In this document: piece after piece, positions 1 to 64,000 of the stretch | Numbering within the stretch: position 1 is the stretch's first letter | Layout of the letters: each line of letters begins with the position of its first letter | Assembly (NCBI RefSeq): GCF_004362405.1 | Contig: NZ_SNXE01000001.1 | Location: 992,001-1,056,000 of the forward strand | Direction: 5' to 3' | Length of the DNA stretch: 64,000 nucleotides | Origin: Roseateles asaccharophilus | Lineage (GTDB): Bacteria > Pseudomonadota > Gammaproteobacteria > Burkholderiales > Burkholderiaceae_C | Notes under the pieces: generated by a model | What the model saw: the letters and a program-made list of their open reading frames with translations, nothing else | Databases searched by the model: none | What the model was told of the DNA's origin: nothing | Program-made: the position numbers and the translations under genes

Positions 1-1
1 C

Positions 2-607
2 ACCAGCCTGGGCCCGGCCCAGCAGGCCAAGATCAAGCTGATGCGCGAGTCCGGTGAGCATTTGCTGAGCCTGGTGACTGACCTGCTGGACATGGCCAGC
101 ATCGAGGCCGGCAAGCTCAGGCTCATGCCGGCCGTGGTGGACCTGCGCGCCCTGCTGGAGGTGGTGGGCGACTCCATGCGCCTGCGCGCCGAGCAGAAGG
201 GGCTGCTCTTCAAGCAGGAGCTGGACCCCGCGCTGCCCCTGCGCGCCCGGGTGGACGGTCAGCGCCTGCGCCAGGTCTTGCTGAACCTGCTGTCCAATGC
301 CATCAAGTTCACCGACAGCGGCTGGGTTTCCTTGGAGGCGCGCGTGATCCAGCGTGGCCCGGCCAGCGTGCGTCTGCGGGTGGAAGTGGCCGACAGCGGC
401 ATCGGCATTGCGCCCGACCAACTGGAGCGGCTGTTCCAGCCCTTCGAGCAGGTCTCGGATCTCAGCCGCCGTGACGGCGGAACGGGTCTGGGCCTGTCCA
501 TCAGCCAGCAGCTGATGCAGCTGATGGACAGTCGCATCCAGGTCAGCAGCATGCCCGGTCAGGGCAGCGTGTTCGGCTTCGAGCTGGAGCTGCCCCTGTC
601 GGCCTGA
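2..607 (+). CDS. Sensor histidine kinase, C-terminal part (5' end outside window)
   Basis: The reading frame is open from the left edge and ends at 607, giving about 201 residues. It starts inside the dimerisation helices (RESGEHLLSLVTDLLDMASI, the usual end of a HisKA domain; the phospho-accepting His lies upstream of the window). A full HATPase domain follows, with N box NLLSNAIKF, G1 DSGIGI and G2 GGTGLGLSIS. The protein stops soon after the ATPase domain, so no receiver is fused to its C-terminus. It would autophosphorylate and pass phosphate to an unknown response regulator. The sensor domain cannot be seen. The next gene, a transporter, starts 64 bp on and need not be related. Confidence 0.9.
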   Translation, partial: TSLGPAQQAKIKLMRESGEHLLSLVTDLLDMASIEAGKLRLMPAVVDLRALLEVVGDSMRLRAEQKGLLFKQELDPALPLRARVDGQRLRQVLLNLLSNAIKFTDSGWVSLEARVIQRGPASVRLRVEVADSGIGIAPDQLERLFQPFEQVSDLSRRDGGTGLGLSISQQLMQLMDSRIQVSSMPGQGSVFGFELELPLSA

Positions 608-671
608 GGCGGCGTGCGCATACCGAGCCGGCCGTGCCCCGCGGGCCGCAGGGCGGCGGGATACTTCGGCC

Positions 672-1652
672 ATGACCTGGGTGGTGTTCTACAAGCTGCT
701 GGCCATCTTCATCACGGTGGCCATAGGCTGGTTCGTCGGCCATATGCGCTGGCTGGGCGGGCGCGATGCGGGCGGGCAGGGCGGTGACCCGGCGCGTGTG
801 CTCTCGGCCGCGGCCTTCTATATCTTTGTGCCGGCCCTGCTGTTCCGCACCACGGCGCGGGTGGACTTTGCCAGCCTGCCCTGGCTGATGCTGGGGGCCT
901 TCTTCCTGCCCCTGGCCCTGCTCTTGCTGCTGGTCTATGGCGTGCAGCGCCGCCGCGGCGCCGGCCGGGTGGCGCCGGCCCTGCCCAGCGTGCAGGCCAT
1001 CACCGTGTGTTTCGGCAATACCTTGCAGGTGGGCGTGCCCTTGGCGGCCGGCGTGTTTGGCGAGGCGGGCCTGGCCCTGCACATCACCGTGGTCAGCCTG
1101 CATGCCCTGGTGATTTTGAGCCTGCTGACCGTGCTGGTGGAGCATGATCTGGCCCGCGCCCAGCCGGGGCAGAGTCTGGCCGCGACGCTCAAGGCCACGG
1201 TGCGCAACACCGTGATCCATCCGGTGGTGCTGCCCGTGGTGGCGGGTTTGGCGTTCAACGGTCTGGGCCTCACCCTGCCGGCGGTGCTGGACGAGGTGCT
1301 GCAGCTGCTGGGCACGGCCGTGGTGCCGCTGTGCCTGACCCTGATCGGCATGTCCCTGGCTTACTACGGCTGGCCGCGCCAGTGGCGCGGGGCCCTGGGC
1401 CTGGCCCTGCTCAAGCTCTTTGCCCTGCCGGCCCTGGTGCTGCTGGTGGCGCACTGGGTGTTTGGCCTGAGCGGGCTGCCCCTGTCGGTGATCGTGATGA
1501 TTGCGGCCCTGCCCGTGGGCTCGAATGCGCTGATCTTTGCGCAGCGCTATCGCTGCCACGAGACCGAGGTGACGGCCGCCACCGTGATCTCCACCCTGGC
1601 CTTTGTGCTCAGCGCGCCGCTATGGCTGAGCCTGCTGACCCGGTTTTCTTGA
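672..1652 (+). CDS. AEC family transporter (auxin efflux carrier-like permease)
   Basis: This 326-residue protein is almost wholly hydrophobic, with about ten predicted membrane helices and short charged loops, which is the size and layout of bacterial AEC permeases. Recognisable stretches are the first helix (VVFYKLLAIFITVAIGWFVG), a central GNTLQVGVPLAAGVFGEAGL region and the C-terminal LPVGSNALIFAQRY segment, where AEC proteins keep a conserved N in a helix break. The family moves small carboxylates such as malate, but the substrate here cannot be predicted. The start ATG at 672 has no clear ribosome binding site. The flavin oxidoreductase gene begins 13 bp downstream, so the two are probably co-transcribed. 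Confidence 0.85.
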   Translation: MTWVVFYKLLAIFITVAIGWFVGHMRWLGGRDAGGQGGDPARVLSAAAFYIFVPALLFRTTARVDFASLPWLMLGAFFLPLALLLLLVYGVQRRRGAGRVAPALPSVQAITVCFGNTLQVGVPLAAGVFGEAGLALHITVVSLHALVILSLLTVLVEHDLARAQPGQSLAATLKATVRNTVIHPVVLPVVAGLAFNGLGLTLPAVLDEVLQLLGTAVVPLCLTLIGMSLAYYGWPRQWRGALGLALLKLFALPALVLLVAHWVFGLSGLPLSVIVMIAALPVGSNALIFAQRYRCHETEVTAATVISTLAFVLSAPLWLSLLTRFS

Positions 1653-1665
1653 AAGCCCGCCGACC

Positions 1666-2754
1666 ATGAGCAAGACCTGGCCCGATACCCGCCTGCTGGA
1701 ACTCTTGGGCATCGAGCTGCCCATCGTGCAGGCGCCCATGGCCGGTCCGACGCTTCACGAGATGGTGATCGCGGTGAGCGAGGCCGGCGGCCTGGGCTCT
1801 CTGCCTTGCGCCCTGCTCACGCCCCAGGCCCAGCGCCGCGAGCTGGACCTGATCCGCGCCGCCACCGCCCGGCCCATCAACCTCAACTTCTTCTGCCATC
1901 AGAACCCCGCGCCCGACGCGGCGCGCGAGGCGGCATGGCGCGAGCGCCTGCGTCCCTACTATCTGGAACTGGGCCTGGACCCCGCCATGCCCCTGCCCGC
2001 CACGGGCCGCAATCCCTTTGATGCCGCAGCCTGCGAGCTGGTGGAGCAGTACCGGCCCGCGGTGGTGAGCTTCCACTTCGGCCTGCCGGCGCCCGAGCTG
2101 CTGGCGCGGGTACGGGCCAGCGGCGCGCGCGTGATTGCCAGCGCCACCACGGTGGCCGAGGCGCGCTGGCTGCGCGAGCGCGGGGTGGATGCCATCATTG
2201 CTCAGGGGGCGGAGGCGGGCGGCCACCGCGGCGTCTTTCTGCACAGCGAGGTCTACAGCCAGCCGGGGCTGTTTGCCCTGCTGCCCCAGGTGGTGGATGT
2301 GGCGGGGGACATCCCCGTGATCGCCAGCGGCGGCATCGCGGACGCGCGCGGCATCGCCGCCGCCTTCGCCCTGGGCGCGGCCGGGGTGCAGATCGGCACA
2401 GCCTATCTCCACACGCCCGAGGCTCACCTGCCCGCGCCGCATCGCGCGGCCCTGCACAGCGATGCGGCCGAGACCACGGCCCTGACCAATCTCTTCACCG
2501 GCCGCCCGGCGCGCGGCATCGTCAACCGCTTGATGCGCGAAGTGGGGCCGCTGTCCGAGCTCGCGCCGGCCTTTCCCCTGGCCGGCGGGGCGCTGGCGCC
2601 GCTGCGTGCAGCCAGCGAACCTGGGGGCTCGGGCGATTTCATGCCGCTGTGGGCCGGCCAGGCGGCACCGCTCTCGCCGCGCGGCCTGGGCGCGGGCGAG
2701 CTGACCCGGCAGCTGGCGGCCCAGGCCTTGCAGCGCCTGCAGACCCTGGCTTGA
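1666..2754 (+). CDS. Nitronate monooxygenase-type NAD(P)H-dependent flavin oxidoreductase
   Basis: The 362-residue product is an FMN-binding TIM barrel of the nitronate monooxygenase / 2-nitropropane dioxygenase superfamily. Family marks are the N-terminal [10 protein letters not shown] loop, the LGSLPCALL segment, the [11 protein letters not shown] phosphate-binding region near residue 185 and [12 protein letters not shown] with [12 protein letters not shown] further on. Members oxidise alkyl nitronates or act as quinone reductases, so the substrate is uncertain. It follows the AEC transporter gene by 13 bp and precedes proA by 26 bp. Length is normal for the family. Confidence 0.85.
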
Positions 2755-2780
2755 CGGCCCTCGGCGACAATCTCCCCACC

Positions 2781-4067
2781 ATGAGCGAGCACAGCAAAGA
2801 ACTTAGCGCCTATATGCAGACCCTGGGCCGGCAGGCCCGCTTGGCCGCCACGGCCATGGCGGCCGCGCCCACCCTGGCCAAGAACCAGGCCTTGCTGGCC
2901 CTGGCACGCCGCCTGCGCGAGGCGGGGCCTGAGCTGCAGGACGCCAACCAGCGGGATCTGCAGGCCGGGCGTGCCGCCGGTCTGGACGCGCCCATGCTGG
3001 ACCGCCTGAGCCTCAGCGACAAGGTGCTCGCCACGGTGGCCGAGGGCTGCGAGCAGCTGGCGGCCATGCCCGATCCCATCGGTGAGATCACGGGCGTGAA
3101 GCGCCGGCCCACCGGCATCAGCGTGGGGCAGATGCGTGTGCCCCTGGGGGTGTTCGGCATGATTTACGAGAGCCGGCCCAATGTGACCATCGAGGCCGCC
3201 TCGCTGGCCATCAAGAGCGGCAATGCCTGCATCCTGCGCGGCGGCTCGGAAGCCATCCACTCCAATCTGGCCCTGGCCCGTCTGGTGGGCGATGCGCTGG
3301 AGGAGGCCGGCCTGCCGCGCGCGGCGGTGCAGCTCATCAACACCACGGACCGTGCCGCGGTGGGGCAGCTGATCGCCATGCCGGAATTCGTGGACGTGAT
3401 CATCCCGCGCGGCGGCAAGGGTCTGATCGAGCGCATCAGCCGCGAGGCGCGCGTGCCCGTGATCAAGCACCTGGACGGCAACTGCCACAGCTATGTGGAC
3501 GCCGAGGTGGATCTGGCCCTGGCGCTCAAGGTGGTGGACAACGCCAAGACCCAGAAGTACAGCCCCTGCAATGCCACCGAATCCCTGCTGGTGCATGCGG
3601 CGAGGGCGGCGGACTTCCTGCCCGAGATTGGCGCCCTGTTCGCGCTCAAGGGCGTGGAGATGCGGGCCTGCCCGCGTGCCCTGGCCCTGCTGGGCCCCTT
3701 GCCGGGCGCCAAGCTGGCGGCGGCCACGGAAGAGGACTGGTCCACCGAGTACCTGGCGCCCATCATCAGCATCAAGGTGGTGGACAGCCTGGATGAGGCC
3801 ATCGCCCATATCAACCGCTACGGCTCGCACCACACCGATGCGATCCTGACGACGAATCATCCGAATGCCATGCGCTTTCTGCGCGAGGTGGACTCGGCCA
3901 GCGTGATGGTCAATGCCAGCACCCGTTTTGCCGATGGCTTCGAGTACGGCCTGGGCGCCGAGATCGGCATCAGCACCGACAAGTTCCACGCCCGCGGGCC
4001 CGTGGGCCTGGAGGGCCTGACCTCGATGAAATGGGTGGTGCTGGGCCAGGGGGAGATTCGCCAATGA
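2781..4067 (+). CDS. proA: Glutamate-5-semialdehyde dehydrogenase (gamma-glutamyl phosphate reductase)
   Basis: ProA reduces gamma-glutamyl phosphate to glutamate semialdehyde with NADPH, the second step of proline synthesis in the cytosol. The 428 residues match the family over the full length: N-terminal helices, [31 protein letters not shown], the [14 protein letters not shown] loop and the catalytic cysteine in [14 protein letters not shown]. The frame is open further upstream, but ATG 2781 gives the canonical N-terminus ([20 protein letters not shown]). It is preceded by GACAAT ending 9 nt before the ATG and by no good ribosome binding site, so the mRNA may be leaderless. It overlaps queC by 4 nt. 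No proB is in the window. Confidence 0.95.
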
Positions 4068-4801
4068 GCACGACTGCCGCCGCCCCCCTGCCGCCGCAGG
4101 CCAACCGCCAGCGCAAGGCCCTGGTGCTCTTCTCGGGCGGCCAGGACTCCACCGCCTGCCTGGCCTGGGCCCTGGACCGCTATGCCGAGGTCGAAACCCT
4201 GGGCTTCGACTACGGCCAGCGCCACCGCATCGAGCTGGACTGCCGCCAGACCGTGCGCCGCGAGATCGCCGCGCAGTTCCCGGCCTGGGGTGCCAAGCTG
4301 GGCGAAGACCATGTGCTGGACCTGAGCCTGCTGGGCCAGATCTCGGACACGGCGCTCACCAGCGAGCGCGCCATCGAGCTGCAGGCCAATGGCCTGCCCA
4401 ACACCTTTGTGCCCGGCCGCAATCTGCTCTTCCTGACCTTCGCTGCCACCCTGGCCTACCGCCGCGGCGCCTCGGTGCTGGTGGGCGGCATGTGCGAGAC
4501 CGATTTCTCCGGCTACCCCGACTGCCGCGACAACACGCTCAAGGCCCTGCAAGTGGCCCTGAGCCTGGGCCTGGACACGCCCATGACGCTGGAGACCCCG
4601 CTGATGTTCATCACCAAGGCCGAGACCTGGGCGCTGACGCAGCGCCTGGGCGGCCCGGCGCTGAACGCCCTGATCGCCGAGCACACCCACACCTGCTATC
4701 TGGGTGAGCGCGGTCAGCGGCACGACTGGGGCTATGGCTGCGGCCACTGCCCGGCCTGCGAGCTGCGGGCGCGCGGCTACCAGGAATTCGTCGCAGCATG
4801 A
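4064..4801 (+). CDS. queC: 7-cyano-7-deazaguanine synthase (preQ0 synthase)
   Basis: QueC converts 7-carboxy-7-deazaguanine to preQ0 with ATP and ammonia, in queuosine biosynthesis. The 245-residue product has the PP-loop [18 protein letters not shown] near its N-terminus, the internal [14 protein letters not shown] and [13 protein letters not shown] motifs, and a C-terminal zinc site (CYLGERG, then [13 protein letters not shown]) with four cysteines. The ATG overlaps the proA stop (ATGA at 4064-4067), implying translational coupling. The stop overlaps the LemA-like start in the same way. No queD or queE is nearby. Confidence 0.95.
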
Positions 4802-5349
4802 GCGGCGGCGGCTGGAGCTGGCTGGGCTGGGCGCTGGCAGCCATCCTGTTCTTCTGGGGCATAGGGGCCTACAACCGCCTGATGCGCCTGCGCAATGCGA
4901 TTGGCGAGGCGTTCCGGCAGCTAGACCAGGCCCTGACGGCCCGGGCCGAGGCCTGCAGCAAGCTGCTGACCCTGCTGCGCCCTCTGCTGGCCAATGAGCA
5001 GGCCACCTTCGATGCGCTGGAGACGGCCCAGCTCGAGGCCTCAAGCGCGGCCCAGGCCGCACGCGCCAAGCCCTACGCGGGCGATCCCCTGGCCGCGTTG
5101 GCTGTGGCCACGGCGGTTCACGGTGCGGCGCTGACGCGGCTGAACTCCCTGGTCGAGCACCATGGCGAGCTCAGCGGCATGTCCGAGCTCAATGCCCTGC
5201 TGGACGAGCTCAAGCTGATCGAGCGCCAGCGGGCCTTTGCACGCCAGGTCTTCAATCAGGCGGTCTCGCAGTACAACGAGGCGCTGCAGCAGTTCCCCAC
5301 GCGCATCCTTGCCGGCCTTTACGGCTTTGCCGAGGCGCGCTCGCTCTGA
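4798..5349 (+). CDS. LemA-like membrane-anchored protein
   Basis: The 183-residue protein has one N-terminal membrane helix ([20 protein letters not shown]) followed by a long, mostly helical domain. The start of that domain ([20 protein letters not shown]) and the C-terminal [20 protein letters not shown] carry the LemA pattern; NxxV/A...YN is the family hallmark. The cellular role of bacterial LemA proteins is poorly known, and many sit near membrane proteases. Here it is tightly coupled to queC by a 4-nt overlap, which says little about function. It is somewhat divergent and contains an Ala-rich insertion ([10 protein letters not shown]). Confidence 0.8.
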
Positions 5350-5395
5350 CGCGGCCCATCCCGCGGCGCGGGCATATGCTTATCGGGATTGGTTC

Positions 5396-5425
5396 TTGGA
5401 AATTCCGCGAGCCTGTGCCTAAACT
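5396..5425 (+). promoter_or_regulatory. Probable sigma-70 promoter of the flavocytochrome c pair
   Basis: TTGGAA (5396-5401) and TAAACT (5420-5425) are separated by 18 bp in the 105-bp gap before the cytochrome gene. A GAGGAG ribosome binding site lies 8 nt before the first ATG at 5455. The spacing fits a sigma-70 promoter, but neither hexamer is perfect. Confidence 0.45.
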
Positions 5426-5454
5426 GCGACTCCCCCCTGCGAGGAGACTCCATC

Positions 5455-5775
5455 ATGATGCTGCGAGCACTGTTTAGCGCCGCGTTGCTGGCCCTGGGGG
5501 CCGGTACGGTCCAGGCTCAGGAAGCCGGCAAGATTCTGCATCTCAAGGCCCTGGCGGCGACCTGCGCCAACTGCCACGGCACGGGTGGCCGCGCCATTGA
5601 GGGTTCGGCCGTGCCAGGTCTTGCTGGCATGCCCGCCACCTACTTCACCGAGCAGATGAAGGCTTTCAAGAGCGGTGCCCGCCAGGCCACCGTGATGCAC
5701 CAGCTGGCCAAGGGCTATAGCGATGCCCAGATCGAGCAGATGGCCGCCTACTTCTCGGCCCTGCCGCGCCACTGA
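5455..5775 (+). CDS. Monohaem c-type cytochrome, FCSD cytochrome subunit
   Basis: A 106-residue periplasmic class I cytochrome c. It has a cleavable signal peptide (MMLRALFSAALLALGAGT, then VQAQ), one haem site CANCH near residue 40 and a likely axial methionine in the C-terminal half (GMPATYFTEQMKAFKSGARQ region or VMHQLAKG). The flavoprotein encoded 17 bp downstream is an FCSD subunit, so this is most likely its electron acceptor (FccA/SoxE type), taking electrons from sulfide oxidation. ATG 5455 is chosen because GAGGAG sits 8 nt upstream; a second ATG follows directly. Only one haem site is present, unlike dihaem FccA proteins. Confidence 0.85.
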   Translation: MMLRALFSAALLALGAGTVQAQEAGKILHLKALAATCANCHGTGGRAIEGSAVPGLAGMPATYFTEQMKAFKSGARQATVMHQLAKGYSDAQIEQMAAYFSALPRH

Positions 5776-5792
5776 ACCCCGGGGAGATCGAC

Positions 5793-7076
5793 ATGAGCAA
5801 GCTGCAACGACGCAATCTCCTGCAGGGCGCCGCCGCCCTGGCCGCCCTGGGTCTGGTGGGTTGCGCCAGCACCTCGGTGCCGTCCAAGGCCCGTTTGCTG
5901 GTGGTGGGTGGGGGCTACGGTGGCGCGACGGCCGCCAAGTACATCCGCCTGTTCTCGGACTACAAGATCGAGGTGGTCCTGGTCGAGCCTAACGAGGCCT
6001 TTGTGTCCTGCCCCATCTCCAATCTGGTAGTGGGCGGCGCACGCCAGATCCAGGAGCTGACCGTGCCCTACACCGCGCTGCGCGCCAAGCATGGCGTGAC
6101 CGTGGTGCGTGACTATGTGGCCGGCATCGATGCCGCCAAGCGCGTGGCCACCCTGGCCTCGGGCGCCAGCATCGCCTACGACAAGCTGGTGCTCAGCCCC
6201 GGCATCGACCTGATGTGGGACTCGGTGGCCGGGCTCAAGGAAGCCCACGCCGCCGGCCAGATCCTGCAGGCCTGGAAGGCCGGCCCCGAAACCGTGGCCC
6301 TGCGCCGCCAGCTCGAGGCCATGCCCGATGGCGGCGTCTATGCCATCACCATTCCCGAGGCGCCTTATCGCTGCCCGCCCGGCCCCTATGAGCGGGCCAG
6401 CGTGATCGCCAGCTATTTCAAGCAGGCCAAGCCCCGCTCCAAGGTCCTGATCCTGGATGCCAACCAGGACGTCATCTCCAAGGGTCCGCTGTTCAAGAAG
6501 ATCTGGGCCGAACAGTACAAGGGCATCATCGAATACCGTCCGCAGCACAAGGCGGTGGCGGTGGACGCCAAGGCCAGCACCGTCAAGTTCGAGGTGCAGG
6601 ACGATGTGAAGGCCGATGTGCTGAACGTGCTGCCCAGCATGCGGGCCGGCGCCATCGCGGTGCAGACCGGCCTGGCCAATAGCAATGGCCGCTGGGTGGG
6701 GGTGAACTATCTGAACTTCGAGTCCACCGCGGCCAAGGACATCCATGTGCTGGGCGATGCCATCCAGATCGCCCCCCTGATGCCCAAGAGCGGCCATATG
6801 GCCAACAGCCATGCCAAGGTGGCGGCGGCCGCCATCGTGGCCGAGCTCAATGGCTGGGAGATCAACCCCGCGCCCATGCTCACCAACACCTGCTACAGCT
6901 ATGTGGACACGGGCAAGAAAGTGATCCACGTGGCCAGCGTGCACGAGTATGTGGCGGCGGAGAAGACCTTCAAGACCGTGGCCGGCTCGGGTGGCGTGTC
7001 CGCCGCGCCCAATGAGCTGGAAGCCACCTACGCCTGGAACTGGGCCCGCACCATCTGGTCCGACGCCCTGGCCTGA
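5793..7076 (+). CDS. Flavocytochrome c sulfide dehydrogenase, flavoprotein subunit
   Basis: The 427-residue product is the FAD subunit of sulfide dehydrogenase (FccB/SoxF), which oxidises sulfide to sulfur or polysulfide in the periplasm. The Rossmann FAD motif is VVGGGYGGATAAKYIR. The cysteines that form the redox disulfide are placed as in FCSD: FVSCPISNLVVGG, APYRCPPGPYERAS and a C-terminal NTCYSYV. The N-terminus (QRRNLLQGAAALAALGLVGC) combines a twin-arginine-like motif with a lipobox cysteine, so export as a Tat-dependent lipoprotein is inferred. It forms a two-gene unit with the upstream cytochrome. No other sox genes are in the window. Confidence 0.9.
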   Translation: MSKLQRRNLLQGAAALAALGLVGCASTSVPSKARLLVVGGGYGGATAAKYIRLFSDYKIEVVLVEPNEAFVSCPISNLVVGGARQIQELTVPYTALRAKHGVTVVRDYVAGIDAAKRVATLASGASIAYDKLVLSPGIDLMWDSVAGLKEAHAAGQILQAWKAGPETVALRRQLEAMPDGGVYAITIPEAPYRCPPGPYERASVIASYFKQAKPRSKVLILDANQDVISKGPLFKKIWAEQYKGIIEYRPQHKAVAVDAKASTVKFEVQDDVKADVLNVLPSMRAGAIAVQTGLANSNGRWVGVNYLNFESTAAKDIHVLGDAIQIAPLMPKSGHMANSHAKVAAAAIVAELNGWEINPAPMLTNTCYSYVDTGKKVIHVASVHEYVAAEKTFKTVAGSGGVSAAPNELEATYAWNWARTIWSDALA

Positions 7077-7106
7077 TCTCCCGCAAGCGCGGGTCCGGCT
7101 AAGCGA

Positions 7107-7176
7107 GCGCCGCTGAACCGGCTTTGCCGGGCAGTCGGCGCTGCCCCCTTGAGGGGGCGCGCGCAGCGCGTAGGGG
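7107..7176. repeat. REP-like double-hairpin intergenic element
   Basis: The 105-bp gap between the converging fccB-like and BLUF genes holds a compound palindrome. GCGCCG (7107-7112) pairs with CGGCGC (7136-7141) around an inner CCGGC-TTT-GCCGG stem (7118-7130). It is followed by CCCCCTTGAGGGGG and a GCGC-rich stem. The look is that of dispersed REP-type elements common between converging genes in Burkholderiales. It may also act as a two-way terminator. Copy number in the genome is unknown. Confidence 0.5.
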
Positions 7177-7181
7177 GTGGG

Positions 7182-7604
7182 CTATGAGCAGACGATGGCG
7201 CCCGTGTTGACCAGTTCCTGGAACAGCGCCATCAGGGCGTGGCCGGACATGGCGTAGGGGTCCAGCTTGGTCGTGGCCGAGTACTTGAGCACCAGGGCCG
7301 GGTTGAGGCGGTGCAGATTGACCTGGCCCATGCTCCAGCCGGCGAAGTGGCGCTCGCCGATCTCTTCATAGGACAGGATGATCACGTCGCGGTGACGCTG
7401 ATCGTCCACGATGGCCTTGTAGCGTGCGTTCACCGCGTCGCGGCCACCTTCCAGCACCTGGATGAAGATGCCGTCGCTGTAGCAGAGCAGGCCGGTCAGG
7501 CCGGTGGCGGGGTTGTGCTCCCGGGACGACTTCAGAATGGCTTGCAGCTCAGCCTCGCTCATGGCGTGAGTGGCGCGGCTGGCGTAAAGCAGGCGGACGA
7601 GCAT
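7182..7604 (-). CDS. Short BLUF-domain blue-light photoreceptor
   Basis: A stand-alone BLUF protein of 140 residues that binds FAD and senses blue light. The key flavin-pocket residues are all present: Tyr7 (LLYASR), Asn31 (REHNPATGLTG), Gln49 (GIFIQVLEG), Trp90 and Met92 (FAGWSMGQV). Each lies exactly 14 positions before its counterpart in AppA (Y21, N45, Q63, W104, M106), so the photocycle should work. The last 45 residues form the helical cap seen in PixD-like short BLUF proteins, with no output domain. The frame is open to 7709, but the conserved N-terminus starts at the ATG ending at 7604. The gene lies 37 bp downstream of folE on the same strand. Confidence 0.92.
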   Translation of the reverse strand: MLVRLLYASRATHAMSEAELQAILKSSREHNPATGLTGLLCYSDGIFIQVLEGGRDAVNARYKAIVDDQRHRDVIILSYEEIGERHFAGWSMGQVNLHRLNPALVLKYSATTKLDPYAMSGHALMALFQELVNTGAIVCS

Positions 7605-7641
7605 GGGACGGACCTCTTGATGGTGGTCTGGAGCGCAGGGC

Positions 7642-8376
7642 TCAGTTCTTCCTGGACAGCAGGGAGAGGAATTCGCGACGCAGGTTCGGATCCTTGAGGA
7701 AGGCGCCACGCATCACGCTGTTCGTCATTTTGGAGTCCATGTCCTTCACGCCGCGCCAGTGCATGCAGAAGTGATCGGCTTCCATCACGATGGCCAAGCC
7801 GTCCGGCTGCACACGCTCCTGCAGCTCGTTGGCCAGCATGGTCACAGCTTCTTCCTGGATCTGGGGCCGGTTCATGATCCACTCGGTCAGACGGGCGTAT
7901 TTGGACAGCCCGATCAGATTGGAGTGCTCATTGGGCAGCAGGCCCACCCAGACCTTGCCCATGATGGGGCAGAGGTGGTGGGAGCAGGCGCTGCGCACCG
8001 TGATCGGGCCCACGATCATCAGCTCGTTCAGACGCTCGGCATTGGGGAACTCGGTCACCGCCGGGGCCTCGCTGTAGCGGCCCTTGAAGATCTCGCGCAG
8101 GTACATCTTGGCCACGCGCTTGGCGGTTTCCTGGGTGTTGTGGTCGCTGTCGGTGTCGATCACCAGGGCGCGCAGCACCTCCTGCATCTTGGCGGCGACT
8201 TCGTTCTGCAACTGCTCCAACTCACCGTCCTGGATGAAGGCGGCGATATTGTCATTGGCGTGATGTCGACAGCCGGCACTGATCAGGCGATACCGGATGC
8301 GCTCGGACACCGGTGCGTCGTCGGCGGGTGGTGTCACTGAGGGGGGCGTGCTGCCCAAGCGAGGTTTGGATGCCAT
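7642..8376 (-). CDS. folE: GTP cyclohydrolase I
   Basis: FolE opens GTP to dihydroneopterin triphosphate, the first step of folate and tetrahydropterin synthesis. The 244-residue protein carries the zinc and active-site motifs SACSHHLCPIMGKVWVG and EADHFCMHWRGVKDMDSKM, and RLTEWIMNRPQIQEEA. It has about 40 extra N-terminal residues and, to my recollection, resembles the longer proteobacterial FolE proteins rather than the 222-residue E. coli enzyme. The start may lie further in. The BLUF gene follows 37 bp downstream in the same orientation, suggesting one transcript. Confidence 0.93.
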   Translation of the reverse strand: MASKPRLGSTPPSVTPPADDAPVSERIRYRLISAGCRHHANDNIAAFIQDGELEQLQNEVAAKMQEVLRALVIDTDSDHNTQETAKRVAKMYLREIFKGRYSEAPAVTEFPNAERLNELMIVGPITVRSACSHHLCPIMGKVWVGLLPNEHSNLIGLSKYARLTEWIMNRPQIQEEAVTMLANELQERVQPDGLAIVMEADHFCMHWRGVKDMDSKMTNSVMRGAFLKDPNLRREFLSLLSRKN

Positions 8377-8451
8377 GGGGGCATTGTGTCTGCTTTGCCA
8401 ATCCCTGGCGAGACGCAGGCTTGCTCGGGATGCAGCGCCTACACTGGCGCC

Positions 8452-9834
8452 GTGTCTTCTTCCGCCCCCACCCCCTCATCCCCGCCGCTGAGCCGCCTGC
8501 TGCTGCAGCTGGCCGATGCCCTGCAAGCCGTGCGCGACGGGCGCTCGCTCACCGATGTGCTGGCCCGCTGCCCGGCCGAGCTGCGCCCGGCCACCCAGGC
8601 CCTGAGTTTCCATGTGCTGCGCCTGTGGGGCAGTGCCCAGGCCGCCCGTGCGGTGCTGGCGCCCAAGAACCCGCCGCCGCGGGTGGACAGCCTGCTCACG
8701 GGCGCCCTGGCCCTGCTCTGGCCCACGGGCGAGGCGCCGCTCTACGCCGAACACACGGTGGTGGACCAGGCCGTGGAGGCCGCGCGCCAGCGCGCCCCGG
8801 CCAGCGCCGGCTTTGTGAATGCGGTGCTGCGCCGCTTCCTGCGCGAGCGCGAGGCCACGGTGCGCGCCGCCGAACGCGACCCCCAGGGCGCCTACAACCA
8901 CCCGCCCTGGTGGATAGAGCGGGTGCGCCAGGACTGGCCCACCCAGTGGCAGGCCGTGCTGCGCGCCAACAATCAGCACCCGCCCATGACCCTGCGCGTT
9001 AACAGCCGCCAGGGCAGCGTGCAGGCCTACCAGGAGCGCCTGGCCGCCCTGGGCATGGCGGCCCGCCCCGTGGGGGCGCTGGCGCCCCAGGCCCTGGTGC
9101 TGGACAAGCCCCAGCCCGTGAGCGCGCTGCCCGGCTTTGCCCAGGGCGCCGTCTCGGTGCAGGACGCCGCCGCCCAGCTGGCCGCCCCCCTGCTGCTGGA
9201 CCCGCGCCCGGCCCAGCAAGACCTGCCCCCGCTGGAGGTCCTGCCGCCCGGCGCCCGGGTGCTGGATGCCTGCTCCGCCCCCGGGGGCAAGACCGCGCAC
9301 CTGCTGGAATTGCGCCCCGACCTGGAGCTGCTGGCCCTGGACGCCGACGCGGGCCGCCTGGCCCGGGTGCAGGACAACCTCCAGCGCCTGCAGCTGCAGG
9401 CCCCGGGCCGGGTCGCGCTCAAGGCGGCCGATGCCCGCGATACCGCCGCCTGGTGGGACGGCCGGCCCTTCGACGCCATCCTGCTGGACGCGCCCTGCAG
9501 CGCGGCCGGCATCGTGCGCCGTCATCCCGATGTGCGCTGGCTGCGCCGCCCGGGCGATATCGGCGCCCTGGCCCAGATCCAGGCCCAGCTGCTGGACGCG
9601 CTCTGGGCCCTGCTCAAGCCGGGCGGGCGTCTGGTCTATGCCACCTGCTCCATCTTCAAGACCGAGGGGCAGGCGCAGGTCGATGCATTTTTGCAACGCC
9701 ATGCCGACGCGCGCTCGCAGATGGTGCAAGGCGTCACGGGGCATCTGCTGACCCTGGCTGACAATGCACTCCCACAGGGCGAGGGGGCCGCGATGGTCGA
9801 CGGTTTCTTCTACGCCTTGCTGCGGAAGAACTAA
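8452..9834 (+). CDS. rsmB: 16S rRNA (cytosine-967 C5)-methyltransferase
   Basis: RsmB methylates C967 of 16S rRNA with SAM. The protein has an N-terminal NusB-like helical domain (LRLWGSAQAARAVLAPKNPP through AGFVNAVLRRFLRE) and a Rossmann methyltransferase domain with the SAM motif VLDACSAPGGKTAHLLEL. The two catalytic cysteines lie in LLDAPCSAAGIVRRHPDV and VYATCSIFKTEG. A GTG at 8452 is taken as the start (460 residues) because TACACT (8440-8445) sits 6 nt before it, as expected of a leaderless mRNA. An in-frame ATG at 8386 would add 22 unrelated residues. It runs into the DUF4390 gene with a 4-bp gap. Confidence 0.92.
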   Translation: MSSSAPTPSSPPLSRLLLQLADALQAVRDGRSLTDVLARCPAELRPATQALSFHVLRLWGSAQAARAVLAPKNPPPRVDSLLTGALALLWPTGEAPLYAEHTVVDQAVEAARQRAPASAGFVNAVLRRFLREREATVRAAERDPQGAYNHPPWWIERVRQDWPTQWQAVLRANNQHPPMTLRVNSRQGSVQAYQERLAALGMAARPVGALAPQALVLDKPQPVSALPGFAQGAVSVQDAAAQLAAPLLLDPRPAQQDLPPLEVLPPGARVLDACSAPGGKTAHLLELRPDLELLALDADAGRLARVQDNLQRLQLQAPGRVALKAADARDTAAWWDGRPFDAILLDAPCSAAGIVRRHPDVRWLRRPGDIGALAQIQAQLLDALWALLKPGGRLVYATCSIFKTEGQAQVDAFLQRHADARSQMVQGVTGHLLTLADNALPQGEGAAMVDGFFYALLRKN

Positions 9835-9838
9835 GCCC

Positions 9839-10417
9839 TTGCTCCCGGTTTCACGCCTGTTTGCTGTTTTTCTGCTGCTCCTGGCCTTGCTGCCCGGAGG
9901 GGCGGCCCGTGCCGATGGCGTGGAGCTGAGCCAGCTGGTCGTGGAACGTCGGGAGGAGGCGCTGGTGCTGAGCTTCAGCACCCGCTTCGAGCTGCCCCGC
10001 GCGGTGGAAGACGCGCTGATGAAGGGCGTGCCCATCTACTTTGTGGCCGAGGCCTCGCTGCTGCGCTCGCGCTGGTACTGGCGCGATGCCCGGGTGGCCC
10101 AGGTTTCGCGCAGCTGGCGCCTGGCGTGGCAGCCGCTGACCCGGCAGTACCGCGTCTCCACCGGGGGCCTGAATCAGAGCTTTACCAGCCTGGCCGAGGC
10201 CCTGGCCTCGATGCGCGGCGTGGCGGCCTGGCGGCTGGCGGATCTCAAGGAGCTGGACGAAGAGTCCCGCCACTATCTGGAGTTCAGCTACCGGCTGGAC
10301 ACCAGCCAGCTGCCCCGGCCCATGCAGATCGGGCTGGGTTCACCCCAGGGTTGGGCCTTGAGCGTTGAACGCAGCCTGACCCTCTCGCCCGAGTTGCTGA
10401 GTCCGAGCAAGCCATGA
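9839..10417 (+). CDS. DUF4390 domain-containing exported protein
   Basis: This 192-residue protein starts at a TTG (9839), with a GGAAG-like ribosome binding site inside the end of rsmB. That start gives a signal peptide (VSRLFAVFLLLLALLPGGAA, then RAD). The mature part (VELSQLVVERREEALVLSFS through LSVERSLTLSPELL) is the DUF4390 type and has no known biochemical role. The 4-nt overlap with the following NtrY-like kinase, and the same order in related Burkholderiales as I recall it, suggest a function tied to that kinase, perhaps a periplasmic accessory. That is inference. Confidence 0.8.
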   Translation: MLPVSRLFAVFLLLLALLPGGAARADGVELSQLVVERREEALVLSFSTRFELPRAVEDALMKGVPIYFVAEASLLRSRWYWRDARVAQVSRSWRLAWQPLTRQYRVSTGGLNQSFTSLAEALASMRGVAAWRLADLKELDEESRHYLEFSYRLDTSQLPRPMQIGLGSPQGWALSVERSLTLSPELLSPSKP

Positions 10418-12696
10418 CGCGTGCGGCGCGCTGGGCCTGGCTGCTGTCCCTGGTGGTGGTGACCGGGGCCTGCGGCGTGCTGGCCTTCTTGTTGTCCATC
10501 GGTGCGACCACTCCTCGCGGCTTCTTTGAGCGGCACTACGTCTGGCTGTTCTGGCTCAATGCGGTGGTCGCGGGGGTTTTGATCCTGGTGATTGGGACGG
10601 CCTCGGTGCGACTGCTGCTGCGGGTGCGCCGGGCTCAGTTCGGCAGCCGTCTGCTGCTCAAGCTGGCGGGCATTTTTGCCCTGGTGGGCCTGGTGCCCGG
10701 TCTGCTGATCTACACGGTGTCCTACCAGTTCGTGAATCGCAGCATCGAGAGCTGGTTCGATGTACGCCTGGCCGGCGCCCTGGAGGCCGGCCTGAATCTG
10801 GGGCGCAGCACCCTGGACGGTCTGGTCAACGACACGGCCGGCAAGACCCTGGATGCGGCCGAGCGCTTGGCCGAGGCGGCGGCGAGCGGCCAGCCGGTGC
10901 AGCTCTTGGGGCTGGAACGCCTGCGCGAGCAGCTGGGTGCGCGCATCGTGGCCCTGGTGGGCGGCAATGGCCAGATCCTGATGGCTGTGGGGGGCGATGC
11001 CAGCACGCTCACGCCCGACCGCCCGGCGCCCGCCCTGCTGCGGCAGGCTCGATCGGCCGGTAGCGCCAGTCAGCTGGAGGGGCTGGAGGATGAGGTGCAG
11101 GCCTTGGCCTCGCAAAGTCCGGTCCGGATCCGCGCCCTGGCACGCCTGCCCAGCAGCGAGTTCAGCCTGGGAAGCAGCGACCGCTACCTGATGGTGGTGC
11201 AGCGCGTGCCGTCCCAGGTGGTGGGCAATGCCCTGGCGGTGCAGACGGCCAGCAGCGAGTACCAGCAGCGTGCCCTGGAGCGCGACGGCCTGCGCCGCAT
11301 GTACCTGGGCACCTTGACCCTGGTGCTGATCCTGGCCGTGTTCGCCGCCATGCTGCTGGCCATCACCCTGGGCAATCAGCTGGCCCGCCCCCTGCTGCTG
11401 CTGGCCGATGGCATGCGCCAGGTGGCTACCGGCGACCTCTCGGCCAAGCCCGTGCTCACCTCGCGCGACGAGCTGGGCGGCCTGACCCGCAGCTTCGCCG
11501 ACATGACCGACCAGCTCGCCGAGGCGCGCGCCCAGGTCGAGCGCAGCGTGCTGCAGCTGGAGGCGGCGCGCAGCAATCTGCAGACCATCCTGGACAATCT
11601 GACCGCCGGCGTGATCGTCTTCGACGCCCAGGGCCAGATCGAGACCGTCAACCCCGGCGCCACCCGCATCCTGCGTCTGCCGCTCTCGGCCTACCAGGGT
11701 CGGCGCCTGGAGGAGCTGGCCCCGCTGCAGGGCTTTGCCCAGAGCGTCTGGCATCGCTTCGAGCAGCTGGGCGACAGCCCCGAGGCCGGCGAGCGCGGCA
11801 CCTGGCAAGACGCTTTCGAGCTGCAGCCGGATCCGAGTCAGGACACCCTGACCCTGCTGGTGCGTGGCGCCCAGCTGCCGCCGCACGGCCGCCTGCTGGT
11901 CTTTGACGATATCTCCGAGGTGGTCTCGGCCCAGCGCTCCGCGGCCTGGAGCGAGGTGGCCCGCCGCCTGGCCCACGAGATCAAGAACCCGCTCACGCCC
12001 ATCCAGCTCTCGGCCGAACGCCTGCAGCACAAGCTGGAAGCCAAGCTCGAAGGCAATGACCAGGCGATGCTGGTGCGCTCGGTCGCGACCATCGTCAACC
12101 AGGTGCAGGCCATGAAGCAGCTGGTCAACGAGTTCCGCGACTACGCCCGCCTGCCCTCGGCCCAGCTCAAGCCCCTGGACCTCAACGCCCTGGCCAGCGA
12201 GGTGCTGATGCTCTACGCCGAGGCCCAGGAGAGCGGCCGCCTGCAGGCGGATTTGTGCAGCGAGCCGCCGGCCATCCTGGGCGATGCCACCCAGCTGCGT
12301 CAGGTCATACACAATCTGGTCCAGAACGCGCTGGATGCGGTGGCGGACCGTCGCGATGGCCATGTGATCTTGCGCACCCAGAAGACCAACAATGAAGCTG
12401 GCGAGCTGCGTTCGCTGCGACTGCAAGTCCTGGACAATGGCCCGGGCTTCGCCGACAAGGTGCTGAAAAGGGCTTTTGAACCCTATGTCACGACCAAGAG
12501 CAAGGGCACGGGACTGGGCCTGGCCGTGGTGAAGAAGATCGCCGACGAGCATGGCGCGAGGGTCCGCCTGGCCAACACCTATCCACAGGCGGACGAGACG
12601 CAGCCGCCGGTGGGGGCTCAAGTTTCGTTATCATTTTCAAAATTCGCGACTGCACCGGGCCCGGCCGACGCCGGCATCGCGCACAGGGCCGCGTGA
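10414..12696 (+). CDS. NtrY-like membrane sensor histidine kinase
   Basis: A 760-residue kinase with NtrY layout. Two N-terminal helices are followed by a third membrane helix near residue 90 (LLLKLAGIFALVGLVPGLLI), a periplasmic domain, and a membrane helix near residue 300 (GTLTLVLILAVFAAMLLAIT). Then come HAMP (LARPLLLLADGMRQVATGDL), a PAS domain (LQTILDNLTAGVIVFDAQGQ), the H box RRLAHEIKNPLTPIQLSAER and an ATPase domain (NLVQNALDAV, DNGPGF, GTGLGLAVVKKI). H-box wording is typical of NtrY/NtrB. It overlaps DUF4390 by 4 nt and precedes its presumed response regulator by 13 bp. Signal is unknown; nitrogen control is only a family-level guess. Confidence 0.9.
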   Translation: MTRAARWAWLLSLVVVTGACGVLAFLLSIGATTPRGFFERHYVWLFWLNAVVAGVLILVIGTASVRLLLRVRRAQFGSRLLLKLAGIFALVGLVPGLLIYTVSYQFVNRSIESWFDVRLAGALEAGLNLGRSTLDGLVNDTAGKTLDAAERLAEAAASGQPVQLLGLERLREQLGARIVALVGGNGQILMAVGGDASTLTPDRPAPALLRQARSAGSASQLEGLEDEVQALASQSPVRIRALARLPSSEFSLGSSDRYLMVVQRVPSQVVGNALAVQTASSEYQQRALERDGLRRMYLGTLTLVLILAVFAAMLLAITLGNQLARPLLLLADGMRQVATGDLSAKPVLTSRDELGGLTRSFADMTDQLAEARAQVERSVLQLEAARSNLQTILDNLTAGVIVFDAQGQIETVNPGATRILRLPLSAYQGRRLEELAPLQGFAQSVWHRFEQLGDSPEAGERGTWQDAFELQPDPSQDTLTLLVRGAQLPPHGRLLVFDDISEVVSAQRSAAWSEVARRLAHEIKNPLTPIQLSAERLQHKLEAKLEGNDQAMLVRSVATIVNQVQAMKQLVNEFRDYARLPSAQLKPLDLNALASEVLMLYAEAQESGRLQADLCSEPPAILGDATQLRQVIHNLVQNALDAVADRRDGHVILRTQKTNNEAGELRSLRLQVLDNGPGFADKVLKRAFEPYVTTKSKGTGLGLAVVKKIADEHGARVRLANTYPQADETQPPVGAQVSLSFSKFATAPGPADAGIAHRAA

Positions 12697-12709
12697 ACAG
12701 CAGGCATAC

Positions 12710-13516
12710 ATGGCAACCATTCTTGTAGTTGACGACGAGCTGGGCATTCGTGCCCTGTTGTCCGAGATCCTTACCGACGAAGGTCACACCATCGAGCTGG
12801 CCGAGAACGCCGCCCAGGCTCGCGCCTCGCGCGAGCGCATGCGGCCGGATCTGGTGCTCCTCGATATCTGGATGCCCGACGTTGACGGCGTCACCCTGCT
12901 CAAGGAGTGGGGCAGCACGGGTCAGCTGACCATGCCCGTCATCATGATGAGCGGTCACGGCACCATCGACACGGCGGTTGAAGCCACCAAATTCGGCGCC
13001 ATCGCTTTCCTGGAGAAGCCCATCACCTTGCAGAAGCTGCTGCGTGCGGTGGAGCAGGCCCTGGTCAAGACAGCGCCCAGAACCGTGGCGCCGGCGGGCG
13101 CCCTGGGCGCCGCACCTGGCTTGTCCGTGGGCGCCGCTGTCATGAGCTACGGGCGCGGCGTCGAGGCCTCGTCGGCCATGGCCGGCGCCGCGGTCGGCGT
13201 GGGCGCGCATGGGGCAGCGAGCCTGGGCATGGTCGGGGGCGGCATGCAGGCTGCAGCCATGGGCGGCTCCAATGTGCTCAACGGCAGCCTGCCGGCCTCC
13301 GGCTTGGCATCCGAGCAGCTTTTCGAGCTGGATCGCCCCCTGCGCGAGGCCCGCGACGCCTTCGAGAAGAGCTATTTCGAGTTCCACCTCGCCAAGGAAT
13401 GCGGCTCCATGACCCGCGTGGCTGAGAAGACCGGTCTGGAGCGCACCCACCTCTACCGCAAGCTCAAACAGCTGGGTGTGGATCTTTCTCGAAATAAAAG
13501 AGGTGGCGGACTCTGA
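12710..13516 (+). CDS. NtrX-like response regulator without AAA+ domain
   Basis: The 268-residue protein begins with a full receiver domain (residues 1-120): acidic pair D8/D9, phospho-acceptor D52 in LLDIWMPDVDG, a Ser/Thr-type switch in MMSGHG and K103 in LEKP. Residues about 121-203 are a low-complexity Ala/Gly/Ser/Met linker. Residues about 208-262 form a Fis-type helix-turn-helix (MTRVAEKTGLERTHLYRKLK). A normal NtrX has a sigma-54 AAA+ ATPase between these parts, and here it is missing. The protein therefore cannot drive sigma-54 open-complex formation itself. ATG 12710 is chosen because the receiver starts there; the open frame upstream overlaps the kinase gene. It is the presumed partner of the upstream kinase. 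Confidence 0.9.
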   Translation: MATILVVDDELGIRALLSEILTDEGHTIELAENAAQARASRERMRPDLVLLDIWMPDVDGVTLLKEWGSTGQLTMPVIMMSGHGTIDTAVEATKFGAIAFLEKPITLQKLLRAVEQALVKTAPRTVAPAGALGAAPGLSVGAAVMSYGRGVEASSAMAGAAVGVGAHGAASLGMVGGGMQAAAMGGSNVLNGSLPASGLASEQLFELDRPLREARDAFEKSYFEFHLAKECGSMTRVAEKTGLERTHLYRKLKQLGVDLSRNKRGGGL

Positions 13517-13525
13517 AAGCTGTGT

Positions 13526-13565
13526 TATAGTCTTGGTCTTCGCTGATCAAGACAGATTGATCAGC
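13526..13565 (+). promoter_or_regulatory. tRNA-Phe promoter -10 and leader hairpin
   Basis: TATAGT (13526-13531) lies 46 bp before tRNA-Phe; the -35 hexamer would fall inside the end of the regulator gene and is weak. The leader holds a perfect palindrome, GCTGATCAA (13542-13550) and TTGATCAGC (13557-13565). The run CTTCGCTGAT is shared with the tRNA-Leu leader at about 31236. Confidence 0.5.
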
Positions 13566-13577
13566 AAAAAGAACAAA

Positions 13578-13653
13578 GGCCAAGTAGCTCAGTTGGTAGA
13601 GCAGCGGATTGAAAATCCGCGTGTCGGTGGTTCGATTCCGCCCTTGGCCACCA
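13578..13653 (+). tRNA. tRNA-Phe (GAA)
   Basis: A 76-nt tRNA with encoded CCA. The acceptor stem pairs GGCCAAG (13578-13584) with CTTGGCC (13643-13649). The anticodon stem GCGGA/TCCGC encloses loop TTGAAAA with anticodon GAA (13611-13613), read as phenylalanine. The D arm (AGCTCAGTTGGTAGAGC) and T arm (GGTTCGATTCC) are canonical. Foreign-looking DNA with an integrase remnant begins just downstream. Confidence 0.97.
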
Positions 13654-13685
13654 GAATTCATGAGTGCTGACAAGCACTTACAGAG

Positions 13686-13718
13686 AGCCTCGCACAGTTT
13701 TACTGTCCGGGGCTTTTC
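13686..13718 (+). terminator. Rho-independent terminator after tRNA-Phe
   Basis: AGCCTCGCACAGT (13686-13698) pairs with ACTGTCCGGGGCT (13702-13714), with one mismatch and one G-U pair, around a TTT loop, and is followed by TTTTC. A smaller stem (AGTGCT-GACA-AGCACT, 13663-13678) precedes it. Position and structure fit the end of the tRNA transcript. Confidence 0.7.
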
Positions 13719-13801
13719 TACAACTAGTACCGCGCATCTACAAAAAAAATTCTCCCGGAGCATTCAAGGATGTTTAGCAATTGCTAAACTCCGCAGCATC
13801 C

Positions 13802-13860
13802 CGCCCTAGGCAGTACGCCGTCCACTTCATCGAGGACGCGCCGAACCCTAGGGCGTTTTT
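13802..13860 (+). terminator. Nested hairpin with T-run upstream of the NYN gene
   Basis: CGCCCTAGG (13802-13810) is the exact reverse complement of CCTAGGGCG (13847-13855). Inside it CGTCC (13819-13823) pairs with GGACG (13834-13838), and TTTTTGTTT follows. It ends 27 bp before the NYN-protein ATG. It may be a terminator for upstream transcription or an attenuator in the NYN leader. Confidence 0.45.
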
Positions 13861-13887
13861 GTTTGTGGTTCCGCATTTGGAGAGACC

Positions 13888-14637
13888 ATGCCTACCGCCA
13901 TCCTCATTGATGGGGCGTACTTCATTAAGCGATTTAGGAGTCTTGAGCCTCACAACGCTTACGACGCCAACAGGGCCGCAGATTGCGCTTTCAGGTGGGC
14001 TGTGGCTCATCTTCGCGAGCCTGGTGGGCAGGCAAACGGTAGGCGACGCGATCTCTACCGGATCTTCTTCTACGACTGTGCTCCGCTTGAGAAGAAGCTA
14101 CACAACCCGGTCTCCAAGAAGAGCATCGACTTTTCAAAGTCCCAAGAGGCGACGTTTCGGAAGGAATTGCATCAACTCTTGCGGGAGAAGCGCAAGGTGG
14201 CACTGCGACTCGGCCACCTTGCCAGCGACACGCCGTGGACGATCAAGCCCGCGGTTATCGACGACCTGCTTAAGGGGCGAATGAAGTTCGAGCACCTTGG
14301 TGAAGAGCACGTGGTGCCCAATGCCAGGCAGAAGGGCGTCGACATGCGTATCGGCATTGATATCGCGTCACTGTCCTTGAAACGCCAAGTAGATCAGATC
14401 GTACTTGTGGCTGGCGATGCGGACTTTGTCCCCGCGGCGAAGTTGGCTCGGCGCGAAGGTGTCGATTTCGTTCTCGATCCCATGTGGCAAACGGTATCTG
14501 GAAGCCTTAACGAACACATCGACGGGTTGCGCTCAACGTGCCCTCGTCGAGCAAGACCGGATGGGGCAGCACCGGCACCAGCACCAGCACCAGCACCAGC
14601 ACCAGCACCAGCACTAACGCCTAACGGAGCGGACTGA
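13888..14637 (+). CDS. NYN-domain (PIN-like) putative ribonuclease
   Basis: The 249-residue protein has an NYN/LabA-type PIN fold: the first strand and acidic residue in AILIDGAYFIKRF, GVDMRIGIDIASL near residue 150, and VLVAGDADFVPAAKLARREG near residue 175. These acidic residues usually bind metal for RNA cleavage, so it is a likely nuclease with unknown target. The C-terminal tail is an Ala-Pro run coded by a hexanucleotide repeat. The gene sits in the foreign-looking stretch after tRNA-Phe and its base composition is lower in GC than the core genes. Its end overlaps the converging integrase remnant by 17 bp. A phage or toxin/defence role is possible but unproven. Confidence 0.75.
   Translation: MPTAILIDGAYFIKRFRSLEPHNAYDANRAADCAFRWAVAHLREPGGQANGRRRDLYRIFFYDCAPLEKKLHNPVSKKSIDFSKSQEATFRKELHQLLREKRKVALRLGHLASDTPWTIKPAVIDDLLKGRMKFEHLGEEHVVPNARQKGVDMRIGIDIASLSLKRQVDQIVLVAGDADFVPAAKLARREGVDFVLDPMWQTVSGSLNEHIDGLRSTCPRRARPDGAAPAPAPAPAPAPAPALTPNGAD
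14575..14614 (+). repeat. Hexanucleotide tandem repeat (GCACCA)n
   Basis: Six perfect GCACCA units plus a partial seventh lie in the 3' end of the NYN gene, preceded by one imperfect unit. They encode an alternating Ala-Pro tail. A change in copy number would keep the frame and only alter tail length. Confidence 0.9.
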
Positions 14638-15382
14638 CTCGCTCGCCGACCCTTGCTCGAACATATTGCTCAGTCATCTCACGATTGCGGTGACCCAGCA
14701 GCTTCTGCGAGTGCGCCAGGTCGCCTGTGTCAGTCGCAGCCTTCGCCCTGATGTCTCGAAACTGAAACTCCACGCCGGCCGCGCGCCTCGCTTTGTCGAA
14801 GCGTGAGCGCAGGCCGAAGGTGCCCAGCGGCTTGCCGTCATCGTCCTGAATCAGCCAGGCGCTCAGGCGCTCGCGCGGCCTGGCACCGATGCGCTCGATC
14901 AACGCGGCTAGCTCGCCCGTGATCTCGATGGCGCGCTTGGCCTTGGTCTTGTTCTGCACGATCCACAGCGCGCCGTCGCGCAAGTCCTCGCGCTTGATCT
15001 TCAGCACATCGGCCGGTCGCTGGCCGGTCAACAGGGCCAGGTCCATCGCATCGCGCAGGGTCTGGTCGGCCTTCTCCCACACGGCCCGGAATTCGTAGTC
15101 GCTCACATAGCGGTCGCGCCCGGCTTCCTTGAAGCCCTTCACGCCCTGGCAGGGGTTGGTGGCGTCGGTGTAGCTCCACTCCCGGGCCTTGTTGAACACA
15201 TGGCTCAAGAGGGCCTTCTCCCGGTTGGCGCGTGCCTTGGCCTGCTCGCCGCGCTTGTCCATGTAGCCGCGCACGTGGTGCGGCTTGATGCCGTCGATCT
15301 GCATGCGGCCGAAGACGGCGCGCTGGCGCTCCAGCTCCTTCAGGTTGTCGGTCTGGGTGCGGCGGGCCTTGGTGGCATCACT
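14621..15382 (-). pseudogene. Tyrosine recombinase (phage integrase), N-terminally truncated
   Basis: The frame encodes most of a site-specific integrase: part of the SAM-like core-binding domain (TDNLKELERQRAVFGR, GYMDKRGEQAKARANREKAL) and the catalytic domain with LLTGQRPADVLKIKREDLRD (first Arg), FRDIRAKAATD (second box, in which His is replaced) and LLGHRNREMTEQYVR (His, Arg, Tyr). The N-terminal arm-binding region is missing: recognisable sequence ends near 15382 and a stop follows at 15422-15424. The only ATG is internal, at 15304. It was probably the integrase of an element inserted at tRNA-Phe and is now likely inactive. No duplicated tRNA end (att site) was found. Confidence 0.8.
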
Positions 15383-15574
15383 GCCAGCTCGAAGCGCCCA
15401 ACGTCGCGTGTTCCTGGGCCTTTATCTGCCGGAATCTTCTTGTCATCCCCACACCTTGCGGGGCGGCAAGGTGCTGCATTCCAAACTTGTGGCCGCCCGC
15501 CTTTCTATTGCTCTTGCTGCGGACTCTTCATACATTTGTGAGTGCGAATAGCGCATGGAATCGCAGGTGAATGA

Positions 15575-16576
15575 ATGTCTTTGAAGAGGTCATTTGGTTC
15601 TCTGATCCTTGCGACGCTTGCAGGTGCCGCAGGTGCCGCAGGTGCACAGATAGATTGTCACCCGCACAATCCAGAAGACACACAGATTGTGGAGCGTGGC
15701 CCTGTCAAATCTGTTATCGGTCCGCTCGCAAAGTTCAACCCTTGCCACGCCTCAGTGCAGCTCGATATGCCGACGCTTTTCGCGAAGAAGCGTGGTGACA
15801 AACATCCGCTGGTGATAATTTCTCATGGCGGTGGGGGGGTGTCTGGTTATGAGCGTGACTTCGCGAAGCTGTTGAATCAACAAGGCTATGCAACCTTGAT
15901 TTTCGACGCGTTTGAGATGAATGGGATCGCATCAAGGTCAGAGCTTATTTTGTATGTGATGACTAACGGTGCTCGACAAAGGATGATCTATAAAGCCACG
16001 TGGGGCGCGTACCGTTGGGCCATAAACAACGACAAAGTTGATGCCACCAGAATTTTCATCCAGGGCCTATCAAACGGAGCGTCCGTAGCTATCAATATGG
16101 CTGCTTCAGTTGATGCGACCCATGTTCGCGGAGTCATTGCAGAAGGTGGGCCGTCAGCTGGTATCGGATTCCCGGATGAAATCAAGGTCCCATTGCTGCT
16201 GATCTATGGACTGTCAGATAACTATGGCGGCACGCGGCAAGACGATTGGATGCACCTGAGGGCAATGCCCTGTGGCATCAACGACCACTATCCATTTGCA
16301 CCTGATGGATTTGCGAAATCCTGTAGTCGTGCGTCAAACCCAACTGAAGCTATGCCATCGCCCAAGAGCTGGTACGAAGAAATCAAGGCCAAGGGTCAAG
16401 ATATTCGCTTGGAGCTCATCGAGGGTGGAGGGCACGGAATGATGTTTGGTGACTTTTCATCAAGCTCCAAGCGGCTTCCTGGAAGGGGCGCTTGGTATAT
16501 TTCTCGCGGAGCTGATGCAGACACAAGAAAAAAAGCCCAGCAAATCGTTCTTGATTTCATCGAATCTAAGCTCTGA
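15575..16576 (+). CDS. Secreted alpha/beta hydrolase (dienelactone hydrolase-like)
   Basis: The 333-residue product has a signal peptide (MSLKRSFGSLILATLAGAAG) and an alpha/beta hydrolase core. An HGGGG oxyanion loop (VIISHGGGGVSGYERDFA) is followed by the nucleophile elbow GLSNGASVAI near residue 168, a likely acid in YGLSDNYGG and a likely His in GGGHGMMFG. Substrate is unknown; the family includes dienelactone hydrolases and polyester or peptide hydrolases. Codon use is clearly AT-richer than in neighbouring core genes, and the gene lies between an integrase remnant and another AT-rich gene, so recent transfer is likely. The ATG at 15575 has a GGTGA a few bases upstream. Confidence 0.75.
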   Translation: MSLKRSFGSLILATLAGAAGAAGAQIDCHPHNPEDTQIVERGPVKSVIGPLAKFNPCHASVQLDMPTLFAKKRGDKHPLVIISHGGGGVSGYERDFAKLLNQQGYATLIFDAFEMNGIASRSELILYVMTNGARQRMIYKATWGAYRWAINNDKVDATRIFIQGLSNGASVAINMAASVDATHVRGVIAEGGPSAGIGFPDEIKVPLLLIYGLSDNYGGTRQDDWMHLRAMPCGINDHYPFAPDGFAKSCSRASNPTEAMPSPKSWYEEIKAKGQDIRLELIEGGGHGMMFGDFSSSSKRLPGRGAWYISRGADADTRKKAQQIVLDFIESKL

Positions 16577-16671
16577 TTCCAGCTGGACTGGACGAAGTTG
16601 ACAGGACTGTCCCATCTACCATGCGCGAATCCGATCGTGCCTCATTCATTGCTCAGCATCAAGGACACTGT

Positions 16672-17766
16672 ATGAAACTAGCTCGTTGGTCTCTTCTAGT
16701 TGCTTTGCTGTTTGGAGCGACTGTGTCGGCTTCTGAAGTTGCTGAAGTCAATCCTCGAAGACATTCTGGAGGATTTGCAAAACTCGAAAATAACCGAATT
16801 TTCGAGGCGTCCAAGACTCCTCTGGCACTTCCCCACAAAGACTTGTCTTGGAGTGATAGGCGCATTGCCGCCAGGGCCGAGCAGATTATCGATGCCAATA
16901 AAACAACGGCAATTTTGCTTGTTGAAAAAGGGCAGATCGTCTTTGAAAAATACAAAGAGCCAGCGACAGATAAGTCGGCCATGTATTCGCAGAGCATGAG
17001 CAAGAGCTTGGCTGCATACACACTGGGAAACATGCTTTGTAACGGGAGCATCAAGTCCTTGGATGACCCAGCAAGCAAGTACTTGCCTGAGCTGGCAGGA
17101 GTGGCCTCAGGTGATGCTCCACTCAGGCATGTTCTTTCTATGAGTAGCGGTGTCGCAGACGCAAAGATGGCTGGAGAGCACGAGGATAACCAAACGCAGA
17201 GGATTCTCAAGAAGGAGTATTCGACCCTCGATGTGGTCAAGAGGTTCGGAGCGAAAACCATTGAATCTGGCAAAGAGCTTCGATACACAGCCACCGATAC
17301 GTTCACCCTATCGTTGGTCGGCGATGCTGCTGGTGGTTTTTTTGATGCCTTTGAGAAGTATTTTTGGAAACCGGCAGAAACTGAGTCTCAGGGTTTCTGG
17401 CTTTATGACAAGGATGGGAAGCCAATGTCGGCATCTGGCGTTAGTGCAACCATCAGAGACTGGGCAAGGCTTGCTGTTTTTTCTATCAAACAACTAAAAT
17501 CTGATGGATGTATTGGCAGCTACATGAAGGCAGCTACAAGTGCCCAAGTCCCTAATAAATCTAAGCGAGTTGGCGCCGCTTTTAAGTCTTACGGATATCA
17601 GACTTGGATTGCCGACTTCGGGGGTGTTGCAAGCTATTGGTGGGTTGGCTACGGTGGGCAGAGAGTGGGGATTGATCCCGTTAGCGAGAAGATTATTGTT
17701 CTTACCAGCTACCGCGAAGACTATATGGATGATGTCTACAAGCTTTTCCGTGACTGGACCAGATAG
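16672..17766 (+). CDS. Secreted serine hydrolase, class C beta-lactamase superfamily
   Basis: A 364-residue exported protein with signal peptide MKLARWSLLVALLFGATVSA. The SxxK catalytic motif is SMSKSLAAYTLGNML near residue 105, followed by the family pattern DDPASKYLPEL and VLSMSSGVAD. The Tyr motif is probably RYTATDT and the KTG-like box is YGGQRVG. It is more likely an esterase or peptidase than an antibiotic-hydrolysing enzyme; substrate is unknown. The frame is open from ATG 16621, but ATG 16672 has AAGGA just upstream and gives a clean signal peptide. Codon use is AT-rich like the preceding hydrolase, which ends 95 bp upstream, so the two probably arrived together. Confidence 0.8.
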   Translation: MKLARWSLLVALLFGATVSASEVAEVNPRRHSGGFAKLENNRIFEASKTPLALPHKDLSWSDRRIAARAEQIIDANKTTAILLVEKGQIVFEKYKEPATDKSAMYSQSMSKSLAAYTLGNMLCNGSIKSLDDPASKYLPELAGVASGDAPLRHVLSMSSGVADAKMAGEHEDNQTQRILKKEYSTLDVVKRFGAKTIESGKELRYTATDTFTLSLVGDAAGGFFDAFEKYFWKPAETESQGFWLYDKDGKPMSASGVSATIRDWARLAVFSIKQLKSDGCIGSYMKAATSAQVPNKSKRVGAAFKSYGYQTWIADFGGVASYWWVGYGGQRVGIDPVSEKIIVLTSYREDYMDDVYKLFRDWTR

Positions 17767-17864
17767 CACTGCTCATTCAGCTTGAGTCGCATCAAATGCT
17801 TATCGCCCACTTCTCCCACCGAGGCGGGATTGCTCCATGCGAGCCTGCGCGCCATGCTTGGCGC

Positions 17865-18257
17865 ATGGATGTTTCTTGTGTTTCCTTGCCGCAAGATGGG
17901 CTTGCGCAGCACGACGCGCCCGAGAGCGGGTCCAAGGTGGCGGGGCCGGCCACATGCACGGCCGCGGGCTGTCCGATGGAGGCTGCGCTGCAGCCCGCGG
18001 GGCAGGTCTTGCCCCTGCGTGCGCGTCGAGGCGTGGGCATTCCGGGCGGGCGCCACCAAGCCAAGCCCAGCTCGGCCGAGGTGCTGGAGAACTTCAAGCG
18101 CGCGACGGCCCTGTTTTTCCGTCGCCGACTGTCCGAACCGCGGCCGCCGGCGCCGGAAGGCCAGGGGGGCAATGCCGGTCCCTGGGTGAGCAGCTGCACC
18201 ATGCAGGCCTGGGAGGCGGCGCTGGGCAAAAAGCCGCTGACACCGCCCTGGCGCTAG
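17865..18257 (+). CDS. Hypothetical protein
   Basis: A 130-residue frame with the GC-rich third positions typical of this genome. Its second half reads like real protein (SSAEVLENFKRATALFFRRR, then WVSSCTMQAWEAALGKKPLT). I recognise no family. The start is uncertain: ATG 17865 is used, and the frame is open to 17796. Its 5' part abuts the AT-rich island, so it may be a remnant whose original beginning was replaced. Antisense frames in the same place look less protein-like. There is no signal peptide or membrane helix. Confidence 0.4.
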   Translation: MDVSCVSLPQDGLAQHDAPESGSKVAGPATCTAAGCPMEAALQPAGQVLPLRARRGVGIPGGRHQAKPSSAEVLENFKRATALFFRRRLSEPRPPAPEGQGGNAGPWVSSCTMQAWEAALGKKPLTPPWR

Positions 18258-18279
18258 GGCCAGGCCCTCGACGGTCTTC

Positions 18280-18726
18280 TTACCAGCTGCCGGTATTGGG
18301 CATGGAGGCCCAGGGCTCGGCCGGGGCGAGGGCGGGGCCGTCCTGCAGCAGCTCGACGGAGATCTGGTCGGGCGAGCGCACAAAGGCCATGCGGCCGTCG
18401 CGCGGAGGGCGCAGGATGGTCACGCCGTGGTCGGCCAGACGCTGGCAGGCGGCATAGATATCGGGCACGGCAAAGGCGATGTGGCCGAAGTTGCGGCCGC
18501 CGGTGTAGGCCTCGGCCTTGCCGTCCGCATCGGGCCAGTTGTAGGTCAGCTCGACCTGGGGCTGGTACTTGCCGGCCTCGTCGCCGGGGGCGGCCAGATA
18601 GACCAGGGTGAAGCGGCCGGCCTCGTGCTCGGTGCGGCGCATCTCGACCATGCCCAGAGCGTCGCGGTAGAACTTGAGCGAAGCGTCGAGGTTCTCGACG
18701 CGGACCATCGTGTGCAGGTATTTCAT
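18280..18726 (-). CDS. gloA: Lactoylglutathione lyase (glyoxalase I)
   Basis: GloA isomerises the methylglyoxal-glutathione hemithioacetal to S-lactoylglutathione. The 148-residue protein has two VOC modules. Metal ligands are placed as in GloA: His5 (MKYLHTMVRV), a Glu in QVELTYNW, His in NFGHIAFAV and Glu in SVELLQDG. RRTEHEAGRFTLVYL is also typical. It is about ten residues longer than E. coli GloA at the C-terminus. The gene stands alone; an upstream GACAAT on the minus strand near 18777 could be its -10. Confidence 0.93.
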   Translation of the reverse strand: MKYLHTMVRVENLDASLKFYRDALGMVEMRRTEHEAGRFTLVYLAAPGDEAGKYQPQVELTYNWPDADGKAEAYTGGRNFGHIAFAVPDIYAACQRLADHGVTILRPPRDGRMAFVRSPDQISVELLQDGPALAPAEPWASMPNTGSW

Positions 18727-18823
18727 GGCTGGAACTCGGGAGTGACGCCGGATCTGGCGGGTTCAGCCTTCTATTGTCCCCGCTGAGTCCAGGGCGCGTG
18801 CCGGTGAGGGCTTGGCGCCGGGC

Positions 18824-19951
18824 TCAGTGGCCGGGCGTGAGCAGGCTGCGGCGGGCGCTGCTGACGCGGTTGCGACCGTTCTCCTTGGCGGCGTAGAGGG
18901 CTTCATCGGCCCGGGCCAGCAGCGCATCCACGCTGCCCATCTCGGCAGAGAGCTCGGCGCAGCCTATGCTGACCGTCACGGCCGCCGGCAGCTGCAGCGC
19001 GGCAATTTCCTGCCGCAGCCGCTCCGCCAGCTGCTGGGCCTGGGCCAGATCGGTGGCCGGCAGGAGCAGGGCAAACTCCTCGCCACCGATGCGAGCCGCC
19101 AGGTCCGTGTTGCGCAGACTGGCGCGGCAGCACTGGGCCACCTCACGCAGCACGGTATCGCCCAGCTGGTGACCGCCCTGATCGTTAATGCGCTTGAAGT
19201 GATCCACGTCCAGCGCCAGCAGGGACAGGGGCTGGCCGCTGCTGCGGCTCTCGGCCAGGGCGGCTTCGCCGCTGCGGAAGAACTGCCGGCGATTGGGCAG
19301 GGCGGTCAGCGGATCGGTGCGCGCCAGCTTCTCGGTCTCGGCCAGCAGATGCTGGTTGGCGGCCAGCGTTTGGCGCAGCTCGCGCTCTGCGAGGTAGAGC
19401 TGGCGGTTCAGCCGCTGCACCACCCAGGCCGCCGTGCCCACCACGCCGGCCCACAGGCCGTGGAAGAAGACCACCCGGCGTATGGCGGTGGCGTCCAGGC
19501 CCAGCCAGCTCAGCATGGTGGCGCAGACCAGCACGGTGATGCCGCCGCAGGCCAGATTGAGCCAGAGCGGGGCCTTGGCAATGAGCAGGCCCATCAGATA
19601 GAGCAGGGAGGTGGCCAGCACAAACTCGGGGCGGCCCAGCAGCTTGCCGTCGATCACGCAGGCAAAGCCCACACCCACCAGGGTGTAGAGCGGGTAGGAC
19701 AGGGCCAGGGGCAGCTTGCGCCCCGGCCTGAACGTCAGCCAGCTCAGCAGGGCCCAGAAGCCCAGATAGACAAAGCGCAGGGTCCGCACCTCGGCCGCGG
19801 CCGGCTCGATCAACCAGTCGCCCAGCAGGTAGAGCAGGGGGATGAGGCCGCCAATGCCGTAGACAAAGCGCAGTACCGGCCAGGCGCGCTCCGCCTGCCA
19901 CTGGGCATAGGGCGGCAGGGCGGTGCTGGGTGCGGGTGTGGCTGGGGACAA
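18824..19951 (-). CDS. Membrane diguanylate cyclase (GGDEF)
   Basis: A 375-residue protein with about six N-terminal membrane helices (residues 25-185), a short coiled-coil (ERELRQTLAANQHLLAETEK) and a complete GGDEF domain. The signature is GGEEF in AARIGGEEFALLLPAT, preceded by an RxxD inhibitory site (RNTD) five residues upstream. DVDHFKRINDQGGHQLGD is the metal and substrate region. It should make c-di-GMP from GTP and be product-inhibited. The N-terminal membrane sensor is of an unnamed type and the signal is unknown. Confidence 0.92.
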   Translation of the reverse strand: MSPATPAPSTALPPYAQWQAERAWPVLRFVYGIGGLIPLLYLLGDWLIEPAAAEVRTLRFVYLGFWALLSWLTFRPGRKLPLALSYPLYTLVGVGFACVIDGKLLGRPEFVLATSLLYLMGLLIAKAPLWLNLACGGITVLVCATMLSWLGLDATAIRRVVFFHGLWAGVVGTAAWVVQRLNRQLYLAERELRQTLAANQHLLAETEKLARTDPLTALPNRRQFFRSGEAALAESRSSGQPLSLLALDVDHFKRINDQGGHQLGDTVLREVAQCCRASLRNTDLAARIGGEEFALLLPATDLAQAQQLAERLRQEIAALQLPAAVTVSIGCAELSAEMGSVDALLARADEALYAAKENGRNRVSSARRSLLTPGH

Positions 19952-20008
19952 GGCGGTGGGTGAGGGCGCGAATTGGCCAGCATTGTCCGCCCAGCCGGGG
20001 CCTTGTGC

Positions 20009-21202
20009 TCAGAGCACCACGCCCTCGGCCCGCAGGGCTGCGACTTCTTGCTCGCCATAGCCCAGCGCGGCCAACAGCGCCGCGTTGTCCGCCCCCAGCT
20101 GGGGCGCGGGCCGGCGCAGGGGCAGGCGCTGGCCATCCAGGCTCAGGGGCAGCAAGGGCAGCCGGGTCTCGCGGCCATCGGGCAGGGTGCTGGGGGCCAG
20201 GCCGCCGGTGGCCTGCAGATGCGGGTCGTCAAAGAGCTGCTCGGGCCGGGTGATGGGTGCGAAGGGCAGGCCCTGGGCCTCGAACACCGTGGCGATCTCG
20301 GCCGCGGTGCGCGCGGCCAGGCGTGTGCGCAGCGTGGGGATCAGGTGGGGCCGGGCCTGGACGCGCAGGTTGTTGCTGGCCAGCGCGGCGTCTGCCGCCA
20401 GATCCTCAAAGCCGAAGGCCTGGCAGAACAGGGCCCACTGCGTGTCGCTCACCACGGCCAGGAAGATCTGTTCGCCGCCCGCCACGGTGAAGACGTCGTA
20501 GATGCCCCAGGCCGAGATGCGCTCGGGCATGGGCGCGGCCGGCTTGCCGGTGATGGCGTACTGCATCATGTGCTGAGCCACCAGCAGCACATTGTTCTCG
20601 AACAGGGCCGATTGCACCTGCTGGCCGCGGCCGCTGGCGTGACGCTGCTGCAGGGCGGCCAGCACGCCGATGGCGCCGAACATGCCGCCCATGATGTCGT
20701 TCACCGAACTGCCGGCACGCAGCGGGTCGCCCGGCCGCCCGGTCATATAGGCCAGGCCGCCCATCATCTGCACCACCTCGTCCAGCGCGGTGCGGTGCTC
20801 GTAGGGGCCGGGCAGAAAGCCCTTGTGCGAGACATAGATCAGGCGCGGGTTCAGGGCCGAGAGCGCCGCATAGCCCAGGCCCAGGCGCTCCATGGTGCCG
20901 CTCTTGAAGTTCTCGCTGAAGACATCGGCGCCGGCCAGCAGCTTGAGCACGATCTCCAGGCCGCGCGGCTGCTTGATGTCCAGGGCCAGGCTCTTCTTGT
21001 TGCGGTTGAAGAGCGGGTAGAAGCCCGCGCCCGAGCCCAGCAGCTGGCGGGTGTTGTCGCCCGTGAGCGGTTCCACCTTGATGACCTCGGCACCCAGATC
21101 GGCCAGCACCATGCCGCAGGTCGGCCCCATCACCATATGGGTGAACTCGATCACCCGGATGCCGGCCAGGGGCAGGTCTTGCGTGTGCTTGGCTTCGCTC
21201 AT
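20009..21202 (-). CDS. Family III CoA-transferase (CaiB/BaiF)
   Basis: The 397-residue protein is a class III CoA-transferase. Typical motifs are GIRVIEFTHMVMGPTCGMVL, ADLGAEVIKVEPLTGD, NRNKKSLALDIKQPRG and a catalytic Asp expected in the SSVNDIMGGMFG segment. It moves CoA between carboxylic acids. It overlaps the downstream-facing HMG-CoA lyase gene by 4 nt (21199-21202), so the pair probably works in sequence: activation of a dicarboxylic acid such as 3-hydroxy-3-methylglutarate or a citramalate-like acid, then cleavage. That substrate is inference. Confidence 0.88.
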   Translation of the reverse strand: MSEAKHTQDLPLAGIRVIEFTHMVMGPTCGMVLADLGAEVIKVEPLTGDNTRQLLGSGAGFYPLFNRNKKSLALDIKQPRGLEIVLKLLAGADVFSENFKSGTMERLGLGYAALSALNPRLIYVSHKGFLPGPYEHRTALDEVVQMMGGLAYMTGRPGDPLRAGSSVNDIMGGMFGAIGVLAALQQRHASGRGQQVQSALFENNVLLVAQHMMQYAITGKPAAPMPERISAWGIYDVFTVAGGEQIFLAVVSDTQWALFCQAFGFEDLAADAALASNNLRVQARPHLIPTLRTRLAARTAAEIATVFEAQGLPFAPITRPEQLFDDPHLQATGGLAPSTLPDGRETRLPLLPLSLDGQRLPLRRPAPQLGADNAALLAALGYGEQEVAALRAEGVVL

Positions 21203-22128
21203 GCTTGGAATCCTTTGGGCAGGCCGGCCTCGGCCAGCATGCCGTACAGCGCCTCCTGGGGCAGGCCCTCGCGCAGCGGCGCGCGGGCGGCCAGCAGGCG
21301 CTCGAGGTTGATACCGGTGCGCACGCCCATGGCCTCGAACATGAAGACCAGGTCCTCGGTCACCACATTGCCCGAGGCGCCGGGCGCATAGGGGCAGCCG
21401 CCCAGGCCGGCCAGGGAGGCGTCGAAGGTGCGCACGCCGGCCTCGTAGGCGGCCAGGCAGTTGGCCAGGCCCAGGCCGCGGGTGTTGTGCAGGTGCGCGG
21501 CCCCGGCACGCTCGCCCAGCTCTTGGCGCAGGCGCGTGAAGAGCCGCCGCACCTGGGCCGGGTTGGCCATGCCGGCGGTGTCCGAGAGGCCCACATCGTC
21601 CGCCCCCGCCTCGGCGCAGGCCAGGGCCAGGCGGATCACGGCGTCTTCATCCACCGCCCCCTGCAGGGTGCAGCCGAAGGCGGTGGACAGGCCCACCTCC
21701 ACGCCCATATCGGGCGCCTGCTCGCGGCGCAGGGCCAGCACGCTGCGTAGCTCCTCCAGCATGGCCTGCGGGGTCTTGCGCACATTGGCCAGGGAGTGGG
21801 CCTCGCTCACCGAGATGGGCAGACTGATCTTGTGTGCACCCGCCGCGATGGCGGCCTCGGCCCCGCGCCGGTTGGGTACCAGGGCCAGGGTGGCGAGGCC
21901 GGGCAGGCCGCGCGCAAAGGCGATCAGCTCACCGGTGTCGGCCAGCTGGGGCAGCAGGCGGGCCGGCACAAAGGAACCCAGCTCGATTTCGCGCAGGCCG
22001 GCGGCATGCAGGGCGGCCACCCAGCGCTGCTTGGCGGCCGTGGGCATGGTGGTGGCCACGCTCTGCAGGCCGTCGCGCGGGCCCACCTCGCTGATCAGGA
22101 CCTCGGGTGCCTGGGTGCTGCTTGACAT
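21199..22128 (-). CDS. Hydroxymethylglutaryl-CoA lyase family protein
   Basis: This 309-residue TIM-barrel lyase has the HMG-CoA lyase marks EVGPRDGLQS near the N-terminus (catalytic Arg, Asp), the HLHNTRGLG metal region and the catalytic cysteine in GLGGCPYAPGASGNV near residue 265. It would split an HMG-CoA-like substrate to acetyl-CoA plus a keto acid. It is translationally coupled to the CoA-transferase gene. The IclR gene is divergent, 60 bp away, and an operator-like palindrome touches this start codon. HMG-CoA, citramalyl-CoA or a related substrate are all possible. Confidence 0.87.
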   Translation of the reverse strand: MSSSTQAPEVLISEVGPRDGLQSVATTMPTAAKQRWVAALHAAGLREIELGSFVPARLLPQLADTGELIAFARGLPGLATLALVPNRRGAEAAIAAGAHKISLPISVSEAHSLANVRKTPQAMLEELRSVLALRREQAPDMGVEVGLSTAFGCTLQGAVDEDAVIRLALACAEAGADDVGLSDTAGMANPAQVRRLFTRLRQELGERAGAAHLHNTRGLGLANCLAAYEAGVRTFDASLAGLGGCPYAPGASGNVVTEDLVFMFEAMGVRTGINLERLLAARAPLREGLPQEALYGMLAEAGLPKGFQA

Positions 22129-22152
22129 GTTCTATCTGATGGAACAAAGTTC
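22128..22152. promoter_or_regulatory. IclR-type operator candidate between lyase and iclR genes
   Basis: TGTTC (22128-22132) and GAACA (22142-22146) form an inverted repeat with 9 bp between, and a third half-site GTTC follows at 22149-22152, so that GAAC-AAA-GTTC is also palindromic. It lies in the 60-bp divergent gap at the lyase start codon. GTTC/GAAC half-sites recur upstream of the thiolase gene at 48198-48231. Confidence 0.5.
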
Positions 22153-22188
22153 TAAAAAGTATCGCCTTCAGGCCCGCCCGCGTCAACC

Positions 22189-22908
22189 ATGCCCCGCAAA
22201 GCCGCCACGCCCTCCCTGGCCGACACCGAAGCCGCCCCCGGTGGCGTGGCCGCGGCCGACAAGGCCCTGAGCCTGCTCAATGCCTTTCGCGCCGGCGACA
22301 GCACGCTGAGCCTGAGCGAGCTGGCCGAGCGCACCCAGCTCTACAAGAGCACGGCCCTGCGCCTGCTGGCCTCGCTGGAGCATGCGCAGCTGCTGCAGCG
22401 TCGGGCCGACGGGCGCTATGCCCTGGGGCCGGGCCTGGCGCGGCTGCACGGCCTTTACGCCGCCTCCTTTTCGCTGGAAGCCGAGGTGATGCCGGTGCTG
22501 CAGGCTCTGGTGGCACGCACACGCGAGAGCGCGGCCCTGCATGTGCGCCAGGGCGAGCAGCGCCTGTGCCTGTACCGTGTGGACTCGCCCCAGCCCCTGC
22601 GCGACCATCTGCGCGCGGGTGATCTGCTGCCTCTGGAGCGCGGCGCGGGCGGGCGCCTGCTGCTGGCCTATGGCGGCGCGCGCGGCAAGCTCTATGAGCG
22701 CATCCGCGCCGAGGGCCTGGCCGAGCTGGATGGCGACCGCGTGGAGGGCCTGGCCGGCCTGGCCGCGCCGGTGTTCCGCGCCGGCGGCGAGCTGGTGGGC
22801 GCCCTGACCCTGAGCCTGCCCAGCAGCCGGCTCAAGCCCGGCCTGGGCGAGACGCTGCGCAAAGCCGCGAGTCAGCTCAGCCGTCGCTTGGGGGCGGAGC
22901 AGAACTGA
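22189..22908 (+). CDS. IclR family transcriptional regulator
   Basis: A 239-residue regulator with an N-terminal winged helix (ADKALSLLNAFRAGDSTLSL, LAERTQLYKSTALRLLASLE) and a C-terminal effector-binding GAF-like domain (AGGRLLLAYGGARG, GLAGLAAPVFRAGGELVGAL). It is divergent from the HMG-CoA lyase/CoA-transferase genes and probably controls them, with the acid or CoA ester as effector. There is no strong ribosome binding site before ATG 22189. Confidence 0.9.
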   Translation: MPRKAATPSLADTEAAPGGVAAADKALSLLNAFRAGDSTLSLSELAERTQLYKSTALRLLASLEHAQLLQRRADGRYALGPGLARLHGLYAASFSLEAEVMPVLQALVARTRESAALHVRQGEQRLCLYRVDSPQPLRDHLRAGDLLPLERGAGGRLLLAYGGARGKLYERIRAEGLAELDGDRVEGLAGLAAPVFRAGGELVGALTLSLPSSRLKPGLGETLRKAASQLSRRLGAEQN

Positions 22909-22972
22909 CGTAGATTCGCGGGCGCAAGCCGGCACAGCGCCGGTGCGAACAAGTCAAGCGAGGGAAAGCAGC

Positions 22973-23965
22973 ATGAGTTTCAAGGTGTGCATCGTGGGGG
23001 CGGGCGCCATTGGCGGCTGGTTCGGCGCCTATCTGGGCCACAAGCTGGGCGCCGAGGTGCAGCTCAGTGCCCTGGCGCGCGGCGCCACGCTGGCGGCATT
23101 GCGCGCGCAGGGCCTGCGGCTGGACACGCCGACCGGTGAGAGCCTGAGCGTGCCGCTCATGGCCAGCGACAGCACCCAGGCCCTGGGTCCGCAGGACCTG
23201 GTGGTGGTGGCCGTCAAGGGCCCGGCCCTGGCCGCGGTGGCGCCCGCCGTGCGCGCCCTGATGGGGCCCGAGACCCGGGTGCTGGTGGCCATGAACGGCG
23301 TGCCCTGGTGGTTCTTCCGCGGCCTGGGCGGCCCGCTGGAGGGGCAGGCCCTGGAGACGGTGGACCCGGGCGGCCTGATCGCTGCGCAGATCCCGGCCGA
23401 GCGCGTGATCGGCTCGGTGGTGCACGCCAGCTGCGCCACGCCCGAGCCGGGCCGGGTGCGGCATGTGATGGGCATGGGCCTGATCCTGGGCGATCCGGCC
23501 GGCGGCCGGCCCGCGCATGTGGAGCAGCTCGCGGCCCTGCTGCAGCGCGCCGGCTTCAATGCCACGGTGTCGGAGCGCATCCAGCGCGACATCTGGTTCA
23601 AGCTCTGGGGCAATATGACCATGAACCCGATCTCGGCCCTGACCGGCGCCACGGCCGATCGCATCCTGGACGACGAGCTGGTGCGCGGCTTCGTGACGAA
23701 CGTGATGCGCGAGGCCGCCGAGATCGGTGCGCGCATCGGCTGCGGCGTGGACCAGACGCCCGAGCAGCGCCACGAGGTGACGCGCAAGCTGGGCGCCTTC
23801 AAGACCTCCATGCTGCAGGACACCGAGGCCGGCCGCCCGCTGGAGCTGGACGCCCTGGTGGCCGTGGTGCGCGAGATTGCGCAGAAGCTCGGCCTGGCCA
23901 CGCCGCACACCGATGCCATGCTGGGCCTGACCCGGCTGATGGCGCGCACGCGCGGCTTGTACTGA
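22973..23965 (+). CDS. Ketopantoate reductase family protein
   Basis: A 330-residue NADPH-dependent oxidoreductase of the ApbA/PanE family, which reduces 2-dehydropantoate or related 2-keto acids. The Rossmann motif is VCIVGAGAIGGWFGAYLG. VKGPALAAVAPAV and GSVVHASCATPEPGRVRHV follow, and the catalytic Lys/Asn region is in IWFKLWGNMTMNPISALTGA. ATG 22973 is supported by a GAGGGAAAG ribosome binding site. Many bacteria hold several paralogues, so pantothenate synthesis is not assured. It lies between the IclR gene and glpQ-like genes in its own transcription unit. Confidence 0.87.
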   Translation: MSFKVCIVGAGAIGGWFGAYLGHKLGAEVQLSALARGATLAALRAQGLRLDTPTGESLSVPLMASDSTQALGPQDLVVVAVKGPALAAVAPAVRALMGPETRVLVAMNGVPWWFFRGLGGPLEGQALETVDPGGLIAAQIPAERVIGSVVHASCATPEPGRVRHVMGMGLILGDPAGGRPAHVEQLAALLQRAGFNATVSERIQRDIWFKLWGNMTMNPISALTGATADRILDDELVRGFVTNVMREAAEIGARIGCGVDQTPEQRHEVTRKLGAFKTSMLQDTEAGRPLELDALVAVVREIAQKLGLATPHTDAMLGLTRLMARTRGLY

Positions 23966-24066
23966 GTCTGCGGCATGCGCAGAGCGCCCAGACCTTGCGC
24001 GGCCGGTGCCGCTCTGTCACGGCGCGCTGGCAGCATGGCCGGCGTGTACCCCATAAGGAGAGCGCC

Positions 24067-25191
24067 ATGCCGATCAAGACCCCTGCTGTTCGATCCTGGG
24101 CCGCCGCCCTGCTGCTGACCCTGTCCGGCGGCTGGGCGCTGGCCCAGCCTCTGCTGATCGCCCACCGCGGTGCCAGCGGCCACCGGCCCGAGCACACGCT
24201 CGCGGCTTACGAACTGGCGATCGAGCAGGGCGCGGACTACATCGAGCCCGATCTGGTGATGAGCAAGGACGGGGTGCTGCTGGCCCGCCACGAGCCGCTG
24301 CTGGCGCGCGTCGAGCTGGAGGCCGATGGCCGCACGATCAAGCGTGGCGCGGATGGCAAGCCGGTGCTGCATCGCACCGACACCAGCAGCAATGTCTGGC
24401 AGCTGGACAAGTACGCGGATCGCCTGACGGTGAAGCTGGTCGATGGCCGGCCGATGGCGGGCTGGTTTGCCGAGGACTTCACGGCTGCCGAGATCCGCGC
24501 CGACATTCGCGCGCAGGAGCGCCTGCGCGACCTGCGTCTGGCCAACAAGGCCTTTGATGACCGCCTGCCCATTCCCACGCTGGACGAGGTGATCGCCCTG
24601 GCCCAGGCGCGCGGCGTGGGCATCTACCCCGAGACCAAGCACCCCAGCTACTTCAAGGCCTTCACGGATGCGGCTGGCCTGCCGCGCATGGAAGACACCC
24701 TGCTCAAGGCCTTGCACGCGGCCTGGGGCAACCGCGCCGAGGCGCCGGTCTTCATCCAGTCCTTCGAGGTGGCCAATCTGCAGTACCTGCGCGGCAAGAC
24801 GAAGCTGCGCCTGGTGCAGCTGCTCAGCGCCAATGGCAAGCCCTACGACTTCAACGTGGCGGGCGATGCGCGCGGCTATGCCGAGCTGGCCCAGCCCGCG
24901 GGGCTGGACTTCATCAAGCGCTACGCGGATGGCGTGGGCCCCCATCTCAACCTGATGATCCCGCCCAGCGGCGCGGCGACGCCGCTGATTGCCGAGGCCC
25001 ACAAGCGCGGCCTGAAGGTGCATGGCTGGACCTTCCGCGCCGAGAACAGCTTCCTGCCGGCCGAGTTCCGGCGCGAGGGCCAGGCCCTGGGCGATATGGC
25101 CGGTCAGCTTAAGCGCTTTCTCGATCTGGGCATGGACGGCTTCTTTACCGACCAGCCCGACGTCGCGGCTGAGGCGCTGAAGAAGCGCTGA
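24067..25191 (+). CDS. glpQ: Periplasmic glycerophosphodiester phosphodiesterase
   Basis: GlpQ-type enzymes hydrolyse glycerophosphodiesters to glycerol-3-phosphate and an alcohol. The 374-residue protein has a signal peptide ending near WALAQP, then the catalytic core LLIAHRGASGHRPEHTLAAY (His-Arg), DYIEPDLVMSKDGVLLARHE (Glu, Asp, His) and YPETKHPSYF. FIQSFEVANLQYLR and DGFFTDQPDV complete the barrel. The long insertion after residue 80 is typical of GlpQ rather than the short cytosolic UgpQ. ATG 24067 follows a strong AAGGAGAG site. The symbol rests on family resemblance. Confidence 0.9.
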   Translation: MPIKTPAVRSWAAALLLTLSGGWALAQPLLIAHRGASGHRPEHTLAAYELAIEQGADYIEPDLVMSKDGVLLARHEPLLARVELEADGRTIKRGADGKPVLHRTDTSSNVWQLDKYADRLTVKLVDGRPMAGWFAEDFTAAEIRADIRAQERLRDLRLANKAFDDRLPIPTLDEVIALAQARGVGIYPETKHPSYFKAFTDAAGLPRMEDTLLKALHAAWGNRAEAPVFIQSFEVANLQYLRGKTKLRLVQLLSANGKPYDFNVAGDARGYAELAQPAGLDFIKRYADGVGPHLNLMIPPSGAATPLIAEAHKRGLKVHGWTFRAENSFLPAEFRREGQALGDMAGQLKRFLDLGMDGFFTDQPDVAAEALKKR

Positions 25192-25227
25192 GTCATCAGG
25201 GCGGCGGGGCGGCCCAGTCGGCTCCGC

Positions 25228-25374
25228 TCAACTCAGCATCTGGCCCAGACCCCAGAGCAGGGCCGGATAGGCAATGCCCCAGATGGCGAGCACCAGCGTG
25301 ACCACCTTCAGCGCGGTCACGGCCCGGTGGGCGCGACTTGCGTGCAGGACTTGCGACAGAGACTTGGCAGACAT
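25228..25374 (-). CDS. Small single-pass membrane protein (48 residues)
   Basis: A short frame with the strong GC3 bias of local genes. It runs MSAKSLSQVLHASRAHRAVT, a hydrophobic stretch of about 24 residues (VVTLVLAIWGIAYPALLWGL), then GQMLS. GGAG lies 9 nt upstream of the ATG ending at 25374. The positively charged N-terminus suggests N-in topology. I know no family; it slightly recalls the first helix of KdpC, but no kdp genes are near. It sits alone between the GDPD gene (convergent) and the Lrp-type gene. Confidence 0.6.
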   Translation of the reverse strand: MSAKSLSQVLHASRAHRAVTALKVVTLVLAIWGIAYPALLWGLGQMLS

Positions 25375-25463
25375 ATCGATGCACTCCGGAGGGGAAGGAC
25401 TGGGGCACTCTGTGCAATACCCGTGCCTAAGCCTCGGAGCCTGTGCCGGCCGAGCATCGGGCA

Positions 25464-25913
25464 TCAAGCGCTGCGATCCACCCGCAGCGCCAGCACCACC
25501 GAGCTGGTGGTCTTGATCACGCCCTCGATCTCGCCGATCTCGTCGAGCAGCGCATCCAGGCGCATGGTGGACTCGGCGCGCAGCACGGCCATGTAGTCGA
25601 ACTCGCCGCTCACCGAGGCCAGCTGGCGCAGCTCGGGAAAGCTCGTCAGCTTCTTGACCACCTCGCGGCCCGCGCGCGGCTGCACCGTGACGCCCACAAA
25701 GGCCTGCACGCCGCGGTCCTGGGCCTCGCTGCCCAGCTTGGCGGTGTAGCCCACGATCACGCCGGCCGCCTCCAGCCGGGCCAGGCGGGCCACCACCGTG
25801 GTGCGCGCAATGCCCAGTTTGCGTGCCAGCTCGGCCGTGCTGGCGCGGGCATTGGCCTGCAGCAGGGTGATGAGCTGGCGATCGGTCTGGTCCTTGGCGG
25901 CGGCCTCGTTCAT
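25464..25913 (-). CDS. Lrp/AsnC family transcriptional regulator
   Basis: A 149-residue Lrp-type regulator: helix-turn-helix at residues 10-60 (LITLLQANARASTAELARKL, then TTVVARLARLEAAGVIVGYT) and a RAM effector domain (QAFVGVTVQPRAG, ELRQLASVSGEFDYMAVLRA). Such proteins form octamers and bind amino acids. It is divergent from the lysine catabolic operon, and the 155-bp gap between them holds repeated half-sites, so it probably senses lysine or an intermediate and controls that operon and itself. Confidence 0.92.
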   Translation of the reverse strand: MNEAAAKDQTDRQLITLLQANARASTAELARKLGIARTTVVARLARLEAAGVIVGYTAKLGSEAQDRGVQAFVGVTVQPRAGREVVKKLTSFPELRQLASVSGEFDYMAVLRAESTMRLDALLDEIGEIEGVIKTTSSVVLALRVDRSA

Positions 25914-25921
25914 GGATAACC

Positions 25922-26004
25922 CTTGTTTCTGACGATGTGTAGCGCAAGTTTGTCATAACGTCAGATTGAGCTCTTGTTTCGACGAAACATCGCTTTCTTT
26001 CGTC
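25922..26004. promoter_or_regulatory. Candidate Lrp-type operator repeats
   Basis: CTTGTTTC occurs at 25922-25929 and 25973-25980, 51 bp apart. The second copy forms a perfect palindrome GTTTCG-A-CGAAAC (25976-25988). An inverted TTTCGTC lies near 25998. Spacing of about five helical turns fits wrapping around an Lrp octamer. The sites lie between the divergent regulator and lysine operon. Confidence 0.45.
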
Positions 26005-26068
26005 CGCACTCATTCCTAGACTGCGCCCCATTCCGGACCGCATTTCTTTGGATACGAGGAGACACCCC

Positions 26069-27163
26069 ATGAAGATCGCCCTGCTCGGCGCCGGCCACAT
26101 CGGCCAGACCATCGCCCGCCTGCTGCACGCCACCGGCGACTACCAGGTCACCGTGATCGACAAGAACGCCAAGTACCTGGCCGTGCTGGCGGCCGAGGGC
26201 ATTGCCACCGCCGAGGTGGACACCGCCCACCACGGCGCCCTCGCCGCCCAGCTGCGCGGCAAGGACGCGGTGGTCAATGCGCTGCCCTACCACCTGGCCA
26301 TCACCGCCGCCACCCTGGCACGCGAATGCGGCTGCCACTACTTCGACCTGACCGAGGACGTGGCCGCCACCAAGGCCATCAAGGAGCTGGCCCAGGGCAG
26401 CAAGACCGCCTTCATGCCGCAGTGCGGCCTGGCGCCGGGCTTCATCGGCATCGTGGCCCATCATCTGGCCAAGCAGTTCGACGAGGTGCGCGATGTACAG
26501 ATGCGCGTGGGCGCGCTGCCGGCCTTCCCCACCAACAAGCTCAAGTACAACCTGACCTGGTCGGTGGACGGCCTGATCAACGAGTACTGCCATCCCTGCG
26601 AGGCCATCCATGGCGGCGAGTTCATCTCGGCCCTGCCGCTGGAAGGTTTGGAGCATTTCTCGCTGGACGGCGTGGAGTACGAGGCCTTCAACACCTCGGG
26701 CGGCCTGGGCACCCTGTGCGAGACCTGGTCCGGCAAGGTCAAGAACCTGGACTACAAGACCGTGCGCTACCCCGGCCACCGCGATCTGATGAAGTTCCTG
26801 CTGGAAGACCTGGGCTTGGCCGCCGACCAGGAGAAGCTCAAGGACATCATGCGCAAGAGCATGCCCGCCACCATGCAGGACGTGGTGCTGGTCTTCGTCA
26901 CCGTCTCGGGCATGAAGAACGGCACCCTGTTGCAGGAGGTGTTCGCCCGCAAGATCTTCGCCGAGCGCGATGCCAAGTCGCCGCTCTCCGCCATCCAGAT
27001 CACCACGGCCGCCGGCATCTGCGCCGCCGTGGACCTGTTCCGCGAGGGCAAGCTGCCCCAGCAGGGCTTCATCCGTCAGGAAGAGGTACAGCTGCCGGAG
27101 TTCCTGGCCAACCGCTTCGGCAAGGCCTATCAGCAGTCGCGCCAGGTCGAGAGCATCGGCTGA
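26069..27163 (+). CDS. Saccharopine dehydrogenase family / lysine 6-dehydrogenase-like enzyme
   Basis: A 364-residue NAD(P)-dependent enzyme with Rossmann motif IALLGAGHIGQTIARLL, VVNALPYHLAITAATLAREC, and the conserved MPQCGLAPGFIGIVAHHLAK region. By size and motifs it matches lysine 6-dehydrogenases, which oxidise the epsilon-amino group of lysine to give 2-aminoadipate semialdehyde / piperideine-6-carboxylate. A saccharopine-oxidising role is the alternative. It is first in a four-gene operon whose later products fit degradation of that semialdehyde, which favours lysine as substrate. The ATG follows GAGGAG (gaggagacacccc). Confidence 0.85.
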   Translation: MKIALLGAGHIGQTIARLLHATGDYQVTVIDKNAKYLAVLAAEGIATAEVDTAHHGALAAQLRGKDAVVNALPYHLAITAATLARECGCHYFDLTEDVAATKAIKELAQGSKTAFMPQCGLAPGFIGIVAHHLAKQFDEVRDVQMRVGALPAFPTNKLKYNLTWSVDGLINEYCHPCEAIHGGEFISALPLEGLEHFSLDGVEYEAFNTSGGLGTLCETWSGKVKNLDYKTVRYPGHRDLMKFLLEDLGLAADQEKLKDIMRKSMPATMQDVVLVFVTVSGMKNGTLLQEVFARKIFAERDAKSPLSAIQITTAAGICAAVDLFREGKLPQQGFIRQEEVQLPEFLANRFGKAYQQSRQVESIG

Positions 27164-27177
27164 AGGAAAATCGATTC

Positions 27178-28695
27178 ATGAGCAAGCAAACCCAAGACCT
27201 CCTGAGCGCCCTGGGCGTTCCCAGCAGCGCCTACACCGGCGGCAGCCTGATCGTGCGCAGCCCCATCGACGGCGCGCAGATCGGTGCCGTGCCCGAGGCC
27301 AGCGCTGCCGACATGACCGCGGCCATCGCCCGCGCCCAGGCCGCCTTCCTGCAATGGCGCACCGTGCCCGCGCCCAAGCGCGGCGAGCTGGTGCGCCTCT
27401 TTGGCGAGGAGCTGCGCGCCCACAAGATGGACCTGGCCCGCCTGGTCTCGCTGGAGGCCGGCAAGGTCACGAGCGAGGGCGAGGGCGAGGTGCAGGAGAT
27501 GATCGACATCTGCGACTTCGCCGTCGGCCTCTCGCGCCAGCTGCATGGCCTGACCATCGCCAGCGAGCGCCCCGGCCACCGCATGATGGAGCAGTACCTG
27601 CCCCTGGGCGTGGTGGGCATCATCTCGGCCTTCAACTTCCCGGTGGCGGTCTGGGCCTGGAACTCGGCCCTGGCCCTGGTCTGCGGCGATCCCTGCGTCT
27701 GGAAGCCCAGCGAGAAGACGCCGCTCACCGCCCTGGCCACCCAGGCCCTGTTCGACAAGGCCCTGGCCCGCTACCAGGCGGCCGGCCATGCCGCGCCTGA
27801 TCACCTGTCCCAGCTGCTGATCGGCGGCGCCGCCGTGGGTGAGGCCCTGGTGGACGATGCCCGCGTGGCCCTGGTTTCGGCCACCGGCTCCACCCGCATG
27901 GGCCGCGCCGTGGGCCCGCGCGTGGCGGCGCGCTTCGGCCGCTGCCTGCTGGAACTGGGCGGCAACAACGCCATCATCGTGACGCCCAGCGCCGACCTGG
28001 ACTTGGCCGTGCGCGGCATCCTCTTTGGCGCCTATGGCACCGCCGGCCAGCGCTGCACCACCACGCGCCGCCTGATCGCGCACGAGACCATCCATGACGA
28101 GCTGGTGGCCCGCCTGGACCGCGCCCGCGCCCAGCTCAAGATCGGCTCGCCCATCGAGGCCGGCAATCTGATCGGCCCGCTGATCGACCAGGGCGCCTTC
28201 GATGCCATGCAGAAGGCCCTGGCCGCCGCGCGCGAGCAGGGCGGCGAGGTGAGCGGCGGCGGCCGTGCCCTGGCCGAGCAGTACCCCGAGGCCTGGTACG
28301 CCGTGCCGGCCCTGGTGCGCATGCCGGCCCAGACCGAGATCGTCAAGCACGAGACCTTCGCGCCCATCCTGTACACGCTGAAGTACAAGAGCCTGGGCGA
28401 GGCCATCGCGCTGCAGAACGAGGTGCCGCAAGGCCTGTCCTCGGCCATCTTCACCAATGACATCCGCGAGGCCGAGCTCTTTGTCTCGGCCAGCGGCTCG
28501 GACTGCGGCATCGCCAATGTGAACATCGGCACCTCCGGCGCCGAGATCGGTGGCGCCTTCGGCGGCGAGAAGGAAACCGGCGGCGGCCGCGAGTCCGGCT
28601 CCGACGCCTGGAAGGCCTATATGCGCCGTACCACCAACACGGTGAACTACTCGCGTGAGCTGCCGCTCGCACAGGGCGTCAAGTTCGACGTCTGA
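27178..28695 (+). CDS. ALDH7-type aldehyde dehydrogenase (2-aminoadipate semialdehyde / P6C dehydrogenase)
   Basis: The 505-residue product is a full aldehyde dehydrogenase: NAD-binding GIISAFNFPVAVWAWN and VWKPSEKTPL, GSTRMGRAVGPRVAARFG, general base Glu in LELGGNNAIIV and catalytic Cys in GTAGQRCTTTRR. These wordings are those of the ALDH7 (antiquitin) subfamily, which oxidises 2-aminoadipate 6-semialdehyde to 2-aminoadipate. It begins 14 bp after the lysine dehydrogenase-like gene. ATG 27178 is chosen by family N-terminus; the frame is open far upstream but overlaps the previous gene. Confidence 0.92.
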   Translation: MSKQTQDLLSALGVPSSAYTGGSLIVRSPIDGAQIGAVPEASAADMTAAIARAQAAFLQWRTVPAPKRGELVRLFGEELRAHKMDLARLVSLEAGKVTSEGEGEVQEMIDICDFAVGLSRQLHGLTIASERPGHRMMEQYLPLGVVGIISAFNFPVAVWAWNSALALVCGDPCVWKPSEKTPLTALATQALFDKALARYQAAGHAAPDHLSQLLIGGAAVGEALVDDARVALVSATGSTRMGRAVGPRVAARFGRCLLELGGNNAIIVTPSADLDLAVRGILFGAYGTAGQRCTTTRRLIAHETIHDELVARLDRARAQLKIGSPIEAGNLIGPLIDQGAFDAMQKALAAAREQGGEVSGGGRALAEQYPEAWYAVPALVRMPAQTEIVKHETFAPILYTLKYKSLGEAIALQNEVPQGLSSAIFTNDIREAELFVSASGSDCGIANVNIGTSGAEIGGAFGGEKETGGGRESGSDAWKAYMRRTTNTVNYSRELPLAQGVKFDV

Positions 28696-28713
28696 TTGCT
28701 TCTATCCTTGACA

Positions 28714-28738
28714 CGCCCCGCCCCTGCGGGGCGTTCTT
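28714..28738 (+). terminator. Intra-operon hairpin, possible partial terminator
   Basis: CGCCCCGC (28714-28721) pairs perfectly with GCGGGGCG (28726-28733) around a CCCT loop, followed by TTCTTCC. It lies in the 61-bp gap between the aldehyde dehydrogenase and DUF1338 genes. The weak T-run suggests partial termination or an mRNA stability element. Confidence 0.55.
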
Positions 28739-28756
28739 CCATCTGGAGTTCCTGAG

Positions 28757-29785
28757 ATGACGACGAATCCCCTGGAGACGGGCCTCTTCCGCCTCCTGTC
28801 TTCCCTGCTCGGCGAGGCCGAGGCCCAGACCGCTTTCGCGCAGCTGCAGCTGCTGCCGGCCCTGCTGCAGCCGGTGGGCGAGCGCGTGACGCGCGCCGAG
28901 CTGGCCCAGGCCCTGAACATGGCCCTGTTCGTGGACGTGACCCGCCGCGTGCCGGCCGGCGCGGCCTATGTGGCCGACTGCCAGCGCGCCGGCCAGCGCC
29001 TGGTCTTTGACCATGGCGCCCTGCGCACCGTGGCCTGGCCCAGCGGCGCCCTGCCGCCCGGCGAGGCCGCCATCACCCGCGTGCTGCGCCCTCTGGGCTT
29101 TGCTCATGCCGAGACCTATCCGCTGACCCGGCTCAAGATGACGGGCCGCAGCTGGCGCCACCAGGACTTCCCGGAGGACATCGCCCAGTTCTTCGTCTCC
29201 GAGCTGCACCCCGAGCAGTTCAGCGGCGAGTTCCAGGCCGCGGTGAGCCGTGTGATCGGCGCCTCGCGCGACCCGCTGGGGCCCGAGGATCTGGCCGCGC
29301 TGGAGCGTCTGGCGCGCGACAAGCAGCTGCCCTGGGGCGAGGCTCTGCGCCTGCTGCCGCGCCTGCGCGCCTGCTTTGAGCGCCAGCATGGCGTGTTCGA
29401 GCTGGCCGACTACGAGCGCCTGCTGGCCGAGTCCGCCGAGATGGCCTGGATCGCCACCGAGGGCAATGCCTTCAACCACGCCACCGACCGCGTTGCCAAT
29501 ATCGAAGCCGTGGCCGATCTGCAGCGCGCCCTGGATCGTCCCATCAAGGACACGATCGAGACCTCCAAGAGCGGCCGCGTGCGCCAGACCGCCTTCCGCG
29601 CGGCGACGGTGCAGCGCCAGTTCCTGCATGAGGGCCAGCTGCTCAGCCGCAGCGTGCCGGGCAGCTTCCACGAGTTCATCCAGCGCGAGCGCGACGAGCA
29701 GGGCCTGGACCTGCGCTTCGACGCGGGCAATGCCACCGGCATCTTCAAGATGACGGCCGGCGCCGCGCCGGCCGAGGCCTGCTGA
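28757..29785 (+). CDS. DUF1338 / HglS-type 2-oxoadipate dioxygenase/decarboxylase
   Basis: The 342-residue protein belongs to DUF1338, whose characterised member HglS of Pseudomonas putida is an Fe(II) enzyme converting 2-oxoadipate to D-2-hydroxyglutarate. The expected metal ligands are His86 (RLVFDHGALRTV), His241 (GNAFNHATDRV) and Glu306 (GSFHEFIQRE), with substrate-binding Arg90 four residues after the first His. The position pattern matches HglS as I recall it (H70, R74, H226, E294). It is followed after 1 bp by a D-2-hydroxyglutarate dehydrogenase-like gene, which would use its product. Confidence 0.9.
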   Translation: MTTNPLETGLFRLLSSLLGEAEAQTAFAQLQLLPALLQPVGERVTRAELAQALNMALFVDVTRRVPAGAAYVADCQRAGQRLVFDHGALRTVAWPSGALPPGEAAITRVLRPLGFAHAETYPLTRLKMTGRSWRHQDFPEDIAQFFVSELHPEQFSGEFQAAVSRVIGASRDPLGPEDLAALERLARDKQLPWGEALRLLPRLRACFERQHGVFELADYERLLAESAEMAWIATEGNAFNHATDRVANIEAVADLQRALDRPIKDTIETSKSGRVRQTAFRAATVQRQFLHEGQLLSRSVPGSFHEFIQRERDEQGLDLRFDAGNATGIFKMTAGAAPAEAC

Positions 29786-29786
29786 G

Positions 29787-31193
29787 ATGAGCCCGGCCTT
29801 TCTCGAGGCGGCCCGCGCCATCGTCGGGCCGGAGTTCGCGCTGGCGGGCTCGGACATCGAGCCGCGCTATCTGGAGCCGGCGCGTTATGCGCCGGGCCAG
29901 GCCGCGGCCCTGCTGCGTCCGGCCACCGCGACCCAGGTGGCCGAGCTGGTGGCCCTGGCCGCCGCGCATGACCTGACCCTGGTGCCCCAGGGCGCACACA
30001 CCGGCCTGGTGCGCGCCGCCACGCCCACCGATGCCGGCCGCCATGTGCTGCTGGCCACCGACCGGCTGCGCGAGCACTTCGATTTCGACCCGCTGGACCG
30101 CACGCTGCGCGTCTCCGCCGGCTACAAGCTCAGCGAGATCAATGAAAGGCTGGAGCCCGAAGGCCTGTTCTTTCCCATCGACCTGAGCGCTGACCCCAGC
30201 GTGGGCGGCATGCTGGCCCACAACACCGGCGGCACTCGCATGCTGCGCTATGGCGATGTGCGGGCCAACACCCTGGGCCTCGCCGTGGTCCTGCCCCAGG
30301 GCCAGGTCTTGCAAGCCGGCCGCGGCCTGCAGAAGGACAACACCGGTCTGGCCCTGCAGCAGCTCTTTGTGGGCAGCTCGGGCTCGCTGGGCCTGATCAC
30401 CGAGGCCACGCTCAAGCTGCACCCGCTGCCGCGCCAGCGTGCCGCGGCCCTGGTGGCGCCGGCCGATGTGGAGTCCGTTCTGCCGCTGTATCAGGCCCTG
30501 ATGGCCAGCGAGCTGGCCGGCCTGGTCAGCGCCTTCGAGGGCATCTCCAGGCCCGCGCTGCAGGCGGCGCTGGAACATCTGGGCGATGCAGGAAAGCTCT
30601 TCGATGGCCAACTGCCCGAGTACGCCCTGCTGATTGAGCTGGCCAGCGAGCTGCCGGCCGCGCGGCTGGACCTGAATGCGTTGCTGCAGGAGGTGCTGGA
30701 GCGCGAGTTCGAGAGTGGCCGCGTGGTCGATGCCGTGATAGGCGCCGACGAGGAGATCTGGGCCCTGCGCCACAGCATCAGCGAGGGCCTGCGCGACTGG
30801 GGCAAGGTGATCGGCTTCGACATCTCCCTGCCGCGCCGCCACTTCATGCGCTTTCGCGCCGAGGGTGCGGTCTGGCTGGCCAAGCATTTCCCGCCGGCGC
30901 GCCTGGCGGACTTTGGCCATCTGGGCGATGGCGGCCTGCACTTCAACCTGGCCTGGCCGCATGAGGCGCCGCCGCTGGACGCCGAGGCCATGGCGCGTCT
31001 GCGCGCCGGCATCAATGACATCGTGCTGCGCCTGGGCGGCAGCTTCAGCGCCGAGCATGGTGTCGGGCCGCAGATCCAGCAGGCCTACTGGCAGCTGAGC
31101 GATCCGGTGGGCCTGCGCCTGGCGGGCGAGATCCAGGTCTTGCTAAACCCCAAGCAGACCCTGGGCCTGACGCGATTTGGGCCCGCCGAATGA
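29787..31193 (+). CDS. FAD-linked D-2-hydroxyglutarate dehydrogenase-like oxidoreductase
   Basis: The 468-residue flavoprotein is of the GlcD/D2HGDH (VAO-type) family: FAD-binding PCMH domain with TLVPQGAHTGLVRAATPTDA, SAGYKLSEINERL, PSVGGMLAHNTGGTRMLRYG and LFVGSSGSLGLITEATLKLH. The C-terminal cap carries FGHLGDGGLHFNL and the SAEHGVG motif. It would oxidise D-2-hydroxyglutarate to 2-oxoglutarate, the last step from lysine here. Lactate or glycolate are alternative family substrates, but the operon favours D-2-hydroxyglutarate. Last gene of the operon. Confidence 0.88.
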   Translation: MSPAFLEAARAIVGPEFALAGSDIEPRYLEPARYAPGQAAALLRPATATQVAELVALAAAHDLTLVPQGAHTGLVRAATPTDAGRHVLLATDRLREHFDFDPLDRTLRVSAGYKLSEINERLEPEGLFFPIDLSADPSVGGMLAHNTGGTRMLRYGDVRANTLGLAVVLPQGQVLQAGRGLQKDNTGLALQQLFVGSSGSLGLITEATLKLHPLPRQRAAALVAPADVESVLPLYQALMASELAGLVSAFEGISRPALQAALEHLGDAGKLFDGQLPEYALLIELASELPAARLDLNALLQEVLEREFESGRVVDAVIGADEEIWALRHSISEGLRDWGKVIGFDISLPRRHFMRFRAEGAVWLAKHFPPARLADFGHLGDGGLHFNLAWPHEAPPLDAEAMARLRAGINDIVLRLGGSFSAEHGVGPQIQQAYWQLSDPVGLRLAGEIQVLLNPKQTLGLTRFGPAE

Positions 31194-31199
31194 ATATGC

Positions 31200-31229
31200 T
31201 TGCGCATCCAGAAAAATGCGTGCTATAGT
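31200..31229 (+). promoter_or_regulatory. tRNA-Leu promoter
   Basis: TTGCGC (31200-31205) and TATAGT (31224-31229) are 18 bp apart. The leader that follows has CTTCGCTGAT, as before tRNA-Phe, and a CTTCGC...GCGAAG inverted repeat. The same hexamer pair and spacing recur before the IclR gene at 46476-46505. Confidence 0.65.
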
Positions 31230-31305
31230 TCGGCCTCTTCGCTGATGACGCAAGACGGAAGCGAAGACAAATCCTGAAAGCCAGAGCTGAAAAGTTCTGG
31301 GACTA

Positions 31306-31390
<85 letters not shown>

Positions 31391-31396
31391 AATACG

Positions 31397-31430
31397 AAGG
31401 CCAGCACGCAAGTGCTGGCCTTTTCGTTTT
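31397..31430 (+). terminator. Rho-independent terminator of tRNA-Leu
   Basis: GGCCAGCAC (31399-31407) and GTGCTGGCC (31412-31420) form a perfect 9-bp stem with a GCAA loop, followed by TTTTCGTTTT. It starts 9 bp after the tRNA. Confidence 0.9.
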
Positions 31431-31490
31431 GGCCGTTCGGTGCTGTCGCGCCGCATGCAAGCGTCGAGCACGTGCTCACTGCCGCACCCC

Positions 31491-31586
31491 GATCACCGTT
31501 TTGATGGAACGATGATCACAGTCGCTGGCAGTGATCCTCGTTTTATCGAAACTCCGACCTGCGCTTGCAGCAACGATCATCGTTTT
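31491..31586. promoter_or_regulatory. Phased GATCNNCGTTTT motifs upstream of the HU gene
   Basis: GATCACCGTTTT (31491-31502), GATCCTCGTTTT (31533-31544) and GATCATCGTTTT (31575-31586) start exactly 42 bp apart. AACGATGATC (31508-31517) is an inverted copy that makes a near-perfect palindrome with the first motif (7-bp centre). They lie in the 288-bp gap between tRNA-Leu and the HU gene; outside the motifs the 42-bp units are not alike. A cooperative regulator site array is inferred. Confidence 0.5.
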
Positions 31587-31678
31587 CCCTCGTCGCCATC
31601 GGGTGTGGCGTGGATTCTGGGTGAGAATGGCGCCGCCCGAGATGGTCGGGCGACATCACTTTGAACTGAGACTCAGGA

Positions 31679-32044
31679 ATGAACAAGACCGAACTGATCG
31701 AGCACCTGGCTGGCAAGCATGAGCTGACGAAGGCCGAGGCCGGCCGCATCATCGAAACCCTGCTTGACGCCGTGGTCACCACCGTCAAGAAGGGTGGCAC
31801 GGTTTCCATCCCCGGCTTTGGCTCCTTCAAGCAGCACGCCCGCGCTGCACGCACCGGCGTGAACCCCAGCACCGGCGAGAAGATCAAGATCGCCGCCGCC
31901 AAGCTGCCGAAGTTCACTCCGGGTGCTGGCTTCAAGGCCGCCGTGGATCCCAAGGCTGCTGCCCGCAAGGCCGAGAAGGCCGGCAAGGCCGCTCCCAAGG
32001 CCGCTGCCAAGCCGCCCGCCAAGAAGGCCAAGGCCAAGAAGTAA
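31679..32044 (+). CDS. HU family DNA-binding protein with Lys/Ala-rich tail
   Basis: Residues 1-90 are a normal HU fold: MNKTELIEHLAGKHELTKAE, GGTVSIPGFGSFKQHARAAR and the beta-arm RTGVNPSTGEKIKIAAAKLP. Residues about 91-121 are a lysine- and alanine-rich tail (KAAPKAAAKPPAKKAKAKK) like histone H1, which should add non-specific DNA binding. The protein shapes and compacts DNA as a dimer. At 121 residues it is longer than the usual 90. ATG 31679 has AGGA-like AGGA/TCAGGA just upstream. A strong terminator follows. Confidence 0.95.
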   Translation: MNKTELIEHLAGKHELTKAEAGRIIETLLDAVVTTVKKGGTVSIPGFGSFKQHARAARTGVNPSTGEKIKIAAAKLPKFTPGAGFKAAVDPKAAARKAEKAGKAAPKAAAKPPAKKAKAKK

Positions 32045-32084
32045 ATTCTTGCCTCAGCAAGCCGCCTAGGTTTGCGCCCCAGCA

Positions 32085-32121
32085 GGCCGGCACACCTTGT
32101 ACGAGGTGGCCGGCCTTTTTG
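32085..32121 (+). terminator. Rho-independent terminator of the HU gene
   Basis: GGCCGGC (32085-32091) pairs with GCCGGCC (32109-32115) and CACCT (32093-32097) with AGGTG (32104-32108), with a single bulged A. TTTTTG follows. Confidence 0.9.
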
Positions 32122-32294
32122 TTTGTGCTGGCTGCCCCATTGCCTCCTGCCCCAGCGAATTCCCATTCCCGTCCCGGCAAATCCCAAAAGGGCGCACAAA
32201 GCAAGAGTGCTGCTCCTACCCGCAGTCGCGGGTAGTCCGTCGCAAGCACCCTGGATAAGCTGGCAGCTCATCCAACCCAAGCCCACAGACATCC

Positions 32295-32603
32295 ATGCAC
32301 AAGAAGCAAGCCCTCATCGCGCTGTCCCTCCTCGCCCTGGCTGGAGGGGCTGCGGCCCAGAGCACGCCCGAGAGCCTGCGCGCCGAATGCGCCGCCAAGC
32401 ACCAGCCTGCACTCAGCGCCAAGCCCGCAGCCAACGAGCATCGCTTTGTCTACTACAAGGGCCAGTACCGTGGTGAGCAGCAGGCGGGCAAGCCTCTGGC
32501 CTGCGCCGAGGCGCAGTACGCGGCCTTTCTGGATACCCTGGATCCGGTGCGCGTGATGTCCGCCTATCCCACGGCCGCGGGCCGTCCCTCCACCAAGCCC
32601 TGA
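32295..32603 (+). CDS. Small exported hypothetical protein
   Basis: A 102-residue protein with a clear signal peptide (MHKKQALIALSLLALAGGAA, then AQS). The mature part of about 80 residues has two cysteines (RAECAAKH, PLACAEAQ) that could form a disulfide, and a Tyr-rich middle (HRFVYYKGQYRGEQQAG). I recognise no family. Codon use matches the genome. It stands alone between HU and the enoyl-CoA hydratase gene. Confidence 0.7.
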   Translation: MHKKQALIALSLLALAGGAAAQSTPESLRAECAAKHQPALSAKPAANEHRFVYYKGQYRGEQQAGKPLACAEAQYAAFLDTLDPVRVMSAYPTAAGRPSTKP

Positions 32604-32737
32604 CGCAGGCCGCTGCGCTTGAGTGCCTGCAGGCGCTGCGCGCCTGCACGATGACGGCCAGGTCCGTGGCGCGCACGGTGGGCCAACGCGGGCTGCGATA
32701 CTTCCTGCCATCAACAAGAAGTAGCAGGAGTTCTGCG

Positions 32738-33523
32738 GTGGAGACTTTGCATATCGCGGTGGATCAGCGCGGCGTGGCGCGCCTGACCATGACCCGTCCG
32801 GAGGTGTTCAACGCCTTCAACGAAGCCATGATCGACGAGATGGCCCAGGCCGTGGCGCGCCTGTCGGCCGACCCGCATGTGCGCATCGTCGTGCTGGCAG
32901 GAGCCGGCAAGGCCTTCAGCGCCGGCGCGGATCTGCAATGGATGCAGCGTGCCGCCCAGGCCACGCAGGACGTCAATCTGGAAGATGCACGGCGCTTTGC
33001 CGGCATGCTGCAGGCCCTGGCGGACTGCCCCAAGCCCACGCTGGCGCGGGTGCATGGCCTGGCCCTGGGGGGCGGGGTGGGGCTGGCGGCGGCCTGCGAT
33101 ATCGCCCTGGCCACGCCGGACGCCAAGTTCGCCGTCAGCGAGGCGCGCTTCGGCATCCTGCCCGCCGTGATCGGCCCCTATGTGATCAATGCCGTGGGGC
33201 CGCGCCAGGCACGCCGCCTGGCCCTCACCGCCAGCCGCATTCCGGCCTCCGAGGCCCTGGCCCTGGGCCTGGTGCAGGAGGTGGCGGAGGACATCGACGC
33301 CGCGCTGGAGCGCTGGATTGCCGAGCTGCTGCTCAATGGCCCCGGCGCCTTGGGCGAGATCAAGGCCCTGTTTGCCCAGCTTGAGGTGGGGCCCGTCACG
33401 CCCGCAGTGCGCGAGCTGACGGCCCAGACCATCGCCCGCGTGCGCATGGGCCAGGAGGCCCGCGAGGGCTTTGCGGCCTTTCTGGCCAAGCGGCCCGCCG
33501 CCTGGGTGCCCCACAAGGATTGA
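32738..33523 (+). CDS. Enoyl-CoA hydratase/isomerase family protein
   Basis: A 261-residue crotonase-fold enzyme: oxyanion-hole loops AGAGKAFSAGADLQWMQRAA and HGLALGGGVGLAAACDIALA, and a likely catalytic Glu in FAVSEARFGILPAVIGPYV. The SAGADLQWM wording resembles methylglutaconyl-CoA hydratases of leucine breakdown, but other enoyl-CoA substrates are possible. The start is taken as GTG 32738 because AGGAG lies 7 nt before it and the crotonase N-terminus starts there. The 3-hydroxyacyl-CoA dehydrogenase gene follows after 14 bp, giving two consecutive beta-oxidation steps. Confidence 0.9.
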   Translation: METLHIAVDQRGVARLTMTRPEVFNAFNEAMIDEMAQAVARLSADPHVRIVVLAGAGKAFSAGADLQWMQRAAQATQDVNLEDARRFAGMLQALADCPKPTLARVHGLALGGGVGLAAACDIALATPDAKFAVSEARFGILPAVIGPYVINAVGPRQARRLALTASRIPASEALALGLVQEVAEDIDAALERWIAELLLNGPGALGEIKALFAQLEVGPVTPAVRELTAQTIARVRMGQEAREGFAAFLAKRPAAWVPHKD

Positions 33524-33537
33524 GGACGGATAGCTTG

Positions 33538-35049
33538 ATGAGCGATTGGATTGTTGCGAAGCGCCCCGCGGCCGAGGCCGCCGTGGGCGTGATCGGGGCC
33601 GGCGTCATGGGCGCCGGCATTGCCCAGGTGGCGGCCCAGGCCGGCCACCCGGTGTTGCTGCTGGATGTGCGCGAGGGCGCGGCCGCCGCCGCCATTGCGC
33701 AGATCGCCAAGGGCATGGACGGCCTGGTGGCCAAGGGCCGCATGGCGGCCGAGGAGCGCGAGGCCGTGATGGCCCGCATCCGCCCCGCCAGTGCCACCGC
33801 CGAGCTGCGCGAGACCGCCCTGGTGGTGGAGGTGATCGTGGAGAAGCTGGAGCCCAAGCAGGCCCTGCTGCGCGAGCTCGATGCCCTGCTGCCGCCGGGC
33901 GCCATCATCGCGTCCAACACCTCCTCCATCAGCATCACCGCCCTGGCCAATGGCATGGCCGATCCCGGCCGCCTGGTGGGCATGCACTTCTTCAACCCCG
34001 TGCCGTTGATGAAGCTGGTGGAAGTGGTCTCCGGGGCCGAGACCGCACCCTCGGTGGCCGAGGTCATCTTTGAGCTGGCGCGCCGCTGGGGCAAGACACC
34101 CGTGCATGCCAAGAGCACGCCCGGCTTCATCGTCAACCGCATCGCCCGGCCCTATTACGCCGAGACCCTGGCCCTGTTGCTGGAGCAGGCCGGCACGCCG
34201 GCTCAAGCGGATCGCGCACTGCGTGGCGCGGGTTTCCGCATGGGGCCTTGCGAGCTGATGGACCTGATAGGGCATGACACCAACTTCCTGGTCACGCAGT
34301 CGGTGTTCGAGGCCAATTTTGGCGATAAGCGCTATATGCCCTCCCTGGTGCAGCGCGCCCTGGTGGACGGTGGGCGTCTGGGCCGCAAGGTGGGCAAGGG
34401 CTTCTACGAGGGCCTGCCTGCCGCGGCGGTGCCGGTGGCCGCGCCTACGGGCCCAGCGCCCCAGCCCACGCTCTGCGGCCGCGGCGGTCTGGTCGATGTG
34501 CTGGCCGGCTGGCTCACGCACAAGGGCATTGCCTTCGCGCGCGGCGAGTCGGCCGACTGGTGCGGTCTGCAGCTGGGCGAGCTTCAGCTGCATCTGAGCA
34601 GCGGCCGCAGCGCGGCTCAGCTGGCGCATGAGCGCCAGCATCCGGCCCTGGCCGTGATCGACTGGGTGCTGGCCCCCGACCGCTGCGACGCCCTGGCCCT
34701 GGCCTATGCGCCTCAGGTCAGCGCCGAACAGCGCGCCGAGGCCGAGGACCTGCTGCGTCATCTGGGCTGGGAGCCCCTGGTGCTGCGCGATGTGCCGGGC
34801 CTGGCCGTGGCGCGCACCCTGGCCATGCTGGTGAACGAGGGCGCCGATGCCGTCTGGCAGGGCGTCTGCGACGAGGCCGGTGCCGACACCGCGATGAAGC
34901 TGGGTGTGAACTACCCGGCCGGCCCCTTCGAGTGGCTGGCCCAGCTGGGCGCGCCCGTGGTGGTGGAGCTGCTGGACGGCTTGTTCGCCGCCTACCGCAG
35001 CGAGCGCTACCGCGTCAGCCCCTTGCTGCAGCAGCGACGCTGGTCCTGA
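33538..35049 (+). CDS. 3-hydroxyacyl-CoA dehydrogenase (PaaH-like, two C-terminal domains)
   Basis: The 503-residue enzyme oxidises 3-hydroxyacyl-CoA with NAD. The Rossmann domain begins VIGAGVMGAGIAQVAAQAG, followed by VEVIVEKLEPKQALLRELD, ASNTSSISITALA, catalytic His in GMHFFNPVPLMKLVEVVSG and STPGFIVNRIARPYYAE. A second 3HCDH domain ends the protein (GVNYPAGPFEWLAQLG). The duplicated C-terminal domain and length are those of PaaH/PaaC-type enzymes of aromatic acid degradation. No other paa genes are adjacent. It is co-transcribed with the enoyl-CoA hydratase gene. Confidence 0.9.
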   Translation: MSDWIVAKRPAAEAAVGVIGAGVMGAGIAQVAAQAGHPVLLLDVREGAAAAAIAQIAKGMDGLVAKGRMAAEEREAVMARIRPASATAELRETALVVEVIVEKLEPKQALLRELDALLPPGAIIASNTSSISITALANGMADPGRLVGMHFFNPVPLMKLVEVVSGAETAPSVAEVIFELARRWGKTPVHAKSTPGFIVNRIARPYYAETLALLLEQAGTPAQADRALRGAGFRMGPCELMDLIGHDTNFLVTQSVFEANFGDKRYMPSLVQRALVDGGRLGRKVGKGFYEGLPAAAVPVAAPTGPAPQPTLCGRGGLVDVLAGWLTHKGIAFARGESADWCGLQLGELQLHLSSGRSAAQLAHERQHPALAVIDWVLAPDRCDALALAYAPQVSAEQRAEAEDLLRHLGWEPLVLRDVPGLAVARTLAMLVNEGADAVWQGVCDEAGADTAMKLGVNYPAGPFEWLAQLGAPVVVELLDGLFAAYRSERYRVSPLLQQRRWS

Positions 35050-35050
35050 G

Positions 35051-35968
35051 CTAGTGGGGGCGGGGATGGCCCAGGCCGAAGAGCTCGGCCAGGGCCCGCC
35101 GATAGTGCCCCTGGCCCACCGCATTGGTGTTGTGGTGTGAGCCGCCCTCCACCAGCACAAAGCGCTTGGGTTCGGGCGCGCGCTCAAACAGGGCGCGACC
35201 CAGCTCGGGCTTGATCACGCGGTCCTCGCTGCCATGCACGACGAGCACGGGCATCTGCACCCGCGCGATGCGTTCGGCCGATTCAAAGCGCTGCGTGATC
35301 AACGGGGCGACCGGCAGCCAGCCCCAGCGGTAGCTGCCCACCACATCGGCGATGGAGGTGAAGCTGCCCTCCACAATCAGGCCGGCGGCCTGCTGCTGCA
35401 CCTGCTGGGCCAGCTCGGTGGCGATGGCGCCGCCCAGGGAGTGGCCGAAGATGAAGCGCTGCCGGTTCGGGTGCTGGCGCGCCAGCCAGTCCCAGGCGGC
35501 GCGGGCGTCCTCATAGGCCATGGCCTCGGAGGGCAGCTCCTGCCCATAGCCGCTTTTGCCAAAGCCGCGGTAGTCAATGCCCAGCACCGCAAAGCCCAGC
35601 TCCTGCATGCGGCGCATGCGGTTGGCGCTGCCGCGCACATCCCAGCGCGCGCCATGCAGATAGAGCAGCACGGGCGCGTCGGCGCGCTCGGCCGGCAGCC
35701 ACAGGCCATGCAGCCGCACCTCGCGCTCGCTCAGGGCCGAGCGGAAGGTGATCCACACATCCTCCATGCCCTGGGCGGCGGCCAGACCGCCGCTCCAGGT
35801 CCGGTCGCTGGGCTGGAAGATCCACTCGCGCTGCTTTTCGTCCAGGGTGGCGCAGCCGCTCACGCTCAGCACGAGAGCCAGGGCGAGGCTGGCGAGCAGA
35901 CGACGGGGACGGCGTGAGAGCAGATGTTGAAGCGGAAGCGGCTTGAGCATGGCGTGAGCGTAGATCAT
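35051..35968 (-). CDS. Lipoprotein-like alpha/beta hydrolase
   Basis: A 305-residue alpha/beta hydrolase of the BEM46/YfhR type. The N-terminus has a signal sequence ending in a lipobox cysteine (LALALVLSVSGCATLDEKQ), so it is probably outer-membrane or periplasm anchored. Catalytic parts are FGHSLGGAIATELA (Ser), VVHGSEDRVIKPELGRALFE (Asp) and EGGSHHNTNAVG (His). GIDYRGFGKSG is also typical. The first ATG (ending 35968) has AGGA 9 nt upstream; a second ATG six codons in is possible. It converges on the dehydrogenase gene, leaving a 1-bp gap. Confidence 0.85.
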   Translation of the reverse strand: MIYAHAMLKPLPLQHLLSRRPRRLLASLALALVLSVSGCATLDEKQREWIFQPSDRTWSGGLAAAQGMEDVWITFRSALSEREVRLHGLWLPAERADAPVLLYLHGARWDVRGSANRMRRMQELGFAVLGIDYRGFGKSGYGQELPSEAMAYEDARAAWDWLARQHPNRQRFIFGHSLGGAIATELAQQVQQQAAGLIVEGSFTSIADVVGSYRWGWLPVAPLITQRFESAERIARVQMPVLVVHGSEDRVIKPELGRALFERAPEPKRFVLVEGGSHHNTNAVGQGHYRRALAELFGLGHPRPH

Positions 35969-36075
35969 GCCGCGAATCCTGGCCCGCCCCGGGCTTTGCG
36001 GCAGGCCCTGCCTAGAATCACCGAGCAGCGGGCCAAGCCTGGTGCCAACCCGATGCCAACAAGGAGGATCCTTAC

Positions 36076-37938
36076 ATGATGTCTGCCATTCGCGCCTGCG
36101 GGCGGGGTGTTGCCAAGGTCTGGGCCTGGGTGGATGCGCTGCGCCGCGGCCTGTTCAATCTGCTGATGCTGGGCCTGATCCTGGTGCTGATCGTGGCCCT
36201 GGTGCGGAGCGGGCCGGAGCCGCTGGCGGACAAGACGGCGCTGGTGCTGAATCTGCAGGGCGCGCTGGTGGAGCAAGCGTCGGGATCCCTGCGTTCGCAG
36301 GCCTTGGCTCAGGCGCGAGGGGAGTCCCCACAGGCGCAGACCCGGCTGCGCGATGTGCTGGCGGCGCTGGATGCCGCCGCCCGCGACCCCCAGATCAGCC
36401 ATGTGCTGCTGCAGCTGGACCAGTTCGGCGGCGCCGGCATGGCCGGGCTGCACGAGGTGGCGGCCGCCATCGAGCGCTTCAAGAAGGACTCGGGCGGCAA
36501 GAAGGTGCTGGCCTATGGTGACGAGTTCAATCAGCGTGCCTACTTTCTGGCCGCGCGTGCGGACGAGGTCTATCTGCACCCCATGGGTGGCGTGCTGATC
36601 GATGGCTTCGGCCGCTATCGCAACTACTACAAGGACGCGCTGGACCGTGTGGGCATCGACGCCAATGTGATCCGGGTCGGCAAGTTCAAGAACTTTGGCG
36701 AGCCCTTCTTTGCCAATGCCCCGTCGCCGGCGACGCTGGAGTCCGAGTCCTATCTCTACGGTGATCTGTGGACGCGCTACACCGCCTCCGTCGAGGCGGC
36801 GCGCAAGCTGGAGAAGGGCGCCATCGCACGCGCCATCGACGAGCTGCCGCAGCGCATGCAGGCCGTCAAGGGCGATACCGCCCAGCTGGCCTTGAAGGAA
36901 AAGCTGGTCGATGCGCTGAAGACCCGTGACGAGATGCGCGCGCTGCTGATCGAGCGCGGCGCCAAGGACGAGAAGAGCAAGAGTTTCCGCCAGATCGATC
37001 TGCTGGCCTATCTGGCTCATGTGAAGCCCAAGTGGGATGACAAGGCCGCGGCCATCGGCGTGGTGGTCGCGGAGGGCGAGATCGTCGACGGCCAGGCCGG
37101 CCCCGGCAAGGTGGGGGGTGATTCCACCGCCCAGCTGATCCGTCAGGCGCGTGAGGACGACAAGATCAAGGCCCTGGTCTTGCGCGTCAATTCGCCCGGC
37201 GGCAGTGCCTTTGCGTCCGAGATCGTGCGCCGCGAGCTGGAGATCACCCGCGCCGCCGGCAAGCCGGTGGTGGTGTCCATGGGCGATGTGGCGGCTTCGG
37301 GTGGCTACTGGATCTCGATGGCGGCGGATCAGGTGCTGGCCGATCCGTCGACCATCACCGGCTCGATCGGCGTGTTCGGCATGCTGCCCACGGCCGACAA
37401 GCTCATGGGCAAGCTCTCGGTGCATACCGGCGGCTACACCACCACCTGGCTGACCGGTGGCTTCGACCCCCGCCGTCCGCTGGACGAGCGCCTGCGCAGC
37501 ACGGTGCAATCGGCCGTTCAGTTCATCTACGACGACTTCACCGGTCGGGCTGCCAAGGCGCGCAAGAAGACCGTGGAGCAGATCGACGAGGTGGCGCAGG
37601 GCCGGGTCTGGACCGGCTCCCAGGCGCTGGACCGCGGTCTGGTGGACAAGCTGGGCAGCCTGGGTGATGCGCTGCAGGCCGCTGCCACGCTGGCCAAGAT
37701 CGAGGGTGAGCCGCGCATTGCCTATGTCGAGCGCGAGCCGGGCAAGCTAGACCGACTGCTGAAGTCCATGGACGCGGTGCTGGCGCCCACGCTGGTGGAA
37801 TGGGTGCGTGCGGCGATGCCGCTGCAGCTGCCCGCGGCCGTGCAGCAGGCCCAGCATGAGCTGGCCTCGCTGACCGAGCTGAGTGCGGGCCGCAAGCCCT
37901 ATGCGGCCCTGGTGCATTGCCTGTGTACGGCACCCTGA
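36076..37938 (+). CDS. sppA: Signal peptide peptidase SppA, 67-kDa type
   Basis: A 620-residue membrane serine protease that digests leftover signal peptides. A single N-terminal membrane helix (LFNLLMLGLILVLIVALVRS) is followed by two tandem SppA/ClpP-like halves. The catalytic Lys is in the first half (VIRVGKFKNFGEPFFANAPS) and the catalytic Ser in the second (MGDVAASGGYWISMAADQVL). LRVNSPGGSAFASEIVRREL is a conserved support loop. This two-half form matches E. coli SppA. A strong AAGGAGG site precedes two adjacent ATGs, the first at 36076. Confidence 0.93.
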   Translation: MMSAIRACGRGVAKVWAWVDALRRGLFNLLMLGLILVLIVALVRSGPEPLADKTALVLNLQGALVEQASGSLRSQALAQARGESPQAQTRLRDVLAALDAAARDPQISHVLLQLDQFGGAGMAGLHEVAAAIERFKKDSGGKKVLAYGDEFNQRAYFLAARADEVYLHPMGGVLIDGFGRYRNYYKDALDRVGIDANVIRVGKFKNFGEPFFANAPSPATLESESYLYGDLWTRYTASVEAARKLEKGAIARAIDELPQRMQAVKGDTAQLALKEKLVDALKTRDEMRALLIERGAKDEKSKSFRQIDLLAYLAHVKPKWDDKAAAIGVVVAEGEIVDGQAGPGKVGGDSTAQLIRQAREDDKIKALVLRVNSPGGSAFASEIVRRELEITRAAGKPVVVSMGDVAASGGYWISMAADQVLADPSTITGSIGVFGMLPTADKLMGKLSVHTGGYTTTWLTGGFDPRRPLDERLRSTVQSAVQFIYDDFTGRAAKARKKTVEQIDEVAQGRVWTGSQALDRGLVDKLGSLGDALQAAATLAKIEGEPRIAYVEREPGKLDRLLKSMDAVLAPTLVEWVRAAMPLQLPAAVQQAQHELASLTELSAGRKPYAALVHCLCTAP

Positions 37939-37964
37939 GTCACCGTTCTTGAGCACGGGGCCGA

Positions 37965-38032
37965 TATACTCCGTGCCATAGCGCCGATTTGTTCCGGATT
38001 GCGGGCGCTCTACAAATGCCGCTAAAGAGGGA
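37965..38032 (+). promoter_or_regulatory. SAM-II (SAM-alpha) riboswitch aptamer with -10 box
   Basis: The aptamer spans about 37980-38032. P1 pairs AGCGCC (37980-37985) with GGCGCT (38004-38009). The loop has GATTTGTTCCGGATTGCG, and the 3' strand has CAAATG and GCTAAAGAGGGA. The order and the hallmark AAATG...GCTAAAGAGGG agree with the SAM-II pseudoknot known from metX/metA leaders. TATACT (37965-37970) is placed so that transcription would start just before P1. It should switch off metXW when SAM is abundant. Confidence 0.9.
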
Positions 38033-38041
38033 CGCCCGATG

Positions 38042-38084
38042 CACCGGTGTCCGCTCCGTCAGCGACACCGGTGTTTTTGTTTTT
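38042..38084 (+). terminator. Terminator expression platform of the SAM-II riboswitch
   Basis: CACCGGTGTC (38042-38051) pairs perfectly with GACACCGGTG (38064-38073), followed by TTTTTGTTTTT, 10 bp after the aptamer and 29 bp before the metX start codon. This implies transcription attenuation rather than, or besides, occlusion of the ribosome binding site. Confidence 0.88.
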
Positions 38085-38112
38085 GGGCCTTATGAAAATC
38101 AGAGGTGAATGC

Positions 38113-39246
38113 ATGGGATCCGTAGGCCATGTCACGCCGCAACGCATGAAGTTCAGCCGGCCGCTGCCGCTGCGCAGCGGCGCCCAGCTGAGCGACTACG
38201 AGCTGGTCTACGAGACCTATGGCCAGCTCAATGCCGACAAGAGCAATGCCGTGCTCGTCTGCCATGCCTTGAATGCCAGCCACCATGTGGCCGGCAGCTA
38301 CGCCGGCCAGGAGCGCAGCGAGGGCTGGTGGGACAACCTGATCGGGCCGGGCAAGCCCCTGGACACGGAGCGCTTTTTCGTCATCGGCATCAACAACCCG
38401 GGGTCCTGCTTCGGCTCCACCGGGCCCATGCACATCAACCCGGCCACGGGCCGCGTCTACGGCGCGGACTTCCCCGTGGTCACGGTGCATGACTGGGTGG
38501 ATGCCCAGGCCCGCGTGCTGGACGAGCTGGGCATCACGCAGCTGGCCGCCGTGCTGGGCGGCTCCCTGGGGGGCATGCAGGCCTTGGACTGGTCGCTGCG
38601 CTACCCGGATCGCATGCGGCACTGCATCGCCATCGCCACCGCCCCCAGCCTCTCGGCACAGAACATCGCCTTCAACGAGGTGGCGCGCCGCGCCATCATC
38701 ACCGACCCCGATTTTCATGGCGGCCACTTCTATGAGCATGGCGTGGTGCCCAAGCGCGGCCTGCGCGTGGCGCGCATGATCGGTCACATCACCTACCTCA
38801 GCGACGATGTGATGGAGCAGAAGTTCGGCCGCCAGATGCGTGCCGCCGAGCTGGGCTACAGCACGCAGGACATCGAGTTCCAGATCGAGAGCTATCTGCG
38901 CCACCAGGGCGACAAGTTCAGCGAGTACTTCGACGCCAACACCTATCTGCTGATCACGCGCGCCCTGGACTACTTCGATCCGGCCCGCGAGCATGGCGGC
39001 GATCTGAGCCGCACCTTTGCCGCGGCACGGTGCAAGTTCCTGCTGGCCAGCTTCACGACGGACTGGCGCTTCTCGCCGGCGCGCTCGCGCGAGATCGTCA
39101 AGGCCCTGCTCGACAACAAGCGCGATGTCTCTTATGCCGAGATCGACGCGCCGCACGGCCACGACGCCTTCCTGCTGGAGGACCCGCGCTACCACGGCGT
39201 GCTGCGCGCCTATTTCGAACGCATTGCCAAGGAGTTCGCAGCATGA
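38113..39246 (+). CDS. metX: Homoserine O-acyltransferase (MetX)
   Basis: MetX acylates homoserine (acetyl- or succinyl-CoA) for methionine synthesis. The 377-residue alpha/beta hydrolase-fold protein has [20 protein letters not shown], the nucleophile elbow [20 protein letters not shown] (Ser), a late Asp (TTDWRFSP) and His in [23 protein letters not shown] 38113 is chosen because GAGGTGA lies 4 nt upstream; an in-frame ATG at 38092 is possible. It is under the SAM-II riboswitch and overlaps metW by 4 nt. Acetyl versus succinyl specificity cannot be told from the sequence by eye. Confidence 0.95.
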
Positions 39247-39827
39247 GCGACCGCAGTGTGATGGAAGCGATCGCCGCGCTGGTGCCGGCGGGCTCGCGCG
39301 TGCTGGACCTGGGCTGCGGCACCGGTGAGTTGCTGCACCATCTGCAGACCACCAAGGGCTGCACCGGCTACGGCGTGGAACTGGACGACGCCAATGTGCT
39401 GGCCTGTGCCAAGCGCGGCGTCAATGTGATCCAGCTGAATCTGGAAGAGGGCCTGGCCATCTTCGAGGACCAGAGCTTCGACGTGGTGCTGCAGCTGGAG
39501 ACCCTGCAGCATCTGCGCAATACCGAGGCCATGCTCAGGGAAACGGCACGCGTGGGCCGCATGGGCATCGTCAGCTTTCCCAACTTCGCGCATTGGCCCA
39601 ACCGCCTGCAGGTGCTGCTGGGCCGCATGCCGGTCACCAAGGTGCTGCCCTACGAGTGGTACGACACGCCCAATATCCGCGTCGGCACCTATGCCGACTT
39701 CGAGGTGCTGGCGCGCAAGAACCGCCTGCGCGTGCTGGACAGCTTTGGCATCCAGCAGGGGCAGGTCGTGAGGGCTATGCCCAATCTGCTGGCCAGCATG
39801 GCGGTGTTCAAGTTCGACCGCGGTTGA
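39243..39827 (+). CDS. metW: Methionine biosynthesis protein MetW
   Basis: A 194-residue protein with a SAM-dependent methyltransferase fold: [36 protein letters not shown] and [15 protein letters not shown]. MetW accompanies MetX in many proteobacteria and is needed for full homoserine acyltransferase activity there, although its own chemistry is unclear. Its ATG overlaps the metX stop (ATGA). The open frame upstream lies inside metX and is ignored. Confidence 0.93.
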
Positions 39828-39900
39828 GCGGCTGCTGACAGATTCCGGACGCAGCCCCGGGCATCATGGCGGCCGCTTCAACGCTTTGGAGGCGCGAATC

Positions 39901-40275
39901 ATGATTGGCTACACCACCCTGGGCACGCGGGATCTGCCGCGTGCCGCGGCGTTCTACGACGCGCTGTTCGAGACCCTGGGCATCAAGCGCACCATGGACT
40001 TTGAGCGCGGCATCGCCTGGGGCCGCGACATGAACTCCCCCGGCTTTGCCGTGATGCTGCCCTTTGACGGCCAGCCGGCCACGGTGGGCAATGGCGTGAT
40101 GATCGCCCTGGCCGCCGACAGCCCCGCCACCGTGCAGGCCCTGCATGCCAAGGCTCTGGCCCTGGGCGGCTCGGACGAGGGCGCCCCGGGGCCGCGCGGC
40201 GGCGGCTTCTATGCCGCCTATTTTCGCGACCTGGATGGCAACAAGCTCAATGCCTTTTGCATGAGCGCCGAGTAA
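39901..40275 (+). CDS. VOC family protein (glyoxalase/bleomycin resistance fold)
   Basis: A 124-residue single VOC protein (MIGYTTLGTRDLPRAAAFYD, GRDMNSPGFAVMLPFDGQPA, GGGFYAAYFRDLDGNKLNAF). The C-terminal YFRDLDGNKL is the common VOC metal/edge motif. Substrate is unknown; such proteins range from dioxygenases to resistance proteins. TTGGAGG before ATG 39901 supports the start. It lies 73 bp after metW and faces the ppk2 gene. Confidence 0.85.
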   Translation: MIGYTTLGTRDLPRAAAFYDALFETLGIKRTMDFERGIAWGRDMNSPGFAVMLPFDGQPATVGNGVMIALAADSPATVQALHAKALALGGSDEGAPGPRGGGFYAAYFRDLDGNKLNAFCMSAE

Positions 40276-40288
40276 ACACCCTGCGGGC

Positions 40289-41449
40289 TCAGCGCGGTGC
40301 CGGGCTCATCGCCTCGCCGCGCTCATAGACCACGCTGGCCCGGCCCACCAGCAGGGGGTCGAGCTGGCCGATCTTGTCCAGGTCCTTGTTGGCATAGGGC
40401 AGCTGGTGCAGCACATGGCGCAGCGCGTTCAGGCGCGCGCGCTTCTTGCAGTCCGACTTCACCACGGTCCAGGGCGCTTCGGCGATATCGGTGTTGAAGA
40501 ACATCGCTTCCTTGGCCTTGGTGTAGTCGCCCCATTTGTCCAGCGAGGCCTTGTCGATGGGCGAGAGCTTCCACTGCTTGAGCGGATGCGCCTCGCGCTC
40601 CTTGAAGCGGCGGCGCTGCTCCTCGCGGCTGACCGAGAACCAGAACTTGATCACATGCACGCCCGAGCGCACCAGATTGCGTTCGAACTCGGGGGCCTGG
40701 CGCATGAACTCGTTGTACTCGTCATTGCTGCAGAAGCCCATCACCCGTTCCACGCCGGCGCGGTTGTACCAGCTGCGGTCGAAGAGCACGATCTCGCCCG
40801 CCGTGGGCAGGTGCTGCACATAGCGCTGGAAGTACCACTGGCCGCGCTCCACCTCGCTGGGTTTTTCCAGCGCCACCACGCGCGCGCCGCGCGGGTTCAG
40901 ATGTTCCATGAAGCGCTTGATGGTGCCGCCCTTGCCGGCGGCGTCGCGGCCCTCGAAGAGGATCACCACCTTCTGCCCGGTCTGCTTGACCCAGGCCTGC
41001 AGCTTGAGCAGCTCCACCTGCAGGCGGTACTTCTGCTTCTCGTACGCCTTGCGGGACATCAGGTTCTTGTAGGGATAGCCACCGCGGCGCCAGTCGGGGG
41101 CCAGCTCCTCGTCGGCATCGACCCCCAGGGCCTTGGCCGGCGCTTCCAGCTCCTTCAGCAGGGCACGGCGCAGGGCGGCGGCATCGTCCGGCGAGGCCCC
41201 GCGCACGATTTCGCGCACGGAACTGGCCAGGCTGCTGGCACCCCGCTGGCTCACGATGTCCTGCAGTGCTTCCAACTCGCGTGCCCGCGCTTTCTCTACG
41301 GCCTCATCCACGCTGTGGCGGGCAATGCGCTCGGGCTGGACGCTGCCTGCGGTGTCGCCGCTGCGCACGCGGCGTACCCGTGGCGTGCGCGGGAGGGCGG
41401 TGCTGCGAGCGGGCTTGGGAGGAGAGGCGGAGTTGGGCTTGCTGCTCAT
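40289..41449 (-). CDS. ppk2: Polyphosphate kinase 2
   Basis: PPK2 uses polyphosphate to phosphorylate nucleotides. The 386-residue protein has the Walker A loop FEGRDAAGKGGTIKRFMEHL, Walker B-like IVLFDRSWYNRAGVERVMGF, and lid residues in FSVSREEQRRRFKEREAHPL. The ending PWTVVKSDCKKRARLNALRH is also typical. The first ~75 residues are low-complexity and basic and not part of the fold. The start is uncertain: an ATG 14 codons upstream (41491) is also in frame and neither has a good ribosome binding site. Confidence 0.9.
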   Translation of the reverse strand: MSSKPNSASPPKPARSTALPRTPRVRRVRSGDTAGSVQPERIARHSVDEAVEKARARELEALQDIVSQRGASSLASSVREIVRGASPDDAAALRRALLKELEAPAKALGVDADEELAPDWRRGGYPYKNLMSRKAYEKQKYRLQVELLKLQAWVKQTGQKVVILFEGRDAAGKGGTIKRFMEHLNPRGARVVALEKPSEVERGQWYFQRYVQHLPTAGEIVLFDRSWYNRAGVERVMGFCSNDEYNEFMRQAPEFERNLVRSGVHVIKFWFSVSREEQRRRFKEREAHPLKQWKLSPIDKASLDKWGDYTKAKEAMFFNTDIAEAPWTVVKSDCKKRARLNALRHVLHQLPYANKDLDKIGQLDPLLVGRASVVYERGEAMSPAPR

Positions 41450-41627
41450 GGTTCTGGAATGTGACGAATCCGTGACATTCAAGGTTCGCATCGCTTGCCT
41501 GGCCGGGCCTTGAGCTTGATCAAGCGGCGCTTGGCGCTGTACGCCCCGCTGCGTCCCTTCATCACGGTCTCGTCATCTGCGCTGCCTAGGCTGCCGGACT
41601 TGCTTCCATTGAGCGAGTCCAAACATC

Positions 41628-43016
41628 ATGACAACGAAATCTGCACTGATGGCCGCAGCCGTGCTGGCCCTGTGTTCATTGGGGGCCGCGGCCCAGACCG
41701 GCGCCGCCCCGGCCCTGCCCGCCGAGCTGGCCGGCCACGCCCTGCTGCCCGCGCGCAGCTTCGTGCCCGCACCCAAGGATGCGCCGGCCTATCTGCAGAC
41801 CAGCGGCAAGTTCACCGCCGCCGATGGCCGCCGCGTGGATGCGCTGGAATCCATCATGGGCACGTCCTTCCTCTCGGACAAGGCCGCGCCGCGCGAGACC
41901 GGCGTCAAGCTGCCCTTCAAGGGCCAGCCGGTGCAGGGCTTCTCGGGCATCAAGACCATGAAGGACGGCAGCTTCTGGGTGCTGACCGACAACGGCTTCG
42001 GTGCCAAGAACAATAGCGCGGACGCGATGCTGATGTTCCACAAGCTGCGCATCGACTGGAAGCAGGGCAGCGTGCAGCGCAGCCAGACCCTGTTCCTGCA
42101 CGACCCGGACCGCAAGATCCCCTTCCTGATCGTCAACGAGGGCACGAGCAAGCGCTACCTCACCGGCGCCGATCTGGACATCGAGTCCATGCAGCCCATC
42201 GGCAATGAGCTCTGGTTCGGCGATGAGCTGGGCCCCTATCTGATCCGCACCGATCTGCAGGGCAAGGTGTTGGGCCTGTACGAGACCCGGCTGGACGGCA
42301 AGCTCCTGCGTTCGCCCGACCACTACACGGTGACGACGCCGGCCGTACCCGGCACGCCGGTGACGACGCCCGTGCGCCGCTCGCGTGGCTATGAGGGCAT
42401 GGCCGCCAGCCCGGATGGCCGCTTCCTCTACCCCTTGCTGGAAGGCCCGCTGTGGCTGGAGGGCGAGAAGAAGTGGGAGACCTCGGCCGATGGCCGCGAA
42501 GTGCTGCGCGTGCTGGAGTTCGATGTGGCCCAGCGCGCCTGGACCGGCCGCAGCTGGAAGTACCCGCTGGAGCTCAAGGGCAACAATATCGGCGACTTCA
42601 ACATGATCGACGCCGACACCGCCCTGGTGATCGAGCGCGACAACGGCGAGGGCTCGGTGGACGAGGCCTGCAACGGACCCGCCCGCCCCGACTGCCAGAA
42701 CGTGCCGGCCCGCTTCAAGCGCGTCTACAAGATCAGCCTCAAGGACGCAGACGCTGAAGGCCTGGTGCGCAAGATCGGCTATGTGGACCTGATGGACATC
42801 GCCGACCCCAAGAGCCTGGGCCGCAACGGTGCCACCCGCCAGGGCCGCTTCAGCTTCCCCTTCGTGACCATAGAGAACGTGGACGTGGTGGACGCCGAGC
42901 ACATCGTGGTGGCCAATGACAACAACCTGCCTTACTCCAGCGGCCGCAAGCTGGGCGTGCAGGACGACAACGAGTTCATCCTGCTCAAGGTCCCCGAGCT
43001 GCTGAAGGCGCGCTGA
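41628..43016 (+). CDS. Exported phytase-like esterase (esterase-like activity of phytase family)
   Basis: A 462-residue secreted protein with signal peptide MTTKSALMAAAVLALCSLGA and a beta-propeller-type fold of the phytase-like family: GFSGIKTMKDGSFWVLTDNG, LDIESMQPIGNELWFGDELG, RSRGYEGMAASPDGRFLYPL and a late NVDVVDAEHIVVANDNNLPY. Members are linked to phosphate-ester breakdown, but evidence for phytase activity is limited. It follows ppk2 divergently (178 bp apart), so a shared phosphate theme is possible. Confidence 0.82.
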   Translation: MTTKSALMAAAVLALCSLGAAAQTGAAPALPAELAGHALLPARSFVPAPKDAPAYLQTSGKFTAADGRRVDALESIMGTSFLSDKAAPRETGVKLPFKGQPVQGFSGIKTMKDGSFWVLTDNGFGAKNNSADAMLMFHKLRIDWKQGSVQRSQTLFLHDPDRKIPFLIVNEGTSKRYLTGADLDIESMQPIGNELWFGDELGPYLIRTDLQGKVLGLYETRLDGKLLRSPDHYTVTTPAVPGTPVTTPVRRSRGYEGMAASPDGRFLYPLLEGPLWLEGEKKWETSADGREVLRVLEFDVAQRAWTGRSWKYPLELKGNNIGDFNMIDADTALVIERDNGEGSVDEACNGPARPDCQNVPARFKRVYKISLKDADAEGLVRKIGYVDLMDIADPKSLGRNGATRQGRFSFPFVTIENVDVVDAEHIVVANDNNLPYSSGRKLGVQDDNEFILLKVPELLKAR

Positions 43017-43116
43017 GCGACGCAACTGTCGCCAAATGTAGGGACGGCTTGCGTACTTTCACCGACCGGGGAAGTCCTGGGCCGTTGGGTGTCGGCCGCT
43101 CCCTACACTGGCCGGC

Positions 43117-43992
43117 ATGCGTACTTTGAGAACCGATGACGGGCTGCCCCTGCACTGGCGGCAATGGAGCCGCCCCGGTCCGGGGCCGGCACGCGGCACG
43201 GTGCTCATCGTGCACGGCCTGGGTGAACATATCGGGCGCTACGAGGCGCTGGCTGGCCGCCTGAATGATTGGGGCTGGCATGTGGTGGGCCATGACCAGC
43301 GAGGGCACGGCGCCTCCGGTGGCCCGCGTGGGGACATCCCCGAGGCGGATCGTCTTCAGCGCGATTTGGCCCTGGTCATCGATGAGCTTCGGGCCGATCC
43401 CCAGCTGGGCTTCGGTCCCCTGGTGATGTTGGGCCACAGCATGGGCGGCCTCGTGGCGGCGCGTTTCGTCGCGGGTGGGCTCGCCCTGGGGCAGGGCGGC
43501 GTTCTGCCAGCATGGTTTCGCCCGGTCGATGGGCTGGTGCTGAGCTCGCCGGCCTTGGACCCCGGGCTCTCGGGCGTGCAGCGCATGCTGCTCGGGGCGG
43601 CCCGGCCCCTGCTCCCGCATCTGGCGGTGGGCAATGGCCTGAAGACCAGTTGGATCTCGCGCGATCCCGCGGTCGTGGCCGCCTATGAGAACGATCCTCT
43701 GGTGCATGACCGCGTCAGCGCCACCCTGGCCGCCATGATTGCGGACGGCGGCGCCGAGCTTCAACACCAGGCCCCCCTGTGGGTGGTGCCCACCCTGCTG
43801 ATGTGGGCCGGGGCAGACCAGTGCGTGGACCCCGAGGGCAGCGCTCGCTTCGCGGCCGAGGCGCCGCGTGCCGTGGTACAGACGCAGTGCTTCGAGCGGC
43901 TCTATCACGAGCTCTTCAACGAGCCCGAGCGCGAGCAGGTCTATGCGCGGCTGCAGGCCTGGCTGGAGCAGCGCTTCCCGCCTGCGCGCTGA
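43117..43992 (+). CDS. Alpha/beta hydrolase, monoacylglycerol lipase-like
   Basis: A 291-residue cytosolic hydrolase with LIVHGLGEHIGRYEALAGRL, GHDQRGHGASGGPRGD, nucleophile elbow GHSMGGLVAARFVAG, acid in LLMWAGADQCVDPEG and His in RLYHELFNEPER. This is the layout of monoacylglycerol lipase / lysophospholipase (PldB-type). TACACT (43104-43109) sits 7 nt before the ATG and no ribosome binding site is seen, fitting a leaderless mRNA. Confidence 0.88.
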   Translation: MRTLRTDDGLPLHWRQWSRPGPGPARGTVLIVHGLGEHIGRYEALAGRLNDWGWHVVGHDQRGHGASGGPRGDIPEADRLQRDLALVIDELRADPQLGFGPLVMLGHSMGGLVAARFVAGGLALGQGGVLPAWFRPVDGLVLSSPALDPGLSGVQRMLLGAARPLLPHLAVGNGLKTSWISRDPAVVAAYENDPLVHDRVSATLAAMIADGGAELQHQAPLWVVPTLLMWAGADQCVDPEGSARFAAEAPRAVVQTQCFERLYHELFNEPEREQVYARLQAWLEQRFPPAR

Positions 43993-44042
43993 GGGCCTGG
44001 GAACTAGAATTCCGACTCCCCGCCACAAGCCGGAACACCACC

Positions 44043-45518
44043 ATGAATGCACGCGACGCCGCGCTGCCGCTGCAGCCCGATGAAGCCTCGGCCCTGGGCC
44101 GTTTTGCCGAACGCGTCTGGGACGAGGAAATCGTTCCGGCGCTGAGCGACTACATCGCCATCCCCGCCAAGAGCCCCATGTTCGATGCCGACTGGGCCAA
44201 GAACGGGCATATCGAGAAGGTGCTGCGCGACGCGGCCACCTGGGTGGAGAGCAAGAAGGTGGCCGGCCTCAAGCTGGAGGTGGTGCGCCTGGAGGGCCGC
44301 ACGCCGGTGATCTTCTTCGAGGTGCCGTCCACCAAGCCGGGCAGCGATGACACCATCGTGCTCTACGGCCATCTGGACAAGCAGCCCGAGTTCAACGGCT
44401 GGCGCTCCGACCTGGGGCCCTGGACGCCCAAGTACGAGAACGGCCTGCTCTATGGCCGCGGCGGCGCCGACGACGGCTACGCCATCTACGCCTCGCTGAC
44501 CGCCATCATGGCCCTGGACCAGCAGGGCATTCCCCGGCCGCGCTGCGTGGGCATCATCGAAACCTGCGAGGAGAGCGGCTCCTACGATCTGCCGGCCTAT
44601 ATCGATGTGCTTAAAGAACGCCTGGGCAATGTCTCCCTGGTGGTATGCCTGGACTCGGGTGCGGGCAATTACGAGCAGCTCTGGCTCACCACCTCGCTGC
44701 GCGGCATGGTTTCGGGCGTGCTCAAGGTGGAGGTGCTGACCGAGGGCATCCACAGCGGCGACGCCTCGGGCCTGGTGCCCTCGAGCTTCCGCATCCTGCG
44801 CCAGGTGCTGGACCGTCTGGAGGATTCCAAGACCGGCCGCCTGCTGCCCGACAGCTTCCACTGCGAGATCCCGGGCGATCGGGTGGACCAGGCTCGCGCC
44901 ACCGCCGAGATCCTCAAGGACGAGGTCTGGAAGCGCTACCCCTGGGCCTGCGGCGCCGATGGCGGCAGCGTGCTGCCCGTGACCCAGGACCCGGTGGAGG
45001 TGCTGCTCAACCGCACCTGGCGCCCCACCCTGAGCGTGACCGGCGTGGACGGCTTCCCCGAGCTGAAGAACGCCGGCAATGTGCTGCGCCCCTACACCGC
45101 CTTCAAGCTCTCGCTGCGCCTGCCGCCCCTGGTGGACGGCAACGAGGCTGCGCTCAAGCTCAAGGCCCTGCTGGAAGACAACGCGCCCTACAACGCCCGC
45201 GTCACCTTCGTGCCCGATGGCCGCGCCGGGGCCTATGGCGCCACCGGCTGGAACACGCCCGAGCTCAGCCCCTGGCTCTCGGGCGCGCTCAACGAGGCCA
45301 GCCTGGCGCATTTCGGCCGCCCGGTGGGCTTCATCGGCCAGGGCGGCACCATCCCGCTGATGAGCATGCTGCAAAAGGGCTTCCCCAAGGCGCAGATGAT
45401 GGTCTGCGGCGTGCTGGGCCCCAAGAGCAATGCCCACGGCCCCAACGAGTTCCTGCACGTGCCCTATGGCAAGCGCCTGACGGCTGCCGTGGCCCAGGTG
45501 ATGGCGGCCCACCCCTGA
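44043..45518 (+). CDS. M20 family metallopeptidase / dipeptidase
   Basis: A 491-residue zinc peptidase of the M20 (ArgE/DapE/CPG2, CNDP-like) family. Zinc-site motifs: VLYGHLDKQPEFNGW (His, Asp), LYGRGGADDGYAIYASLTAI (Asp) and IIETCEESGSYDLPAY (Glu pair). The dimerisation domain starts near RGMVSGVLKVEVLTEGIHSG. The C-terminal His motif is probably GPNEFLHVPYG. Length and wording fit carnosinase-like dipeptidases. ATG 44043 is used; the longer frame runs into the previous gene. TAGAAT near 44005 may be its -10. Confidence 0.88.
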   Translation: MNARDAALPLQPDEASALGRFAERVWDEEIVPALSDYIAIPAKSPMFDADWAKNGHIEKVLRDAATWVESKKVAGLKLEVVRLEGRTPVIFFEVPSTKPGSDDTIVLYGHLDKQPEFNGWRSDLGPWTPKYENGLLYGRGGADDGYAIYASLTAIMALDQQGIPRPRCVGIIETCEESGSYDLPAYIDVLKERLGNVSLVVCLDSGAGNYEQLWLTTSLRGMVSGVLKVEVLTEGIHSGDASGLVPSSFRILRQVLDRLEDSKTGRLLPDSFHCEIPGDRVDQARATAEILKDEVWKRYPWACGADGGSVLPVTQDPVEVLLNRTWRPTLSVTGVDGFPELKNAGNVLRPYTAFKLSLRLPPLVDGNEAALKLKALLEDNAPYNARVTFVPDGRAGAYGATGWNTPELSPWLSGALNEASLAHFGRPVGFIGQGGTIPLMSMLQKGFPKAQMMVCGVLGPKSNAHGPNEFLHVPYGKRLTAAVAQVMAAHP

Positions 45519-45541
45519 GGTCGTCGCGCCCGCTGAAATGC

Positions 45542-45569
45542 AAACGGGATCCCAGCGGGATCCCGTTTT
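45542..45569. terminator. Bidirectional terminator between M20 and IclR genes
   Basis: AAACGGGATCCC (45542-45553) and GGGATCCCGTTT (45557-45568) form a perfect 12-bp stem with an AGC loop. T-rich on the plus side and A-rich before it, it serves both converging genes. Confidence 0.88.
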
Positions 45570-45589
45570 GGTTTCCAGAGGGCAGAGCC

Positions 45590-46420
45590 TCAGAGCAGCA
45601 TGCGCAGATGGGCCTGGGCCTGCAGCAGCGGCGGCAGGCAGTGCTCGACCAGCTGGTCCATGCTCATGCGCGAGGCATGCACGCTGATGTTCATGGCGGC
45701 GACCACATCGCCCCGGTAGTTCTTCAGCGGCACGGCCACGGTGCGCAGACCCAGCTCCAGCTCCTGGTCGATGCAGGCGTAGCCCAGGGCGCGTGCACGG
45801 GCGATCTCGATGCGCAGCCGCTCGGGGTGGGTGATGGTGTGCGGGGTCAGGGGGCTGAGCTCCTGACGGGCGATCCAGGCATCGACCTCGGCCTGGGGCA
45901 GGGCGGCCAACAGCACGCGGCCATTGCCGGCACAGTAGGCCGGCACCCGGGTGCCGGGCTGCAGCGTGGGAGAGACGACGCGGCCGGCGCTGGTGGCGGC
46001 GATGCAGATCACATCATTGCCATCCAGCACGCCGGCGGAGCTGGCCTCCTTGAGGGCGTAGGCCAGCTTGTGCAACTCGGGCTCCACGATGCGCGGCAGG
46101 CGGGCCGAGTGCATATAGCTTTGTCCCAGGCGCAGCACCTTGGGGGTCAGGGCAAACATCTTGCGATCCTGCGAGACAAAGCCCAGATGGGTCAGGGTCA
46201 GCAGGTAGCGGCGGGCCGCGGCGCGGGTCAGGCCGGTGCGCGCCGCAACCTCGGAGATGGTCAGTCGGGGACGTTCCTGATCGAAGGCTTCGATCACGGC
46301 CAGACCCTTTTCAAGGCCAGCCACCAGATCGCGCTTGAGTGGGCCGCTGGGAGCGTCGGCCGGCGCTGTGGCCGGAATTTCGAGGGCGGTCAGATCATCA
46401 AGTGCGCGGGCAGCAGACAT
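45590..46420 (-). CDS. IclR family regulator, PcaR/PcaU/PobR type
   Basis: About 276 residues: winged helix (GLEKGLAVIEAFDQERPRLT, then TGLTRAAARRYLLTLTHLGF) and effector domain (GTRVPAYCAGNGRVLLAALP, ELELGLRTVAVPLKNYRGDV, AAMNISVHASRMSMDQLVE). The last motif and the FVSQDRKMFALTPKVLRLGQ segment are those of the PcaR/PcaU/PobR branch, which activates the beta-ketoadipate pathway. The next minus-strand gene upstream is a beta-ketoadipyl-CoA thiolase, which supports this. The start is taken as the ATG ending at 46420; the frame is open to 46492, past the promoter -10. Confidence 0.88.
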   Translation of the reverse strand: MSAARALDDLTALEIPATAPADAPSGPLKRDLVAGLEKGLAVIEAFDQERPRLTISEVAARTGLTRAAARRYLLTLTHLGFVSQDRKMFALTPKVLRLGQSYMHSARLPRIVEPELHKLAYALKEASSAGVLDGNDVICIAATSAGRVVSPTLQPGTRVPAYCAGNGRVLLAALPQAEVDAWIARQELSPLTPHTITHPERLRIEIARARALGYACIDQELELGLRTVAVPLKNYRGDVVAAMNISVHASRMSMDQLVEHCLPPLLQAQAHLRMLL

Positions 46421-46475
46421 GGCATTGGGTGCGTTAATCGCCCAAATATGCTGGGCGCAAGCCGGGGAAACGCTG

Positions 46476-46505
46476 ACTATAGGAAGCCCCAAACACGCAG
46501 CGCAA
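46476..46505 (-). promoter_or_regulatory. Promoter of the IclR gene
   Basis: On the minus strand TTGCGC (46505-46500) and TATAGT (46481-46476) are 18 bp apart, about 55 bp before the start codon. This is the same pair and spacing as the tRNA-Leu promoter. Confidence 0.6.
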
Positions 46506-46534
46506 GCAAAACTGCCGCAAAAGGGGCGATATTC

Positions 46535-46559
46535 GCACCTTTATGCACCAATAAGGTGC
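46535..46559. promoter_or_regulatory. PcaU/PobR-like operator of three 10-bp-spaced half-sites
   Basis: GCACC at 46535 and 46545 (direct) and GGTGC at 46555 (inverted) start exactly 10 bp apart, just upstream of the IclR promoter. PcaU and PobR of Acinetobacter are known to bind three 10-bp-repeat operators with one palindromic pair and one direct repeat, so this is a likely autoregulatory site. Confidence 0.6.
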
Positions 46560-46822
46560 TTTCGCATAGGACTCCTCCCACGGCCGTTTCGGGCGGGTGT
46601 GGGCGGGATGCGGGGCGGTAAGGGAAGCCCGAAGCTTGACTCAGTACGACGCCAACGGGCTACGTACTACCACTTACGCGGTCCACAAACTGGATTTGAG
46701 TCGTATATGTGCGCTCTGCGTTTGGTTTCTGGATCCAGTATCCCACGCAGCATCCCGCCACGTGGCGGCGCCGTCCCGGCTTTACGATGACAAAAACGCA
46801 GCACCCCTTGAGCTGAGCTCAT
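46560..46822. other. Non-coding stretch between IclR operator and thiolase gene
   Basis: About 260 bp with no convincing gene on either strand. It is less GC-rich than coding DNA. The short frames here lack local codon bias and family resemblance. It may hold promoter elements facing either way or the remains of a deleted gene. Confidence 0.5.
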
Positions 46823-46847
46823 GCCTTGCACCACCGTGGTGCAAGGC
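46823..46847. terminator. Strong palindrome after the thiolase gene
   Basis: GCCTTGCACCAC (46823-46834) is repeated inverted at 46836-46847, 14 bp past the thiolase stop. There is no adjacent T-run on the minus strand (a TTTTTGTC run lies about 30 nt further), so it is a probable terminator or 3'-end stabiliser. Confidence 0.5.
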
Positions 46848-46860
46848 CTGGGGTTTGCTG

Positions 46861-48069
<1,209 letters not shown>

Positions 48070-48197
48070 GGCAGAAGGGCTCCGGGTTCGTGTGTGGCGT
48101 GGTGCGCCATGCGTGAGCTCTTGAGGGCTGCGACGCATGGGCGCTGCGGGGCTGTGGCTGCAGCCACCCTTGGCGGCTCCCAGCGCGAGGCATAAAT

Positions 48198-48231
48198 GTT
48201 CTTTATTGGAACTTTGGTTCTGAAAATGAAC
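48198..48231. promoter_or_regulatory. Tandem GTTC-N7-GAAC palindromes upstream of the thiolase gene
   Basis: Two 15-bp palindromes, GTTC-N7-GAAC, lie at 48198-48212 and 48217-48231, 19 bp apart, in the 330-bp divergent gap between pcaF and the HD-GYP gene. They resemble IclR-family sites and are candidates for control of pcaF by the PcaR-type regulator. Confidence 0.55.
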
Positions 48232-48399
48232 ATGCTAGGCCGGAGCTTCATTTCCGGTCAAGAATTTCCCGTGACAATTCGCACGGTAGGCGTTTGTAAT
48301 CAGGTGCAAGGGCCGCACGGGGCTGGTTTACTGCTCAAGTGGTGCAGACATCGTGCCGATGCAGCTGCCGAGGGCGCCTAGAAAAGGCGTAGGAAGAAG

Positions 48400-49695
48400 A
48401 TGAAGGACAACACTTCGGATCCTTTGATCGACGTTGCGCAGCTCAAGGTGGGTATGTTCATTCACCTGGATCTGGGCTGGATGGCGCATCCGTTCCCGCT
48501 GAGCAGCTTCAAGCTGAGTTCGGAGGATCAACTCCTGGTGTTGCGTCGCCTGGGACTCAAACAAGTGCGTTGGAGCCCCAGCCGCAGTGATTTGCAGACC
48601 GAGGCCGCGGCGCTGAATGAGGCGCAGCCGGGGGGTGAGAGCCCCGACCAAGCTCAGCAACAGGCCAAACCCAGTCCCGAGCAACTCGCCCGCGAGGCTC
48701 ACAAGCGTGCCCTGGCCGCTCAGCGTGAGGCGCTGTCCCTGTGCGAGCGTCAGTACGGTGAGGCGGCGACAGCCTTCCGCGACATCATGGAAGTGCTGCC
48801 GCGGGAGCCGCGAGGCTCTCGGGACCAGGCCATCGCCCTGTCCGGCGCCCTGTTGGACAAGATGCTGGTCGAAGGCGACCTCAATATCCGCCTGCTCAAT
48901 GAAGGGGCGGGGGATCGCGGCACGGCTCACGCCCTGAATGTGGCCATCATCTCCATGCTGCTGGGACGTGCCTTTGGGCTGGGCCGCGAGGAGATGATGG
49001 ACCTCGGTGTCGGCGCGCTCTTGCATGACCTCGGCAAGACCGAGCTGCCTGCACGGGTTCGCAATCGCGATGACAGCTTCACCCTGGCCGAGACTCAGGC
49101 CTACCAGCAGCATGTCCAGAAGGGCGTGGCCTTGGCTCAGGCCATGGGGCTGAGTCCCGGCCCCCTGTTGGTCATTGCCCAGCATCATGAAAATGCCGAC
49201 GGCAGCGGTTTTCCGCAGCGCATCAATGTGGATCGCATGAGTGCCGCCGCCCGCATCGTGGCCCTGGTCAATCGCTTTGACGGTCTTTGCAATCCCCTGC
49301 TGGCGTCCAAGTCCATGACGCCGCACGAGGCCTTGTCCCTCATGTTCGCCCAGGGGCGCAATCGCTTCGACGCCACCATGCTCAATGCCTTCATCCGGAT
49401 GATGGGCGTGTATCCGCCAGGCTCGGCGGTGCAGCTCACCGATGATCGCTACGCCCTGGTGGTGGCCGTGAACTCATCGCGGCCGCTCAAGCCGCGTGTG
49501 ATGGTGCATGACCCCAAGGTGCCCAGGGAGGAAGCCTTGATCCTGAACCTGGAAGAACACCCGGATCTGGGCATACGCCGCAGCCTCAAGCCCAGTCTGC
49601 TGCCTCGGGCGGCACTGGACTATCTGAGCCCGCGTACACGAGTGGCCTACTTCTTTGAGAGCACCACCATGCCCCTCGGGGAGTTGGCGGCGTGA
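48400..49695 (+). CDS. HD-GYP domain c-di-GMP phosphodiesterase
   Basis: A 431-residue protein with an N-terminal DUF3391-like domain (VAQLKVGMFIHLDLGWMAHP, LKQVRWSPSRSD), a Gln/Ala-rich linker and an HD-GYP domain from about residue 165. Its HD motif is GALLHDLGKTELPARVRN and the GYP loop reads HHENADGSGFPQRI, with Phe in place of Tyr, a common variant. It should hydrolyse c-di-GMP in the cytosol. It overlaps the next gene (GGDEF-EAL) by 4 nt, so the two are made together. GTAGGAAG precedes the ATG. Confidence 0.92.
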   Translation: MKDNTSDPLIDVAQLKVGMFIHLDLGWMAHPFPLSSFKLSSEDQLLVLRRLGLKQVRWSPSRSDLQTEAAALNEAQPGGESPDQAQQQAKPSPEQLAREAHKRALAAQREALSLCERQYGEAATAFRDIMEVLPREPRGSRDQAIALSGALLDKMLVEGDLNIRLLNEGAGDRGTAHALNVAIISMLLGRAFGLGREEMMDLGVGALLHDLGKTELPARVRNRDDSFTLAETQAYQQHVQKGVALAQAMGLSPGPLLVIAQHHENADGSGFPQRINVDRMSAAARIVALVNRFDGLCNPLLASKSMTPHEALSLMFAQGRNRFDATMLNAFIRMMGVYPPGSAVQLTDDRYALVVAVNSSRPLKPRVMVHDPKVPREEALILNLEEHPDLGIRRSLKPSLLPRAALDYLSPRTRVAYFFESTTMPLGELAA

Positions 49696-51821
49696 CCCCC
49701 GCAACGCTCGGCAGTACCGCGATTCACCCGCGCCCGCACCACGACCAAGCCCTGATCGACGGGCTTCAAGAGGCGGTGTGGCTGGTGGATGCGCGTACGC
49801 TGTGCGTGATGGCCGTCAATCAGGCGGCTACCCAGCTATTGGGGCTTGAACCTGCGCGCCTGATCGGTGCCAGCATGGAGTCGCTGGCCTGCACGGCGGA
49901 GGATGCGCTGTTCTGGATGGAGGCTGCTGCAGGTTCCCGCGAGGGCTTGCACACCGACACCATGCTGCGGCGCGCCGACGGGCAGATGATCTGGGCCGCG
50001 CGACGCATCAGCCATATGGCGCTGGCCGATGGTGATGGGGTCTGGCTGGTCTCGATGCGTGATCTCAGCCGGCAGCGGCAGCATGATGAGGAGCGCGAGA
50101 CCCTGCTCGCCGAGCTGAAAGCGACCCTGGAGTCCACGGCCGACGGCATCCTGGTTTCGGATCTGGCAGGTCGCATGCGCAGCTTCAATCAGCGCTTTGC
50201 CTCGCTATGGGGCTTGCCCGAGGATCTGCTGCTTGAGCGCAATGATGAGGCGGTGCAGGCCTGGATGCGGCGCAGCGTGGTCGATGGCGTGGCCTACGCG
50301 ACCCGTCTGGCCGCCATTCAGGAAGCCCCGCTGCTGCAGACCAGCGACATCATCAAGCTGCTGGATGGCCGGGTGCTGGAGCGCGTCTCGCTGCCGCAGT
50401 GGAGCCGGGGGCGCCCCATCGGCCGGGTGTATTCCTTCCGCGACCTCAGCGAGAAGCTCGCCGCCAGCCAGCGCATCGATGAGCTGTCGCACACCGATAT
50501 GCTGACCGGCCTGCCCAACCGCCGGGCCCTGGCCGAGCGCATTGACTACGCCCAAGCCATGGCGCGCCGCGACGCCTCGGGCTTTGCCCTGCTCAATGTC
50601 GACCTGGATCGCTTCAAGCAGATCAATGACACCCTGGGGCATTCCTACGGGGATCGCGTGCTCAAGGAAGTGGCCCAGCGTCTGCGGGAGTGCCTGCGTG
50701 AGGTGGACACCGTGGCGCGCCTGGGCGGCGATGAGTTCTCTTTGCTGGTCCACCAGGCTGATGCGCGCGGGGCGGAGCATGCGGCGCGCCGGGTGCAGGA
50801 GGCCATGGCCCGGCCCTTCAGCTTCGACACGCTGAGTTTCACCGTCACCTGCTCGGTGGGCATTGCCCTCTTCCCTAGCGACGGGGGGGGCGCAGATGAG
50901 CTCATGGCGAGTGCCGAGCGCGCCATGCACTGGGTCAAGGAGAGTGGGCGGGGTGCTTTCCGCTTCCACCAGCCGCGCAAGCATGTGGATCTGCTCTCGC
51001 GCATGCGACTGGATCACGCCATGCGTCAGGCCCTGCTGGAGGGGCAGTTCCGGCTGCACTACCAGCCTCAGGTGGACCTGGGCAGTGGCCGCGTGATTGG
51101 CGCCGAAGCCCTGCTGCGCTGGCGCGACCCGCTGCGCGGCGACATTCCGCCCTCCGAGTTTGTGCCGGTGGCCGAGGAGAGTGGTTTTATCGTCGCCATC
51201 GGCGATTGGGTGCTGCGCCAGGCGGTGCAGCAGGCCGCCGACTGGCTGCGCCAGGGGCGGCGCATCCAGGTGGCCGTGAACGTCTCGGCCCTGCAATTCC
51301 AGCAAAGCCAGTTCGTGGAGACGGTGGCGCAAGCCCTCAAGGCCGCCGGTCTGCCACCCTCGCTGCTGGAGCTTGAGCTCACCGAGTCCATTCTGCTGCG
51401 CGATGCCGAGGAGGCGCTGCTGCGCTTGCAGGCTCTGGCCGAGCTGGGCGTGTGCATGTCCATCGACGACTTTGGCACCGGCTATTCCAGCCTGGGCTAT
51501 CTGAAGCGCTTCCCCATCCAGCGACTCAAGATTGATCGCAGCTTCATCCAGGGCCTGCCCTCGGACGAGAGCGATGCCGGCATTGTGAACGCCGTGATCC
51601 AGATGGGGCGCGCCCTGCGCCTGCTGGTGATCGCCGAAGGGGTGGAGACCGAGGCCCAGCGCGACTTTCTGGCGTGCGCGGGCTGCCATGAGTACCAAGG
51701 CTATCTCTTTGCCCCGGCGCTGGAGACGCGAGCCTTTGAGGACAAGGTCTGGCAGCCCCAGCTCCCGCCTCCGCGTCCGGCTCTATCGCCCATGCGCCTG
51801 GTACGAGGTCGGGCCGCCTGA
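49692..51821 (+). CDS. PAS-GGDEF-EAL c-di-GMP enzyme
   Basis: A 709-residue cytosolic protein starting at a GTG inside the previous stop (GTGA). It has two N-terminal PAS domains (LIDGLQEAVWLVDARTLCVM; ELKATLESTADGILVSDLAG), a GGDEF domain with LGGDEFSLLVHQ and an RxxD inhibitory site (REVD) five residues before it, and a complete EAL domain: EALLRWRDP, NVSALQF, ELTES, SIDDFGTGYSSLGYLKRF, KIDRSFI, EGVETEAQ. Both activities look intact, so net direction may depend on PAS signals or partner proteins. Coupled to the HD-GYP gene. Confidence 0.93.
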   Translation: MTPATLGSTAIHPRPHHDQALIDGLQEAVWLVDARTLCVMAVNQAATQLLGLEPARLIGASMESLACTAEDALFWMEAAAGSREGLHTDTMLRRADGQMIWAARRISHMALADGDGVWLVSMRDLSRQRQHDEERETLLAELKATLESTADGILVSDLAGRMRSFNQRFASLWGLPEDLLLERNDEAVQAWMRRSVVDGVAYATRLAAIQEAPLLQTSDIIKLLDGRVLERVSLPQWSRGRPIGRVYSFRDLSEKLAASQRIDELSHTDMLTGLPNRRALAERIDYAQAMARRDASGFALLNVDLDRFKQINDTLGHSYGDRVLKEVAQRLRECLREVDTVARLGGDEFSLLVHQADARGAEHAARRVQEAMARPFSFDTLSFTVTCSVGIALFPSDGGGADELMASAERAMHWVKESGRGAFRFHQPRKHVDLLSRMRLDHAMRQALLEGQFRLHYQPQVDLGSGRVIGAEALLRWRDPLRGDIPPSEFVPVAEESGFIVAIGDWVLRQAVQQAADWLRQGRRIQVAVNVSALQFQQSQFVETVAQALKAAGLPPSLLELELTESILLRDAEEALLRLQALAELGVCMSIDDFGTGYSSLGYLKRFPIQRLKIDRSFIQGLPSDESDAGIVNAVIQMGRALRLLVIAEGVETEAQRDFLACAGCHEYQGYLFAPALETRAFEDKVWQPQLPPPRPALSPMRLVRGRAA

Positions 51822-51886
51822 GTCTGCCGGGCTGGCCGCCCCACGGGCACAATGCCCGGGTGGCCGCGCAGCGGCCAGGAGACCCT

Positions 51887-52207
51887 ATGTACCGATTCAA
51901 GTCCAAGGACAGCGCCGATGTGATCATGCTCGCCACTCATGGCGAGCAGATCCTGAAGCTGATGGGGCGCGAGTCCACCCCGGAAGGCATCATCACGAGC
52001 CGCCAACTGGTCGAGGCGATCGAGCAGCTGGAGCGGGCGGTGGCCGAGGACGAGGCCGCGTTTGCCCGCCAACAGGCGGATGCCGAGGCGGCGGGCGAGC
52101 CCATCCCGCGCCGAACCGGCGTGACGCTACGTCAGCGCGCCTGGCCGCTGCTGGGCGCCATGCGCCTGGCGCTGCGCGGCGGGCATGATCTCATCTGGCA
52201 GTCCTGA
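51887..52207 (+). CDS. DUF1840 domain-containing protein
   Basis: A 106-residue cytosolic protein of the betaproteobacterial DUF1840 family (MYRFKSKDSADVIMLATHGE, LMGRESTPEGIITSRQLVEA). Function is unknown. The middle is an acidic helix rich in Glu and Ala. Its stop codon overlaps the ATG of the phosphatase gene by one base (TGATG), suggesting coupling. GGAGA precedes ATG 51887. Confidence 0.85.
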   Translation: MYRFKSKDSADVIMLATHGEQILKLMGRESTPEGIITSRQLVEAIEQLERAVAEDEAAFARQQADAEAAGEPIPRRTGVTLRQRAWPLLGAMRLALRGGHDLIWQS

Positions 52208-52854
52208 TGGGCCTGGACACGGTCACCACCCTGTTGGCAGTGCGCCATGGTGAGACGGCCTGGAATCGCGAGCGCCGCATCCAGGGCCATATGGATGTGC
52301 CCTTAAGCCCTCTGGGCGAGGCCCAGGCCCAGCGTCTGGCCGAGGTCTTGGCCGGCGAGCCGATTGACGCCATTTATGCCAGCGATCTCATGCGTGCCCG
52401 CCAGACGGCGGCTGCCTTCGCTGCGCGCAGCGGACTCCCGGTGGGCGAGGACGTCGGCTTACGTGAGCGTGGCTTCGGCTGTTTCGAGGGCCTGAGCTGG
52501 ACGGAGATCGAGGCGCGCTGGCCCGAACAGGTGTTGCGCTGGAAGCGGCGCGACCCCGACTTCGGGGCCGAGGGTGGGGAGCGCTTGCGCGACTTCTATC
52601 AAAGAGCCGTCGGTGCCGTGGAGCGTCTGGCCCAGGCCCACCCCGGCCAGACCTTGTTGCTCGTTGCCCACGGCGGGGTGATGGATTGCCTGTACCGGGC
52701 CGGCCGAAGACTGCCGCTTGAGGCGCCCCGGAGCTGGGCCCTGGGCAATGCCACGATCAATCGCCTGCTCTACACGCCGGCGGGCCTGAGCGTGGTGGGC
52801 TGGAACGACGATCTGCATCTGGATGGCCTGGGCCTGGACGAGGCTGCGGCCTGA
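52207..52854 (+). CDS. Histidine phosphatase family protein (phosphoglycerate mutase-like)
   Basis: A 215-residue member of the histidine phosphatase superfamily: catalytic RHG box LLAVRHGETAWNRERRIQGH, IYASDLMRARQTAAAFAARS, VGLRERGFGCFEGLSWTEIE and the second His in LLLVAHGGVMDCLYRAGRRL. GpmB/CobC-like phosphatases act on small phosphate esters; the true substrate is unknown. It overlaps the DUF1840 gene by one base. Confidence 0.88.
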   Translation: MGLDTVTTLLAVRHGETAWNRERRIQGHMDVPLSPLGEAQAQRLAEVLAGEPIDAIYASDLMRARQTAAAFAARSGLPVGEDVGLRERGFGCFEGLSWTEIEARWPEQVLRWKRRDPDFGAEGGERLRDFYQRAVGAVERLAQAHPGQTLLLVAHGGVMDCLYRAGRRLPLEAPRSWALGNATINRLLYTPAGLSVVGWNDDLHLDGLGLDEAAA

Positions 52855-53018
52855 GCGCTGTGGCGCGCTCGCCAGCCCAACCCGATCTGTATCACAGCAC
52901 TGTTGCGAATTCGCGTCGGTCGGCATTCGGTCTTACCCTAGCCCTCCTATACTGCGGCCACATCACCGAAAAAGATCGGGCGACAGCCCGGCTTCCCTTC
53001 AACTCTCAAAGGCAGATG

Positions 53019-53939
53019 ATGAAAAAGATCGCTCTCGTGGCCGCCCTGGCCGCTATCTCCGCTTCGGCTTTCGCCCAAAGCTCCGTGACCCTGTACGGTC
53101 GCATCAACACCACCGTGGAAAGCCAGAAGGAAGGCACCGCTGACCGCAAGGTGGTCGTGGCCAACAACAGCTCGCGTTTCGGCTTCAAGGGCACGGAAGA
53201 CCTGGGTGGCGGCCTGAAGGCCTCGTTCAAGCTGGAAAGCGGCCTGAACTCCGACGACGGCCGTGCCGCCTCGACCTTCTGGGGTCGTGACGCCTATGTG
53301 GAGCTGGGTGGTTCCTTCGGCGCCGTGCGTCTGGGCAACTTCACGCCCGAGTCCTACTTCGCCACCGCTGACTACGTCAGCATGCACAACCACGACACCG
53401 GCTCGTCCAGCGACGCTCTGTACGGCGGCCCGTTCCGTTCGTCCAACAAGATCGGCTACTTCACCCCGACCTACAACGGTTTCAGCGCCAGCGCTTCCGT
53501 GTCGGCCGGCGAAGGCCAAGCTGGTCAAGAGAAACTGTTCGACCTGGCTGCCAACTACGTGGGCGGCCCTCTGCACCTGGGCGCCGGCTACAGCAAGGAA
53601 GGCGACCGCTCGCAGATCGCCGTCCGCGGTCTGTATGAGCTGGGCGCTTTCACCTTCGGTGGCTACTACCAGCGTGCCGACGACGGCGCTCAGAACCGCA
53701 ATGTGTATCGCGCTTCGGGCATGTACACCCTGGGTCAGTCCGAGTTCCACGTGAACTACGGCGCTACCCAAGGCAAGGGTGCCTTCGCCGCTCAAGGCAA
53801 GACCAACCAGTTCACCCTGGGCTACAACTACAACCTGAGCAAGCGCACCAAGGTGTACGCGTACTACACCGACGTGGACGCCAAGCTGAACAGCAAGGAT
53901 TTCAGCTCCCTGGCTGCTGGCATCCGCCACAACTTCTGA
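53019..53939 (+). CDS. Gram-negative general porin
   Basis: A 306-residue outer-membrane beta-barrel with signal peptide MKKIALVAALAAISASAFAQ and the betaproteobacterial porin start SSVTLYGRINTTVESQKEG. Typical later parts are SSRFGFKGTEDLGGGLKASF, FWGRDAYVELGGSFGAVRLG and a C-terminal Phe (AAGIRHNF) for BAM recognition. It is shorter than the usual ~350-residue porin, so some loops are reduced. The second of two adjacent ATGs (53019) has better spacing from AAAGG. Codon use is strongly biased, as for highly expressed genes. Confidence 0.92.
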   Translation: MKKIALVAALAAISASAFAQSSVTLYGRINTTVESQKEGTADRKVVVANNSSRFGFKGTEDLGGGLKASFKLESGLNSDDGRAASTFWGRDAYVELGGSFGAVRLGNFTPESYFATADYVSMHNHDTGSSSDALYGGPFRSSNKIGYFTPTYNGFSASASVSAGEGQAGQEKLFDLAANYVGGPLHLGAGYSKEGDRSQIAVRGLYELGAFTFGGYYQRADDGAQNRNVYRASGMYTLGQSEFHVNYGATQGKGAFAAQGKTNQFTLGYNYNLSKRTKVYAYYTDVDAKLNSKDFSSLAAGIRHNF

Positions 53940-53960
53940 TCTCCGGCTCAGCTGTGAGAA

Positions 53961-53988
53961 AGGCGCCCCTCGGGGCGCCTTTTCTTTT
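53961..53988 (+). terminator. Rho-independent terminator of the porin gene
   Basis: AGGCGCCC (53961-53968) and GGGCGCCT (53973-53980) form a perfect stem with a four-base loop, followed by TTTCTTTT. Confidence 0.92.
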
Positions 53989-54043
53989 GGCCGCTAGATT
54001 CTTGGTGCTGAGCCGCCGAGTGTGATGGATCTTGGCGGTCGGC

Positions 54044-55105
54044 CTACTCGTCGAAGAGCTGTCCGGCCGATTTGGGCGGGGCCACGCCCAGGTGGCGGAA
54101 GGCCGCCAGGGTGGCAATGCGGCCGCGCGGGGTGCGCTGCAGATAACCCTGCTGGATGAGATAGGGCTCGATCACGTCCTCGATGGTGCCGCTCTCCTCG
54201 CCGATGGCGGCCGCCACATTGTCCAGGCCGACCGGGCCGCCGTCGAAGCGGTGCACCACGGCCTCCAGCAGCTTGCGGTCCATCAGGTCGAAGCCCTGCG
54301 GGTCCACATCCAGCATGGCCAGGGCCTTGTCGGCGATGGGTTTGGTGATGCGCCCATCTCCCTTGACCTCGGCATAGTCACGCACCCGACGCAGCAGGCG
54401 GTTGGCGATGCGGGGCGTGCCGCGTGAGCGGCGCGCCACTTCCAGCGCGCCCTCGGGGTCGATGGGCGCGTTGAGCAGGCCGGCCGAGCGTGTCACGATG
54501 CGCTGCAGCTCCTCAGCCGTGTAGAACTCCAGGCGTGCCACGATGCCGAAGCGGTCGCGCAGCGGATTGGTCAGCATGCCGGCGCGGGTGGTGGCGCCCA
54601 CCAGGGTGAAGGGCTGCAGGTCCAGCTTGATGGAGCGGGCGGCCGGCCCCTCGCCGATCATGATGTCGATCTGGTAGTCCTCCAGCGCGGGGTAGAGGAT
54701 TTCCTCGACCACGGGCGAGAGCCGGTGGATCTCGTCGATGAAGAGCACATCGTTGCGCTCCAAGTTGGTCAGGATGGCGGCCAGGTCCTTGGGTTTCTCC
54801 AGCACCGGGCCCGAGGTCTGGCGCAGGTTCACGCCCAGCTCGGCCGCGATGATGTGGGACAGGGTGGTCTTGCCCAGGCCCGGCGGGCCGAAAAGCAACA
54901 CATGGTCCAGGGCTTCGGCGCGCTTGCGGGCCGCGCCGATGAAGATCTCCAGCTGCTCGCGCGCCTTGCTCTGGCCCACATACTCGTCCAGCAGCTTGGG
55001 CCGCAGGGCGCGCTCGATGGCGTCCTCGTTGGGCGAGCTGGAGGCGGCGCTGATCAGGCGCTGCTGCTGCGGTGCGGGCGCGAAATCGTCGGTCTGTATG
55101 CTCAT
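54044..55105 (-). CDS. ruvB: Holliday junction ATP-dependent helicase RuvB
   Basis: RuvB is the hexameric AAA+ motor that moves Holliday junctions. The 353-residue protein has Walker [21 protein letters not shown], Walker [19 protein letters not shown], sensor 1 [20 protein letters not shown] and a C-terminal winged helix ([39 protein letters not shown]). It overlaps ruvA by 4 nt on the minus strand. No ruvC is present in the window. Confidence 0.97.
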
Positions 55106-55671
55106 GACAGCTTCTTCATGGCCAGCTTGATGCCCTCGCTGACGCCGACATCGGGCGGCAGGGCCTTGAGCGCCGCGCCGGCCTCCTTCTCGCTATAGCC
55201 CAGGGCGATCAGGGCTTGAAGGATGTCGGCCTGAGCATCGTTGGCCACGCTGACCGGCTGGCTCAGATCCGGCCCCAGCTTGCCCTTGAGCTCCAGCAGC
55301 AAGCGCTCGGCCGTTTTCTTGCCGATGCCCGGCACCTTGACCAGGCGGCCGCTCTCCTGCTTGGACACGGCCTGGGCCAGCTCGGCCACCGAGAGGCCGG
55401 AGAGCAGGGACAGGGCCATCTTGGGGCCCACGCCGCTGATCTTGATCAGCTGGCGGAAGGTGTTGCGCTCTTCGGCGGTGAGGAAGCCGAAGAGCACATG
55501 GGCATCCTCGCGGATGCTCAGATGCGTCAGCAGGCTGGTGCGCTCGCCCAGGGCGGGCAGGTTGTAGAAGGTGCTCATGGGCACGTCGAGCTCGTAGCCG
55601 ACGCCTTGCACATCGATGAGAACCTGCGGGGGCGACTTTTCCGCGATGACGCCGCTGAGCTTGCCGATCAT
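55102..55671 (-). CDS. ruvA: Holliday junction DNA helicase subunit RuvA
   Basis: The 189-residue protein is the junction-binding tetramer subunit: N-terminal OB fold ([20 protein letters not shown]), a domain II with two helix-hairpin-helix motifs ([19 protein letters not shown] and [20 protein letters not shown]), and a C-terminal three-helix domain that contacts RuvB ([20 protein letters not shown]). It is transcribed ahead of ruvB. Confidence 0.97.
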
Positions 55672-55772
55672 GAGCGCGGATTATCCGCGTTTGGCGCGGG
55701 TCGGCTGGATATTCGTCCAGTGTTTTTGCGGTGGCGCGTGTTGAACGCGCCACCGCGCCGGGCGGGCCCGGC

Positions 55773-56426
55773 TCAGTTCCTGCCGAAGAGGCCCAGGCGC
55801 TGTGCTTCCAGCGCGGCCTCGGCGCGCGAGCTCACATTGAGCTTGCGGTAGATCTGCTTCACATAGTCGGCAATGGTGTGGCGCGACAGGCCCAGCTGCA
55901 CGCCGATCTCGGGCAGTGTGAAGCCCTTGGCCACGCGCAGCAGAACCTCGGTCTCGCGGTCGGTGAGCGAGACCTCGTGCAGCAGGGCATTGGCCTGGGG
56001 GCGGCTCTGGGCCGCGAAGTAGGAAATCACCTTGCGTGCAATCGAGGGGGACAGCGGCGGCTCGCCCTGGCTGATGCGTTGCAGCTGCTCCACCAGCAGC
56101 TCGCGCGACTGTTCCTTGAGCAGATAGCCGAAGGCGCCGGCCTGGAGCGCGGGGAACAGGTGCTCGTCATCGTCGTGGATGGTCACGATGACGGACTGCA
56201 CCTCGGGTTGATGTTCCCGCAGCGCCGTCACCACCTCCACCCCCGAGCCGTCCGGCAGGCCCAGATCCAACAAAGCCAGGGTGAAGCGCTGGGTCTGCAC
56301 CTGCTTGAGCGCATCCTGCACCCGCGAGCACTCGGTGATCTGGGCGTTGGCGAAGATCTGTTTCACCAAGGCCTTGAGCCACGCGCGGATCTCGGGGATG
56401 TCTTCGAGCAGGAGGATGTGGTTCAT
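55773..56426 (-). CDS. NarL/FixJ family response regulator
   Basis: A 217-residue regulator with a receiver (LLLEDIPEIRAWLKALVKQI; phospho-acceptor Asp in LALLDLGLPDGSGVEV; switch Thr in VIVTIHDDDEH; Lys in YLLKEQSRELL) and a LuxR-type helix-turn-helix (SLTDRETEVLLRVAKGFTLP, HTIADYVKQIYRKLNVSSRA). The kinase gene just upstream on the same strand is the probable partner. Targets unknown. Confidence 0.92.
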   Translation of the reverse strand: MNHILLLEDIPEIRAWLKALVKQIFANAQITECSRVQDALKQVQTQRFTLALLDLGLPDGSGVEVVTALREHQPEVQSVIVTIHDDDEHLFPALQAGAFGYLLKEQSRELLVEQLQRISQGEPPLSPSIARKVISYFAAQSRPQANALLHEVSLTDRETEVLLRVAKGFTLPEIGVQLGLSRHTIADYVKQIYRKLNVSSRAEAALEAQRLGLFGRN

Positions 56427-56530
56427 GTCTGAGGTTTCTTTCTTTGCCCGCGTGGGTCGCGAGGCCCGGAGGTGGCAACTTAGCGCTTATCGGCAGGCTT
56501 GCCAATGTCTGCAGCCCGCCATCGACTCAT

Positions 56531-57772
56531 TCACAGGGGGATCGTGAGACGGATCACGGTTCCCCAGCCTGGCCCCGATTCCACCAGGCACTGGCCATGC
56601 ATCTGCTTGGCGCGGGACTTCATGCTGGCCATGCCGTGGCCGCGATCCAGGCGGCCATCCAGCTCGGTGGAGATGCCCTGCCCGTTGTCCTGGATCACGA
56701 CCTGGAAGTCGCCGTCTTTGACCGCGCAGCTGACGATGCAGTGGGTGGCGCCGCTGTGCTTGATGATGTTGCTGACCGATTCGCGCAGGATGCGCGTGGT
56801 CTGCACATAGGCGCGTGCGGGCAGGGTGTGGACCACATCCTCGGCCGGGGCCTTCCACTCGGCCAGGATATTGGCCTGGCCCAGGCGCGAAACCACCTCG
56901 GCCCGCCAGTCGCCCAGGGCGTCCAGCAAGTGCACCGGCTTGCCGGTCAGGCCGCGCACCGACAGGCGCATCTCCTCCAGGGCCTCGCGCGCCAGGGTGG
57001 AGATGCGGTCGGATTCGCTGGTGTGCACGATGGTCAAGAGCTTCGCGCCCAGATCGTCGTGCAGATCCGCGGCGATGCGTTTGCGCTCGCGCTCGGTCAC
57101 CTGCTCCAGCTTCTGTTCGGCCAGCTCGCTGTAATTGCGCTCGATCTCGCTGACCTTGGATTGCACATGCTGCTCCAGCTCCAGCTGGCGCCGCTCGGCC
57201 TCGTCGCGAGCCTGGGCAAAGCTCAAGACCAGCTGCATGCCCAGGGCCAAGCCCAACACGGGCAGCACATAGGGCAGCACTGGCCAGGGGCCCAGCTCGG
57301 CCGCCAGGGCCACCACGGCCCCAACCAGCAGTGCCGGGGCGGGGCCCTCGCCGAGCAGCAGGCCGGGATTGCGCAGGCGCAGCAGCAGGGCTGCCGCCGT
57401 TTCCAGTATCAAGAGCACGGACCAGCCGCGGCTCAGCCAGGGTGCATGCTCGGGCAGCAGCAGCAGACTGGTCGGCAGGGCTAGTCCTTGTGCGACCAAG
57501 GCCGCCAGCAGCCAGCTCGGCTTGCTCCCCATGCTGCGCAACAGATAGATGATCAGGCAGGCCACCGCCCAGGCCATCAGAGCAAGGGAGAGATGCAGGG
57601 CCTGGCCCGGAGGCCAGGCGGCTGCTGCGCTGGCGAGGGACCACAGCCCCATGGATGCCGCCAGCCAGGACCAGTGGCGCTCGCGCGCATGGCGGGCGGC
57701 CAGCAGACCCAGCAGCACGGCCATGGGCAGCAGCATGAGGCCCAGCAGCAGGGAGAGGCTTGTGCTTTGCAT
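56531..57772 (-). CDS. NarX/DesK-type membrane sensor histidine kinase
   Basis: About 413 residues starting at the ATG ending 57772 (MQSTSLSLLLGLMLLPMAVL). Seven or so membrane helices fill the first 230 residues, then a coiled-coil (EAERRQLELEQHVQSKVSEI), a HisKA_3 domain with the phospho-accepting His in RKRIAADLHDDLGAKLLTIV, and a HATPase domain (RESVSNIIKHSGATH, IQDNGQGI, GHGMASMKSRAKQM). This matches 7TM kinases that pair with NarL-type regulators; its regulator gene follows 104 bp downstream. The frame is open to 58015, but that part overlaps phoH and is not protein-like. Confidence 0.88.
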   Translation of the reverse strand: MQSTSLSLLLGLMLLPMAVLLGLLAARHARERHWSWLAASMGLWSLASAAAAWPPGQALHLSLALMAWAVACLIIYLLRSMGSKPSWLLAALVAQGLALPTSLLLLPEHAPWLSRGWSVLLILETAAALLLRLRNPGLLLGEGPAPALLVGAVVALAAELGPWPVLPYVLPVLGLALGMQLVLSFAQARDEAERRQLELEQHVQSKVSEIERNYSELAEQKLEQVTERERKRIAADLHDDLGAKLLTIVHTSESDRISTLAREALEEMRLSVRGLTGKPVHLLDALGDWRAEVVSRLGQANILAEWKAPAEDVVHTLPARAYVQTTRILRESVSNIIKHSGATHCIVSCAVKDGDFQVVIQDNGQGISTELDGRLDRGHGMASMKSRAKQMHGQCLVESGPGWGTVIRLTIPL

Positions 57773-57839
57773 GGGGGGCGATTGTGCAGTAAGCCTGTGA
57801 CGGCAGCGTAGCCCTCCAAGGGGCGACAATCGGAGCCCG

Positions 57840-58871
57840 ATGCCGCAGCCCGCGCGAGATTCCGCCTTGATACTCAGACCGCAATTCACCCCCATAGACA
57901 ACACCCGCCTGTCCCACCTCTGTGGCACGCTGGACGAGCATCTGCGCCAGATCGAGGCCGCACTGGGGCTGCGCATTACAAGAAGGCAGGAGCAGTTCCG
58001 CATCGAGGGCCCCAAGGCCGCAGCTCAGCGGGCGCAGACCCTGCTGCAGGCGCTGTACGAGCGTGCGCGTCGCGCCATTCCGGCCGAGACCCTGCAGCTG
58101 GCCATTGCCGAGGCCCTGGCCGACCTGGGTGCAGCCCCGGCACGCGAGCGGGCGGTGGCCGGTGCGCCGGCGGCGGGCGAGGATGTCGTGCTGCGCACCC
58201 GTCGCGCCGACCTGGCGGGCCGCACGCCCAACCAGCACCAGTACCTGCGCCAAATCCTGGCCAGCGACATCAGCTTCGGCATCGGCCCCGCCGGCACCGG
58301 CAAGACCTTTCTGGCCGTGGCCTGCGCGGTGGATGCGCTGGAGCGCTCCTCGGTGCAGCGAATCATCCTGACCCGTCCCGCGGTGGAGGCCGGCGAGCGC
58401 CTGGGCTTTCTGCCCGGCGACCTGACGCAGAAGGTGGACCCCTATCTGCGCCCGCTCTACGACGCGCTCTATGACCTGATGGGCTTCGACCGCGTGAACA
58501 AGGCCTTCGAGAAGGGCCAGCTGGAGATCGCACCCCTGGCCTTCATGCGCGGCCGCACGCTGAACCACGCCTTCGTGATCCTGGACGAGGCGCAGAACAC
58601 CACGCCCGAGCAGATGAAGATGTTCCTCACCCGCATCGGCTTTGGCAGCAAATGCGTGGTGACGGGCGACACCAGCCAGATCGACCTGCCCAAGGGCGTG
58701 CCCAGCGGGCTGGTCGATGCCGAGCAGGTGCTGGCCCGGGTCAAGGGCATTGCCATGACCCGCTTCACCAGTGCCGATGTGGTGCGCCACCCCCTGGTGG
58801 CGCGCATCGTCGAGGCCTATGAGCGCCGGCAGAAGAAGCGCGATGCCGGCCGCCAGGAGGGTGCCGCATGA
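57840..58871 (+). CDS. PhoH family ATPase
   Basis: A 343-residue PhoH-like NTPase: N-terminal KH-like part ([20 protein letters not shown]), Walker [41 protein letters not shown], Walker [21 protein letters not shown] and [19 protein letters not shown]. It is thought to act in RNA metabolism, and its gene is habitually next to ybeY, as here (4-nt overlap). GACAAT (57825-57830) ends 9 nt before the ATG, fitting a leaderless or nearly leaderless mRNA. Confidence 0.93.
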
Positions 58872-59311
58872 GCCGCCCCGAACTGAGCCTGTCCCTGCAG
58901 TTTGCCGACCCGCGCCACAAGGCCCAGCTGCCGCGCCACAAGGTGGCGCGCTGGATACGCGCGGCCTTGGAGCTGCCGGGCGAGATCGCGGTGCGCATCG
59001 TCGATGCCGAGGAAGGGCGCCTGCTCAACCACGAGTTTCGCGGCAAGGACTACGCCACCAATGTGCTTACCTTCGACTACAGCCACGAGCCCGTGGTGGG
59101 TGCCGATCTGGTGATCTGTGCCGAGGTGGTGGAGCGCGAGGCGCGCGAGATGGGCATCGCCCTGGTGGATCACTACGCCCATATGCTGGTGCACGGCACC
59201 CTGCATGCCCAGGGCTATGACCACGAGGAAGACGACGAGGCCGAGTGCATGGAGGCGCGCGAGAGCGAGATCCTGCAGGCTCTGGGCTTCGCCGACCCCT
59301 ACGCCCGTTGA
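58868..59311 (+). CDS. ybeY: Endoribonuclease YbeY
   Basis: A 147-residue metal-dependent rRNA maturation RNase. The zinc motif is [18 protein letters not shown] (three His), with [20 protein letters not shown] and the catalytic Arg region [17 protein letters not shown] before it. YbeY acts in 16S rRNA 3' processing and ribosome quality control. Its ATG overlaps the phoH stop. Confidence 0.95.
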
Positions 59312-59324
59312 AGGCCCGCGCGGC

Positions 59325-60416
59325 TCACTGCCGGCTGCTCAGATAGCGTTTGCGCCAGAAGAAGGCCGCCAGGCCCAGGCCCACGGCCAGCATCAGGCCG
59401 AAGGCCACCCAGAAGCCGGTGGCGCTGTGGATCAGGGGCAGGGCATCGAAGTTCATGCCGAAGATGCCGGTGATCAGGTTCAGCGGCAGGAAGATGGCGG
59501 TCAGCACCGTCAGCGTGCGCATGATGTTGTTGGTGCGGTGACCCAGGGCCGAGAAGTGCATTTGCACCGCCGACTCGGCCGAGGACTCCAGGCGCCGCAC
59601 ATGCGAGAGCACGCGCTCCACATGCTCCAGCACATCGCGTGAGCGCACCCGCAGCAGCTCGCGCTCGCGCTGCTGCGGTGCCGATTCGGCCGGCGGCCAT
59701 TCCTCCAGCGCGTCCAGCCACTCCTGCACGGCGCTGCGCTGGTCTTCGCAGACATCCTCCAGCAGGGTCAGCAGATTGCGGGCCTCCAGCAGCTGGGGCC
59801 AGTCGGCAAAGCGGCTGCGCGGGTCCAGCAGCTGCTGCTGCAGCGCGCCCAGCTCGCGGCTGAGCAGGCGGCGCAGCTCCAGATAGCTGTCCACCATATG
59901 GTTGACCATGCGCAGCATCAGGTCCGCCGGGCTCTGCGGCAGCCGGGCATTGCCGCGGTAGTCGGCCGCGCCCTGGGCCAGGCGGCCCAGACGCTCGGCG
60001 AAGAAGTCGCGCACCTGGCAGTCACCGGGGTGCACGCTCAGGAGCACCCGGTCGAAGATCACAAAGCCCACCGGGCTGGTGGCCACCGTCGCGAGCGCGC
60101 GCTGCGGCGGGCGTGGCGCGGCGCTCTCGTCCGGCGCCGCCTCCAGCAGCGCCGAGCCCAGGCGGCGAAAGACCAGCAGGTCGTACCAGGAGGTGTAGTC
60201 GAAATGCGAGGGCAGCTGCGGGTTCAGCAGGTCGGAGATGTGCAGATCCACCAGCTGGCCGCCGGCCCAGGCCTGCAGCTTTTCCTGCACCGCGGCCACG
60301 CGCTGGCCGAACTCGGTCTGCGTGCAGCTGATCCACACAAAGCCCTGGGCAGGCAACTCGGCCGGCAGGGCCTCGAGCTCGAGAAAGCGATCGTTCTGGA
60401 CGTGGAAGAGACGCAT
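59325..60416 (-). CDS. CorA-family divalent cation transporter
   Basis: A 363-residue CorA protein: long soluble N-terminal funnel domain, helical stalk (RVRSRDVLEHVERVLSHVRR, HFSALGHRTNNIMRTLTVLT) and two C-terminal membrane helices with the selectivity motif GMN in ITGIFGMNFDALPLI. It carries Mg2+, or Zn2+ in ZntB-like members; the loop after GMN (FDALPL) departs from the E. coli CorA wording, so ion specificity is open. It converges on ybeY and is followed on the same strand by hemB upstream. Confidence 0.9.
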   Translation of the reverse strand: MRLFHVQNDRFLELEALPAELPAQGFVWISCTQTEFGQRVAAVQEKLQAWAGGQLVDLHISDLLNPQLPSHFDYTSWYDLLVFRRLGSALLEAAPDESAAPRPPQRALATVATSPVGFVIFDRVLLSVHPGDCQVRDFFAERLGRLAQGAADYRGNARLPQSPADLMLRMVNHMVDSYLELRRLLSRELGALQQQLLDPRSRFADWPQLLEARNLLTLLEDVCEDQRSAVQEWLDALEEWPPAESAPQQRERELLRVRSRDVLEHVERVLSHVRRLESSAESAVQMHFSALGHRTNNIMRTLTVLTAIFLPLNLITGIFGMNFDALPLIHSATGFWVAFGLMLAVGLGLAAFFWRKRYLSSRQ

Positions 60417-60426
60417 CAGCCGCGCA

Positions 60427-61678
<1,252 letters not shown>

Positions 61679-61739
61679 CGCCCAGCGCGCGCGCTCGTGC
61701 CACCACGGGCCGTGCTCGGCCGCCGCTTATGATGGCCCG

Positions 61740-62168
61740 ATGCTCTGGATCAAAGCTTTCCACATCGTCTTCGTGGCCGCCTGGTTTGCCGGCCTGTTCT
61801 ATCTGCCCCGCATCTTCGTGAACCTGGCCATGGTGCCGACGGACAGCCATGCCGAGCGCGAGCGTCTGCTGCTGATGGGGCTCAAGCTCTACCGCTTCAC
61901 GAGCTTACTGATGATTCCGGCCCTGCTGCTGGGCCTGGTTTTGTGGCTGTACTACGGCATCGGCCACGGCCCGGGCAATGGCTGGATGCATGCCAAGCTC
62001 GCGCTGGTGCTGCTGGCCATCGGCTATCACCACTACTGCCGCGCCCTGCTGCGCCGCTTTGAGCAGCTGGCCAACAAGCGCAGCCATCGCTGGTTCCGCG
62101 TCTTCAACGAGGTGTCAGTGCTGGGCTTCGCCGCCATCGTGATCCTGGTGGTGGTCAAGCCCTTCTGA
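61740..62168 (+). CDS. hemJ: Protoporphyrinogen oxidase HemJ (CopD-like membrane protein)
   Basis: A 142-residue, four-helix membrane protein of the HemJ family, which oxidises protoporphyrinogen IX. The conserved His is in WIKAFHIVFVAAWFAGLFYL, a second in MHAKLALVLLAIGYHHYCRA; RWFRVFNEVSVLGFAAIVIL ends it. The place next to hemB, divergently, supports the haem role. TATGAT (61728-61733) sits 6 nt before the ATG, so it may also have a leaderless transcript. VanZ follows after 2 bp. Confidence 0.9.
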   Translation: MLWIKAFHIVFVAAWFAGLFYLPRIFVNLAMVPTDSHAERERLLLMGLKLYRFTSLLMIPALLLGLVLWLYYGIGHGPGNGWMHAKLALVLLAIGYHHYCRALLRRFEQLANKRSHRWFRVFNEVSVLGFAAIVILVVVKPF

Positions 62169-62170
62169 GC

Positions 62171-63298
62171 ATGGCCTGGCTGCCCCCCCGCCTGCCGCGG
62201 CGCCCCAGCTCGGCAAGCCTGCTGGCCCTGGCCTATGCCGTGCTGGTGATTTATGCCAGCCTCTATCCCTTCGGGCCCTGGGCCTGGCCGCCCGGCCTGA
62301 AGGCCGGCGATCTGATCGGTCTGCCCTGGCCCAAGTACTGGGGCGGCTTTGATGTGGAGGCCAATCTGGCCGGCTATCTGCCCCTGGGCCTGCTGGTCTA
62401 TGCGGCGGTGGTGCGCAGCGGTGGGTCCCTGCTGCTGGCCCTGGGCCTGGGCCTGGGACTGGCGCCTCTGTTGTCTTTCGGCATGGAGACCTTGCAATAC
62501 TTCCTGCCGCGCCGCGTTCCCTCCCTGGTGGACTGGTGGCTCAATACCGCCGGCGCCGCCGCCGGCGTGCTGCTGGGCTTGCTGCTGCACCTGATCGGCG
62601 GGCTCACGCGCTGGCAGGCGCGGCGCGAGCACTGGTTCGTGCCGCACAGCGCCGGGGCCCTGGCCCTGCTGGCGCTCTGGCCCATGGGTCTGCTCTTCCC
62701 CGCGCCCGTGCCCCTGGGCCTGGGCCAGGTGCTGCCGCGCCTGCGCGAGCTGGCGGCCAGCGCGTTGGAGGACACGCCCTGGGACCTGCAGTGGGATCAG
62801 GCCGCGAGCCTGGCCGACAGCCCGCCGCTGCCGCCTGGTCTGGAGGGCCTGACCATCGCCCTGGGCCTGCTGGCGCCCTGCGTGCTGGCGCTCTCGGTGG
62901 CGCGGCCGGGCTGGCAGCGCCTGCTCCTGGTCTTTGGTGCAGCGGGTCTGGGCGTGCTGGGCACGGCCCTGTCCACCGCGCTGAACTTTGGCCCTCAACA
63001 TGCCTGGGCCTGGCTCACGCCCAGCAGCTGGCCGGGCCTGGCCCTGGGTCTGGGCCTGGCGTGCATGCTCTGCGCCTGCTCGCGCCGCGCTTGCGCGGCC
63101 TGGGGTCTGGTGGCGGTGTGCGCCCTGATCGGGCTGGTGAGCGAGGCGCCGGGTGATCCCTATCTGGCCCAGAGCCTGCAGGGCTGGGAGCAGGGGCGCT
63201 TCATCAGCTTCTATGGCCTGGCGCAATGGGTGGGCTGGCTCTGGCCCTTTGGCGTGCTGGCCTGGCTGCTGCGCCTGCTGGTGCGGCGGGAGTCCTGA
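62171..63298 (+). CDS. VanZ family membrane protein
   Basis: A 375-residue protein with about ten membrane helices. The N-terminal third is VanZ-like: VIYASLYPFGPWAWPPG, the DVEANLAGYLPLGLLVYAAV segment and LLSFGMETLQYFLPRRVPSL. The remaining two thirds are extra helices seen in long proteobacterial VanZ proteins. Biochemical function is unknown; the link to glycopeptide resistance is only the family name. It follows hemJ after 2 bp. Confidence 0.85.
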   Translation: MAWLPPRLPRRPSSASLLALAYAVLVIYASLYPFGPWAWPPGLKAGDLIGLPWPKYWGGFDVEANLAGYLPLGLLVYAAVVRSGGSLLLALGLGLGLAPLLSFGMETLQYFLPRRVPSLVDWWLNTAGAAAGVLLGLLLHLIGGLTRWQARREHWFVPHSAGALALLALWPMGLLFPAPVPLGLGQVLPRLRELAASALEDTPWDLQWDQAASLADSPPLPPGLEGLTIALGLLAPCVLALSVARPGWQRLLLVFGAAGLGVLGTALSTALNFGPQHAWAWLTPSSWPGLALGLGLACMLCACSRRACAAWGLVAVCALIGLVSEAPGDPYLAQSLQGWEQGRFISFYGLAQWVGWLWPFGVLAWLLRLLVRRES

Positions 63299-63347
63299 GC
63301 CGGCCCGTGCCGAGCCGGGGAAAACCCGGCCTGCCTACAATCGGGCC

Positions 63348-63674
63348 ATGAGCTATTTCCAGCGCCACATCTTCTTCTGCCTCAACCAGCGCGAGAACGG
63401 CGAGGCCTCCTGCGCCCAGCACGATGCGCAAGCGGGCTTCGAGCACTGCAAGTCGCGCGTCAAGCAGCTGGGCCTGGCCGGCAAGGACGGCGTGCGGGTC
63501 AACAAGGCCGGCTGCCTCGACCGCTGCGCTGGCGGGCCGGTGGCCGTGGTCTATCCCGATGCGGTCTGGTACACCTATGTGGACCAGAGCGATATCGACG
63601 AGATTGTCGAGAGCCATCTGAAAAACGGTCAGGTCGTCGAGCGCTTGGTGCTGCCCGACAACGTCGGGCGCTGA
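63348..63674 (+). CDS. (2Fe-2S) thioredoxin-like ferredoxin
   Basis: A 108-residue protein with the four cysteines of thioredoxin-like [2Fe-2S] ferredoxins: two in the N-terminal part (IFFCLNQRENGEASC) and two in VNKAGCLDRCAGGPVAVVYP. Such proteins carry single electrons, and the partner here is unknown. TACAAT (63336-63341) sits 6 nt before the ATG with no ribosome binding site, the clearest case in the window of a leaderless layout. The hydrolase gene follows after 11 bp. Confidence 0.88.
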   Translation: MSYFQRHIFFCLNQRENGEASCAQHDAQAGFEHCKSRVKQLGLAGKDGVRVNKAGCLDRCAGGPVAVVYPDAVWYTYVDQSDIDEIVESHLKNGQVVERLVLPDNVGR

Positions 63675-63685
63675 GGTCCGGGCCC

Positions 63686-64000
63686 ATGAATTCCCAGACC
63701 GAGAAGCGTCTGATCGAGGGGCCGGTCGGCGCCATCGAATGCGCCATCGACCAGCCCGCCGCCGAGCGCGCGCTGCGTGGCGTGGCCGTGATCTGCCACC
63801 CGAATCCCACCCAGGGTGGGACCATGGACAACAAGGTGGTGCAGACCCTGGCGCGCGCCTTTCTGCAGCTGGGCTACCGCACGGTGCGCTTCAACTTCCG
63901 CGGCATCGGCCGCTCGCAGGGCGGCTGGGATGAGGGTCGTGGCGAGGTGGACGATGCCCTGGCCGTGATCGCCGCGCACCGCGAGGCGGGCCTGCCCCTG
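63686..64000 (+). CDS. Alpha/beta hydrolase (3' end outside window)
   Basis: The first 105 residues of an alpha/beta hydrolase of the COG2945 type. CHPNPTQGGTMDNKVVQTLA and LGYRTVRFNFRGIGRSQGGW are its marks (oxyanion loop and the strand before the nucleophile). The nucleophile Ser, Asp and His lie beyond the right edge. It probably shares a transcript with the upstream ferredoxin. Confidence 0.85.
   Translation, partial: MNSQTEKRLIEGPVGAIECAIDQPAAERALRGVAVICHPNPTQGGTMDNKVVQTLARAFLQLGYRTVRFNFRGIGRSQGGWDEGRGEVDDALAVIAAHREAGLPL

Follow-up and report, generated by a model that had tools for sequence, protein, structure and literature searches.

HglS, a DUF1338 protein of Pseudomonas putida, is already known, and an HHE metal triad together with an arginine is the criterion given for HglS; the Ralstonia protein of PDB entry 3IUZ is biochemically uncharacterised (PMC7286885). 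A lysine dehydrogenase gene next to a gene for aminoadipate-semialdehyde (AASA) dehydrogenase is also known, in the lysdh-aasadh pair of Ruegeria pomeroyi, SPO0234-SPO0235 (PMC4334477). A literature search of titles and abstracts, with subscription journals thinly covered, returned no paper on a lysine 6-dehydrogenase joined to HglS. Neshich et al. reportedly described bacterial lysine dehydrogenase operons in 2013, and the GapMind definitions for lysine are said to allow the chain of steps considered below.

Gene content and proposed pathway

The locus lies in a 64,000-nucleotide stretch of the Roseateles asaccharophilus genome, here called the window. The first-pass annotation had listed four consecutive genes and a divergent Lrp gene, and the open frames of all five were confirmed (Table 1). 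Pfam domains are Sacchrp_dh N and C in gene 1, Aldedh in gene 2, and FAD_binding_4 with FAD-oxidase_C in gene 4.

Table 1. Features of the locus, in window coordinates
Feature	Coordinates	Strand	Description
Lrp/AsnC-family regulator	25464-25913	-	149 aa; divergent from genes 1-4
Divergent intergenic region	25914-26068		contains palindrome 25975-25989
Dehydrogenase (gene 1)	26069-27163	+	364 aa; L-lysine 6-dehydrogenase-type NAD(P) enzyme
ALDH (gene 2)	27178-28695	+	505 aa; ALDH7-type L-2-aminoadipate-semialdehyde / piperideine-6-carboxylate dehydrogenase
Hairpin, gene 2-gene 3 gap	28710-28736	+	gap = 61 bases
DUF1338 (gene 3)	28757-29785	+	342 aa; predicted HglS-type 2-oxoadipate dioxygenase/decarboxylase
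Flavoprotein (gene 4)	29787-31193	+	468 aa; FAD D-2-hydroxyacid dehydrogenase
tRNA-Leu(cag)	31306-31390		3' of flavoprotein gene
Terminator-like hairpin	31396-31423	+	after tRNA-Leu(cag); downstream limit of locus

Gene content, family placement, active-site residues and recurrent linkage, all read from sequence, indicate that the locus is very probably an operon for the catabolism of L-lysine to 2-oxoglutarate, with activities and substrates that are predicted for each step. The dehydrogenase would strip the epsilon-amino group from L-lysine with NAD(P)+, giving 2-aminoadipate semialdehyde/piperideine-6-carboxylate and ammonia, and the ALDH7 enzyme would oxidize this product to L-2-aminoadipate. 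A LysN-like aminotransferase encoded outside the operon would form 2-oxoadipate, which the HglS-type Fe(II) enzyme would decarboxylate and hydroxylate with O2 to D-2-hydroxyglutarate. The flavoprotein would then convert D-2-hydroxyglutarate to 2-oxoglutarate.

The DUF1338 protein

Gene 3 passes the gathering score of the Pfam HGLS family (81 bits vs 25) and fails the NCBIfam HglS equivalog NF050083, a 436-position model named Myco_VOC_HglS (22.4 bits, cut-off 600). It matches 3IUZ at 1.8e-107, and its profile finds rice FLO7 (6W1K) at 3.7e-41 and P. putida HglS (6W1G) at 2e-11; by fold, Z is 29.6 to 6W1K and 23.1 to 6W1H. The metal-site residues H86, H241 and E306 and the substrate arginine R90, named in the first-pass annotation, are exactly as given and invariant in all 42 proteins of a DUF1338 alignment comprising gene 3 and 33 long-type and 8 short-type relatives. 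In the alignments all four line up with FLO7, and H86, R90 and H241 with P. putida HglS.

The flavoprotein

Gene 4 matches 3PM9 (9.2e-68) and human D-2-hydroxyglutarate dehydrogenase (D-2HGDH; 6LPN, 2.7e-53). The human residues for zinc and the C1 carboxylate/hydroxyl, Arg386, His434, His441, Glu475 and His476, correspond to R328, H378, H385, E423 and H424 when the alignment is read by eye, and these five are invariant, together with N387, in 26 of 26 aligned flavoproteins of the DUF1338-linked, operon type. R350 is likewise invariant in this set. No equivalent of human Lys401, which serves the C5 (distal) carboxylate, is present among the 26; position 343 is Gly in 10 and Ala in 16. D-2HGDH orthologues strictly conserve this lysine, and small residues occupy its place in GlcD and most D-LDHs (PMC7801405). 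The original D-2-hydroxyglutarate dehydrogenase-like assignment stands for the fold family and the zinc/C1-carboxylate residues, but the protein is not canonical. Because the distal-carboxylate lysine is missing, gene 4 is filed as D-2HGDH-like rather than as a proven member, and the label for its substrate rests on context.

Gene 4 might instead be a D-lactate/glycolate dehydrogenase-like enzyme, with the D-2-hydroxyglutarate step performed by a paralogue at G000:C4:231961. This paralogue keeps a lysine at the Lys401 position and, judged by that residue, could perform the step instead, and the Gly or Ala found in every DUF1338-linked flavoprotein is of the kind typical of GlcD and most D-LDHs. 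However, the other distal-carboxylate positions are mostly retained, unlike GlcD and D-LDHs as described (PMC7801405): among the 26 aligned proteins the Thr390 position is Ser in 24, Thr in 1 and Gly in 1, the Tyr432 position is Phe in 18 and Tyr in 8, and the Asn443 position is always Asn. In addition, 41 of the 80 top-ranking DUF1338 loci, drawn from several phyla, have the flavoprotein gene within 4 kb. We regard a lactate/glycolate-type function as unlikely, and gene 4 as probably a D-2-hydroxyglutarate dehydrogenase of a non-canonical subfamily.

Recurrence of the gene pairing

When DUF1338 neighbourhoods were compared across Burkholderiales, the suggested pairing with the dehydrogenase proved recurrent. 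The two genes co-occur in 17 of 299 other genomes of the order (3.4 expected) and lie no more than 3 kb apart in 12 of these 17, with two DUF1338 subtypes represented. A class-wide draw, counted by eye with the window's own genome left out, gave no clear excess (both genes in 5 of 368 genomes, 3.4 expected, from 45 and 28 carriers); three of these five co-occurrences are adjacent, all from one family. The order yielded 35 dehydrogenase loci: 27 have ALDH7 next to the dehydrogenase, and 12 have a DUF1338 gene, which was not found in the other 23 (a number of these loci are short). No DUF1338 match occurs in 18 of the 35 genomes of the order that bear the dehydrogenase. Viewed from the DUF1338 side, the best 80 loci have, on the same strand and within 4 kb, the dehydrogenase in 25 and ALDH7 in 51 (the 41 flavoproteins were counted likewise), and 26 have an aminotransferase no more than 6 kb away; all four partners are absent in 8. 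Both sets of locus counts rest on tblastn, because ORF picking misses or merges genes in these GC-rich loci. In other families, the same dehydrogenase-ALDH7 pair has a short-type DUF1338 gene on one side or the other.

In two Herbaspirillum loci (L058, L072), genes for an ABC permease, an Lrp protein and a family-3 solute-binding protein lie beside the dehydrogenase-DUF1338 pair; the best model for the L072 binding protein is lysine/arginine/ornithine, at 90 bits and below the cut-off of 256. An apparent 474-aa gene before DUF1338 in Planctomycetota was rejected, being in L053, by eye, the shadow of an opposite-strand LysR-like frame.

Transcription and regulation

The claim of one operon holds for four consecutive same-strand genes; a single transcript is unproven and, with a hairpin in the gap after gene 2, not certain. 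This hairpin has a stability of -19.6 kcal/mol (z -5.4; none of 200 shuffles as stable), but its T tract is weak, the longest T run in the gap being 2, and it is unlisted by the terminator scan. In relatives the ALDH-DUF1338 gap ranges from -8 to 191 bases.

The hairpin would suit an operon that mainly makes 2-aminoadipate as an osmolyte, or clears piperideine-6-carboxylate coming from pipecolate or D-lysine, with HglS and the flavoprotein forming a separate, co-located transcription unit. Relative L004 has a hairpin followed by five T, Burkholderia-type loci, which lack the dehydrogenase, combine DUF1338 with an aminotransferase and ALDH7, and five Paraburkholderia loci pair DUF1338 with a DAO-type FAD oxidase. 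The R. pomeroyi lysine dehydrogenase leads to aminoadipate at high salt (PMC4334477). Against such a division, ALDH and DUF1338 overlap by 1-8 bases in 8 of the 22 relatives that share the gene order and have readable ends (14 have gaps of 14-191 bases), the short-type genes flank the same pair in other families, and the two genes are adjacent in 12 of 17 co-occurring genomes. We consider such a division quite improbable beside a role of genes 1-4, presumably co-transcribed, in lysine breakdown.

The regulator, proposed from the outset as a divergent Lrp protein, has Pfam AsnC_trans_reg and HTH_AsnC-type domains; its top NCBIfam model is LysM, at 80 bits and under the cut-off of 180. A relative beside the dehydrogenase is divergent in 23 of 25 dehydrogenase-bearing DUF1338 loci and on the same strand in 2. 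The palindrome TGTTTCG-A-CGAAACA, an inverted repeat in the divergent intergenic region, is a possible regulator site; with a loose search, a TTTCG/CGAAA-type pattern was present in 18 of 24 intergenic regions (the window and 23 relatives) and absent in 6. TGACGA-n-CGTCA-type elements are also visible by eye in the intergenic alignment. The promoter scan found no sigma-70-like promoter. The Lrp-type regulator probably controls the operon, presumably with lysine as inducer.

The proposed aminotransferase step

A 2-aminoadipate aminotransferase had been reported as missing. There is indeed no frame for one in the operon, and the matches in this genome all fall outside the window; they include a LysN-like candidate at G000:C1:99334-100443, about 0.9 Mb away. 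The candidate matches Thermus 2-aminoadipate transaminase LysN (2EGY) at 7.7e-97, with two archaeal chains slightly better, and other amino acids may be its substrates. An Orn/Lys/Arg decarboxylase-family gene is present in the genome as well, so that an alternative lysine route is possible. Three neighbouring genes in relatives were rejected as aminotransferases: the PLP gene adjoining the operon in L018 was left uncounted, since its top-scoring model is a MocR-like transcription factor, although the score falls short of the cut-off; the one in L006 is a cluster-mate of the L018 protein; and the L072 gene after ALDH best matches cis-3-hydroxy-L-proline dehydratase, again below cut-off.

Proposed entry of L-lysine

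The proposal that gene 1 is a lysine 6-dehydrogenase-type entry enzyme was borne out by sequence, profile and fold. L-lysine 6-dehydrogenase 3ABI is its top full-length relative by sequence (1.6e-21), by profile (2.2e-34), and by Foldseek and VIA-align; the predicted fold (pLDDT 90.7) superimposes on 3ABI with Z 39.1 and rmsd 2.4 over 339 aligned positions. Gene 2, annotated as an ALDH7 semialdehyde dehydrogenase, scores 818.9 bits against NCBIfam NF050084 (piperidine-6-carboxylate dehydrogenase), above the curated equivalog cut-off of 730. A PF05222 search of the whole genome, which would miss reductases from outside that family, matched PntA and nothing else, so that no lysine-ketoglutarate reductase of the PF05222 family is present.

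That gene 1 is a glutamate-forming saccharopine dehydrogenase partnered with lysine-ketoglutarate reductase, as in the plant/animal route, is very improbable: the superfamily is common to both, the Pfam domain names are Sacchrp_dh, and both profile and fold (Z at most 32.2) pick up the saccharopine dehydrogenases of human, yeast and Magnaporthe, but 3ABI is ahead over the full length on all three measures, gene 1 has 364 residues against 435-449 in the compared chains, and PntA is the only PF05222 protein. Carboxyspermidine dehydrogenase was also rejected, its fold being near (8DEB, Z 33.4) but its profile match far weaker (2.6e-5 vs 2.2e-34), and the remaining operon genes lying outside polyamine families by Pfam.

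Implications

The first-pass annotation had called the locus a distinct L-lysine pathway layout. This stands for the gene arrangement and not for the chemistry, given the R. pomeroyi pair (PMC4334477) and HglS (PMC7286885): every step is known chemistry, and what is new is the recurrent arrangement of known parts. Our combined reading, offered tentatively and at slightly less than an even chance, is that bacteria have repeatedly built a full L-lysine to 2-oxoglutarate pathway by setting one or other of two DUF1338 subtypes next to the same lysine 6-dehydrogenase-ALDH7 pair, and that the flavoproteins linked to DUF1338 form a D-2-hydroxyglutarate dehydrogenase subfamily of their own, in which residues other than the canonical lysine, perhaps the invariant Arg350, hold the distal carboxylate. 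The reading of the locus as an L-lysine operon predicts that the HglS route is not bound to D-lysine: a set of Burkholderiales and one further family would use it as the way out of an L-lysine dehydrogenase pathway. Genomes in which gene 1 is named saccharopine dehydrogenase from its Pfam domains could be misread as users of the saccharopine route. The flavoprotein group offers directly testable D-2-hydroxyglutarate handling, useful for work on 2-hydroxyglutarate enzymes.

Comparison with known systems

Gene 1 resembles the Pyrococcus horikoshii L-lysine 6-dehydrogenase (3ABI) in whole fold and length, although that enzyme is archaeal and only 23% identical. An N-domain of a R. pomeroyi dehydrogenase (3IC5) shares 48% identity with the beginning of gene 1. 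In the R. pomeroyi lysdh-aasadh pair, lysine dehydrogenase adjoins aminoadipate-semialdehyde dehydrogenase, as in genes 1-2, but the available portion of the report names no HglS or flavoprotein alongside (PMC4334477). Gene 4 has the fold family and the zinc and C1-carboxylate residues of the human mitochondrial enzyme (6LPN), but differs in the Lys401 position and in having Arg350 in addition. The Burkholderia/Caballeronia DUF1338-aminotransferase-ALDH7 loci have DUF1338 and ALDH7 relatives in common with the window, but carry an aminotransferase (L028 also a LysR gene) and lack the dehydrogenase within 4 kb. P. putida HglS and FLO7 share with gene 3 the DUF1338 fold, the HHE metal site and the substrate arginine, and D-2-hydroxyglutarate would be the expected product (PMC7286885). 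However, P. putida HglS is a 464-residue chain against 342 in gene 3, whose fold lies closer to FLO7, with Ralstonia 3IUZ the nearest of all, and the P. putida route begins at D-lysine, whereas gene 3 sits with a lysine 6-dehydrogenase.

Locus layout and predicted pathway

The four consecutive genes and the divergent Lrp gene described in the first-pass annotation are present (Table), and the DUF1338 residues named there, H86, R90, H241 and E306, are exact. The most likely reading of these sequences, which we hold with high confidence, is a predicted operon for a pathway from L-lysine to 2-oxoglutarate that is entered through a lysine 6-dehydrogenase and left by way of HglS. The genome is 4.36 Mb, and the nearest loci are from Roseateles/Paucibacter-like Burkholderiales.

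Table. Features of the locus and related genes in the same genome
Feature	Location	Strand	Basis
Lrp/AsnC gene, divergent from genes 1-4	25464-25913	-	open frame, Pfam
Gene 1, dehydrogenase, 364 aa	26069-27163	+	open frame, Pfam
Gene 2, aldehyde dehydrogenase, 505 aa	27178-28695	+	open frame, Pfam
Gene 3, DUF1338 protein, 342 aa	28757-29785	+	open frame, Pfam
Gene 4, flavoprotein, 468 aa	29787-31193	+	open frame, Pfam
tRNA-Leu, downstream of gene 4	from 31306
Enoyl-CoA hydratase-like frame, shortly downstream	32651-33523		by eye from translation
3-Hydroxyacyl-CoA dehydrogenase-like frame, shortly downstream	33520-35049		by eye from translation
Candidate aminotransferase	contig C1:99334-100443
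Second D-2HGDH-like flavoprotein	contig C4:231961-233340

Enzyme assignments

Gene 1 has Pfam saccharopine dehydrogenase domains, a name that spans several enzymes. Its top full-length solved relative, both by sequence search (1.6e-21) and by Foldseek, is the L-lysine 6-dehydrogenase of Pyrococcus horikoshii, 3ABI. A profile of 29 proteins matched 3ABI at 2.2e-34, versus 6.2e-14 for human saccharopine dehydrogenase, and the predicted model (pLDDT 90.7) aligned to 3ABI with a Z of 39.1 (rmsd 2.4, 339 aligned), to carboxyspermidine dehydrogenase with 33.4 and to the human enzyme with 32.2. All four comparisons agree with the dehydrogenase entry on lysine first proposed. A saccharopine route requires a lysine-ketoglutarate reductase; a search of the genome for PF05222-type reductases found none, the single PF05222 protein scoring as PntA. 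Gene 2 exceeds the cut-off of the curated piperidine-6-carboxylate dehydrogenase model (818.9 bits vs 730), as expected of the ALDH7 semialdehyde dehydrogenase originally named.

Gene 3 matches Pfam HGLS (81 bits, cut-off 25) and falls below the NCBIfam HglS equivalog cut-off (22.4 vs 600), a model that describes a longer form. The four named residues are kept in all 42 proteins of an alignment selected from the extracted relatives (the window's protein, 33 long-type and 8 short-type), and a profile of this alignment matched rice FLO7 (3.7e-41) and P. putida HglS (2e-11). PMC7286885 reports 2-hydroxyglutarate production for both proteins and predicts 2-oxoadipate activity for DUF1338 proteins retaining the substrate arginine. 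The predicted fold (pLDDT 95.7) matched the Ralstonia DUF1338 structure 3IUZ (Z 44.5), FLO7 (29.6) and HglS (23.1); family, invariant residues and fold therefore bear out the HglS-type assignment with its metal triad and R90.

The closest matches of gene 4 are 3PM9 and human D-2-hydroxyglutarate dehydrogenase. All 26 aligned flavoproteins (the window's and 25 of 40 extracted relatives) retain the residues for zinc and for the C1 carboxylate described for the human structure in PMC7801405, and also the Asn443 position (human numbering). At the position of Lys401, which the same source describes as the C5-carboxylate salt bridge, 10 of the proteins have Gly and 16 have Ala. Gene 4 is accordingly predicted to act like a D-2-hydroxyacid dehydrogenase, and D-2-hydroxyglutarate as its substrate rests on gene context. 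Arg350 and His329 are invariant in the 26 proteins; that Arg350 stands in for the lysine is a guess. Of all the features of the locus, this change in the flavoprotein's substrate pocket was the least to be expected. A second flavoprotein in the genome (on contig C4), 37-39% identical to gene 4, has Lys where gene 4 has Gly343 in a pairwise alignment.

No aminotransferase gene lies within the operon, as had been noted, but a candidate for the missing 2-aminoadipate aminotransferase exists elsewhere in the genome. The DUF1338-linked aminotransferase of the Caballeronia locus L028 had eight matches in the genome, none inside the window; the best, on contig C1 (37% identity, 223 bits), matched the Thermus 2-aminoadipate transaminase at 7.7e-97, with two archaeal aminotransferases slightly closer. 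Burkholderia-type DUF1338 loci (L028:9017-10243, L059:13070-15718, L026:10453-11661 and similar) have a LysN-like aminotransferase and ALDH7 without a nearby lysine dehydrogenase. Five Paraburkholderia DUF1338 loci additionally have a DAO-type FAD oxidase, which suggests pipecolate or D-lysine entry.

Recurrence of the pairing

Among the best 80 of 328 DUF1338 loci (10 with a flank under 2.5 kb on one side), same-strand genes within 4 kb were the dehydrogenase in 25, ALDH7 in 51 and the flavoprotein in 41; an aminotransferase lay within 6 kb in 26, and eight had none of the four. Since close relatives of the window are over-represented in this set, an order-wide draw of genomes is the fairer test. 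In 300 Burkholderiales genomes, leaving out the window's own and 11 with weak dehydrogenase matches (E >1e-5), the dehydrogenase was strongly matched in 35 and a DUF1338 protein was present in 29. Both occurred in 17, versus 3.4 expected (P 5e-11, a value that ignores relatedness), and were at most 3 kb apart in 12 of these. A class-wide draw of 369 genomes, counted by eye without the window's genome (dehydrogenase E <1e-70), gave 45 and 28 carriers and both genes in 5, versus 3.4 by chance; in three of the five, all from one family of another order, the genes were on one contig and less than 2 kb apart. The association is thus strong within the order, with no clear excess across the class.

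Of the 35 dehydrogenase loci fetched, 27 have ALDH7 next to the dehydrogenase and 12 have a DUF1338 gene (three long type, nine short 3LHO type), before or after the dehydrogenase-ALDH7 pair; no flavoprotein was found at these 12, except for a weak match in L152. On a quick tree of 51 of the 61 dehydrogenases at hand, with several long branches and uncertain details, the DUF1338 label requires seven changes, at least four forced by well supported branches; the pairing has therefore been gained or lost several times.

In nine loci from Planctomycetota, Acidobacteria and Holophagaceae (L030, L044, L045, L048, L050, L053, L069, L077, L079), DUF1338 is paired with the flavoprotein, with no dehydrogenase or ALDH7 within 4 kb. 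Two genes past a Herbaspirillum lysine locus (L072:10617-12309) look like the two separate halves of a cis-3-hydroxy-L-proline dehydratase, with scores under the cut-off of the curated model.

Regulation and transcript unity

The 155-base divergent region contains the palindrome TGTTTCG-A-CGAAACA. In a loose search, the TTTCG/CGAAA pattern was present in 18 of 24 divergent regions and absent from six. Overlaps of 1-8 bases between genes 2 and 3 in 8 of 22 relatives with the same gene order and readable ends favour a single operon; the other 14 have gaps of 14-191 bases. Against it, the 61-base gap here holds a hairpin of -19.6 kcal/mol, a stability reached by none of 200 shuffles; its T tract is weak, however (longest run 2), and it is absent from the terminator-scan results. 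Locus L004 has a hairpin followed by five T (z -4.8 for the folded stretch), and in L018 the hairpin is less unusual (z -1.95). The operon may thus be partly split after gene 2 in the window, and the junction is clearly tight in some relatives.

Relation to known pathways

In Ruegeria pomeroyi, according to PMC4334477, lysdh is SPO0234 and aasadh SPO0235, and several genes of its two lysine pathways are experimentally verified. A literature search of titles and abstracts found no description of a lysine 6-dehydrogenase joined to HglS. The distinct layout first proposed stands for the arrangement and not for the chemistry: every step is known, and what is new is the way in which known pathways are combined, a variant that recurs.
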